Source: Branchiostoma floridae (lineage: Eukaryota; Chordata; Leptocardii; Amphioxiformes; Branchiostomatidae). Taken from it: DNA of 64,000 bases. The stretch lies in the NCBI RefSeq assembly GCF_000003815.2, contig NC_049992.1, positions 8,927,671-8,991,670 on the forward strand, written 5' to 3'. Numbering within the stretch: the stretch's first letter is position 1; every line of letters starts with the position of its first letter. A program made the position numbers and the translations under genes. This document shows, piece after piece, positions 1 to 64,000 of this stretch. Below the pieces are notes generated by a model. The model was given only the letters and a program-made list of their open reading frames with translations. It did not search any database and was not told the DNA's origin.

Positions 1-808
1 CATTAGTACAATAGCAGCCCTTCCATCTGTATTCTCTGCCACTACTGAAGGCTCCACTTCTTTTCTGCTAGACAATGACATCACTGTTCTGTTAATAGAT
101 ATCAAGACGTGAGACTACACCCTTGGTGGCTGTGATATCATAAACTTTGCAGACACGGTACTTGACTGGTCTGATATAATTCGGTTTCTCTCCTGTAACA
201 GCATTGACTGTAATCAGCACACATGAATGCATGGCTCCCTGGAGGATGCAATATCGTCGGGCTCGCCGAAAAATTGGTTTTGTGCGACGAAGCAATTGAA
301 TCTTTCAGGATTTAACGATGTTTCATATCAGCCACCATGATTGGATCCTTAATCAAGAAAAGTCTAATATCATAGTTATGATTGTAATGTTGGAAACATA
401 AAGGGGGAATATTATCATGAAAGGAGAATGGGGAGATTGTGTTTGATAGAATTGGGTTAAACTATGATTGTATGCTGGTATGGAGGCTTTATGTAGTTTT
501 ATTATTACCCCATGTGTTAACCTCCTCAATTTATTTTTAGTATGTCAGAAGCATGCTGATGGATGCCTTTGTAATACAGTCACGGCACTACTTTTTCTGT
601 TACTACGCTTGAGTATTAATTCATTAATTAATTTGACAAAATTAATGTTTTCCATGGCACAAACTGAATATATTTCAGTTCAACATGTGCCTTGAGTTTC
701 AGTGTTTGAATTATGCTAGAAGACTTCATACTTCACGGCAACTCTACTACATTTTGCATAAATTTGCATGTGTCCACACATTCATCTACCTGTAATACTC
801 GGCTGATA

Positions 809-974
809 CAGCAGAAGCTGTTCAATTGCATACCCCATTTGCCGGCGCGTTTCGTGCAGGTGGTGCAAAAATGTGAATTTATCCATCTGGATCGCTCCGG
901 TTTGGGATTTTGAGATTCCGTGCAATTAACAGAAGTGTGCGGTAATCCATAGTGCAATTACCTGGCCTCTGCTG
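809..974. mobile_element. pogo/mariner-like MITE, copy 1 (degraded)
   Basis: About 166 bp with degraded terminal inverted repeats (CAGCAGAAGC at the left, GGCCTCTGCTG at the right), preceded by TA at 807-808. It shares internal blocks such as GTTTGGGATTT, TTAACAGAAGTGTGCG and GTGCAATTA with the better preserved copies at 55,248-55,428 and 57,878-58,030. It has no coding capacity. Confidence 0.7.
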
Positions 975-1029
975 CTAGATATTAATGGTGTTAAGTTTTG
1001 AATCTTGAGATTTTAGAGAGTAATTGTGA

Positions 1030-1445
1030 GAACCCAGGGATAAACAGCTCCATTAGCCCAATTGTACTGGGCAAGTAAAAGTGTTGTTCGGGCAAGCAGA
1101 AGTGCTTCCCCACTTGCCCAACGGGCAAGTAAGAATTTCCAGATGTGACCCGCTCAAATTACCACTGAGTGTGACAGCACATGGGGCTGAATGGCTGCCT
1201 ATATTGACCATGTCATTTTTAAGCCAGTAGAGACATCGATTTTGTTGTTGTTGCTGTCCTCATTTAACGTCTATTATTTCGCTAGACGTGGTCTCTTAAC
1301 AAAAGTGAGAATTTATGAAAGTGAAAACACATAGAAAAATGTAATTTAAATTTCGGGCAAGTGAAAATTTGGTTCGGGCAAGTAAATTTCTAATGTACTT
1401 GCCCGATAGGACAAGTGAATTTTTGAAAACTTGTCTAACCCTGGA
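1030..1445. repeat. Dispersed 'CGGGCAAGT' repeat, copy 1
   Basis: The stretch repeats short blocks around GGGCAAGT / ACTTGCCC. Its right part (about 1346-1445) matches, in reverse complement, the segment at about 61,680-61,810 near the other end of the window (shared blocks TTCACTTGTCCTATCGGG and AAATTTACTTGCCCGAA with changes). The class is unknown; no coding capacity is visible. Confidence 0.6.
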
Positions 1446-1504
1446 ACCAAGGAACTGCACTGATGTTGCCCTCTGTTAAGCATTCCTGTGTGTTGTTTCT
1501 GCAG

Positions 1505-4500
1505 AAAGCGCAGCATGGAGGACGGGTTGTACTGTGCCGACCATGTCGACCACGGGGACAGGAGCGGACCCATGTCATTGGACGCTACGGTTAGTGACAT
1601 TATCTGTACATTCATTCTGACCTAGATGAAAACATGTTTGCACGCCAGGTATTTGTTTGTTGCAAATGCAGTAGAACATTGTCAAATAGTTGTCTAAAAT
1701 AAATGTTGGAGATGCTGTGTCGTGGTGAATGTCAAATGAATGATAAATCTGGAGATGGAAAATAGTAAGGTAACTCACAATTACACACTCCCTTTTCTAT
1801 CTGTGAGGTCCAAGTCAATATCAAACTTACATTAAATCTGATTGTGCAGATTTCCAGCTTTTATATGGAGAATGGACTATTTTCCAGTTTCTCTTCAATT
1901 TTTGATTAGTAAAAAGTTGTCTGCCACAAAGGGTTAAGCCAAGTAGGATTAAGTGCTTTTCTTTAGATTTATAACGGATGAGTATGGCTATTTAAGGAAA
2001 AGTAACTAATCCTCATTTCCTACTCTTAATAACTAGATAGTTATAGAATTTACTGGACTATTATGCTTTTTTGCTCTGGTTTAAATTTTGCAATTTCAAT
2101 ATCCAGACATTTCACTGATTTCAATTGAAGAGTCCACTATAGAAATCATTTTGATTGGCCTGCCCTAATGTAGTTGGGGTGCCTCCCATATAAATTATGA
2201 ATGTTCCTGGGGAATATGTAGTTAACATGCCTACAATGTAGCTAGCCTGTCTGGGTGGCGTGGTTCCAATGTTGCGTGGGAAAGTACATAACTGTAATGG
2301 ACCGAGGTCGCCGGGATGCGGAGTACCAATTTGGCCACACTTCACCAGACCGAAGATTGCTGCACTTGACAGTGTGGGAGTTCCACGTGATGCTCTGACT
2401 CCTGCAAACATTCTGTTATAGCTTAGCATCCACTTGACTGGCCACAAGTACCATTTCTCACACAACTTCAAGTGACTTTATAACTTCTGCTTATATGTGA
2501 TGTCATATATGTACTGTACTTCATGCTGTACTCCTACCGTTACCTGAGAAATTGTTAGAAGAACATGGGCACCATTAAAAGTTCTGTAGTGTAAAGGATA
2601 CTGTAAGTTTTCTTGGGCATGCAGCATTGTAATATGATACTTATCTATATGGAGGATGAAGAGATTAAATAATGTTATGTACATGGGTATGGGTGGACTG
2701 TGAAGTGCACTTATGATAACATCACATGTGTTATCATAGTGCTCTTTGTGAAAGTCTTCAGATTTCATATACGTTATATTGTTCTATTTCTGCTGAAGTC
2801 TAATCGGTCAGATGGTCTCCGTAANNNNNNNNNNNNNNNNNNNNNNNNNNNNNNNNNNNNNNNNNNNNNNNNNNNNNNNNNNNNNNNNNNNNNNNNNNNN
2901 NNNNNNNNNNNNNNNNNNNNNNNNGGGCATTCCCTCACCACACACATCTTGTAATCTGTATTTGGAGACGTTTCTTTGGTAACGGCATCAAAAGATGATC
3001 ATTTGATGACTCTGTAGATGACCTTTGCTGGCCCTGAGGTGGAAAGGTCACCACTTACCGGCCGCTTCCTGCTGGGTGCATTTGATCGGAAGGTTCCCAC
3101 AAATAATTCCCACAATTGTAATGCAGCTAATCTGATGAAAAATCTGTCCAGCAAGCCATCATTTCCTCGAGACTTCACACAGTTCACCCCCCCCCCCCCC
3201 AAAATTGCTCACTGACTACTTCTGATTGCCAATTTAAGTGTCTATTGAGGTAATGCAAATTCCTCTCCTATGTACTTAGACATGCTGTCATCATAGCTCT
3301 GCGTATGCTTCCTGTATGCCCCGCACAAATGTTACAAGCAGAAATGTCAGAGGAAAGGACATAGTTAGGTCATAGTTTGATCACAGAGTTAATCCAACTT
3401 TGATCACAGTAGGAGGCCTAAATGGTTTAGATTTATCTTTAAAGTTCAGATATGACCAGGTGGTATCAAGTATGGGATCTTTAAAGTTAGGGCATTGAAT
3501 AAATCTCAGTTGTTTCAAAAGTTGACGAAGAAATTTTTAGTCTCTGTAACTATGGATTTCACAAGAAAACTGAAGCTTTCTCCTTGTTTTAATTGTTGAA
3601 AATTTCAAAGCAAGAGCAACTTATGAAATAGCACAAGCATCACTGCCAGGCATAGATTACAAATTTCTACTTTACTGGAAACTTCATCTGTGTTGGTAGA
3701 AGTCATTCTAGAAAAGTTTGGTATTTTCCAACACGAAAATCATTCATTCCTTGACAAAGATTGAATCTTGTACGGTCGAAAATTTGGGGTAAGTCCAATT
3801 TTGTGTTGGAAATTACAGTCTAACTTTTCCAGAACTTTCTAAATTGTCTGGTTAGAAGCACAGAGGCTAATGACCGACATTCGGTGCCAAATGATATGTA
3901 GCACATCGTTCTCCCTCCAGCCCCTTTCCCGATGCATACAAATTGATATTAATGCCCTTCGTTTGTGCCAGGATTGTCTGCCGCAGTGTAATTCCCAATT
4001 TCATGCCCGCCAGGAATCAATACATCCGACCGGGAGATGAGTCTTAATGTCAGTTCATTGTCATGTTGATAGCACTTAATCTTTTAATCTCGCTTGGAAG
4101 TCGACTTGTCGTGTTCTGAGGAAAAGTCCTGTAAATTGTGCAGGAAGATAGATTGATTCTGATCAGCGGGGATCCAAGAGTTTCTGTGCAATCACTTGTG
4201 ATTCAAGTTTGACTTACCCAAGGCTGTATTTATGTTTTCAGACCACTGACTCGTTACTGAGGATTCAGATATTCTTCTTCAGCATACCACTGCGTGCATA
4301 TCTTGTCAAATAAGATAAGCAGAACAATCTTACCAGGTGGCAAACTTTTCGACATGAAGATGTTGGTCAAAAAGAGGCAACAAACATTTTATTAGATGCT
4401 CATTGGTTATTTTCCCCTTTTTATTTTAGAGCTGGTTGATTGAAACTTATTTGACGAAAATAATCATGTACTTTCCACTACATGGAGTGGACCTGTCAGA

Positions 4501-7500
4501 ACAGCATAGAGTCAGCACCAAGGACAGATCCCACGATGAATAACATTCGGTTACAGCTTTCTTGAATTTGTTGAATAATTTTGGCTATAGACAATAAAAA
4601 ATCTAACAAACAAGGAACGCAGATATACAAAATGTATGAAGAGAACAAGAAATGAATTTGTCAAATGGCTTTTTCTAAAGATACAACAGTTACTGTATTG
4701 GAAATATTGATATTGTCAGGAAATACTTTGTTTCAAATCTCGAATACAAAGAAACCAGGAACCTTGGTGATAAAAGACAAGGATAAAATTAATCTACCAC
4801 CAGACTATAGAGCTATGAATTGGACTGATTTCAACAGTCAATCCCCGAGATGCCATCTCCAACTTTGATTGTAATCTGTCCTCTTATTTATCATTTAAAT
4901 GTGAATACATGTACTAGAACCGCCAATTGTATTGATTGTACCTTATCACCCTCTCTTCATCCTAGCCTGTGGTAAATTCTGCTATTGATAGCCAACAGAA
5001 GATCTCATAATCATGTCCAGCCACCTACCTAGTATCAGATTTATGGACCATAATTATGTTGGCGTCATATTACAGCAGTGTAAGGTGACACCTTATGATT
5101 AAACCTGGTAGATACTGACATGACCAACCGTACATTGTATGCAGCACCGCACCTCAGCAGTGTCACTGGTGCTGCTTTTAAAAGGAAATGTCCCCAACCA
5201 GTCATGACCAATTGCTTCCATGATCTATGTGCTGGGGCTAATGTGTGCAGGACGTATATCCTCCCACTTGGATCGATTTGTGAGGGAGGCAATATCCCAN
5301 NNNNNNNNNNNNNNNNNNNNNNNNNNNNNNNNNNNNNNNNNNNNNNNNNNNNNNNNNNNNNNNNNNNNNNNNNNNNNNNNNNNNNNNNNNNNNNNNNNNG
5401 AAAGTTGGACGGTAATTTCCGACACAAAAAATGGACCTACACAAATTTTCGACTGTCCAACATTAGTCCTTATCAAGGAATGAACATCCACTGCATCTGT
5501 GATGTCACATTATGCAGATAGAATACATGACTTGGTGAGCTGAGTGACAACATAAGTTGGAGAAAGTATATGGCGCCCCCCATCTCTGTTTCTCATTCTT
5601 AATGACAAAGATAGGGGTTGGACAGTGGAAAACTTGGGTACGTCCAATTTTCATACAAAATTGCAGTTCAACTTTGATTTCATCTTCAGATTGACCTAAA
5701 TATTAGTGACCTTTTTGACAACCTTTGACAAGATCAAAGCAGTTTCAATCATCAGATTTTCATTCTCTGTACGTGTAAGTCTTGCACAGGTCACTAAATC
5801 ACCCAATACGTTGACTACTTATATGACAGATTACAGTTTGATATGTGCAGTCAAAAAGCATTGTACCTCCACATTGGTTTTCCCAACCTACTATATTATG
5901 TAGGATCCTAAAGTTATGAGGGAACTGACATTGCACAGATATTAATGTCATTGAACTAAAAGGTAATTTCTGGCCTACGCAGCAAAAATGATGAGTGTCT
6001 CTCTGCAACAATTCTTCCTAATACAGGAAGTGCCTCTGAGAGCTAAAAGCAGATTGAAAAGCCATAAAAATGATGGTGAAGAAATGAGGGTTATGAATTC
6101 ACGTGTGGCAGCCAATCGTTATACATGTATAAAGGACGCGTGAGGACACTTTCACGTGTGTGTCATGTCATACGCACAGCCCCGGATACATGTGTCAACA
6201 TCAGTGCCATGCTGTTAAGCGTCTGTCAGACGGGTTCTTTTGTGATCCGAAGCACGACTTACTGGTAATGGATTCTTATGAAACCTATGTGATACTATAC
6301 TATATATGGAAAGGTGCTGTGAGAGTACGTTTCAGCACCATCATGCGTGAAGTTCGCTGGCTTTGATCTCATGTTATGTTATCTTTTTGCTTCCCTGCAG
6401 ACAAAAGACCTGATCGCAATGCTGGAAAAGGTCCAGGTGAGTCCTTGTGGCAGCTTATGTATGTTTGCATTTGAATTCTTAATCTCATATTCTCTCAGAA
6501 GACCATATCTTGCATGTTCGGATGAAATTGCAACTCTGCATACTTTCTTTTTCTTTCTTGGAATCTGTTTTCTTAAATGGACTTAGTTGTAATTGTTCCT
6601 TATAATTTTCTGTTTTAGAGCGACCGTCTGGATGAGCAACGTTGCACTCTGCCTGAGGCCTGCAAACCTCGTGACAACCGGGTAAGTCTCAGAAAAACTG
6701 GTACAAATCACTTTTATTTTATGTACTGTGGCTGTTTTATTTACTCACTCACACATAAATGGTACGGAGTCTTACTTCAAGTAACAATCCATTGGATACA
6801 ACTCATGAAGACTAAATCAGTACACTGAATCTGTCGATGAAACCTCCAATCCTTATCTAATGGAGATGCTGACTTCGGTTTTTTCCCCTCCATTTTCAAC
6901 ACAACATTGCATCATTGATTTTCCCTAACACTACCAATCAGTACGTGTTCATGATGTAGCTCTCTTTGCCCAACAGGCATGTAGTCAGGCAAGGCGATGT
7001 TCAGTGCAATGTTAGCACATCTGTGTGCAAACCCACTTCGTGCCCTAGCTGTAAGCCTACCTATTAGGGAAGCAACTCTATGCAATTTCTTTGGTTGTTC
7101 ACAAGGATTTGACACACTCCAATAGTCATGTTTTCTGTGCGGTAAGATGTGTGATGAAAGCAGTGGAAAATAAATTACATTCTAGACTAGTAGTCACTTT
7201 ATATGAGGCCAAAGAGAAACGGATTATTTCAAAATGTTCCTACTAAAATCACCGTAACACCACTGCTTCCAACGACACAGAAATCCTCTGCAGTTTTCTG
7301 CCGGGGCAGCTTTCTGTGACCAGTGAGACAGAAATGAGCTGATAAACAAGTCATGTCTGTGCCTCCAAGGACTATTACTTAGCCTCTATGCTAGCTGATT
7401 TCACACTGAGATGGGCACCACTGATCAAAGGCCAACTTAAGTAGTTTTGACATGTAGTAAGGAAAGTTTCAAAAGGCTGAAAGGCAGATAACAGCAAAGT

Positions 7501-10500
7501 GATGCACTGTCCACCCTGCATTGATTCACTTTCAGGTTTGACTTACTCACAGTGAGCATTATGAAGAAGCATGATTGTAAACAATTAGTATACATTTTAG
7601 ATTTTAAAAAGCAAATTCAACACGACATTCATGCATTCTGATCTAGCCTCAGCTCACGAGCAAAGACTCACAGGCACAACAGAAATGTCTTAACATTTGA
7701 CTTCCTAGCATTAAAAGCAGAATAGCCCACCCACAGTACGTGTGACATGCAAAACATAGGACCCAAAATAATGATCCATCAAAATCTTGGTCTTTAGTAG
7801 TATAAAGGCTGGAATAATGATGACAGTATCCTGTGTGCAGTAGCAAGAAGCTTGTCTTATACATGACTGATGTCTGACTCTGGCTTTGTGAGGAAGCAGT
7901 TTCTGTGAAGTATTAGGTCAGGGTTTGTTCGCACACAGAAGATAAGAGGTGAAAGAAAGATGACTGCTCCCATCTTTGACTTTGTTATTTCTACCCATCG
8001 GTCTGTTACAAAATGAAAAGGCATATTTGGCACCCCCCAGAGGCACGTGTCACATAACGCCAGCCATGTTCCATCAGCAATGGTTAGAGCAGGGATCGGT
8101 GGAAAATAACCATCTTGGCTCCCAACCAAAATGCAAGCCCAGCAACCAAATTTAAAGCCTCCCTGTTAATTAGGCTGGAGCAGAGGTTAACAGGGAGTGT
8201 GCCCACCGGCGAAATTGCCTCGTGCCGGGGCATTGCACATGCCTCATCCATACTAAGCAGAGTCCTCATCAGGAAGCCCAGGGAGTTTGTGGTCCCAATC
8301 ACTGATCACGCTACCAACTTCAAAAGGCTTTCCAGCTCCAAGTGTGTTTTTACGTGTCCTCATGTGAACCGTTCATGGCAAAAGACATCATTATGGTGAC
8401 CTCAAAGTCTTTAAAATCTTTGTAGGGCCTGCTGAGAGAGTCTGCATTATTTTTGAACCACTGCTCGAGAGGAAATCCATCGTCCTCTTGGTACAAGCTT
8501 CAAAGGGTTTTCGAGCTTTGACGGTGTCCCCATGTTGACCTTTTCATGGCAAAGAACCACCATAACCGGGCCCCCAAACTCTGTAGAGTTTGTGGGGCAG
8601 AAGGAGAGGAAAAAGAATTTAAAATTGGTTGCTTTATTAAAGTACTGGCAAATTCAAAAGTATTTCAAACTCTAAATGATTCAATATGTGTCCTAACACT
8701 GCAAAGGACGTATTAATTATGATGGTGGCCTCGCTGTATTTTGGTGTACATGTAGGGTACAGTCTCGTCATACATCTTTAATTTCTGTTCGTATAATTTA
8801 CAATACTTGTTTTTGGTCTTCTCCAGGACTCTCCCAGCCCCAGTTGCAGACCGTCCTACAGACTTCTCCAACAGGTGAGCACTCTTCTGTACATCTACTT
8901 TACATCTGGTACAAAGAAATCAGAGTCCGGATGGCCGCCTTGCCACCCTCATATTCAATCGGAAATGAGTGGGAAAACCTACCCTTCCAATCCCCTGTAG
9001 GAGTATAGATAGGCTCTTTGGTTTGCTGGTGTTAACTCCATTAGTTTCAGGGCAGAAAAGTCTGCAGGTTATCTTGTACATGCAGAATGTGGACTCCGAG
9101 GTAAACATGTAGATTTTGTTATCAGCTGTTCTAGTACATCCCAGGGTAATTGGATTTTGTGCAGCAGGGCCGTATCTCTCAAGTGCATCTAGGACCTCTG
9201 GGCAAGAGGGAATTATTTCCACTAAGGAACTTTGCTGTTAGTTCGTCAATGTCAAGGTGGCTGAAGTTGATATGATTCGTGGGAGTAGAAAAGTTCTTTA
9301 CCTGTTTTAGTACCAGAAACATGCAAATGTGGTCAAACTTGACTATAGTCTGGCTATAGTCTGACCAATTTTGGAAAGTGAAAGTGAAAACTACTTACAA
9401 TGACTACTGACCAATGAAATCTGGTCTGTGATGACACAGTAGACAGGAATTCTTAATGCTTGTGTCAACAGGAAAAATTACAAGAAGTGGTCACATTGGC
9501 CAGGTGCTCCTTACATGTGTGTAGAAGTTTGCACAGGTTTGACTATAGAAGAATAGAATAGCAAGAATTTGAAAACGAATTTTGTCCATGTTGGTACAGG
9601 TCATCAAAGGCGAGGGCCCATACCCGATGATTGTGGCCCCGGCCAATGGCAGATACTGGGTGGACGGAAATGACCCGGATACACTGACGGACAGCCAGGG
9701 GCGACCCATCCTCCCCTCCTGTCCTGCCAAGTACAAGCTAGAGGCAGATGACACTGCAAAGTGCTACAGAAGACACTTCCTGGGCAAGGTAGGAAAACAC
9801 ACAAGATCTAGTACAATGTACTTGTTTTTGTTGTTCATTTTTCACTGTATCACTATAGATGCATTACGGTAACTTTCACAGTAGTTTTTATTTCTGGGTG
9901 GGAGGGAAAACTGTATTTTAAGTGTTTTCAGTTTGCAGTTGAAACAATTTTGTAGTACAGTAGGATTACCAAACACTTGTTTGTGTTAAGATTTTGCCCT
10001 CACCTCTTACTGTAAACATTTTAAGATTTCTTAACGCACCTTACTTTCACTGTGGGAAGCAGAGATGAACTTCCTTTGTTTTTCCCATTTGTAGGAACAC
10101 ATGAATTTCTTTGCCTGGGATGAGAACCTGGGACATCTGGTTCTGTCTGTCAAGCCAGAGACCATCTCCTCACAGGAACACCTGAGACTCATTCTCAGGT
10201 AGGTTCAAGACAATCCTGTCCTTAGTGCTGAAACTGTGGTTATGATTCATAGCACAACATAATAGTTAAGTCTGTATTTTATACATATGTTACTGTTTAG
10301 CATGCATTGTACTATGAAATTATTCTAGCTTCAGCCAGAAATGAAAGGCTTTGATGACAAATTGTAACTGTAATTTCCAATAGAAACAAAGATTGTAACT
10401 TGAAATTTTTGACTACACCTAAGTATCTATCATGGAATGAATCAATCAACTTGTTTCTGTTGCAAATTTGTTAAAATTCACCTTCAGATTGAATTACTGA

Positions 10501-13500
10501 CACACATGAGACAGCTAAGAAAGTAAGAGTTGGTGTTTCATTTTGCCTTCATTCTGCACCCCCCAGACGACACACAGGCACCATCCATGAGATTGTCCCA
10601 TCCTCCTGCCTGGCGGAGTTTCCCGGCCCGGCCAGAATGGCCAAGCTGGTGTGTGAGGATGTCTCTGTGGAGAGATTCCACCCTGTCCTCTTTCCTAAGG
10701 TAAGGAAAACAATATATTTCATCACAACATTTCATCTTGACTTGAAAGTGCCTTTTTGATACAGATTTAAATGCAGCTTAATGTTCCTAGCTGATAGTCA
10801 TGATATACTGTAAATGCAGTCATGTTTGCCGGGATTTAATTTTGTGGTAGCTGGGATATGGAGTGTTTGCGGAGGTTTTAAGTTTTCGGAAGTGTGGTCT
10901 CATACTGTAATTGGAAAATGTGTGCAGTGGTTTTAAGTTTACAGTGAAGTAGCCACCATGAAAACCACATACATTAAACCACTACAAATATTTCTGTATT
11001 TAAAGTAGAATTTAAGGTAGAATCAAGTAAAATGATATGAAAGAAAGACTCCATACATGTATACTGATCATCGGAATTTCTCTTCCTCATCCCACCTAGG
11101 GTTCGGAACTGCTAGTGACGTACGACGAGCATGTCCTGACCAATCAGTACAAGTTTGGGGTGGTGTACCAGAAGTTTGGGCAGGTGAAAGAGGAGGACAT
11201 GTTCTGCAACAGGCAGGAGAGCCCGGCCTTCCAGGAGTTCCTGGGCCTCCTAGGGGAGCAGGTGGAACTGCAGGACTTCGAGGGTTACCGGGGAGGACTG
11301 GACACGCAGCATGGCCAGACCGGCAAGACTTCTGTGTACACCAAGTTCAAGGACAGGTGAGTTGTCTTATTTATCTTTATCACATGCTGTTGGAAACAAT
11401 AGCCACTGATGGTTTCTTAGCAAAGCGATGATTGAAATGATAGTATTTTTCTGAAATAGTTGTCTATCAAAGTCTCTCGACATCCCAAAGTTATGTCAGC
11501 CATATTGTAATATGTAATATAAAGCAGGTACAGAACTTGGAGGACTTCTAACAGTGATACTTTGAAGTGGTTCTTTATCTTGAAAAATAAGGTTAACTTT
11601 ATAAAATAAGTGCTTCTTTTTCTGTTTCCTGTTGATATGCCTTCATACATGACAATTTAATAATAAAAAATGCAGCCTCTATAACAACAGATGAAGCTGT
11701 TTGCGAATTTGTACTCTTAGAAACTTGAAAAAGAAAAGGCAACATCATTCTTAGAAACTTGAAAAAGAAAAGGCAACATCATTCTTAGAAACTTGAAAAA
11801 GAAAAGGCAACATCATTCTTATAAACTTGAAAAAGAAAAGGTAACATCATTCTTAGAAACTTGAAAAAGAAAAGGCAACATCATGTCATCTCATGATTCC
11901 ATCTTGTTGTCCCACAGGGAGGTTATGTTCCATGTGTCCACCAAGCTGCCCTACACGGAGGGGGACAGCCAGCAGCTGCAGAGGAAGAGACACATCGGGA
12001 ACGACATTGTCTGTATCATCTTCCAGGAGGAGAACACGCCGTTCACCCCGGACATGATCGCCTCACACTTCCTCCACGCCTTCATCGTGGTTCAGCCTCT
12101 CAACGCCTGCTCAGAGAACACACATTACAAGGTACTGTAAATTCTCTTACTTCTGCGATGTTTTTTTTTTTTTAAATTTCGTGGTAAGGGGGTTCTGCAT
12201 TGTCACTGTTTTGAATTTGAGGTTGAAGCAATTCTGTTTTACAATAGTAATACATTGGAAAATAATGCATTTATGCAATGTCATGTATTTATGGTGAAAA
12301 GGTCACAGAGAAAAAAAATGTGCTCAACATGAAATACAATTACTGTATAACTTTCAAAATTTACAGTATGGCACAGTTGCACCTTAGGGCCCAGTCACTT
12401 TGGTCATATTATAATACAAGTTTATTGCAAATTCTTGCCCGTTTTCTAATTGCAGGAAACATACAAGGTTCAAATAGTGTAAAATACAATATCACAAGTG
12501 TCTACTCTACATGTAGTCTCAAAATAAAGTCTCAAAGTCTAAAACTAGTAAAAGCTAACTCTAGATCCTGGGTTATTGGGTTCGACTCCTTTTTTGAAGA
12601 CAGTATAATAGATTTATGACAATGATTCATCCATCTTGTGATGGAAAATGTTGCCAATTAGAGTCTTGTCAACAGTTGTTCTATCATAGTCAAGATACTT
12701 TTAGAAAATGCCACAAACTATGCTGTGTCTGACTTTATATAATAGTTACAGCACCCACGGGGACATGTTATATAAGTGTGTTTTTATCCTAAGGTTCTGA
12801 AAATCGTGAGCTGCAGCATCATTAATTTCGTAATGGAGTAGAGCAAACCTTTTTACATAAGCCATGGGGCTCTACTTAAAAGTCAGACTGCCCTTATGTT
12901 ACTTCTATATCAGCTGTAGCATTTAATGCCACCAAAGTCTTGCCACTGCACACATAAAGGTTAAAAGCAGTCATTATCAATATTGAGATGAAACATGTCA
13001 TGCTTTGTCACGACTTGCATTTTTGGCCAAGCACACAAGATTACCCCCACCATTATCGATAAGTGTGTTGGGTCTTTTACGTGCAGAGATTCGGTGCTTG
13101 AAGCTAAAGGTTACACTGGGCTGCAGGCTTTGCATCCTCTGAAATGACAAATGGCGAATAAAACATAATTTTCTTGATGAAGGAAATAACAATATCCATT
13201 GTGTATAATGTTATAGGTCTCTGTAGCAGCACGTGATGATGTACCGTTCTTCGGGCCGACCCTCCCGAATCCCGCAGTCTTCAGGAAGGGACCGGCCTTC
13301 CGCGAGTTCCTCCTCAGTAAACTCATCAATGCAGAGATCGCATCTTACAAGGCTGAGAGATTCGCAAGGCTGGAGGTGGGTCTTTCTTTGGTGGCAAATT
13401 TTAATGATATGGAGAAGATAGTTATAAATATAGTCTGACTTCACAAAGGGAATGATAAGAAATTGTACTGTCAAAAGATGTGTAACCAAACTGAACCATA

Positions 13501-15802
13501 GGACAACATTATAGTAACATAAAGGAAATAGGTTTGTTGTTGCAGTGTGGTCATATTCACTCAAACTGCGTTTTCCTTCCAGGAGAGAACAAGATCAGCA
13601 CTCCTTGAGTCTCTGTACTCCGAACTGAACGCCAAGAACTTGCAGATGAGTGGTCGCATGGACGCACCGTCGCCAGATGCCAAGAGTGAAAGCGGTAGCT
13701 TCTTCGACACATTCCGAAAGGTCATACGGGGTCGGAGCCAGTCTTGGGACATTGCCTCCATTCAGAACGGCAGACGTGAGAAGGACGCTCTACCGCACAG
13801 TTACAGTGAGGGCAAGACAGCGGGAATTGTAAGTATTTCTTAACAAGTGTTCCAATTTTCACATTCAAGTGTTGTATTGATTTTTTTCAAGTGTTACACA
13901 TTTTACAAGTGTTGTATTAAATTTTTTCAAACATAGTTTCATACACATGCACAATGTATGTAGTCAATGCTGTAGCTTAAGTTTCTGTTGTGATTCTTTT
14001 TATCTTCGGAACAAAAATGGTTCATGCACTTAAAGCGAAACCCCATGAAACAGGCTTCTTCCCTTCTTGTTTAGAAATAGTGTGTACCAATCTTTCATGA
14101 CATTTAAGGCATTTCTTTTCTAAATTCCTTCTTGGCATTGTGTTACAGTCATCCATCCTAGGCAGAAAAGGCTCCAGTAAGCGGACTGGTCAGAAGAAGT
14201 ACAACAGAAGATCAGAGGCAGACAACAAACATCCCATCCTGCCGCCGCTAAAGAACCGCAACGACTCTGGGGTCGTGTCCTCGACCGCCGGGTCTAACTG
14301 GTCATCTCCACGGAGCTCGCCTGACGTGTCACCTGTCAAGTCACATCGGTCAGGAAATGTCATGTAAGTCAGCTTCAGATTACAGCTCAGATGAATATAT
14401 AACAGGGTTCTTGCCAGGAATTTATTTTAGCATAATGGTAATACCAACTGAAGGTAGTGAAGGAATCAGATGGGATGGTATGGAGATTTCACAAATATAA
14501 ACACTTCGCATGCATGGTAAGGGCACTCGTAAGGGGACTTACTGTAAATCTGTTATAACATCACATGTAATTTGAAGGACTTTTAGGACAAAAGAAGTTA
14601 AGTAAAAACTGTGTGGATATATATAGTGTGGATGGTGACTTCGGACTTGTGAGGTTGATGTATTATAAAGCCATTTGACTCTCCTATGTGGAATTCTAGA
14701 AGGATGCTTGCTTGCAAGAAGGATAAATATACATATTTCTCTATTCTGGGACTTATTTTTATACCCAAGCCCCCTATATGCATTAACATAATCTATGCTA
14801 TCACCTGGGGTAAAAAAAACAAAAGAATTCCACCTGGCTTTGGCGCGCGGGCCAGGTGTGGCATTCGGAATATCTTTCTATTATCTCCTAGCTACATTTT
14901 GTCCTTAATGGAATGAACAGATTGTTAAAGACTGGAGTTTTAAAACTGAATTATCCTTTCTGTCCCCGCAGGCAGCAGAGTGCAGAGGAGGGTTCATCGT
15001 CGTCCCTGTCCAACTCCTGCAGCAGTATCATCAGCCTGGGCGAGCTGAACGAGGAGAGGGAGGATTCGGACACTGGGATGGAGAGCATGTCGTCAGGAGA
15101 CTCTCCCAACAGTGTGAAACAGGAGAACTTTACCTGCAGTAACTGTATGGAGGATGGGGGCGCCGCAGCTAGTAATGGTGAGCATTTCTGAAAGTTCTTC
15201 TGTGTTGGTAGAAGTCACTCTGGAAAAGTTGAACTGTAATTTCCACAACTTATGATCCACTGCTCACCAAGTCAATAATGGTGAGCATTCGCATTACTGT
15301 TAAGACTACCGTTATTTTGTTGTTGGACTGGTCCGAAAAATGGCCCTAATAAAAATCAGTGAACCAGACTGTAGAGATTGAACAGATTATATCGTCAGGG
15401 TTTTAGACTTCTGGCAATTTGCTAGTCCAATAAGATAATAAGAGCAAAGTAGAGCAGAGATGGACGGCAGCTATTTCTTCTACATACTGCGTCTTCTATC
15501 CATGGTAGCTGTCCTCTATATCTCCTTAGTGTATATGGTTACTAAGTGCCCTCTGTCTTTTTTTAACAGAACTGCAGAGGCAAGTGGCCATGCTGAATTC
15601 TGACATCAACAGATTGAAGATCGAGAAGCTGGAACTCCTGCGGCAGAACGTGGTGATCCAACGCGAAGTCAAGAAGTTGAAAGAGAAAGAGATGAGACAG
15701 GGCGCTGAGCTGTCGTCAGCAAACCGGGAACTTCGGCGACTCAGAAATCTTTCACTGGAGCAGTCCCACCGACAGAACACAGGAAACGACAACTTTGTCT
15801 GA
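1505..15802 (+). CDS. RAP1GAP: Rap1 GTPase-activating protein (RAP1GAP/RAP1GAP2 type), 5' end not found
   Basis: Stimulates GTP hydrolysis by Rap1. Exons with consistent phases: 1505-1589, 6401-6436, 6619-6681, 8827-8874, 9600-9788, 10095-10198, 10567-10699, 11100-11356, 11918-12131, 13217-13375, 13583-13828, 14149-14363, 14972-15177, 15570-15802 (TGA). From the first in-frame ATG (1515) they give 725 residues, close to the family's usual size. Domains: GoLoco at about residues 27-51; an N-terminal dimerisation-type region containing RHFLGKEHMNFF; a RapGAP domain at about 215-420 with [17 protein letters not shown] and [10 protein letters not shown], whose Asn (about residue 330) is the catalytic 'asparagine thumb'; a Ser-rich tail (508-648); a terminal coiled coil. 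The exon at 1505 starts in mid-codon (reading K-R-S-M), so the true start may lie upstream, as in RAP1GAP2, which has a GRKRS-like N-terminus. Most introns run from a few hundred bases to about 5 kb. Confidence 0.95.
2825..2924. other. Assembly gap, 100 N
   Basis: Exactly 100 N inside RAP1GAP intron 1. All five gaps in the window have this length, so it is probably a placeholder for a gap of unknown size. Confidence 0.99.
3690..3850. repeat. Foldback repeat in RAP1GAP intron 1
   Basis: The left arm (AGAAAAGTTTGGTATTTTCC, then AACACGAAAAT) is mirrored by the right arm (AATTTTGTGTTGGAAATTAC, then AGTCTAACTTTTCCAGAA). Related arms occur at about 5,400-5,690 and a single arm at 15,204-15,245. 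Probably a small foldback transposon family; no coding. Confidence 0.6.
5300..5399. other. Assembly gap, 100 N
   Basis: Exactly 100 N inside RAP1GAP intron 1, abutting a foldback repeat that may have broken the assembly. Confidence 0.99.
5400..5690. repeat. Second foldback copy, adjoining an assembly gap
   Basis: The left arm (AAAGTTGGACGGTAATTTCC, then GACACAAAAAATGGACC and CGACTGTCCAAC) starts at the edge of the N gap and is mirrored by 5,618-5,680 (GTTGGACAGTGGAAAACTT, CGTCCAATTTTCATACAAAA, TTGCAGTTCAACTTT). Same family as 3,690-3,850. The left terminus may extend into the gap. Confidence 0.55.
6401..6681 (+). other. RAP1GAP: GoLoco motif of RAP1GAP, split by one intron
   Basis: Exons 6401-6436 and 6619-6681 join in phase 0 to give a [10 protein letters not shown]...DEQRCTLP peptide. 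This fits the GoLoco pattern (D-L-x-x-M-L-E-K-x-Q, about ten residues, then D/E-Q-R). GoLoco motifs bind GDP-bound G-alpha-i/o subunits, and vertebrate Rap1GAP carries one here. The motif Arg that reaches into the nucleotide site of G-alpha is present (QRC). Coupling to G-alpha-i is inferred from the family. Confidence 0.88.
8375..8716 (+). pseudogene. Two 171-bp-spaced decayed copies of a short Cys-motif coding fragment
   Basis: An open frame of 56 codons at 8546-8716 reads [20 protein letters not shown], continuing [10 protein letters not shown]. Exactly 171 bp upstream (8375) a related stretch starts with the same MAK but reads [16 protein letters not shown] and then stops. The surrounding DNA is also duplicated (CTTCAAA-GG, TTCATGGCAAA). 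The pair looks like decayed copies of one coding element inside a RAP1GAP intron. Family unknown; CRVCG resembles the start of a zinc-binding site. Confidence 0.4.
11100..13375 (+). other. RAP1GAP: RapGAP catalytic domain exons
   Basis: Three exons (11100-11356, 11918-12131, 13217-13375) encode the Rap-GAP fold. Blocks seen: [86 protein letters not shown], and then [10 protein letters not shown] with [11 protein letters not shown]. RapGAPs lack an arginine finger and use the Asn of GND instead; it is intact here, so the enzyme should be active. Confidence 0.93.
11715..11884 (+). repeat. Tandem repeat, five copies of a 34-bp unit
   Basis: Five near-identical 34-bp units start at 11715, 11749, 11783, 11817 and 11851 (TCTTAGAAACTTGAAAAAG, then AAAAGGCAACATCAT). 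One unit has TCTTATAAAC and GGTAAC variants. The array ends about 33 bp before the 3' splice site of the exon at 11918, so it occupies the branch-point side of that intron. Confidence 0.9.
15570..15802 (+). other. RAP1GAP: C-terminal coiled-coil exon of RAP1GAP
   Basis: The last coding exon encodes about 77 residues ending in NDNFV and a TGA stop. A leucine-rich heptad-like stretch ([20 protein letters not shown], then VKKLKEKE and [18 protein letters not shown]) predicts a coiled coil. As far as I recall vertebrate RAP1GAP and RAP1GAP2 do not end this way, whereas SIPA1-family RapGAPs end in a leucine zipper. Acceptor TTTTTTAACAG and matching phase support the exon. Confidence 0.85.
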
Positions 15803-17400
15803 ATCGCACCGTCTTATGTAAATACAGGTGCAGTTGTGGATATTGTTCGACGTGTCATGTTTTCTTGTATGCTGGTAATACAGAAGAATTTGCAGTGCAG
15901 ATCTAGATATGACAGAATTGTTGTCCATTCTGATGTATTGTGCTAAAGTGTGCAAGGACTTTTAATGTTGATGTGCTGCAGTGCAAGTACTATGGTTATA
16001 TCTGTAACATTGCCTTTCAAACGATTTTGTACGGAAAATGTCGAGTTACAGTGATAAGGACAAAAGTTTCCCATTTTGCCTAATCTCACAAAAAGACTTT
16101 CTGTTTTTTGCATCTTTCATTTTGAGTTTTCATTTAATTTTTGTAAACAAAGGTGTCGATGCATAGACACCAGAATTTGTGGAAAATCTGAGAAATAACT
16201 TCTCTACTGTCTCAGTGTCAAGATAAATTGTATTAGAATCTCAGTTTCCTTGTGCCATAGAACACCTATTTAACCTGAAACTGCCTCATACCATTATGAT
16301 ATTGAGGCTGGAGCCATGTGTATATAGTATATATGTCATGTAAATTTTGTACCATTTTGTGCGCTGTGATCCACTCTACATGTACGTAGTATTTTGGGCA
16401 GAAGAATTTGTACAGTTAGACATCATCGTTTTTGGTACCACAAAGATATGTTTACATTAACCAAGATACATGTTTACCCCCTAAAATTAGTACTCTATGT
16501 ATTGACAATACAGACTCTACCTGATTATTACTGTAACAGTAGTTATATGTGTATGAGATTTCATATTGTATAAAGATAAATGAAAGTTTTTGTGCCAATT
16601 ATGAGGCTCAAGAGTTTTTTGCTGCAGGAGAAAATTGTTGTTTCATATTGAGAGAACTAAATAAGTGTCAGATCAGCAGACAGGAGTATTTATTGTATGT
16701 ACTGATTCAGGAAAGATTGTTGTAATTGTTCAAGATGTTACAAGAAATTCAGATGAAGGCGACTTTGTCAATAATTGAACATTTAAGATAGTCTACCCAA
16801 GGTTGGACTGATGTATTTTAGATGTATGATTTTATCTCTTCTGAAGGGACAGTTGTTGCAAAGTTTTAAATATAGTCACAAGAGGAGATACATTTCAACT
16901 CCCATGTTTCCCCCCATGTAAAACTGATGTTTGCCATTTTGGTGGAATCATGGAATGCCAGCTAGCAGTTTGGAAGAGTACTGCAGACATGTGTGTAAAA
17001 TGGTTTTTATCAATAGTGAATGATTATTTTTAAGTCCTCACAAACGTAAGCAAACACCATATTATGTTACAAGTACATGTAGTTTGTTTTTGTTTATTTG
17101 GAAGATAATTTATACTTCCATATTTAACACACGTGTCCAGTGGTATGTATGATACATAGATGCTTGGCTCAGCATTTTGTAATAAGACCAACAATAGACT
17201 TTTAACTGTTACAGTTTTGATTTTATCTTCAACATGCTGGGTTACCCCACTTGTTGTGTGTACTGTGAATTTCTAACATTTTAAAAGTCCACTTTTCTGG
17301 TTTTTACCTAAGGTATAATGTGGGCAGACTTGTCCATGGTGTTGCCTGTTTGTATTGATAATGTTTAATAGAATAAACAGTTTTAACAATAATGCAGGAG
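15803..17400 (+). other. RAP1GAP: Probable 3' untranslated region of RAP1GAP
   Basis: AT-rich sequence after the TGA with no exon-like frame. A canonical AATAAA at 17372-17377 lies about 1.57 kb past the stop and is the best candidate poly(A) signal. Extent is inferred. Confidence 0.6.
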
Positions 17401-19300
17401 TTTGTAGTTTTTCGTTGTATCTTGTAAAATGTTACAACTGACAGAAAAGTTGTGAAGAGCGAGAAAATTTGTTATGCTTAAAATGCAACAAGACGCATTG
17501 TGGGTGAGATGTCAAAGATAAAAGCCCCTAACTTGTAAACAGTTCTTGTTTAGACCATGCTTGAGACAATTGTCCAGACAAGTTTTATTTCTTTCTTAGA
17601 GGCCACCAACTTATCACCCATAATGCATCTCATTGAAACACTTTAAATGAGAATTCAGCAACCACATACCTTCTTCTCTTCCCTGTCCCATAGCTCGGTA
17701 GCAGTGGGGGCAGTCTGTCTGTCCACAAAGGTTCTCCAGTTCTGATGGTCAGCCAGTTCATACCCCAGTTCAGAGTTATATATAGGCTACTTTATTTTTA
17801 TTACAAAAAACACTCTTTACTAGGCCGTTAAGGTTTCAAAAGATGAAAATAAAATTTTGGCCAAATAAGTTTTACCTACATTGGCTACTGAATTTGTGTA
17901 ACAAAGCCTGGCCCTGTACTTTAAACTAAAGAGGGACACTTCAAGGCATGTTGGTTGTGTTGGATGGACAGTTTATTGATATTTTGCTATATTTACTGTG
18001 ATGTGTAATGTGAGGACGAAGAGTAGGATTGCTTGAAATTACAATCGCTGCCCTCCTCCCACGGCTAGATTAACGGCATGAAAACATACCAGAAGATTGA
18101 TTAACTTGTCGCTGCAACATGCGATCTTTGTGAGCTCAAACTTACAAGGTTTTAAGTCGTATACTTTACTGGTTTTGAAAAGCACTCAAAAGAATTTGCA
18201 TACCAGGGTTAGTTTTTGACTGACAGATGGGTTCTGAAAAGTGTTGGATTAAAGTTGCGTCGGATTAAAGTTCAGTGCCGTTATAGCGATGAGAAGCAGA
18301 ACTCCAGTTAGAAGCTCCGACGAAGGTGTCTGAGAGACATCGAAACGTAAGCTATGTAAGTACCCACTGGTTGTGTAACAAGAATTCTCCTTCATCCTAA
18401 AAGTTACCCAGTTTGGTGGTTCTAGTTGAAGTGAGGGTGGTTCCAGTTAGAGAGGTTCTGGCGACTGTGACTCCTTGCCCAAAAATATAATCCCTTTGAT
18501 GAAATGGTTGACAAATTAAAGCAGACTTTGTTTTTACCAGAAAACTTTTGTACACTGTTGTAATTAGTTTTTCAGTTTGTTTTACGTCTGATTTTAGTCT
18601 CGCAATTAAAGAAAACAGAAAGGGAAACTTGACTGCAAATGTTTTACGTAGAGAAATATCAACCAATTTAGGGGGGAAATGTTGTTTGCGGAGGAAATGT
18701 TACACACTTACAAACGCGAAAACACTGATTTCTGGGGCTTGTGTGCATAAATAAAGACAGAACAAGGAATTAATCTTTTCATTCGAAGCCCCCATACGAG
18801 TTTTCCGACTTTCCCCATTCCCAGAAAGCCGAACTCCCTGTTTTGGAAAGTGTAGAATTAGGCTCTTAAGGGGATAACTTTTAACGTTAATTGTGTGACG
18901 TAAAATGTTAAGTTTTTTACTATATCTGTCCATCGTCGATGAAAGACATCCAAGATACGCCAATTGAAAGAGGTTGGAGTTCGCCACATGCTAAAATGTT
19001 TGGCACCGACTCGGAAAGGGTACAGTGCTGCTACAGTACAGTCTCACATTGTCATTTTGAGCCTTCGTACTGAAACGAACTTTAATGTAACCTTCAACCT
19101 CAAGAGGCAAAACCCAGGTCAACGTCCTCGAGATCACGTTTGCTATTTCCGGTCAAAGTTGAAAGCAGGGAAAGCCGGTACCCGGCACGAAAACGTCTAA
19201 ATCCAAATAGTGGGTTTTGAAGCTGATACTCACATGATTGTCACCTGTATAGCAGAATAGAATTTCCATTGAGTTCACAGTTTGTAACGCTCTGTCCAAC
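17401..19300. other. Intergenic region and 5' flank of the sulfotransferase gene
   Basis: No exon was recognised. It contains a structured repeat-like motif at 18,315-18,355 (reported separately) and, just before the sulfotransferase ATG, about 300 bp that may hold the promoter and 5' UTR; no clear TATA box was seen. Confidence 0.5.
18311..18360 (+). repeat. Hammerhead-like structured motif, probable retroelement tail
   Basis: CCGACGAA, then stem GGTGTC, loop TGAGA, stem GACATC, then GAAAC. This matches the layout of a hammerhead core (CUGANGA, stem II, GAAA) with one core base changed (U to C). An AGCT on each side could close the junction. Such motifs occur in Penelope-like elements and related retroelements; no reverse transcriptase is visible nearby. 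Confidence 0.35.
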
Positions 19301-22300
19301 ATGTCGTCTGCCCAACTGACCAGACTTGTGCATAACGGAGTGCTGTATCCTGGTGCCGTCACCAGAGAAATCCTCGAGGCCATGAAAACCTTCCAGACTC
19401 GGGATGACGATATCGTCATTGCTAGCTACGCCAAGACAGGTGAGAAGTAGAAAGTTTAATTTTAGACAGAACATGACATAGCGATCGTTGTAGTGAAAAA
19501 TGTAACGTCAATGTTATAGCGTTAATAAAGTATTGTAGGGTGACTTTCCGCTAACGAGTTATTGTCATGATCTTCATGATATTTTAATTCTGAGTCTGAT
19601 ATAGCTTTGTATCTTCCACTTGGTTATTTCTATGTTGTAGATGATGATGGTAGGGACTAAGAAAAATTTCAATGAATGAACAGTTGTAACCAAGGCTCTG
19701 TTATATAAAGTCCTTGTTGTAACGGGCCCATTAGCCTGTTTCATGATGTTACATACGAAATCTTTATTGACACAGCAAATAAAAGTACAACGACTTTCGT
19801 AAGGTCTAATATAACTACGGTACATACAGTACATATTAAACAAACAAGTGTATATTAATGCATTGCCTACAATAGGCCCTATAGCTACATATATGAAAAT
19901 CTATAGATATGAACTATTCGGCGACCTCATACGTCCATGAAATATTTAGAGCTTATGTTAGTTTTATGCAAATGACATACTCATTGCATGCTTTATGCAT
20001 GGTGATGTTCATCATACACGGCATGTCATAAGTATAAAATTACCATCATTAAGTGGTTTTGCATATTTGCATATATTATGCAAATCAGTTCCTCATTTGC
20101 TTATTTGGTAATATTAAAGTCAACATGTTGAGTTGGTAAGGGTTCTCTAAATGCGCCACCTTACGCCGTATACGTGAACTGCAGGCACGAACTGGACCCT
20201 TGAGATCGTGACACAGATACTGCAGGCCGCGGGGCGGACAGCCGCCAGCTCTGACGACCACATCATCGGCAAGCTGGAGTTCCACTATCCCGAGAACCCC
20301 CACCCCTCACACGTGCTACTGGAGGACGCCCCCTCCCCACGGGTCATTCTCACCCACCTCACCCCCAGGACGGCACCCCCCGGGATAACCAACCCACGGG
20401 GCAAGGTATAGGAGGATAATTATTAAAAAAATAGATATAATCGCGCTTTTTTCAAAGCTGTAAGTAATGTTGTAATTTGACCGTTGAGTCCTGAAATTCG
20501 CAGTGAAATATATAGACCGATTCTGACTGTCCGTCACAATAGGCAGTTCAACCAATGAGAGAATGGCTGCATGTTCGTCAAGTGTATATATATGTGCATT
20601 AAATGTTTTATTTTGCATTTCCGCGTCTTGATGGGGGGGGGGGGGGAGGAGGCTACGGAATCAGTATATTTGTCATGAAATCAAAGTCTTTTAGGCAAAA
20701 ACGAACCCGCGTCCCCAGACTTCGGACTGGCTCAAAATGAGCGGATTTCTATGACGCGGGTTCGAATCCGCGTAGGAGAATGAGTTTATGCAAAAGTAAT
20801 TGTTCCTCATTGGCATTGTGAGGGACGTGCGCCCGATTGAATGCTTAACACCCAAGTCGCTAGTAACAACTAACAATAACAGTTTGTCATAATTTATTCC
20901 AGGAGAAGATTCTGGTAGTGATGAGGAACCCAAAGGACGTGGCGGTCTCCTTCTATCACTTCACCTTGAAGCGGCGAGGAAAGAATGCTGGCGAACTTTC
21001 ATGGCCTAAATTCTGCCAAGACTTTCTTGATGGGAAAGGTAAGACACTCTGCTATTGACGTTTCTTTGGGATCATCAGACCAAGGAACCTATTCCCCTCT
21101 CAGAGACCAGTAGAAAACGTCACGATTTTCCTTCCTAGCATCTGCTTGGAGATCAATTTGTCTTAGCGGTTCCGCCCTGAACTGCAACCTGTAAATGTCG
21201 TTATATTTACGAGTATCAACGTACACAACACAAATCGCGCGGTAGCTTTGTTTATGACTCTTATACTTTCCCTATATAGTATATGGAGCATTTCAAAGGT
21301 CTTAAGTCAATGTTCTGTCTTTCTAGAGATCCACGGCAGCTTCTTTGATCACGTGCTGTCCTGGTGGCAGAAGCGCGACGACCCCCACTTCATCTTCCTC
21401 AAGTTTGAGGACATGAAAAAGGTTATTACTTCTGCTTAGAGACCATTTTCGATACAAATTTGAAATAGCCGTAGATGCTACAAAAAGGGAACACAGATGC
21501 GTTACAACTATTTTAATGATGTACATGTATTGTAAATACTACTAGTGGTACTAAAACATTCTTGGTGTCAGGTATTTAATGAGTTTAACGGGGGCTTCTC
21601 GTTCTTTCGATCAGGACATCAACAGCGAGGTGAAAAAAATCGCAAAGTTCCTGGAAGCTGAACTAGACTCCGCCACCATCGCGGACATCGCGGAAAGATG
21701 TACATTCGAGGGTATGAAGGCAACCCTGGACAACTCCCGGTATGCCGACAGGAGGGTCATGGCTAGGAAAGGTTTGTTACGTCATCCCAAATGATGCTTC
21801 ATTTTCTCCACATTTACACATAGCCTAGAAGACAAAACTTTTGCTGTAGCATATATGATGATAGCGATACTAAAGCCATGTTGATTTAATTATATGATGA
21901 CATCCAAAAAGTTTGAATTTTCAAACTGTAAAGCATACCAAGCGGCTGCCAAATGTATGACATAGCTTAAAAAATATAGGAAAACGTATGCTGATGTCAT
22001 AGAATGACGAAGTCAAGTCCAATGTAAAAGGAGGCGATGTGACAGACCAAAAATGAAAAAAAAAACTATTGTCCGAAATACCATACTGTGTGTTCAGCCA
22101 TTTGTTCTGCCTTCCTGACCACTTAGATTTTATAAAGAAGGCAACTTTGGATTTTTTCCCGACGTTGGTATCAGTTTTGCGGTTCCGAAAGGATGTCGTC
22201 AATAAAATAAAATCAACATGTTCTAAGATGAACTTAAGTATAAAACAAACACGTTCGCTACTCAGTTGTATATCTGCTTTCTATTTTTCATGCAGACAAA

Positions 22301-22436
22301 TAAGTTATAACATATCGTTTATGTAGGAATTGTCGGTGACTGGAAGAACTACTTCACGGATGAACAAAACCAAGCCTTCGATGCCGTGTACGAGGAGAGA
22401 CTGAAAGGGACTGGTCTGGAGTTTGAATTTGAATAG
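19301..22436 (+). CDS. Cytosolic sulfotransferase (SULT family), complete
   Basis: Transfers sulfate from PAPS to a small acceptor; the substrate cannot be predicted. Six exons with consistent phases: 19301-19439, 20185-20405, 20903-21038, 21327-21421, 21615-21771, 22327-22436 (TAG), giving 285 residues, typical for cytosolic SULTs. Motifs: PAPS loop YAKTGTNW (43-50), matching family YPKSGTTW; catalytic His at about 104 in [17 protein letters not shown] (128-140), holding the Arg and Ser that bind the PAPS 3'-phosphate; FEDMKK at 192-197; [13 protein letters not shown] at about 248-260. There is no signal peptide or membrane span, so it is cytosolic. The ATG is the first codon of the frame after ...GTCCAAC. 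ATTAAA at 22600-22605 is a candidate poly(A) signal. It points tail-to-tail at the H3 gene. Confidence 0.96.
20703..20763. repeat. Short perfect hairpin
   Basis: GAACCCGCGTC (20703-20713) and GACGCGGGTTC (20753-20763) are exact inverted repeats of 11 bp around a 39-bp loop, in sulfotransferase intron 2. The right arm continues as GGTTCGAATCC, which resembles a Pol III B box, but no proper A box or cloverleaf could be built. Confidence 0.5.
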
Positions 22437-23475
22437 ATTACGTTTCCAAACGATCTTTACATAACTAGGAATGTATTTGTTACGATGCACGGAAAAGGTC
22501 GGTGGATGATGATAATGTTATGTCTAGGGATGAACTTTGTTGAATCCCTCACATCACAAGGTCAGTTTTAAGAAAATAGTTTTGGTAACAAAATAACTAA
22601 TTAAAGATCAAGCGATGCTGACTGTAGATTCGGTATACGTGTCAAATACACTTTCTGAGATTGTGTATCATCAATTCAAGAAAGCAGGTTGGTATATGAA
22701 ACGAGCTGTAGAATGCAAAGCGCTACTTGTTTCCTATTCACTCATGATAGAATAGATATTCGTTCTTGTGCCATATACTACAGTACAAACTAAAGAGCCC
22801 CTGAGCGATCATTCTAACCTTGTACTGTTGATTATTGGATAATAGAACGTATAAACAGTTTAGATTATCATACAGGGGGGATAAGAAAACTGGCAAAGAC
22901 ACTTGTGTAAGAAAAGCTCGAAGATACAGTTATGCGTTCAGAATATTTTTATTAGAAATCAAACTCAAAAGATACAACGAAAAAGTAAAATTCTCAGTTG
23001 TCTCGTGGATGTACACACATATGCAAATTGGATTTGAATGTAAAATACATTTTACACAGTGGTGTGAAACATGACCGCAATTTTCTTCAAAATTTTCACA
23101 ATTTACTTAACATTTTTTCTTTACACTACAATTTGTTGAGCTTGAGGATTATACAATCGTTCTACAGAGATGATGCAACAATAATTCAACAAACGCCTTA
23201 CAAATTACAAACACTGAACGCTCTACAGTTTTAGTGGACAATTTTTAAAAATCAAAGCGGACAAAAACGAGCCTTGCAGTTCAGTCACTTCAAAAGTTGA
23301 CTACATTATTAATTATGTGAGACCTCGCTATCACACGTTTTGAACGTCAACCCTCCCCTACGTTTCACTACACTAAGATTTAGTTATTATCTGTACAAAT
23401 ATAGCTGCCACGGTGAGCCTCTCGTTCCCAAACATTCTATGTACAAATGAACACGTGACCCCGTCGTTCCCAGAG
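22437..23475. other. Convergent intergenic region between sulfotransferase and histone H3
   Basis: It holds the 3' ends of two convergent genes. Candidate poly(A) signals are ATTAAA at 22600-22605 (plus) and AATAAA on the minus strand at 22948-22953. No other gene is visible. Confidence 0.55.
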
Positions 23476-26800
<3,325 letters not shown>

Positions 26801-26813
26801 TCAAACACAAAGC

Positions 26814-27800
26814 TTTATTTTGAACATATATATGTGACATCAACATCTCTAACTCTACAGAATACAACTGAAATGCCCATACAAATGACTTTCTGCTATC
26901 TTTATATATTGTCATCAAACTTTACGGAATTGACTGTTGAACTGTAAAATGGCAGCTAGCGCTATATCGTTATGGCAGACAAAAGTAATAACCTGGCTTT
27001 ATCATATGCAATTGGTTTCTCTTTTGACTACCATTCATAATCCCAACTATGGGCCTAAATCTAACACAACAATGTAGAAAAGAACTCTTCATCTATTCAC
27101 TACCATTCTGAACTCAAACTATGAACCTAAACACAACAAAATATACTACATAGATAAGAACTTGAAAATTAATAGAAACAAAGAAATAAACTAATCAAAC
27201 ATTCATTAATAAAAAAGGAACATTAAAATCTAAACCTAAGTGAAAGGATGCAGATTAGCATTCATAGCTAAGAGTAAGAGCACACTATACTGTATAGAAT
27301 AAGAAAGACCTATCAAACATGTTGTAGCTTAATAAAAAGTAGAATATGGAAAGCTGTGTTAGATAAAATTAACGTGCTAAGAAAAAGCCTCACCTCAGTC
27401 CTAAGGTCTTAATAGCTACATTATTACTAGAAGTCTAGAACTAAACTTTAATTTAACAGCAACAACATGAAAACGTTTCTTTGTGCAAAAAAATATCAGA
27501 ACTTCAACAAAACTACAGAAACTACTATAAGCTATATCACTCAGTGAGTCTGTATGTCCAGCTGACTGATTAAAAAATATTGTTAGGTTATTAAAACTTA
27601 TTAGTGGTAACAACATTTAACAGATTTTCTTTCTCTGTGCCTTCATGTTTCTGATATGTGACAGTGTTTGTCACATAAAAACGGAGGGAAAAATGTATCT
27701 TGCAGTTCTCTTTCTTTTCTTAAGTCCGACATTTGTGAAGACAAAAGCAAGTTTCCAGATGTCTTTTAACTTAAGATGGCCAATCTCCTATTAGGGTTTG
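26814..27800 (-). other. Probable 3' UTR of the zinc-finger gene
   Basis: AT-rich sequence downstream of the stop codon. It ends at a minus-strand AATAAA (26814-26819) about 980 nt past the stop. No competing gene is visible; extent is inferred. Confidence 0.5.
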
Positions 27801-29564
27801 TTACACTCTTCCAGTGTGTGTCTGCATGTGATTCTTCAGACTACCCAGCTGACTGAATCGCTTGCTGCACTCCACACACTGGTAGGGTTTTTCCCCTGTG
27901 TGAGTTCGCATGTGAATCTTCAGAGTATTCAGAATAGTGAACTGCTTGCTGCATTCCTCACACTTGAATGGCTTCTCTCCGGTGTGAGTTCGCATGTGTT
28001 TCTTCAGATCACCCTGGTTCGTGAACTGCTTGGTGCACTCTTCACACTTGTAGGGCTTCTCCCCAGTGTGGGTCCGCATGTGAGTTTTCAGACTACAGTA
28101 GTGACTGAACTGCTTGCTGCACTCCTCACACTTAAAGGGTTTCTCCCCTGTGTGACTTCGCAAGTGGCTCTTTAAACTACCACAGTTAGTGAACTGCTTG
28201 CTACACTCCTCACACTGGAATGGTTTCTCCCCGGTGTGAGTTCGCATGTGAATCTTCAGATAACCCAGGGTAGTGAACTGCTTGCTACATTCTTCACACT
28301 TGTAGGGTTTCTCCCCTGTGTGAGTTTGCAAGTGTCTCTTTAAACCACCACAGCTAGTGAACTGCTTGCTGCACTCCTCACACTGGAATGGTCTCTCCCC
28401 GGTGTGAGTTTGCATGTGCATCTTCAGTCTACCCAGGGTAGTGAACTGCTTGCTACACTCCTCACACTTGTAGGGTTTCTCCCCTGTGTGAGTTCTCAAG
28501 TGAGTTCTCCAGTGCCCGGGGTCACTGAACTGCTTGCTACATTCCTCACATCTGTAGGGTTTCTCCCCAGTGTGAGTTCGCATGTGAATCCTCAGACCTC
28601 CCTTGGCAGTGAACTGCTTGCTGCACTCCTCACACATGTAGGGTTTTTCACCAGTGTGTGTCCGCATGTGTTTCTTCAGATTACCCTGGTCAGTAAACTG
28701 CTTGCTGCATTCCTCACACTTGTAGGGCTTCTCTCCAGTGTGAGTCCGCATGTGAGTCTTCAGATCACTTATCTGACTGAACTGCTTGCTGCACTCCTTG
28801 CATATGTACGGTTTCTCTCCTGTGTGAGTTCGCATGTGGATCTTAAGATTGCCCTTCTGACTGAACTGTTTATTGCACTCCTCACACCTGTAGGGTTTCT
28901 CACCGGTGTGAGTCATCAGGTGTCTTTTCAAATCACCCTGCTGACGGTATTGCTTGCTGCACTCCTCACACCTGTAGGGTTTCTCCCCTGTGTGAGTGCG
29001 CATGTGTGCCTCCAGATGATGCGACCTACTGAACTTCTTGGTACACTTCTCACACCTGTAAGGCTTCTCTCCAGTGTGAGTTTTCATGTGCTGCTTTAGA
29101 CTAGACATATGTCTGAACTGCTTGCTGCACTCCTCACAAATGTAGGGTTTTTCACCAGTGTGTGTCCGCATGTGTTTCTTCAGATTACCCTGGTCAGTAA
29201 ACTGCTTGCTGCATTCCTCACAATTGTATGGCTTCTCTCCAGTGTGTGTCCGCATGTGTTTCTTCAGAACATCTGTCGTAGTAAACTGCATGTTGCACTC
29301 CTCACAGTTGTAGGGTTTCTCACCGGTGTGAGTCCGAATGTGAGTCTTCAAACTGCCCAGCTGACTGAACTGTCTGCTACACTCCTCACATCGGTAAGGT
29401 TTCTCGCCTGTGTGAGTCCGGATGTGAATCTTCAGACTACTCAGGCAACTGAACTGCTTGCTGCACTCCTCACATTTGTAGTGTTTTGCAGTCACAATTG
29501 TGGCAGCAAACTCTCCTTCCAAACTGTTTTCAATGACATCAGAGCTGATTCCACTAGTTGCCAT
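27801..29564 (-). CDS. Poly-C2H2 zinc-finger protein, 20 fingers
   Basis: Predicted sequence-specific DNA-binding protein in the nucleus. A single coding exon encodes 587 residues: a 28-residue N-terminus (MATSGISSDVIENSLEGEF...) with no KRAB, BTB or SCAN domain, then 20 consecutive C2H2 fingers of 28 residues (consensus CEECSKQF-x5-L-x2-H-x3-H) joined by TGEKP linkers, with TGERP once between fingers 13 and 14. All 20 fingers keep both Cys and both His. I chose the ATG at 29564 because an acceptor TTTACAG ends at 29576; the open frame extends further only into that intron. Fingers 4 and 10 share DQGNLKK, and fingers 13-14 and 15-16 repeat as a pair, so the array grew by internal duplication. 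Minus-strand AATAAA at 26814-26819 is a candidate poly(A) signal. Target unknown. Confidence 0.95.
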   Translation of the reverse strand: MATSGISSDVIENSLEGEFAATIVTAKHYKCEECSKQFSCLSSLKIHIRTHTGEKPYRCEECSRQFSQLGSLKTHIRTHTGEKPYNCEECNMQFTTTDVLKKHMRTHTGEKPYNCEECSKQFTDQGNLKKHMRTHTGEKPYICEECSKQFRHMSSLKQHMKTHTGEKPYRCEKCTKKFSRSHHLEAHMRTHTGEKPYRCEECSKQYRQQGDLKRHLMTHTGEKPYRCEECNKQFSQKGNLKIHMRTHTGEKPYICKECSKQFSQISDLKTHMRTHTGEKPYKCEECSKQFTDQGNLKKHMRTHTGEKPYMCEECSKQFTAKGGLRIHMRTHTGEKPYRCEECSKQFSDPGHWRTHLRTHTGEKPYKCEECSKQFTTLGRLKMHMQTHTGERPFQCEECSKQFTSCGGLKRHLQTHTGEKPYKCEECSKQFTTLGYLKIHMRTHTGEKPFQCEECSKQFTNCGSLKSHLRSHTGEKPFKCEECSKQFSHYCSLKTHMRTHTGEKPYKCEECTKQFTNQGDLKKHMRTHTGEKPFKCEECSKQFTILNTLKIHMRTHTGEKPYQCVECSKRFSQLGSLKNHMQTHTGRV

Positions 29565-30635
29565 GATGACTAAATCTGTAAAGATAAAAGTAACCAATTA
29601 TTTTTCTACCCCCTTTATCATGAGAGACTCATGCCAGCTTAAAACACAATGAAGTTACAAAGTAAATGACAAGGTTGCAGTTGTAGTAACTGGTAAACAT
29701 AAACAGTGTTATGGGTGTTCTATTAGAGATCACCCGCAGGTTGTAACAGTAAAGTAAACACACAGAAAACGTCCTTATTTTCACAAATATAAACCGTTAT
29801 CTGGGTAGCATAGTTTTGCTGCCATTTTGTTTGAAACATGTGACATTTAACGAAGCTGCTGGCGTCATCATTGGTGACCTTGTATATTACAACACTTGTT
29901 TACAGCGGTATCAATTACTCCATGCCCCTATCAGTGCGACTCAACATACGGTCAAACATGAAGTCTGAAGAATCATTGTTCGTTGGGAGATTGGCAGATG
30001 TCTAGGACTTTATGACTAGGACAACTTCTTGTTTGTAGCAGGGGTAAAAAAAAACTTCCTGGAAATTATGCCATGCAAAAAAAGTATTACAAGTTACATG
30101 TAGTTAATTAGTCTTCTTCAGTAGTAAGAGTAAGACCCTCCTTTTTTAGGACCATCTCATATTCACTTCAAGGAGGCTAGGTCCTCCTTCTTCACCCCCT
30201 AAATTACTTTACACCAGAATGGTTATACGAATTTCAATTTCCGAAAAACAATCGTGTCGCCGTAACGCCAGCTTTTTTCAACAGCACTTGTTTCCCTGGG
30301 TCTATTCACAAAGGCATGCTGGAGGAGATGATGGAAACCCCCCCTATGGAAACCAGATGTGGGGGCGCGGAAAACTCTTGCTAGAAAATTCCGGTTCGAG
30401 ACATTTTGCCCCCAGGAGGCCCTGGGCTCGCTTGGTTTAAAAAATAATTTTAATACAATCGGACTAGAGTACATTATGTTTACCTAACATTATGTTTAGA
30501 TGTAAGGTTTTTGTGATGGCCAGTCTTCAAGACGGTACCAAAAATTCAAGGAGAACCACAAACTTCCCAAGTCATGATCATTCGATCACGCCGCGCGTTC
30601 TTTGATAAAGGAAATCAGATGCTTTTCGTACTTAC

Positions 30636-30760
30636 CAGCGACGTCTCCCAGATACAAATGGGTCTTTGATGCTGAATCTTGAGCGTGATGTCTCCAGATG
30701 GATCGACTTAGCGCCTTCAATAACACAAACTTTCACTGTCTTCAAGAGTTGAAATTATCT
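30636..30760 (-). other. Probable 5' noncoding exon of the zinc-finger gene
   Basis: A strong donor (GACGTCGCTG|GTAAGTACG on the minus strand, exon edge 30636) pairs with the acceptor at 29576 just before the zinc-finger start codon. The exon has no ATG-led frame joined to the CDS. Its upstream edge is unknown. The intron between (29,576-30,635) shows no other coding sequence. Confidence 0.5.
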
Positions 30761-31716
30761 CCACATCTGCGTCCGGTCCTCTCCTCAACAGAACAACAAG
30801 CGACCGGAGTACACAGTTATTCATCCGCGACTAAACTTGGATGGTGACAGTGTAAAATAGTGCGGATAGAGAATTTAAAATTATCGGAAATTATGACTCG
30901 GGTTTTGAAACATCACTTCAAATATTTATAAATGGTGACATAATTAACCTTTATAATGGTGCATATTTGCCAGGCATGCATTGTTTCCAAGACTTCATAG
31001 TAAAGAGGTTGCAGTACATGTGACTACCGCATGAGGTGACGATGTCAAAAACATACACCCAACTTGCAAGCAAGTATCTGCAAGCAAGGAGGTTAAAATT
31101 CAAGCCTCCTTGCTGCAAGCTGACGTAGAATATTTCCCTCCCATACTGTTTTGTGAAAGTTCACAAATTCTTAGCCTGGCATCAATCCAACTCTTGCTCT
31201 GACCCTTGCTCTGACCTGCTATTAAGATTTTTTGCCTGCTGAATGGTATGGCACCGACCCGTCTCTATCTAACATTCATTGGCATATTTTACCGGTCGGT
31301 TTACTGCAATTTCTCAAGCAATGCTAATTTGGCAAATGATCAACGCATCATTTTCTCCAGTTACATGTTGCTGTTACAGCTTACCTTTGCCACTTCTTCT
31401 GTGTAAATTATTTTGTCTCTCTGGTCCTGCTAAAAACATAATATCGTAATTGGAACACACCGCGGAATTGCACGGAGAACGGGCGCGTGGTTGGAAGGGG
31501 GTGCACTATACCGGCCGAACGAAACACGGCACAATTAACTGCCGCTATGTACCTTTATACATCCTCTGTTGTTCCTTTCTTTCCTGTTAGTAGTTGCACA
31601 AAACAAAAATCTGCATGAGCATACAAAAAATGGGCGTATACTGACAAGAATTTTCATTTAATTTTGGTCCGTCACAACCGCTATGACGTAAAACTTTACT
31701 GCTGGCCGTAGCATTA

Positions 31717-31770
31717 AAAATGGCGGCGTACGTTCAATTTGACCCATTCAGCCGTAGATCCGGGTGATAA
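31717..31770 (+). promoter_or_regulatory. Possible YY1-type promoter element with short ORF
   Basis: AAAAATGGCGGCGTACG fits the YY1 consensus (AAnATGGCGGC) that marks TATA-less starts. Its ATG opens a 15-codon frame (MAAYVQFDPFSRRSG) ending in TGA, or splicing at a weak GTGATA donor. No downstream exon was recognised, so this is only a candidate first exon or promoter. Confidence 0.25.
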
Positions 31771-32428
31771 TGCAACGGTTCCTCACACTTTTACACGAGT
31801 TGTAGGTCACCAAAAGAAATTCAACATTGCTGTTGAATCATGCTCGTCTTGTGCCGTGAGCACATGTGATTATTATCTACAAATCTGGCGATGAACGTGA
31901 CAGTGTGTTTGTCCCACGACGAGCTCGCCTGCCCCGAAAATGACCTGAAAACTTTTGGCCTTGTTGTCTTCGAATGCATTGTTATCGATGCTTTGTAAAT
32001 TATGTATTGGACACCTAGATGTCTGAAGTGTGCATACCTCAGAAATAACTATTGTTGCATGTGTAGATCTCTTTAAGTTCCACTATTTTTAATCGACCGG
32101 TATAAGGCTTTATTATATATGACCGGTATTATGCCAATGCATGTTAACACTTTGGCTGTCTTGAATCAATTCCTGTGTACTGTCACATTTGAAAAATCTA
32201 AAACTCCTTGGCCAAATCAAGGTTAACAATCTATTTTTCTAAACCTCCTTGGTCAAATAATTGCTATGTATGAAAGCAGTCTTAATGCCCTCCCGATCCC
32301 AAAAAAACACCAAAGGAAAATCTTCTATGAAAAGTCTTTATTATCAAAATAAAGAAGTTGCATCTATTGTGCAAGTTTGGTAAGAAAGTTGCATTTTACA
32401 TACACTGTACATATGTAAGGGTCAGTAG

Positions 32429-32861
32429 TAGGGCTGGGTATCGGTACAGTGTACCGGTACAAAACCGGTTTTTCTTTTTGGACCGGTCCAGAAAAACCGG
32501 ACCTGAAAAAAGTAGGTGGACCGGATGTTGGACCTTTAAGAAAATTAACAGATTATTTGATCAGGAATTCACACGTTTTGGCGCTTGCACATGGAAGAAA
32601 ATGACAAGAGCGAAGCAGATTTTAGTTTATATTAATTTCTACCAAGTTTTACAGTCAATCGTACAGGTGCAGTTAGCGTTTTAGGTTTTTAAAACGCCAG
32701 TGTGAGTCTAATACTCCACCAAACTGATTTCTTTGTAGTAAAATGGACCATTCGTATGATTCAGATTGAATCAGGTCCAGGTTCAGGTCCGGACCTGGAC
32801 CTGATCCTCTGGACCTGAACCGGACCTAGACCTGAAGTTTCTGTACCGGTACCCACCCCTA
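32429..32861. mobile_element. hAT-like MITE 'CCGGT', copy 1 (433 bp)
   Basis: Flanked by an exact 8-bp target duplication GTCAGTAG (32421-32428 and 32862-32869). Terminal inverted repeats are TAGGGCTGGGTATCGGTACA and TAGGGGTGGGTACCGGTACA (2 mismatches in 20). The interior is rich in ACCGGT / GGTCCAGGT motifs and has no transposase. The 8-bp duplication and TAGGG-type termini fit the hAT superfamily. Confidence 0.88.
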
Positions 32862-34445
32862 GTCAGTAGAGTGTCTAAACTATGGAAAAGCTTTCCATGG
32901 CTATCTTTTACATATTAACAGCATCTTTCTACAGTTACCTGATCATATACTTCTAGAAAATTTTCAAATGTACATTGTACAGTATTTGTTACATTTGGCA
33001 TAGGAGCTTATACATGCCTCTATCTGTACACACACATAAAACAAAGGCTTTAAGTGACATATTCATATTGGTTTTGCACAAAAATTATGATTTTTCATCC
33101 ATTGGGGGTCAAATAGTCAATCCTGAAACACACAGATTTACAAGATTTTTTTGTCTGAAATAAAATAACATTGTGGTGTTGCTAGTCATATCATAATGAG
33201 TGTTCTGCATGAGTTGTATTAGTTGTGTATGCTCTGTGGTCATTGTGTTGCTGTACGTGTATGTGTGGCCTGTTTTGATAAATTATCTACATGTACTTTG
33301 TGACTGGTCCACTGTGACAGTAACGTAAGCTGGGAATAAAACTCCTCTGCCTGCTAAACTCCTTCCCCAGCTTATGTTACTGTCTTAAACCACTGCAAGA
33401 TCTACTTGGAGATTAAATGAGAGTTAACTATTGATTCATGACATGACAATGTTTTAACTTATACAATAGACAGATCCTATAGCCCATCCAACTTCAATTG
33501 TACAATGTCACGTAAGACTACAAAAACTTTAACAAGGAGTTGGTCTCGCATAACTTGACTGAAATATCTTTTTTTGATGGACAGTCAAGATCGGTCCATT
33601 TTGAGTTATGCGAGTCAATACTACTACATTCTAAAGATATGACGTTCAAAAATGGAAATCCTACTCTCCAAGCAGAGGTTGTTGGAAAAAAATCGTGATC
33701 CTTTTCTTTCATCATTTTTTTATGGACCGATCTTTCCGATTGGTAGATGAAAAAACGGATGAAAGGAAAAGTTCACGATCCTTTCCACCAACCTCTTCTT
33801 GGAGAGTACATGTATGTAAATCCAATATGCACCTTAAAATCAACTCAAAATGCTCAAGATAAATAGTGGACTTCCATATACATGTAGTTAGGCACTAGAT
33901 CTAGAACTTCATTCTTTGTGTATTTGCACTTATCCACACATATTGAACATAGCCCAATGGCTTCTTATTACAATATTGCAATAAGTGAATTATTCAACAT
34001 TTTGTTACACCCTGTACGAAAAACAATAGGTGATACAAATATGCAATAAAAACTCTGATTCAGAGAACTTAAGCCATGATTAATATCACTGATGGACAAA
34101 AATCATCAATTCACTACTTCAGTAATAGGCATACGGAAAGTCATCTGATAATTTTCATCTATCAAAGATATAAGAATTATACTCTACAAAGTGTCTCTTC
34201 CCTGTGTATGAACGGATATATCATATATTGAAATTCTGGATATCATACTGAACAGTTGCATGAAAGTTATCAAATGTAAGTAGCTTTACATGTTGGACTA
34301 CAATTGATTCATTCATTATGTGACAATTGCTAACTCAAAGAAGCAAAGCCCTTTCAGTTTTGAGTTAAGATCAGAGGCACATAAGTTGGAAGAGTAACAG
34401 TTACATATACCTATTTGGCTAAACATGAATTACAAAGTGTGTATG

Positions 34446-34716
34446 CAGTGTTCTAGCCAGCCTGAAATTTTTTCTGTCCCCTAATTTTTTAACGGAAATC
34501 CTGTTGAGCGCCAGAGGCTTCCACACAATGGTCCTAGGGGGGCGAGAAAATTTTGAAATCAAGACCCTCTGAGATCTTTGCAAAATTTCATTTGTTTAAT
34601 AACTTTACATGAGAATTTTCCTACGTCACAGAGGACAGAATGGCCAAAATTTTTTTCCGTCCCCAGCTGCAAAATTCTGTGCAACGACGGAAAGACGGAT
34701 GCTGGCTTGAACCCTG
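34446..34716. mobile_element. hAT-like MITE 'TAGCCAGC', copy 1 (degraded)
   Basis: The left end CAGTGTTCTAGCCAGCCTG and right end GCTGGCTTGAACCCTG are inverted repeats. The interior shares CGTCCCCAGCTGCAAAAT, GAAAATTTTGAAATC and TCACAGAGGA with the copy at 41,802-42,148. No target duplication is evident. It sits just downstream of the chloride-channel stop codon, probably within its 3' UTR. Confidence 0.75.
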
Positions 34717-34799
34717 TGCTGCAACATGAAATGCATAACATTACAGACTATAAATTCACAGTTTTTAGCCTGTCCGAAGATTGAACAGCTATGGTCCAT

Positions 34800-37700
34800 C
34801 TATACTTTGCTATCTTCTATGCCTTCATCGTCTACATCTGTCACGGTGAAACGAAACTCTTGTCTCGTCGCGCCCTCGTCGCTACTGTCCGACATAAGGC
34901 GGTTATCCTCCTCCTCTGAAGATTCTGTCTGATCTAAGTCTGACATGCGAATGTCGGTGGATGTTTTCCTCTTTTGAGTCTTCGGTGCTTCCATCACGTC
35001 CTCCTGAGTACCTTCAATCGCTTTCCGAACCTGCACGTTTGCGAGGAGACAACACAACACGGAAAGCAGGGCAGTTAGTACGTGATTGTGATTGGAAATA
35101 GAGACGGTAGTGGGCAGTAACAACGACCCTGTCTTATTTTCACATCACAACAGTGGAACTGTCAAACATTGGTGGAACCATATCAACAGTGACAAGAACT
35201 CAGTACCTGAAATCTGTAATCACCTTTCTTGGGTCTAATCCTTTTCTAAGATGTACCTATATATATAGAACTGAAGATTTTGACTTTGGATTTCATACAT
35301 TTCTACAAGATTGTGATTGGAAATGGATATGGTAGTGGGTAGGAACTATGACCCTGTCTTATCTTCACAAGCTTAAGTGAGCCTATGACAGTATCAAAAT
35401 GATATCCCCAGGAAGTACCAGTAAGAAAGCATTTGAAAGCTAACGTAGAATATTTCCCTCCCATACTTTTGTGAAAAGTGACAATGGTGGATCCACAACA
35501 GTGAAAAGAACTCNNNNNNNNNNNNNNNNNNNNNNNNNNNNNNNNNNNNNNNNNNNNNNNNNNNNNNNNNNNNNNNNNNNNNNNNNNNNNNNNNNNNNNN
35601 NNNNNNNNNNNNNGAATAAAACTGCTTATAGAATATAAGCATGATATATATAATATGGATATGATATTATACGAGAATGATATTTACCCTCTACGACTTT
35701 GGACATATTTCATCTTCACCAGGGTTTTCCTCCATTGGCAAACTTTTATTTCAACTCTACATCAAGTTTAATGTCTCAAACAGCGAGTGTATGCAGATAA
35801 GATTTTGTGGAACAAATTGATAAAGTGCTTTCACATTGATAGATTTGGAAACCCAAATAAATCTATTTGAGTGCTGAAAAAAGATGGTCATAAACAAATG
35901 TAGCTGCAATACAATTAAGTGGTAAGATTAAGATTAGTAAAAAAAAGGCAAACATTTCAATTGAATATCTGAGTGTGTGATTTTCATGATTATCTATCTA
36001 CCTTGCACTGTGTGAATGTGACGCAAAAATTCTTAAAGTCAAAACTTTCGTCTCCTAAGGTGTTATAATGTTACACTACTTCTCTTCTGTTGTTTCTCAT
36101 TCTTCTAGTTTTGCTGCATTGTGGTGATGGGTAGGGAAGGACTAACTACATTGTATTTATGTGCGGGTGATTGTGGGGGTGGGGGACTTGTTTGTGGTCC
36201 ATCACACAGTGTGCAATCTAAGACTATAAGTATATATAGCAAACATCATCATATCTTTTTCTGCCCTACCATTGGTGAGGGACTGCCCCGATCTGTCAAC
36301 CAAAAATAAAACATATAACATTTAAATCATGTCTGCAATGGAGAATCAAATAAAAGATTAAGAATGTGATGTTTAAAAAATTTGAATTGAGTGAGATACA
36401 AACAAAGCTGGATGCAGGTGATGAATTGTTTTTTATACCCTGCAACAAAAAAAGTATTTTTTCCACTACAGAGAGCTTCAAAATTGAGGAAAATAAGCTT
36501 GAAAACCTGTTATGTGGTGAGACAAGAACCTACTATAAATAATTATTATATCAAAAGGATTAACTCTTTAAAGTAAGGTTAATTTTGCAAAGCTGATGAA
36601 CTTAGTAAGTGGGGAGGTATAGCCAAAATCTAATACATACTACAGAGGTAAATATTTAGAACTCTGTAAAATCAAATCAAATTCCTAATTAGCAACTTTA
36701 GCCATATATAGCCTGGGCAGAATCATTTCATATGATATCATAAAATTTAAGGTTCTTGTGTTCAAGAAATGCATATGAACAGCAAGTATAGAGGTATCAA
36801 TATGCAGTATTCAGTTTGAACTGGTTTGGTAAAAATAAAAGAAATCTGAATTTATGTTGTTTCAACATTCTAAGCCAGAAGATTTTCTGTCTTTTATGAT
36901 AATCCATATGGAACAGCCCTCATGCCATGCATTATGATATAAACATGCAATAAGAAGCGCTGGATCCATGTGAAGAGTTACCTGTTCTTAAAGATATAGA
37001 CTTCAACACATGGATTAACAATAGCCCTTCCTGTCACTACCAAGTGATTAACATTGAAAAAAATGCAGAAAACTTAAGGGCACTTTACAAAATATTATCT
37101 TTAATAGTGCAGGCTTATTTTCATTCTACTTTAACAAAAAATTGAGGACAGTAAGAGTCAAAAGGAAAATTTTTAAGAAAACATTCATGTGATAAAATAA
37201 ACATGTTGGTGCCAATGCTAATGCATACTTGGTAGATACAGGAAGGATTAGGCCAAAACAATGCAATTGCCTGGTCTTCAGTCCATCAAGCTTGTCTATT
37301 GTACCTTTGATTTTTAAAATTGGATACTTCTTCAAAGTGACAAAATGTCATGCAAAATCCTTTCTTTGTTTTATTGAAATCAGATCTTTGAATCTGAGCC
37401 AGTAAAATTATTCCCCTTTTACATGTTATCTTTTTCAATTCACTGTGAAGTTTAAGACCAACCAAGTGCATTCAGGCACAGCCTTATGGTGAGTTCACAC
37501 GTGTGTACATATTCAAGTCTGTATGAGGTCCGCATGGAGTCCTTAGCCTCTACCAGGCTCCATAGGTCGCAGTGTGTAAAATGATTAGAAATTGGACAAA
37601 TATAGATGCATAACATGCCAGAGAAGTTAGCTAGCCAAAGAGTATGGTTTGTGACCCACCTAACTCCTCTGGCATGTTATCTGTCTATATTTGTTCTATC

Positions 37701-40700
37701 ATTTTTTTTTCCAGTGACCTGTGGAGCCTGTACAGGCTAAGTAAGACTTCCATACGGACCTCATACGGACTTAAATATATACGCATGTGTGAACCCAACC
37801 TTAACTGCTGATTCTAATGCGTGAGAAAAACATGCCTTCCTGATTACTGTGTATCTCCACATCTGTACCTGTACCCCCAAAGTGATGAAACTGTGAAAGG
37901 AAAAGAAAAACCTTCAGGCCAACCAAGACAGAAGCCTAGCATGGCAGCACGGTGAGCCAAACAACATTCCAACATAAAGAACAAACTTTAAGGCTGTCGT
38001 GTCTACAAGATGGAGCAACACGTTCTGTTCATGGCAAGTTGTTCAGGACAGAATTTTTTTCTGGGAAATTTGGTGGGTTTACAATGGTACAACTGTTGCA
38101 AATGGCAGTTATTAAAAATTGTTTTAAAAAGGATATCAGGGACTCAATACAAAATCTGATTTGGATACACCATTTTTGGTAAAATTCAATTATCAAGCTA
38201 GTGATACTAAAACCCTATATTGCACAGTGGGACTAAATGCCATGAACAGAAAGTGACTGCAACTCTTGACCATGGCTTTGCACATTCCACTACAGCAATT
38301 GGCATGCAACACACATCATGCAACAATTCAGCCATTCATATACAAAATGTAGGAGATAATCTATTTAAACCCAATCTACTAATATCATGAAGGATTTTAT
38401 TCTGATTATACATGTAACAGTTATTGTACAAGAAGTAAATTTCACATTTATCTTAGTCACAGATTCGTTTTTTTTGGACTTCAAAAAGCAAGACAGTGAA
38501 TACAAAATTACACCAATAAAAAGTCTAGAAGAAAGTTCTTTCCATGGCATAACTGTTGCATGATATGCCTTATAAGGTGTAAAGAAAGAGCAGAAAATAC
38601 AAACCCAACCCCGATGATGTTAGGATAAAGCCAGTCTGTGATTGAATTGTAGCATGCACTATACTTCACTATAGAGAATGTTGTTTGATAATTCATAAGA
38701 AAGAAAAAGGAAGGTTTTAACATAATTGTCGGGTAATTTTATCATGAAAATATACATGTTATTGATGTCCTTATAATGGATTGATTTAACATGTCATCAT
38801 TAGACTAGAATGGGACAAGGTCTTCCAGCCATTGGGCTAGAATGGGACATCTAGATATTGGGCTACAATTGGACAGATTAACATTGGGATTGAATGGGAC
38901 AGGGGACATTGAGCTAGGATGAGACATGAACATGTAAGCATTGGGGTGGGATGGGTCAAGTTTGGGCTAGAACTGGACAGGTAAAATTGGGCTAGAATGG
39001 AACAATGTAAATTTTTGCTGGAATGTGTAATGTCAATGGTACATTGTGAATATTGAAAGAAGCATTGGCCACATGTTGCACAAAAGGAACCTTGGTTACA
39101 TGAGATTATATTATATATATTATGTATAATATTATAATATGTGTATGTGTACACAGGACAGCTCAATCAAGATTCAAAGTTTTTTCTTAACATCATGGTA
39201 ATATCTCTGAATGCAAAATGATACTTGCAGGGTGAAAGTCAAAGCTTCCTCTGGTGTTGTTTATCAATGGTGTTAAAATCATTAAATGTAACAGCATAAA
39301 ACAAAATAAAACCGAAACCTTTCAAGAATATAACAAATCAAAAATCTATCTTCTGAAGATTCTTACATTACCTGGAATGTTTGCTGATATGTACAAAAAT
39401 TTTGACAGGTAAAAGAAGCCTATCCACCCACCTCCTTGAGTGAGACGACCCCTATTAACCTGCCGATGGTGGTGACGTAGGCGTGGTGAAGACCCAACAG
39501 GGAGAAGAGGGAGTGGACCTGGAAGGTACCAAAGGATACAGGTTAACACTGGCACTAATGTCTGATAAAAGTCTTGAAAACATCAAGTACCCAATAATTT
39601 TCATATTCTGCATTGTGGATTAGTGTGTTCTACTGCAACAATGTTTGTATGTTACAAATGTGCCCTACACAAAGTAAAAATTGGCAACAACCATTACAGT
39701 GTGTACATCCGAAAAGCTGTGATCTTTTCTTATTTGTATCTTATTTCAACATCCTGTGATTAATGTGAACAAAATTCTCATTCCTCACACACTATATCTA
39801 ATGCCTGCATTCCTCTAGGATCCGTCTATACAAGGTCTTTGCACATACGAAATAATCAAAAGGGTACAGCCTTGGTGCTGAAATTACTGCTGTTACAAAT
39901 TGAGTTATAAATTAACAGCTTTCTGGAAAGAGGTGGAAAATCTTCATCTCAACAAAATAAGGGTGCATGTATCTTAAATATACTTTTTGTGATGCTACAA
40001 CATCCTTATGTACATTGATAAATGTACTGGTACATATCTAATACCAAAAGGTGATGTTGCTACCTAGATAAAGACATCTGCAGTTGAAAGTTTGAGTTTT
40101 GCACTACTGAATTGAGTGTGATTGTGTGTGTGTGTGTGTGCAAGCCTGTGTATGTTTGTGTGTATACTTGAAAGATAATAAAACACATATTAGTGCCTAC
40201 TTTATGTAGAGATGTCCTCTCCACCAGCTGGAAGGGTGCTGGGTCGATGGTGACTGCATCAAAGTTGATTCTATCCTGTAGCTGCTCTTCCTCCCATGCC
40301 GTGAGCTGGGGAAAGGGTTTCCAATTTAGTAATCATATAATTGTAGCAACATGTAAGGTTACGTTCATATAATTATACCGATGTCAAGTTTGGTTGAAAA
40401 ATATGTTGCCTTTATTGTGAGATCTAAGTGGTCGAGAGGGTTGAACAAATGACCGAACACAATAGATTATTCTTCCTTGACATTGGAATATTGACATTGC
40501 ATTCTATGACGCAATAAATACAATGTATATGCTTTCCAATATATCTTTTAAAAATCTGCTGCAGTGTACAATCTACAGCATAGCTGAAAACATTGGGGGG
40601 GGGGGGGGCAATGGCTGGAATTCATGTCCATGTGGATATCATTCATGATATAATCAAATAATGTATCATGTACGTTCATAGCGTACCTACAAGGTACTAA

Positions 40701-43700
40701 CAGAACCTGAGTCTTTACCAACCCAATCATCCAGCAACACAAAACAAATCCAAGAAGGTATAGGTCACAGCCCCCGCATANNNNNNNNNNNNNNNNNNNN
40801 NNNNNNNNNNNNNNNNNNNNNNNNNNNNNNNNNNNNNNNNNNNNNNNNNNNNNNNNNNNNNNNNNNNNNNNNNNNNNNNNTCAAAAGGACCCCGGCTGTG
40901 GGATGGTCACATTTCAGCTATCTCTTCATGTCCTGGGAGGAAGACAGAGATGTCACAATGAGTGACCATCTTAACAAAGTATAGAAACAACAACAACATC
41001 ATTAACAGAACAATGTAGGGAGACAAACGAAATGTCTGGGGGAAATGTGGCCATCTGTCTATGGCTCTTATAATCATGGATGTCTGAAATAATTTACATT
41101 GTGGTGAAAATACAAAAGTTTCAGATGACCAAAACTCCCTAGAGCACTCCCTTTCTTGACAACACAGTGTGTTTAAAACAGAATGAGACACATTCAACAG
41201 GGCTGAATCAACACAAGGAAAAAGGGTAGAGAGGCACAGTCAAGTGAAACACAGTAGAATACGATACATTTGCCTTGAGAAATTCTTTTTTGATCTCCAG
41301 CAAACAGTTCTCTTACAAACTTATACAATTCTTATTTTCAAAACCTTGGTCTTTATTCCCATGCTTTATCATGAACATGTACCAACATGCGCAGATATGA
41401 TGATGATTGATGCATAAAAACTAAACAAAATCCCTGGGCCATGCTGAAACGAAGTATCAATTTTCCAAACTGCATGCTTTTGTGCAAGATGTTTCCATTG
41501 TATGGGGTGCAGGTATCTAAAACTGTCATTGACCAGGCTCAGAACAGTCTTAGGGTTCCTAGAAAGAAAATTCCAGCATTCCAGTCTTGATGCCATGGTG
41601 GGAGTCAAAAGTCACTGCTAACTTACCCAGTCATCTGAAGCTCTATGTAGACTAGGTCTCCTCTGTTGTCTGTGCTATGGCAGAATTTTCACACAAATTT
41701 CTCACACACAACTACTTTTGAAATGGATATCTTGAACCTAACTGTAGGTAGCTTTGATTGGGGGGGGGGGGGGGGGTCTGCATGTCTTTTAATGTATGGT
41801 GCAGGGTTGTAGCCAGCCTGAAATCATTTTCCGTCCCCTCAATTATAAATCCTCGCTAGCGTCTCTAGCGTCGAAGGTATGACGTTCCAAGGGGGATCCG
41901 GGTGCATACCTCCCAGAAAATTTTGAAATCTAGACCAATTGAAACGCTATTTCCAGCATTTTGAGGTGTAAAGTTTGCTGGTAGACTAAGCTGTTTTGGT
42001 GAAAAATTACACAAGGGAGACAGTTTCATTATATCTTTACATATCAAATTTTGTCTGTCACAGAGGATGGATTGAACAAAATGTTTTTCCGTCCCCAGCT
42101 GCAAAATTTCGTCAAAGGACGGAAGGACGGGTGCTGGCTACAACCCTGGTATGGTGTAATCAGTAGTTTTTGTTGTACATAATTCGTAATAAAAACAACT
42201 GGTCTGCTACAACTGAATATGCTGGTAATGGGTGGTTGACAGCAGATAATGAAATGTGTTGGGGATGTATCTGACTTTATGGCCGTGAGAACTTGCAAAA
42301 CTCCATGCAAATCCCCTTATATTGTAATTATTATATTCTAAATGTCTTCTTTCTCAAGACGTTCAACAAAAACAAAATGCTGTAATGTTACTTTTAGTTT
42401 TAACAACAACAAAAAATGTGGTAGTTATAATGGAACTAAACTTCAGTTGTCACTAAATATTAAACTGTAAGTAATGACTTTACATCAGTAACGGTATTCA
42501 TTCCTCATTACATGAGAAAAAAATGTTTAATTTAGAATGCAGGGTGAATTATAGTGAAAGTTTAGAGTAGAACATATATAGAGAGAGAAAACAAAGTTTA
42601 CAGTTACAATATAGCAAACAAATATTCAGGAAAATGAAAGTATTAATGGACATACCATAGGAGACATAGAAGAGAGTAAAAGAAAACTCTGAATAGGTTC
42701 AACCATGGCAGTCAAGGTTTCCTGAGTGTGGAATTGTCAAGGTCATGGAGAACAAAATGGCCAACATCACATGACATTATGGCAATACTGTGAGTTACAC
42801 ATACATGATCAAAGTCAAGCAGTATATCCAAGCAGTATATACAGCTAAAGATGAAACATACAAGTAAGTGTGAACTGGTAAGTGTTTAAGTATGGCCGTC
42901 TGGTAGTATCACAGGTGAATACGTGATTGCACACATGTGGATAGTGGGACTGATGTTTGAGTGTGTCAAACTGTTGTGAACGCATTCTTGTGAACTCGAT
43001 GATTACATGCCTTGTAAATGTATATTGAATTTTGGGATTGTTGACATCTGGTTGATACACACACTTCAAGCCATCCCTGTAGCATGATAGTAGTAGTATG
43101 TACTAGTACTATAAGCCAGTTCAAGGTATAAGCTGCATATGTGCAGGGAGACATATTGTGTGTGATATGACAGAGTTGAAGAGCCCCGTGATCATGAGAT
43201 GTAAACAAAACACGCCTGGACATTTTTTATGGTCTGAAAAAGACGTGCTAACAAGTTAGGGGCCTTCACCTTTGACCCACCCACAACGCATCTTACTGCA
43301 CATGCTCAGTTTAAACTTTGAACTGGCTTATTGGCACATTTCTAACTGTTCAAGATGCTAAATGACAGCGTGGCAAAAACTATGTATACTTACTGGTGCA
43401 TCCTCTCTGGGCCTGAACATGCTTCTGTAGGGGCTCTCATGGTGAGGGTTGGGATAGTCTGGAAACAGAAGTAAAGACATTGTAGTCCATTTATAATGGA
43501 GAAGGAATGGGACTAGGGGTGAGTACCGGTACAGAAACTTCAGGTACAGGTAAGGTCCAGGTTCAGAGGATCAGGTACAGGTCTGTATCCGTATCTGTAT
43601 CTATATAGCCGGTATAACCGCCGTTCGGCGTAAAACACCAGCTTCGCAGGCACGCGGCGCGGCAGCAGCTGGTTATATTACACTGAATGATCCGTCACAC

Positions 43701-46700
43701 CTAACTTCTGCACATCTATCTGCAAGCGTTCTTCAAAACTATCCAGAGATGATGCCCCTACTGTGATTGGTGATAGCAAATTCCACTCTACGATAGTTCT
43801 GGGAAAGTACGAATTTTTGAAGGTCTGGACCTGGACCTACAAAATGTACAATGTAATCTGTTCAGTAAAAGGAGGCTGGTTATTCTGGACCGGTCCAACA
43901 AGAAAAAACGGTTTTGTATCGACATACTGTACCAGTATCCAGCCCTAAATGAGACACTAATTAGTGAATTAGAGATATAAAAACATGTTGGTGAATGTGT
44001 AGCATTGTAATAATTCATATTGGCAGTGTTAAGTTTAATAAAGATAATGCCATGCATGAGCTTTAATGGTTGGCCCCAATCCTCTTTTCCATCACACTCA
44101 GGATGCATGGCAGAACACTACTAGTTACATCTTTACTCTGAAATACAAAATCTATTATTATAGTAGCTATTAAGACTTATTATAGCAGCTACGGCTTCTA
44201 GAAGAAATCATGCCATAAACAAATCTATCAGGACATGCACTGCCATACATACAGTGATATATACATATTACAATACATTTTGTATATAAACTGATCATGA
44301 AACAAATGCTGAAATAGCAAATATCTGGGTTAGGCTTTTCTTATTTCATGCCATTGCTGCACAGGTAAGATGATAAATACACTACACACATAGACTACAG
44401 ACATGAACAGATCTGTGCAATATCAGTGTCCTGTAAACTACATGTATGCATGCAATAATGCAATATACTGCAAGTGTGAGTAAGACAGAAGTACAGTTAG
44501 CTACACTGGTATTGGAAAATAGGAACTTCAAAATAGTAATAGGTGGGAAAATGATTCACATATTAAAAAGGGGCAGCTTGAAAGGCATTCTCAGTACAGG
44601 TTCTTTGATAATGACAACTTGAAGCTAACATTTCCAAACAGGGGCTGGGCCAAGCTGTGTGCAGGAACGAGAAATTAGTGTATCATCCAAGAAATACAGC
44701 AAATTATGTACATGAGAAATACAGTTTGTATGTTTTATGTGTTTTGTTGCCATACCCTTTGTTCCAGTTTGGAAATGTAGAATCCACATTATTTATTTAA
44801 GGCTAGTATTTTAGTTGACTCATTCACCTACAGAAATTTAGCTTATATATATAATTAGTACATGTACATTGTACTAGCTGTACATGTACAATGTACAATT
44901 AGTTGTTCCCTAGTTGCATGATTAGGATATCTGACTTTGTTGAAAAATGTTCAGAAAATTTAGGAGCTACTATCACCAGTTGCAAGTAATGCGACACTGT
45001 CTACATGCATAAGTGGCAGTTCTTAGTTGAATTACTGCAAGATGTACTACATTTGGTACGTTTTTCTTCTTTTAATCTAGCGGTCAGCTTGCAGCCAAGA
45101 ATGAGTTTATCGGTAAAACCTTTCTTTCCCTTCCCTGCGATCTTCCTGTCTTTCCAGACTAGAAAACAAAATGATGGAAACATACAATCATAACACAACT
45201 GAAAAGACAAAACCAGTTGTTACAAGACACTACATACAGGTTCTTCATTTATGACTTACTCTTTTAGTAGAACATGTTGATTGTCAAGTTTTTTAAACTA
45301 ATACTTATTGACCTTTCTCTTGAATGAAGTCTACATGTATTGCATAATATTTCAAAAGCAGACGGAGGTGAAACAACAAATCATATAACAAGGACAATGT
45401 TGGTCATGCTTTACCATGCAAAGATTATAAAGCCTTGCATTCATATCTCTAGTTGTCTACAGTTTTGTGGCTTTGTAAGTATAAACTAATATCTTCACTG
45501 GCAAATTTTGTTCCTCTTGATACATGAAATTAATCAGCATGCACTACTTAAATGTATTGTCTTAAAAAAATGTGCCAGTGAGACATGCAAATTATTAGCT
45601 ATGTTTCAAGCAACATGATCTTCCTACTGTTCTATACAAGTCATGTACTTGAAGTTTGTACAATCATGCAAAATTTTGGCTGACTCAAAATGTGCTAAAA
45701 TTTTTCAGTTTGGTGCTAATATGTCCAGGAGTCGTCCCGACTATTTCTTACCCCTCTCCATCTCCTTGGGCCTTATATCTACACTTCCACGTGTTCTCTT
45801 GGCTGGACTCACAGACAGACAGACAGACAGTTACAAACACATACGACAACACGAAAAGGGAACAAATGAAATGATGCAAAACAACACAGTACAGTGATGA
45901 TACACAGAGATGATGCTTGAAATAACCTGGAATGCAACATATTTATATTGTTCACAATGAAACAAAACACACATAGATGACTTGTATACCCAAACTTACA
46001 CTTGTCTATACTTAAATATGCATATTATACAACTGATTTCAAACCAAAGCTCATCAAATCACATCAGAGGTTTTGGTGAAGTGTCTGAAGAAGATAAAAA
46101 TCCTGGAAAAAACTATTGGTTTTAGGTGCTTACTGCCTGCATAAACCATATCATTAACAGTACAAGACAGTATTCAAATCTTCACAACTGGAAAAGAAAA
46201 TCTAAAAATTACTTCCGGGCATTTTGAGTGACATCCATCACTCTTATCCAGTTGTAGAGACTGAATTGTTTTTGAATATTGTTTACGTGGATGTCTAACC
46301 TTTATAAACATATAAGACAGTGTACAACAAAGAATTTAAATTAAAAAAAAATTACCAAATTGGCTTTTGACCTTCTTGGCTTTAGCTTTTGGACTACCGT
46401 TGGGACTGGTGGCTGGGCTGGAGATGGGACTTTTCTTCAGGATGGACTTTGGAGGGTCAGCAGGGGCGGCACTGATACCCTGGGGAGGGGGACGTGTACT
46501 TTAGAACACCTTTGTATACATGTTGTATGTGCACTTATGGTATGAACATGAACGAAATGTATGTGTTCAAACTGCACATACTGAACAATGAAAGCTGATG
46601 TGGTGTGAGTTTCTTTGAGTCAGGTCAAAAGTTCAAGAACTTAACAAGAACATGTTGTCTGTTAACACAGATGATTTTTGGTTCTAACACAATGGCAATG

Positions 46701-49700
46701 GAGTCACCTTCATTGTGGACTAAGAAGGGATAGCATACACACAATCATGATGAACATGCATTGGAAAAAACATGACTAGAATTTTTCCACACATAGTTAG
46801 CCTTACACATACTCTTAGTCAGTTTTCAAAACTAAACTAAAGGGAAAAGATTTCCATCATCTGTTATTATTCTGAAAGGTACCCTGGGTGCCAGACCAGA
46901 CCGGGCAGCCAGCCAGTTTATTCTGCGGCCCAAGGCAGTCTGCTCACCGATCTAATATTTACGCTCCGGAGAGATAAGCCTGAATACCCCCCCTCACATT
47001 AGGCGAAAATCGATCGGACGACGAGTCTGCAAGCTCTGAATTACGAGGAGGCATGACCCTGAGGGAAGGGGGGAACTCTGCCATTTCTTCGTCGGCATCA
47101 GGGTCATGCCTCCTCATAGTTTATAGCTCGCAGACTCGTCGTCCAATCGATTTTCGCCTAATGTGAGGGGGGTAGAAGGAGTCTTTGCTGTCCTTTCCCA
47201 GCAAAACTCCGTTGGGCTAAATCTCCCCAGAGCAATAAGCTAGATCATTGGACTGCATTGTGCCGCCGAAGAAACCGCCTGCTGTCCCTCGGTATTGTCT
47301 GATTCTAGGGTATCTGAAAGGGTGAGATATTCTTATCACGATTGTCCCAGATGATGAAGTGCAAGACTGACATGTCTGGTAAAGTCCACCACTGTGACTG
47401 TCTCCTGGTTGGTTGGTGCTGCCCCATCCTCTTCATCTTCCTCCTCCTCCTCACGTTGGACCACCCTGATGTCCTTCATCTCAATGTCTCCATCACCTGA
47501 AATACATGTAAAAAGTCTGAGTAAGTAGTCATTTCTAAAAATCTTTATATTCATTTATTGATCTCAAGGGCAGCCCAAACAGCTGAAGCCAATCATAGCT
47601 AACTAGATATTTGTAATTTCCAACGCAGCCTTACAGTTTTAGGAAAATAATAAAAAGAATCACCAAACATTAAATCGAGATATAAAGAAATGGGTTAATT
47701 CAAACAAAGACATAAAATCATTTCTTATTCCTACACTCAAAATCTGTGTAAAGATGTAAAGAAGTATGTAAACCTATGTTTAGAACCCCTTAGGTTTATG
47801 ATGATAGTTCTATCACACCTGCTGCATTGAATCGCACTGATGGATGGTTGGTATGTGCCATCACCAGGCGTCTTCTGGCGTTACTTAGGTGGTCTTCCAT
47901 GATGTCCTCCAGCTCCCATCGTTTAACAGAACCCAGCAGAATCATGGACTCTGGGAACAAGAGTGGGAAATATCAGTTGACAGTTGAAACAAGACTACTA
48001 GTAGGTCAATTAATTCTGGTAGAATCTGGGAGGATGAGGATTAAGTAGTCCAGTGGTTATGTATTTGATTTAAAAATTGACAACCCTGCCTTTGGACCTG
48101 AGGTGGGGAGTTCGAATCCCAGTTATTCTTGCTGTGGTCCACTGTTTACATAGCCTGAGTACCATCCTATGATATAATGTAGTGACTGCTGACTAACCAT
48201 GATTAGCACGAGAAGGATTGAGCCAGCGGTCTGCACAGAGGATAGTGCTCTGGCTACTGTTCATAATACTTGTTGACAAGAGCTAGAGGAATTTCCTTGG
48301 TTCAATGAACCTGTACATTATATATTCTGTACACAGGAAGGTGAAAGATTTGTTTTTCATGTCATTAGTGATCTTAACTGGTTCGAAGATCCTTTGCCTC
48401 CCTGTCTCTTAGATTTTTATATTTTAGATGTACATAGCAGGCATGTACCTGGCGTATCCCTGTCTAGTAATCAGCTAACAAAAGGGTATATCATCCCCAT
48501 AAGGGGTGGTATAACTCCGTTTTATGTAAACATGTCATACAATGATAATGATGATGACAGACATGTACAAAATGTATANNNNNNNNNNNNNNNNNNNNNN
48601 NNNNNNNNNNNNNNNNNNNNNNNNNNNNNNNNNNNNNNNNNNNNNNNNNNNNNNNNNNNNNNNNNNNNNNNNNNNNNNTAAAAGGACTTTTCGCGGTGGA
48701 TTTAAGTTTGCGGTACAACAGAATTCTCAGTCTGCTCCTTCAGATTTCAGATATTAGCACCTTCGCTACATAACACTTAGCTACTATGTTAGTCCCAGAG
48801 CTTTTGAAACGTAACAATTTCAAAAGCGTGTTAAAGTTGCAAAAAGACCATGGCAGTTTATCTGATCCAATTTTGTTTTTACATTTATTTTATAGTTATT
48901 TTCTGAAGTTTAATTCGCAAAAACTGGTGTGACTTTTGTGAGTTTCTGTGAACTGTACTTCAGACATGATAAAGGCTGACTAGTAGTATGATAGAGGGTA
49001 CACTGTCTAAAAATGCAAGTGTGCTAGAATTTTCTTCTTATCTTAGATTCCTAAAACTACAAAAGGAATATCTTGCCACAAAAAGTCAAACCATCACTAC
49101 AAACATGCAAAAGACAAACGAAAGACACCACACAAATGAAGAACACAAAAAATCATGAGAGAAACCAACATCCCCAAAGTCCTTATAAATGTAACAGAAA
49201 GTTGAGATTTAAGGTTAGTATGATGAGGCACACAGGGTGTTACCACATCAAGCATGCCGACTTTACCACCAGCTAGAGTGCCCCAGTTTGCGCTTCAGAT
49301 AACGTTTCCACTGTCTGTCGGGTGAAACCAACATCATTTCACCACAGGGAATGTTAGTTTGTAATAGTCAAAACTAGCGACACACCAGTCAAACGATAAG
49401 ACATTAAACTAATCCTAAACCATCAATATAACACTTCTACAATATTTCTCAACATCTGGTTAGATATTATGGTCTACATGTATATCAAACTACTAGTACC
49501 TGTTGGTACCAAGAGTTGATGTCATACATATTTGTGTACCTGTTGCCATAGTAACAAACATGTGACAATCAACAATATTGGTCAGTTATATGATGAGCAG
49601 CAAAGCACAGCACAGCAGTTAGAAACAGGTTACACTCAAACTCTACTTCCATTGCCTTTTCAAACACACACAAAATCTCAGCTACCACTTCAAGTTTCTG

Positions 49701-52700
49701 CCCACTATAATTTTGGAAGAATTTTTATTACATGTATGCTGTCAAAGTGAAAGAATAATGATACTGACTTCAGAGCGGGAACAATTCTTTCAAATACTTC
49801 AGAGTAGTGTTGATTCTAATTTACATGTCTCGTATATATCCTAGAACTGATCAAAACAGTACACTTATAAGTTAATTTATTATCAGATCAAATTGTGACA
49901 ATAAAAGAACTTGTCATGAAATCAGAATCTGAAATGCCATGAATTTCACGGTATGGAACAGCATTATGACAAATTTCATTTTATTCTATTTTATTTAGCC
50001 AGGTACAGAAAAATCAGGTCACTTTGACCAGTTATTTATGTAGATTTGGGATTTGAATAACATTCTTTCATTACATTGACTAACAGCCTTTTGTAAAAAT
50101 CAAAACTTTGAACAAAACCGAAAGATTCTGCTTGGTTATGTTATCACTCCATCCCTCTCTAGTGTGTGTTTGTGAAGGCCCTGGACATGAGGTTCCTAAC
50201 GCAGTAGACTTACCACCCTTGTACCCTTGTTACCACAGGTTAAGATGGAGCCAGACGGACAGGAGAGATAGTGAAGATGGGTGAGAAGAACAGTCATTGG
50301 TCAGTCATATCAATACATGGATTGGCTTAATCTCCAGGCAGATTTACCAGTGGCATAAGATAGTATCAACGCTGGCTAAGAAGTACAGCTGGCCAAAGGG
50401 AGTCATCAGCCACTGGGTAGCCAAACACACTCCTAGGCCAGCTTCACTCCTTTGCAGCTTTTGATATTATCTTATGCTACCGCAGGATCTGCTTGGAGAT
50501 TAGAATTGGCAGTCAATATGAGATGTACATGCTTGGCACATTCATTCACATGCATGGTAGATATATCGATGAATTGCATTGTTACAAATAGCAGTGCCCC
50601 CTGTCAGATTCCACATGAACTCCAGCATGACTATGTTTGAAGACTTCCAATGAGCCACAAAAGCATTGACAAAGCTGCTTTTAAACATGCTATCCCACCA
50701 CCACCAGCAAGCAGCATGATGACTGGGTCCTGGTGAAAGCAGTCATTAAAGTTGTGTCCAAACATTTAAATCATACAATATACACAAATACTCTCATACA
50801 TTCTAGAATCATGACACATCAGCTGAACATGCACTTAATTTTCAAATACGTAAAGATGTCTGAAAATCAGGTTTCTAGTATTATGTGTCTTGTTGTCAGG
50901 TTAACAGAAAAAAATTTATATCACAACCAATAGTCACCCAATAGATGCAAGTACATTAATCATGTCATCATACATTATGTTCTTCCCTCTTCATGACAGA
51001 ACTAAACTTGTTACCACCCCAATGCAGAAATATTCCATGCAAGACAGCTGTCATTCAGTCTACAAATCATTGTGAGTGACATCTTGAGTACCAACTAAAC
51101 TCCCTAGTTTTAAACATAACTCCAACATACCTCCCAGATCCGCCACTGCCGATGTCAGGTAGGTATGGAAGTCTCTTGATCTGTATGATGCTGTCGTAGA
51201 TGGACGGTTGGAGCCACTGCGAGATCACGTTAGCCACGAGGACGGCTATGAGGACGGGCAGGATGTGCGCTATCTGTCCCGTCAGCTCAAACACGATAAC
51301 GGACGTGGAAACGGTGTGGGTTACCGCTCCTGATAACGCTGCAGCACCTAAAATGTGATGAGAAGTTACAATATTTGTATGTCATAAAACAACTTGTTGC
51401 CATTCTCTTTTCTTGTAAAAAAAAAAGTAAATAAAGAAAGATACAAATGTAGCATCTTTGTGCAAAACAACATATTGCAAGCACCCTGGAAAAATGTGAA
51501 CATCATTTGAACTTACAAGATAACATATTCTCAGAAAAATAAATCCCTTCATCCAGGGTATGAAAAATAGTTATCATCATCATAATGACAGCCTTTCATT
51601 CTTCATCGGAGCTATCATGAACACATGTTAAAACATTGTGACTTGAGAAACCCTAAAAGCTAGGCACAGTATACAAAATGGACATATGTAGGAGGCACTA
51701 CTTCCAATTCCATTTCCTTTCAATCCATGCATATTGCTGGAAAAGAGTTATTACCTCCATGAAATGGAGGTATTGTAGTGATAACTGCCATTTGTTTGTC
51801 CCGACAATGTCTGTCAGCACGATAACTAGGATGGATGGGTTGTTTTGATATATGGCATGTGGGTAAGTCTCTACATGACCTTGCCAAGGATTGGTTAATG
51901 GGAAGAAAACCTGATCCATTTCACCCACCTGCTACAGCATACCCCCCTGGGATGATCCTGTGGGGGATCCCATCTGACCTGACCCCCAGGGGAAACCAGG
52001 CAGCCATACTCTCGCCCACCAGTCGCCCAAACGCAGCACCTACAATCATTATGTAACATTAAACAGGTTTGCAACACTGACCTCTCGCTGTAGAAATATT
52101 ATCAAACATTGTAAATACAATGCTTTTAAACAGTAATTTTACACAGAATTTGAACATTCTTCAATTGGAATACTCTGCATGAGTTCAATAAATAACATAG
52201 CCTGGATTTCAGCTGTGTTAGCTTTCAGTCAATGATGTTTAAATGGTAACGGCTCCCTTGTTGGTGGGGTAGCCATTGTCAGGAGCAGACCCAAGCTAAC
52301 AAGACTGGACTCCAGGCTTTGAATAATAGGCATGTTGGTCACAATGTACTCACCAAGTACAAACACAGGAATGAAGACCCCGGCTGGAACAGGTAACGTC
52401 ACCGCCATAGCTGACATCCAGAACTGCAAGGAAAGACGTTTGTTGCTATAGTTCATTTCTAAATGTTTACCCCTTTTGTCAGCTTTGATTTCCAACCAAT
52501 AACCCTAGACAGTACTGTGAAAGAACAAACTTTTGTTTGGAGTAGCATACTTCAGTAATATATCATTTTCCTCCAGTTGACATCATTTCTTGTGGCAGGA
52601 CACTTCTGCTCAATCCTAGAGGTAACGATGGATAGTGTCACACAACTATGGAATGGGATTTGTAGCTGTTTCAACGAAGTACATGTATGTACACAGCATA

Positions 52701-55700
52701 CTGTGTTTGAGGAGAGCCCCAATATTAACCCCACTTATCACTATCAGCTGTTACTGTACGTATGGGTCTATCCTGGTATGACTGGACCAAACCTACTAGT
52801 CTGGTTTTATGCAGCTTGTACTTACTGTGCAAAACCAGTGTGTGACCTCCTTGGCAGTTTACTAGTTCACTAGTTATGCAACAAACAAACAAACAAACAT
52901 CTAAGCTCACATTCATGACTATAAAGATGACGAGTGTGACAAATATGTTGGACTGTGGATGTTTCCAGTGACTGATGATGAGTTCCTCGTCCACGTCAGC
53001 CTGACCCTTGGTCCACGTGTGGTTGTCAAACAGCTCGTTTATTGCTTCTTTCTGGGTCAGCTGCGAGGAAAAGTACAAAAAGTTCTTAGACTGAAGATTT
53101 CAATGGGATCATCAAGACTTAATTTTAAAAACTCATGTGAAAAATATTAAACTACTATAAAACAAAAACTTAAGATGTTTCAGCTTAACCAATTTCTAAC
53201 CCTTAAAGATTAATGTTTAATGTACAGATATATATCAGTTTTTGAAAAGTCTTCACCATGTATTGATGATACTGCTAATACAATGTGTGTCTCACTTGTA
53301 GGATTACTGTACTACAGAATTGTTACAATCACAAATTCAAAAACACCACAAATAGCTCCTTTTCCCTACTACTCCAAAATAAAACCACTGTGAAAGGAGA
53401 GAAATATTATGTTTTGGAGAGAAAAATTAAGTTTTGAACATTATGACAATACAAAACGGCCTAGTAAACTGATGAAGTAACGATGGACACTAGCTGGTGC
53501 ATTACGTCAAAGGGCAGTTATACCAGCTACATAGATACAGATACAGATGAGGAAGTTGGATACTGACCTCCCCAGCCATGTACTGATAAACATAAAGCCT
53601 ACAGTGTTAGGTGAATATAAAGTTATAACTATAACAGTCTAACTAAACATCATGACTGTACAAAATGGCCTGATAAACTGATGAAGAAGTTGGATACTGA
53701 CCTCCCCAGCCATGTACTGCCCCAGGCCCAGGGGGAAGGTGAGAGATGAGACCACAAAGGCGATAATGGCGGGATAGATGAACCGGCTACATGATGGAAC
53801 AAAAGGCACATCAACAACTTTCACACATTTACATTTGGATGAGTAAAAACAGTCATTTTGAAACTTTGTTGTTCTAAAATAGTATACAGTTACGTTATGA
53901 AGGCATTACAGTGAAAATACATCACATCAATGTTATCGTGAGGTATGAAATTTGATATCTGGTCAAACGTGGTCACAGTATACACTATAATATCAGTGAG
54001 TACAATGTTGAAGTTGTATGTGTACAACAGCTAACATACTTTGTGCATCTATTGTAAGTCCTATTTTCAGCTGGAAATTTTTCATCGTATCTTCTAACAC
54101 CTGCTCTTCTGAGGATATCAGTGACAGTCATTTGGATTGACAATGTACAAGTAGTTTTAACTACATATCAAAATATGCTAAGTGTGAATACAGAAACAAT
54201 AGTTGATCCAGAAGGAAACCTACATTGTACATGTATGATACATGACCTACAAAGCTAACATACAGGTTGTACATGTAGTCAAGAATTGTTGGGGCTTACT
54301 GAAATATGTGATGACACTACAGATTATAACTGTTGTATTATGGTGAAAAAATCTTAAAACAGTAACTTAATTCTAGGTCTATGATTATTTTGTGATAAGC
54401 ATTTGTTATTATTGTGAAAATCAGGAATTTTTGAGGAGCAAATTAAGAAGAGATATTAGTTGCCAGACAGAGAGAGTACATGTAGGTAACATATTTGGCT
54501 TACCTGGCCCTTTTCATACACCAGGCATGCAAGAAGTAGAAGAGAGTTGAATGAAGACAGACTGTGTGAGTTTCGTTTTGTGTTTAAAACAGTGTATTCA
54601 TGCATGTTATACAAACTATAGAAAGAATTATTGTTGATAAAAATAATGCAAACCTGAGGATGAGATACTTAAGTATGTGTGTAGTAAGAAATGAGTTGAA
54701 TTAGTGGAATAAACAAAAAAATAATGGTTGGCTGTGAAAAATAAGATAAAACAAGTCTAGAAAAGAATTACTGTAATATATGAGTCAGAATAAATGTTTG
54801 TGTGTATCAGTTATGAAATATTACCTTAAAAATTTTATATTACTTAAATTAATATATAGTACATGAAAAGAGATCGCAGAGGCATGACATATTGCATCAA
54901 TAATTTTCTGATTTTCCTTCGATCTGACAGCTACCATACATGTAAGTTGACCTGATTTTGTAATATCCATTGTGCTAAATGTCTTCTGTAATCATATTTG
55001 TTTTATATTTTTCATAAAACTTGACTGTTTTGTTCTTACTTTTTCTGTAGGAAGTAAGTTAGTCTCCTGTGCTTCCTGTTGAAGTATACAACTTGTCTGT
55101 GGAAGTACACAAAAAGAGCCCCTCCAAAGCCACACACAATCCTGGGGGAAAGAAAGACATGTTAATCAATGGTGTAAATGACTAAGCAATTTTACTTATT
55201 TACAATATACAAAATGTACATATTGGTTACCACTTACTGTTGTAGTACAGTACAAGCCGCTTAATTGCATGGCCTATTTGCCAGTGAATTTCGTGCAATT
55301 ATGCAAAATCCGGCTGGTGCAATAATGCAAAGTTATCCAGCTGTACCGTACCGGTTTGGGATTTGGGGTTTCTGTGCAGTTAACAGAAGTGTGCGTTAAT
55401 CCGCTGTGCAATTACCTGGCTTCTACTGTATTGGTTTTCTGTATTCTACTGAGTAGTAGACAAAACCATGAAGAAGAGGCAGAAAGTATATTTCCCATGA
55501 ATCATGAAAAAGAGCAACAAGGACTGTTTTATGGGCTTCAATGCTTGTTCTTACAACAACTCCACCTACCCTATGACTGCAAAGGCCAACAGCTCCTGTA
55601 CATCAAAGGGGTAGTCTACTCTGAACTGGGTCTTGAACAGGGCAGTGATGGTTTCTGTACAGTTCCAAAAGAAAAGAAAAGATTATCAAAATCATTTTCA

Positions 55701-58700
55701 AATCACAGTAAACATTCTTACAATTTTGTTGCAGCACTATGAGTTGAGATTAAACTGATACCTACAAAGTACATTGTATACAGTATACATGTTTGAATTG
55801 TACTAAAAGGTATATTGTAATCAGGGCTATCTTCATCAGGTCCCATCCTTCCGCCATGGATCAGAAATTTGCTTGTTGGGACGGAAAATAATCTTATCCC
55901 ATTCTTCCCAAAAATAAACTGTTGAAAATGTACTTTTATAAGGTTAAAATTACTTATTTAACCAGAACAATCTAAAACATGGTCTCCCAAAACAATGATG
56001 AGGACAGAAAAAAATTTGAGCTGGAGAGAGCCCTGATTATAATACTTGAATGTTATGGAGAAGAATCAAAAGCACACATCCTTAAAGCACACATCCTACC
56101 TTCCTCCCTGTTCCACACAGCCAGTAGTCTGAAGATGAAGGCACCACAAACAGCACTAAAGAACCCCCGCCAGTAGTTTCTCACAGCAAAGTATGTTGAT
56201 GTTACCTCTATACTGAATAACACACCTGGAAACGATCAGAGAAAAAGACAATGAAGTATTAAATCTTGCTGTGTAATAAGCTATTCACAGTGGATACAAA
56301 ACTTGGCATTACTGGGAGATTTTAATATATAAGACTAAATCTGTCTACCAATCAAAGCAAAAGTTCATCTTTTAATACCGTGGACCAAATAGCATAAATG
56401 ACAAATGCTATTTCAGGCTAAAAGATAAAACCACTTTCTGATAAAAAGGCAGTACATTTGTATGTTTCATTTTACATAGTTTCTCCATGTGGTATTGCTC
56501 TCATTTGCTTTGCTCTATACATTTTGTAGTCATGCACATTTTACTTTGTAAATATGTCCTCCTTACCCCCGATTGGTGCAGCAAAGTTACAGGAAACACC
56601 CACTGCACAGGCTGCTGCTAACATTTCACTGTTTCTGGATTCATTCTGCAACACAGGGAGCATACAACATTACACAGGGATAACGTTATAGTATTATATA
56701 TGGCTATGAACATACTGCTAGGTTAAAGAATAAACCTGGAAGTTCATTGTATTTAGTTATAACTGTGAAGAACTCAAAGTGGTTGCAACTTGAACTACTT
56801 ACCGATTCGAATTATAGTGGAAGCAAGATGCATTTCTTAAACTTGTACAAATGTTTAACACCTACATGACCTAAGAATAAAGCAAGGATTTTATAACTTG
56901 TATTCTAACTAAAAAAAGCAGGCTCTTACCTCATAGATACCCCTGAAAGACGTGACAAGTTTACTGAGAAGTTGGGCAACCATACTGGCTATGTGTACAA
57001 ATGGACCCTGCAATACAAACAACAGTGTTAAAAAGATGTTTTCAAATACTAACTTAGATAAACTATTTTCAAATAAAAACTTATTCCCAATGTGACACAC
57101 AGACATGTGAAAGTAATACACATAGTGCAATCAACTTTGTCTTCATGTATGTTCACCGTGGCAGCAGGTGCGTGTAAAAAAAGGTTAAACTTGGTAATTC
57201 ATTTGCTGTTGGTAATGATAAGTTCATGTTACAATTCTCAGCATGAAAAACCGTGAACATACAAAATATAAAAGTACTCTAGAAAATAAGGAAGTATTTC
57301 ATATCAAGTAAGGACCCACTTCCTTGCCGAGGGGAAGCCCGCTTCCCAAGGCGGTGATGAGTCCGATGATTTTTGCGATGAGAGTTCTAAACGACAGATA
57401 CTCCTTCAGCACCACTCCCCGCAGGATGGTCTTCATCTCAGGGATACCAGAACCTGGGTGGGGGGTGGTGGTGGGGTCAATACGGTCAGCAGGTTTCAAA
57501 CAACATTGCTTATACTAGACTTAGGCACATTCTAGACACAGTTTTTACCGATATCTGTGGATATGTCGGGAGGGATCTGGAACGTTGGCTGCGGGACACC
57601 CGTGGCGCTTGTAGTCATAAACAGCTATATAGCCTAATGAGCCTGCGTTATATGCTAATGAGCCCTCCCGAAGTCGGAACGCATCTACACACACGCTGAA
57701 GTTGTCGGGGACCCCTGCTAAGCTATCGTACGAATGGGCCGGACCTTTCGGGAGAAATTCTGCCAATATCTTTATGGCGATATTGCAGTTCCATCTAGAC
57801 GCTTAAAAAAGGCTGTCAGCAAGAGGTTGTCTGCTCGCAGATATCGGGAAAAACTGTGTCTAGATCATACCTAAGTACAGTAGAAGCCGTTTAATTGCCA
57901 GTGTGCTTTGTGCAAATATCCGAATGGTGCAACAAAGCAAAGTTATTAAGCTGGAATGCACCACCATGGGATTTCGCACCATTAACAGAAGTGTGCGATT
58001 ATCCATTGTGCAATTAACTGGCTTCTACTGTACAAGAAATAATCTTGCAATCTCACAGCAAAGTCATTTTTTGCATTCTTATATGACATGGACTTTTGAT
58101 TATTAAATTACATATTACAATTTCAGACAAAACAACAGCAACAAGGTGATTGACATTGTAACTGCAACTACTGTCGGTAGTAAATTTGTGGTACCAAGTA
58201 AGGATAACCATACTGCAATCAGCAAAAATTTTAGTTTTGCTTCTTTTGTGAAGTCACAAAAACTTTAAGCTTATCTGTATTTTTCAATGCAAAATGCAAC
58301 TGTATGACTGCACACCTCACGTGTGTGTCATCAATTTTATATAATGTGCAAGTTATACAGCCAGGGCTGCCTATCTAGCAAATGCATATTACAAAACACT
58401 AACCGAGGTGACACCTATAACTTACCTATAGCATTAGCAGACACAATATGGGTGAAACCAGCGGAAAAGGAGATGAAAATGACAGGAAACATCACCCAGG
58501 CCAGGTACTGTAGCAAGGGGTACTGGGACAGCTCCATGTATAACCAGTAGTGAGCTGAAACAACAATACAGCATCTACTGTAGCAAGGGGTACTGGGACA
58601 GCTCCATGTATAACCAGTAGTGAGCTGAAACAACAATACAACATCTACTGTAGCAAGGGGTACTGGGACAGCTCCATGTATAACCAGTAGTGAGCTGAAA

Positions 58701-61700
58701 CAACAATACAACATCTACTGTAGCAAGGGGTACTGGGACAGCTCCATGTATAACCAGTAGTGAGCTGAAACAACAATACAGCATCTACTGTAGCAAGGGG
58801 TACTGGGACAGCTCCATGTATAACCAGTAGTGAGCTGAAACAACAATACAACATCTACTGTAGCAAGGGGTACTGGGACAGCTCCATGTATAACCAGTAG
58901 TGAGCTGAAACAACAATACAGCATCTACTGTAGCAAGGGGTACTGGGACAGCTCCATGTATAACCAGTAGTGAGCTGAAACAACAATACAACATCTACTG
59001 TAGCAAGGGGTACTGGGACAGCTCCATGTATAACCAGTAGTGAGCTGAAACAACAATACAACATCTACTGTAGCAAGGGGTACTGGGACAGCTCCATGTA
59101 TAACCAGTAGTGAGCTGAAACAACAATACAACATCTACTGTAGCAAGGGGTACTGGGACAGCTCCATGTATAACCAGTAGTGAGCTGAAACAACAATACA
59201 ACATCTACTTTAGCAATGGGTACTGGGACAGCTCCATGTATAACCAGTAGTGAGCTGAAACAACAATACAACATCTACTGTAGCAAGGGGTACTGGGACA
59301 GCTCCATGTATAACCAGTAGTGAGCTGAAACAACACTACAACATCTACTGTAGCAAGGGGTACTGGGACAGCTCCATGTATAACCAGTAGTGAGCTGAAA
59401 TGATAATAACAAAAAACATCTTTTATACCCCTATACTGTCAAACAGCAGGAAAATGATTGGCTGACAAGTCTCTGAGCTCTGAGTGACATTTTTTGCTAG
59501 CAATGTGTCAGGAGCTATCTCAATCATTGCCAAGTATTTTGAGATCACCTGATACTTGCAAATCCCACAGACCCATCCAACATGACTTTCAGGTGAAAAA
59601 TGTGTTTGAATCTCTGGCATTTCACAATTACAGTCAAACCCCATTAACTGTGTGACCAGGGCTTTCATTGCATAATATGATATGCAACTGTTGACATCCA
59701 CACAATACAAGTTGTCACCACCTTTTGATCTATGTTGCACAATTCTATACAAAGTTCTATGTCAAGTAGTACAATGTATATAACATAAACTTAACATCAG
59801 ATGACTTAAAACAAGACTCAATTCTTAGGCGACTGCCGTTAAGATTTTGTAAGTTTCGCAAAACCTCAAGTTTACTGTGCTTTAGACAAAATAATTGCTA
59901 TAGTGTCGGCACAGATTCACAGTTCCTTCAAAGTGTCCTTGTTTAGAATAAGAAGGTTTGGATGTTACCTTTCTGGCACTTAGCGATGGTGAAGTCCACA
60001 GCAAAGCTGAGCAGGGCCATGGAGACCCCCAGGAGGAGCAGGAAGATCCAGTCTTCTCCGATCTTGGCAAACACAACATTTCTGCACCAGATCATGTATG
60101 CTGGGGAAGGCAAGGAGACACAGTTAGAAACTTCTAGACTTCTATTCATCAATTCTTCTTAATGTTCTTACATGTACTAAAATTGATTTCAGATGGGCCA
60201 GAAAGTAGGAGTACTCAAAATACATTGTAGTTTATTTCGTTTGTTGCAATCATAAGTGATGAATACAACCAATGCATATATTTTTCTACCTCAACATATT
60301 GAAGTATAATGTATGTGTAGGTCGACTAAATGTATTTTTAATCAGTGCAATCATGCCTCAACTCAAGTACATATAGCATCAACTCTATGGTTTTCCCTCT
60401 GCATGTGTATCTATAGCAGTACATGACCATTTTGGACCATAACCAGGCTTTTACAGAACATAAAAATCTACTGTTAGCAGAGTATATGTACAGCTTTTCA
60501 GAAGAAAGACAAGTTAAAATCATCTCCCTTTGACGGTGACATCATGGGTGAAATAAAGTGAAAAGTTCTTAATGACTTACCTGCTTCTTGCTTAAAATTT
60601 ATATAATAATACAATGTAGCACAGCTACAACCATAACGTGTTCTACACACATACACCAGAGTCCTATGAGCATATAGCTACATATAATTAGTCTATGACA
60701 CTAGTATGCATTTACATATTCAATACCTTGTCTCTGACTAAAGAAACAAGACATGCAGCCCATACTGATGGATGAAGAGCTACCTCCCAACAAAATCAAC
60801 ATAAAGAAGAAAATTTTGATGCTGTACAAGGTACATTGTACATATAGACTGATTGCCCAGAGACATGAAGAATAGAAACCTGATAATGTGTGGGGGATGT
60901 ATTTATAAGCGTGACATTTTGATAAATTTGATGACGACAATGGGGACACAACTTTGTAAAAGAAACATCAATAAATGTCACACCTAGACACAAGTTCAAA
61001 GATATGTGTGACAATGCCTTTTCTGAGTTGCCATTGTTGCTATTGTACACAGTCAAGAAGGAATCTGTCTACAAGATACAACACCTTGTGCCGACAGACA
61101 AATGCATAATAATGTCAATGCACATTGTATTGCTGAGGCATATGATATACATCTACATAGATAATACAACAGTGCATTTTGTATCACCTTTTAAGGTACC
61201 ATCCTGACCCGCATGAGGGGTGGGACTGTGGGTGAGTACCCTGTGTTGTATTCTTTTTGTCATATCCACTTAAGAAAACACACATTTCAATGCAACATGT
61301 CTGAAATTGAGACAGCCTGCTGTGCTCAAGAAGAATAGCTATCAACTCAAATGTCAGAATCCTGTATTCACATTTTGGACTGCTACATGCACAGTCAGGA
61401 AGTTACAATTAAATCATTTTATGGAAGCCTGTGGGATATAAGTAAAAGCCTGTAGGATTTCAGAATACCTGTAAGGGACGTTATTACGTCCCAGGCATGA
61501 CATAAAGTCACGCATATATACACTAACTACAGATGTATGGGGGGGGGGGTATAGAAGTTAAAGATTATACTACATCAGTAAGATTAGCAGGCATTATGCT
61601 AACTACATGTACATGCAAGCATTATTTATACCAATTTGTGTGGATGGGATAGGGTGCACTTACTACATGTACGATGTAGTGTCAGGGCTTAACAAGTTTC

Positions 61701-62117
61701 CTAAAATTCACTTGTCCTATCGGGAAAGTACATCAAAATTTTACAAGACCAAGGCCTCAAGCCAACTTTTTACTTGCTCGAAACTTAAATATTTATAAAA
61801 TGTATTTTCATTGTCAGCAATAATAATGGAATTCCTTTATCATTGACTCTATTTTTCTGTGTTGAATAAGCTTGATACATGACTGTGAAAAGTCTCACAC
61901 ATGTAAAAATCTCATTTGCCCCATTGGGCAAGTGGCGTAAGACATGTGCTTGCCCGATCAGCATTTTCACTGGCCTGGGACAATTAGTCTAGTGGACTTG
62001 TCCAACCCTGATTTAGAGAGGGTGCAATACTACATGTACATGTAGGGTTTAGGACTGCATGTGGTTTGTTGTTTGTACCTTGCACCTCAGGTAGAGCCTC
62101 CCACATCCTCCTTAACA
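34800..62117 (-). CDS. CLCN2: CLC-1/2-type voltage-gated chloride channel, partial (N-terminus and one CBS1 exon not found)
   Basis: Homodimeric plasma-membrane chloride channel. Exons in transcript order: 62117-62079, 60100-59969, 58554-58426, 57453-57320, 57007-56930, 56645-56567, 56225-56100, 55654-55570, 55141-55040, 53786-53702, 53060-52911, 52423-52354, 52039-51929, 51347-51131, [missing], 47950-47819, 47496-47372, 46479-46356, 43458-43394, 40305-40201, 39518-39432, 35030-34800 (TAG). Every listed junction keeps phase. Filter motifs: GSGIPE, GKEGPFVH (gating Glu), GVFIP, and the pore Tyr in QPSIYDS (51196-51198). The proton-pathway Glu of exchangers is Val here (GVLFSIEV; 56203-56205), so this is a channel. 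The tail carries a CBS1 remnant (ESMILLGS), an acidic Ser/Pro-rich linker, and CBS2 ([15 protein letters not shown]...[11 protein letters not shown]). Closest families are CLCN2/CLCN1; it is probably a pre-duplication invertebrate member. The 13-codon first listed exon is the least certain. Confidence 0.95.
35514..35613. other. Assembly gap, 100 N
   Basis: Exactly 100 N in the last chloride-channel intron. Flanked on the left by locally duplicated sequence (GATTGTGATTGGAAAT at about 35,090 and 35,310; CAACAGTG-AAGAACTC at about 35,180 and 35,495), which may have broken the assembly. Confidence 0.99.
37487..37800. mobile_element. Palindromic MITE flanked by TTA (314 bp)
   Basis: Two arms of about 145 bp are imperfect inverted repeats: TGGTGAGTTCACACGTGTGT at the left and, read in reverse complement, GGTTGGGTTCACACATGCGT at the right. 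Shared internal blocks are GTATGAGGTCCG, CAGGCTCCA-AGGTC, ACAAATATAGA and TAACATGCCAGAG. TTA flanks both ends (37484-37486, 37801-37803), a duplication size and sequence seen in PIF/Harbinger elements. It lies in the last chloride-channel intron. Confidence 0.75.
38795..39010. repeat. Degenerate minisatellite, unit about 25-30 bp
   Basis: Diverged repeats of ATTGGGCTAGAATGGGACA with variable spacers (TAGACTAGAATGGGACA, TTGGGCTACAATTGGACA, TTGGGATTGAATGGGACA, TTGAGCTAGGATGAGACA, TTGGGCTAGAACTGGACA, TTGGGCTAGAATGGAACA). The order is irregular and spacing varies. Located in the last chloride-channel intron. Confidence 0.7.
40121..40140. repeat. (TG)n microsatellite
   Basis: A short GTGTGTGTGTGTGTGTG run in a chloride-channel intron, likely polymorphic. 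Confidence 0.85.
40781..40880. other. Assembly gap, 100 N
   Basis: Exactly 100 N in a chloride-channel intron between exons 40201-40305 and 43394-43458. No expected coding sequence is missing here. Confidence 0.99.
41802..42148. mobile_element. hAT-like MITE 'TAGCCAGC', copy 2 (347 bp)
   Basis: Flanked by a perfect 8-bp target duplication GTATGGTG (41794-41801 and 42149-42156). Terminal inverted repeats are CAGGGTTGTAGCCAGC and GCTGGCTACAACCCTG, exact over 16 bp. No coding capacity. The 8-bp duplication and CAGGG ends fit hAT. Confidence 0.9.
43514..43947. mobile_element. hAT-like MITE 'CCGGT', copy 2 (434 bp, inverted)
   Basis: Same family as 32,429-32,861, in the opposite orientation, within a chloride-channel intron. 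Ends are TAGGGGTGAGTACCGGTACA and AGTATCCAGCCCTA. The flanks AATGGGAC and AATGAGAC match at 7 of 8 bases, a slightly decayed target duplication. It lies 56 bp beyond the acceptor end of the channel exon 43394-43458. Confidence 0.85.
45060..45158 (-). other. Candidate in-frame cassette exon of the chloride channel (33 codons)
   Basis: Between exons 46356-46479 and 43394-43458, an acceptor TTTGTTTTCTAG and a weaker donor AAAAAC|GTACC delimit 99 nt. It is a multiple of three, has no stop, and its phases (2 nt in, 1 nt out) fit both neighbours, which also join correctly without it. It would add a strongly basic segment ([14 protein letters not shown]...LTARLKEEK) to the CBS1-CBS2 linker. Not essential, hence optional or spurious. 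Confidence 0.4.
46880..47312. mobile_element. Foldback element with 9-bp target duplication (433 bp)
   Basis: TCTGAAAGG occurs at 46871-46879 and 47313-47321, flanking an element that begins TACCCTGGGT and ends CTAGGGTA. The inner arms are long and nearly exact inverted repeats (CCCTCACATTAGGCGAAAAT, then CGAT and GACGACGAGTCTGC, then GAGGAGGCATGACCCTGA at the left). They surround a loop of about 35 bp near 47,070-47,095; outer arms are more diverged. No coding. A 9-bp duplication fits Mutator-like elements. It lies in a chloride-channel intron, 59 bp past exon 47372-47496. Confidence 0.8.
48046..48140 (+). repeat. tRNA-derived SINE-like head
   Basis: An A-box-like TAGTCCAGTGGTTA and, about 56 bp later, a B box GGGAGTTCGAATCCC have the spacing and order of a Pol III tRNA promoter, but the cloverleaf does not close. 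This is the usual look of a tRNA-derived SINE head. The body downstream (to about 48,300) could not be delimited. Confidence 0.5.
48579..48678. other. Assembly gap, 100 N (probable site of the missing CBS1 exon)
   Basis: Exactly 100 N between chloride-channel exons 51131-51347 and 47819-47950. Those exons leave open phases (the first ends 2 nt into a codon, the next starts AG of a GAG). The CLC sequence expected between them, the start of CBS1, is absent from the flanking DNA, so an exon is probably in this gap. Confidence 0.85.
53548..53726 (-). repeat. Duplicated exon-end / 5' splice-site segment in the chloride-channel gene
   Basis: Sequence spanning the end of exon 53702-53786 and its donor (plus strand AAGTTGGATACTGACCTCCC, then CAGCCATGTACTG, ending near 53725) is repeated almost exactly at about 53,552-53,584. 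The copy carries CAGTACATGGCTGGGGAG|GTCAGT, a duplicate donor with the last 18 exon bases, downstream of the real one in the transcript. A shared GGCCT(A/G)(G/A)TAAACTGATGAAG precedes both copies. Confidence 0.8.
55248..55428. mobile_element. pogo/mariner-like MITE, copy 2 (181 bp)
   Basis: Ends CAGTACAAGCCGCTTAATTGC-type and GCAATTACCTGGCTTCTACTG are inverted repeats, flanked by TA at 55246-55247 and 55429-55430. TA duplication and CAGTA termini fit pogo-type Tc1/mariner MITEs. Located in a chloride-channel intron between exons 55040-55141 and 55570-55654. Confidence 0.82.
57878..58030. mobile_element. pogo/mariner-like MITE, copy 3 (153 bp)
   Basis: Begins CAGTAGAAGCCGTTTAATTG and ends CAATTAACTGGCTTCTACTG; terminal repeats are nearly perfect. 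TA flanks at 57876-57877 and 58031-58032. Best preserved of the three copies. In the chloride-channel intron between exons 57320-57453 and 58426-58554. Confidence 0.87.
58505..59400 (-). repeat. 70-bp tandem array: 13 copies of a splice acceptor plus exon start
   Basis: The block TAGCAAGGGGTACTGGGACA recurs every 70 bp from 58511 to 59351 (13 copies; 59211 has TAGCAATGGG). Each unit contains TTTCAG|CTCACTACTGG on the minus strand, the exact 3' splice site and first 46-47 nt of chloride-channel exon 58554-58426, plus about 24 bp of intron. Units are nearly identical; one spacer base alternates G/A (GCAT/ACAT). The copy nearest 58511 continues into the real exon; the others continue CAGTAGATG, placing TAG in frame. 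Confidence 0.95.
61680..62015. repeat. Dispersed 'CGGGCAAGT' repeat, copy 2 (inverted)
   Basis: AGGGCTTAACAAG...TTCACTTGTCCTATCGGGAA matches the reverse complement of 1,346-1,445. A second block at 61,905-62,015 repeats GGGCAAGT / CTTGCCCGAT and ends GTCCAACCCTG. The repeat ends about 65 bp before the first recognised chloride-channel exon. Confidence 0.6.
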
Positions 62118-64000
62118 CTGGCCACAGGATAGACAACAAGGAGAGAGAACAGAGAGGTTAGGAGGGTTAAACGTACAATGGAGGTTAGCTGAAATCTTGA
62201 AAATTAGAGAGAGAAGAGAGAAAAAAGCTGTAAAACCAGCAGAGAAAGGGACTGTTCAAGACACCATAATTCTCTGTATTGCTATGAATAATCTTTAGTA
62301 ATAATCATAGCACCTTTTGATGTCATTTTCAGTTACCTGAACATGTACATTTCTGTATATGTTAGTAACTGATACAAAAGTAATTCAACAATTGGTAGTT
62401 GCCAGTATGTTGTACTCAAGAGATGTATACTTCAGGGGTTGTATGTATAAGTATGAACAAATGAAATATTAGTATACAATTACTAACGCAGTTAATTAAA
62501 CAACACATAATCACATATTATGCTGGTTGTACCATGGGGTCTGCAAACTTTAGTCTTTCAGTTTTTGATACTGAATTTCAAGACACAGTATACTTTCAGG
62601 AATCTGAAGTAAGTTCAGTGCCCAGAAGTTTTCTCTGCAGACTCAAAAAAAAAAAAAGAGAAAAAAGTTACTGCAAAGTTATTTTAACACAAAGATTCAG
62701 TGCTTTAAGGTAAACTTCTATCAACTACAATTGATGACTTGATAGCTACTGGATATGTTCCTGACCCTTTTTATTGACAGACTTGTAAGTCAATCTATGA
62801 TCAAAGTAACTTATTGATCTGCTGTCTCGCAAACACATTTACTTCTGTCCAGCGGCTGAAGTTATACATGGACAAGTGTTGTTATTTTCCCCTTGAGCTT
62901 TTATAGCTCGATAGTCGATGCCTAATGTTGGTACAGTTGATTACCTTTCTGACATTTGTGTTGTTTGATCTGGATTTTGGGTACAGTCCATTAAATGTCC
63001 GATTTTTTAGTTTTCCTTGGGGCTTGAATACAAGACGCTACAACAGTTGAATAACTTTCTGATAAGTGTGTCATTCAATATGGCTTTGGGTCATAGCTCG
63101 TACTATAATCAGGGCTCTGATTTCTGTAGTGACATACATTTTGTACCAGGTCTGTGTAACTGAAACTCTGCTGTCCAAGGCTGTCTAGGACAATGCAAAC
63201 TTGAAGGAAGTTGGAGGCTGAAACTGCCTCTTCAAGGTGGCCAGACGACGTTTGGCCTGACGCTATGTATATAAGCATGATTTAATCGGGCTATACATAT
63301 GTATTATACCAAATGGACATATTTCAACTTGTAAAATCGTATAAACATTTTTTTTTTGCAATCTTAGATATCTCTCATTAGCAGCATTAGACTTAAAGTT
63401 AAAGTCAAATAACACAGGTTGGGGATTACGCTGTTTGAATACAAGTAAACCTGTACTGGTCACAAAGGACCACCAGGCCATTGCTTTCACTTTTCGCAGT
63501 CCCTTTGATTGTTTTTCCCCTATCAACGAAATCAATAAAAACAAATCCTGTCTAAAGAGTACAGTACATTTCCTCACGTCCCTTGAGTCGTTACTACAGA
63601 CAAGGTTTGACTGTATTTGAATAATGTACATTTGGGACCTGACATTGAAGTTAGCCATGCATTTCATGTACAGCGCCTGATTGACTTGTCTCTCTTGGGG
63701 CGCCATAAAAAACAGAAAGTAATTACGAGCACATGCCTTACTGCCGATAAAAGATGGAAGCCCTACAGCTGATATAAAGCTGTACATTAAAGTCTTATTG
63801 ATCCTCAGCAGTGGTTGAAACATTCATCGATCTGTAAGGGACAATTAACATTTTAGTCCATCATAAAAAAGTTTCCAAATTTTTGTATCCTCTAGCCTAC
63901 GCAATTGTGCCTAATTGATGGATTGCATTGGTATACAATAAGGCTTGCCTAAGGACTGTTGCATTAGAAACAAATCAAATAGGAGGAAATAAATACACTT
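62118..64000. other. Upstream of the first recognised chloride-channel exon; no gene identified
   Basis: The channel's N-terminal exon(s) must lie here or beyond the window, but none could be recognised. A 186-codon minus-strand open frame (63263-63823) has no known motif, no convincing splice context and AT-rich composition, and is not called. Confidence 0.5.

What the first reader, a model, noticed from the sequence alone, without database searches (positions are those of the whole stretch)
58505..59400. Thirteen-copy array of a 3' splice site plus exon start inside a chloride-channel gene
A 70-bp unit containing the acceptor TTTCAG and the first 46-47 nt of an essential transmembrane exon is tandemly repeated 13 times upstream of the real exon in the transcript. 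Twelve decoy acceptors precede the functional one. Splicing to any decoy would give 16 residues and then TAG, so decoy use predicts truncated channels or nonsense-mediated decay. It could be a polymorphic splicing modulator, or a neutral minisatellite seeded by an exon edge. Near-identity of units implies recent expansion or homogenisation.
Basis: partly seen in the sequence, partly recalled or inferred. Interest (0 to 1): 0.85.

Follow-up and report, generated by a model that had tools for sequence, protein, structure and literature searches.

The report
Lancelet mirage minisatellite at splice acceptor
In a lancelet chloride-channel gene the start of one exon, with its splice signal, has been copied about 12 extra times into the preceding intron; it is a new example of a known lancelet oddity called a "mirage", probably harmless, and a neat natural test of how cells choose one of many identical splice sites.

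Summary
Thirteen acceptors lie exactly 70 bp apart (first exon bases 58554 to 59394). Each unit holds 21 nt of intron end plus the first 49 nt of a ClC-2-like exon (58426-58554, minus strand). All 12 decoys read 16 residues and then TAG. The window lies in a 513-Mb genome with 19 large contigs. The published Branchiostoma floridae BflGb6 globin "mirage" was found again in the same assembly, so the source is very probably B. floridae. Tandem copies of intron-exon boundaries are a described amphioxus phenomenon (Adh3, troponin C, globins, PGBD5), reported not to disturb regular splicing. This is a new, unusually clean member of that kind. Best explanation: a near-neutral minisatellite seeded by a boundary-spanning duplication; the real acceptor wins by exon definition. 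Decoy 6 equals the real site for 226 nt upstream and 49 nt into the exon, so local sequence cannot decide. A splicing-modulator role is possible but unsupported here. Copy number rests on a Sanger assembly and is uncertain. There was no RNA evidence, no second haplotype and no sister species.

The parts
59969..60100 (-). Upstream ClC-2-like exon; donor AAG|GTAACA
   Evidence: flanks, frame; PDB match of the joined protein
58555..59968 (-). Intron, 1414 nt, whose 3' part is the array
58506..59400 (-). Tandem array, 70-bp unit = 21 nt intron end + first 49 nt of the exon
58624..59324 (-). Decoy acceptors 2 to 12 (first exon-like bases 58624, 58694, ... 59324)
   Evidence: no donor above 1.6 bits inside the array (matrix recalled)
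59346..59420 (-). Outermost, diverged edge copy (decoy 13, first exon-like base 59394): same 49 exon nt, different and longer intron flank; probably the old intron end
58426..58554 (-). Real exon, 129 nt, acceptor TTTCAG at 58555-58560, donor TAG|GTAAGT at 58420-58425
57320..57453 (-). Next exon, starts the GSGIP chloride-channel signature in frame
   Evidence: Voltage_CLC match of the joined protein and of this place in the genome search

Best explanation
A 'mirage': an amphioxus minisatellite made by tandem duplication of an intron-exon boundary. Shown: a segment of intron end plus 49 nt of exon is present as 12 near-identical 70-bp units plus one diverged edge copy upstream of an intact exon. 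Inferred: it began as one boundary-spanning tandem duplication and grew and was homogenised by unequal exchange or slippage, the edge copy escaping. Inferred: splicing normally uses the innermost acceptor, 58554, because it alone makes a short exon (129 nt) with the downstream donor (exon definition); decoys would make exons of 199 to 969 nt. Inferred: decoy transcripts that do arise end in TAG 149 to 919 nt before the next junction and are removed by nonsense-mediated decay. The array is then close to neutral.
For: Array anatomy and diverged edge copy. Same anatomy at the BflGb6 globin in the same assembly: 158-bp array across an exon start, 4 acceptors, 3 of 3 decoys ending in a stop. Published mirages with boundary repeats, edge units excluded from homogenisation, haplotype length differences, and regular splicing by RT-PCR (PMC3087553 passages; PMC3902484). 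Minisatellites are dense in this genome: 19 arrays of period 30 or more in 185,155 sampled bases, so some must cross exon edges by chance. Real acceptor and 10 decoys have the same acceptor score; decoy 6 is identical for 226 + 49 nt, leaving donor distance or sequence past exon position 49 as the difference.
Against: No RNA evidence for this gene. Exon definition is not shown; a first-AG-after-branch-point model would predict the outermost decoy. A second AG in each unit scores above the array acceptors in my crude matrix (7.3 against 6.0 bits, 12 copies). The published RT-PCR would miss NMD-degraded products, and for BflGb6 the confirmed CDS was only partial. In human genes repeats at exon-intron boundaries can alter splicing (PMC2812944 passages). 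One duplication as the start is inferred from one assembly only.
Confidence: 0.8

Rival explanations
1. Length-dependent splicing modulator: decoys compete with the real acceptor, a share of transcripts uses them and is destroyed by NMD, and the number of units sets channel output per allele or cell.
For: 12 of 12 decoys give a premature stop well before the next junction. Decoys are as strong locally as the real site. Boundary repeats alter splicing in some human paralogs (PMC2812944, passages), and a C. elegans minisatellite is enriched near alternative splicing regions (PMC4039745, abstract). Adh3 mirages vary even somatically.
Against: Other mirages are reported to leave regular splicing undisturbed. 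No conserved structure or donor in the unit. Chance overlap of dense minisatellites with exon edges suffices.
Confidence: 0.1
2. Assembly artefact: the true locus has one or very few units and the array was inflated.
For: The B. floridae assembly uses about tenfold Sanger reads with two divergent haplotypes merged (PMC7269912, section read); an 895-bp array is about as long as a Sanger read or longer (read length recalled). Different assemblies gave 2 or 7, and 3 or 6, copies at PGBD5 (PMC3902484); the BflGb6 mirage was misassembled in a draft.
Against: Units carry 4 sequence types and a diverged edge copy; no N run lies in the array. PGBD5 re-sequencing confirmed the original sequence. The existence of an array is likely real even if its length is not.
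Confidence: 0.05
3. A row of small alternative exons, or an intron-gain intermediate in which repeat copies become exons.
For: PMC3087553 proposes mirages as a route to new introns.
Against: Best donor-like site in the array 1.6 bits against 10.5 for the real donor and 6.1 for the upstream one (matrix recalled); every decoy frame meets TAG.
Confidence: 0.02

Closest known systems
Amphioxus mirages in globin genes BflGb6 and BflGb9 (PMC3087553, passages)
   Same: Tandem minisatellite whose unit spans an intron-exon boundary; BflGb6 repeats intron end plus exon start, as here; edge units escape homogenisation.
   Different: Units 150-160 bp and 157 bp, 6 and 3 units in two BflGb6 haplotypes; here 70 bp and 12 decoys, with near-identical units (81-100% identity in BflGb6). 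RT-PCR exists there, none here.
Adh3 mirages of B. floridae and B. lanceolatum (Canestro 2002, not held; known to me through PMC3087553 and PMC3902484)
   Same: Boundary-spanning minisatellites, units 10-72 bp as cited.
   Different: Length and somatic instability shown there, not testable here.
PGBD5 repeats of B. floridae (PMC3902484, section and passages)
   Same: 60-bp and 108-bp tandem repeats overlapping splice sites; copy number differs between assemblies.
   Different: Described as imperfect repeats at exon 3 and exon/intron 4; here near-perfect and at an acceptor only.
Internal tandem repeats at exon-intron boundaries of human paralogs (PMC2812944, passages)
   Same: Minisatellite variation at exon-intron boundaries.
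   Different: Human segmental duplications, average 30-bp unit repeated 4 times; some create new introns or alternative splicing.

Membership tests
Amphioxus mirage minisatellite | Tandem repeat whose unit spans an exon-intron boundary | tested here: met
   21 nt intron + 49 nt exon per unit, 13 acceptors
Amphioxus mirage minisatellite | Lies in a cephalochordate gene | tested here: met
Amphioxus mirage minisatellite | Authentic exon and frame intact beside the repeats | tested here: met
   Three exons join in frame through GSGIP; PDB and Pfam matches
Amphioxus mirage minisatellite | Inner units homogenised, edge unit excluded | tested here: met
   12 units 98.7% alike; edge copy shares 6 intron nt with the real site
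Amphioxus mirage minisatellite | Length unstable between haplotypes, individuals or tissues | not testable with these tools
   One merged haplotype only
Amphioxus mirage minisatellite | Regular splicing not disturbed | not testable with these tools
   No RNA data
Tandem (alternative) exon array | Each copy has its own donor and an open frame | tested here: not met
   No good donor in the unit; TAG in 12 of 12 decoys

The most novel reading that the evidence does not exclude
The array is an allele-length-dependent governor of channel output: decoy acceptors draw a fraction of transcripts into NMD, and copy-number change, possibly somatic, tunes the level of a ClC-2-like channel between individuals or cells.
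Probability: 0.06. Interest if true: 0.7.

Novelty: new member of a known kind. Interest (0 to 1): 0.3.

Why it matters
One decoy equals the real acceptor over 226 nt upstream and 49 nt of exon, so the choice must rest on distance to the donor, or on sequence past exon position 49 or further upstream. That makes this array a natural test of exon definition against scanning in an animal gene, and its likely length alleles would show whether minisatellite length affects expression. As a novelty it is modest: the class has been described, with a first report dated 2002 in the reference lists seen.

Tried and rejected
RNA structure: 350 nt of the array on the gene strand fold no better than shuffles (z +1.46; 95 of 100 shuffles fold at least as well). 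No structure is claimed.

Independent small exons: rejected, no good donor in the unit.

Examined: 22 family-matched exon loci (9 globin; 13 CLC). 1 of 22 (L032) has an array crossing an edge of the matched segment; 2 of 22 (L030, L042) have short arrays near it that do not cross. The exon of this finding is not among the 22; L040 and L044 are other exons of the same gene, and the flank of L044 holds part of the array. Rough neutral estimate: 19 arrays of period 30 or more in 185,155 non-N bases of 20 sampled stretches, mean unit 89 bp, scale to about 52,700 genome-wide (many have only about 2 copies). With 28,192 genes and an assumed 8 introns per gene (no call), a random 89-bp unit would span an exon edge about 8% of the time, so chance alone could give thousands. 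Order of magnitude only.

Other arrays in the window: 34 bp x 5 at 11715-11884 stops 33 nt before a Rap_GAP exon, so it is not a boundary repeat; 84 bp x 20 is zinc-finger coding.

Pfam on five frames of the channel gene: 2 of 5 matched Voltage_CLC; 52232-52504, 53642-53905 and 47339-47554 matched nothing at E 0.001. The far part of the gene model is therefore not established.

One search was a mis-framed translation and was not used. Searches for a genome-wide mirage survey or a chloride-channel mirage listed none that I recognised as such from titles and abstract starts; two searches gave nothing used.

Full report
Observation. On the minus strand the window holds a 1414-nt intron (58555-59968) of a ClC-2-like chloride-channel gene whose 3' part is a tandem array. 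TRF gives 58506-59400, period 70, 12.8 copies. A direct count gives 13 acceptors, first exon bases 58554 + 70k for k = 0 to 12, 12 of 12 spacings exactly 70. The 12 full units comprise four types (7, 3, 1, 1), mean pairwise identity 98.7%, minimum 95.7%. The outermost copy keeps the 49 exon nt but has a different, longer intron flank. Chance is excluded: a 218-nt exact run at lag 70 against at most 10 in 200 shuffles.

Gene. The exons 59969-60100, 58426-58554 and 57320-57453 join in frame through the GSGIP signature, each inner edge with AG and GT (that GSGIP is a chloride-channel signature is recalled). The first two together match Chloride channel protein 2 in the PDB (E 1.4e-22), and ClC-K and ClC-1 less well. 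The joined protein and the frame 51070-51381 match Pfam Voltage_CLC; three other frames that I took for exons of this gene did not. Searched with the 87-residue two-exon protein, the whole genome gave 14 matches, all at this locus: the two exons and 12 matches in the array region, each with at least one TAG.

Decoy consequence. For 12 of 12 decoys the frame gives 16 residues and then TAG. The stop lies 149 to 919 nt before the exon end, which by the usual 50-nt rule (recalled) is an NMD target. Only 58554 stays open.

Source. G000 has 513,431,437 bases in 431 contigs; C1-C19 are 17 to 35 Mb long. The chromosome-scale B. floridae assembly has 19 chromosomal scaffolds (PMC7269912, assembly section read). 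As a positive control, 9 globin matches were found; one, L032, has a 158-bp array across its start with four acceptors at spacings 154, 158 and 158, so three decoys, each running into a stop. PMC3087553 (passages) describes for BflGb6 a 150-160 bp repeat of intron end plus exon start, with 6 and 3 units in two haplotypes, and tryptophan at CD1 in BflGb6, 12 and 13; L032 reads QQKW there (placed by eye).

Known kind. Repeats of intron-exon boundaries in amphioxus are called mirages (PMC3087553, passages; PMC3902484, one section and passages; the original Adh3 paper is not held). They are reported for Adh3, troponin C, two globins and PGBD5, with further loci cited. According to these papers the mirages tested leave regular splicing undisturbed, lengths differ between haplotypes, Adh3 shows somatic instability, and edge units escape homogenisation. 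The present array meets the features that I could test; instability and splicing could not be tested. My searches of the held library listed no report of this locus.

How the real acceptor can win. The real site and decoy 6 are identical over 226 nt upstream and 49 nt of exon, decoy 4 over 156 and 49 nt. So acceptor strength, any branch point within that distance and the first 49 exon nt cannot decide. What differs is downstream: the rest of the exon and a strong donor (TAG|GTAAGT, 10.5 bits by a matrix recalled from memory) 129 nt away; decoys would need exons of 199 to 969 nt. Exon definition explains this; first-AG scanning from an upstream branch point would predict the outermost decoy, which scores 5.7 bits against 6.0 for the real site and 10 of the decoys. 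This step is inference, and NMD could hide some decoy use. Against a simple picture, a second AG per unit, one copy of it inside the real exon, scores above the array acceptors in the crude matrix (7.3 bits, 12 copies).

Why neutral is enough. Twenty 10-kb stretches (one from each of C1-C19 and one more from C14) hold 19 arrays of period 30 or more in 185,155 non-N bases. With an assumed eight introns per gene, many arrays should span exon edges by coincidence. In 22 family-matched exon loci 1 had an array crossing the match edge. RNA folding shows nothing unusual.

Against this reading, or open. Boundary repeats do change splicing in some human paralogs (PMC2812944, passages), and a C. elegans minisatellite is enriched near alternative splicing regions (PMC4039745, abstract). 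The published RT-PCR would not see NMD products well, and BflGb6 was confirmed only in part. Copy number rests on a Sanger assembly with merged haplotypes, and at PGBD5 it differed between assemblies. The splice matrices and the NMD rule are recalled. The genome survey is small.

Verdict. Its value is as a natural experiment on acceptor choice.

Noticed in passing
11715-11884: 34-bp x 5 array in an intron of a Rap_GAP-domain gene; it ends 33 nt before the next exon (11918), so it may touch the branch-point region without repeating the splice site.
   Followed up: partly
27804-29597: Minus-strand frame of 598 residues with about 20 C2H2 zinc fingers, an 84-bp coding repeat.
   Followed up: partly
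24866-25258: Minus-strand frame that reads like a histone H3 N-terminus ([19 protein letters not shown]...) and then departs from it; no Pfam match at E 0.001. Intron-bearing H3, or a fragment.
   Followed up: no
57875-58033: Probable small non-autonomous DNA transposon: 24-nt inverted ends (GTACAGTAGAAGCC...), 92% complementary, 111 nt between them, in the next intron of the same gene.
   Followed up: no
L032 954-1601: BflGb6-like globin mirage re-found: 158-bp unit, four acceptors; the number of decoys (3) equals the shorter published haplotype.
   Followed up: partly
L011 441-4020: Two long arrays of a 43-bp unit (about 52 and 21 copies) in an arbitrarily placed 10-kb sample; minisatellites are dense in this genome.
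   Followed up: no
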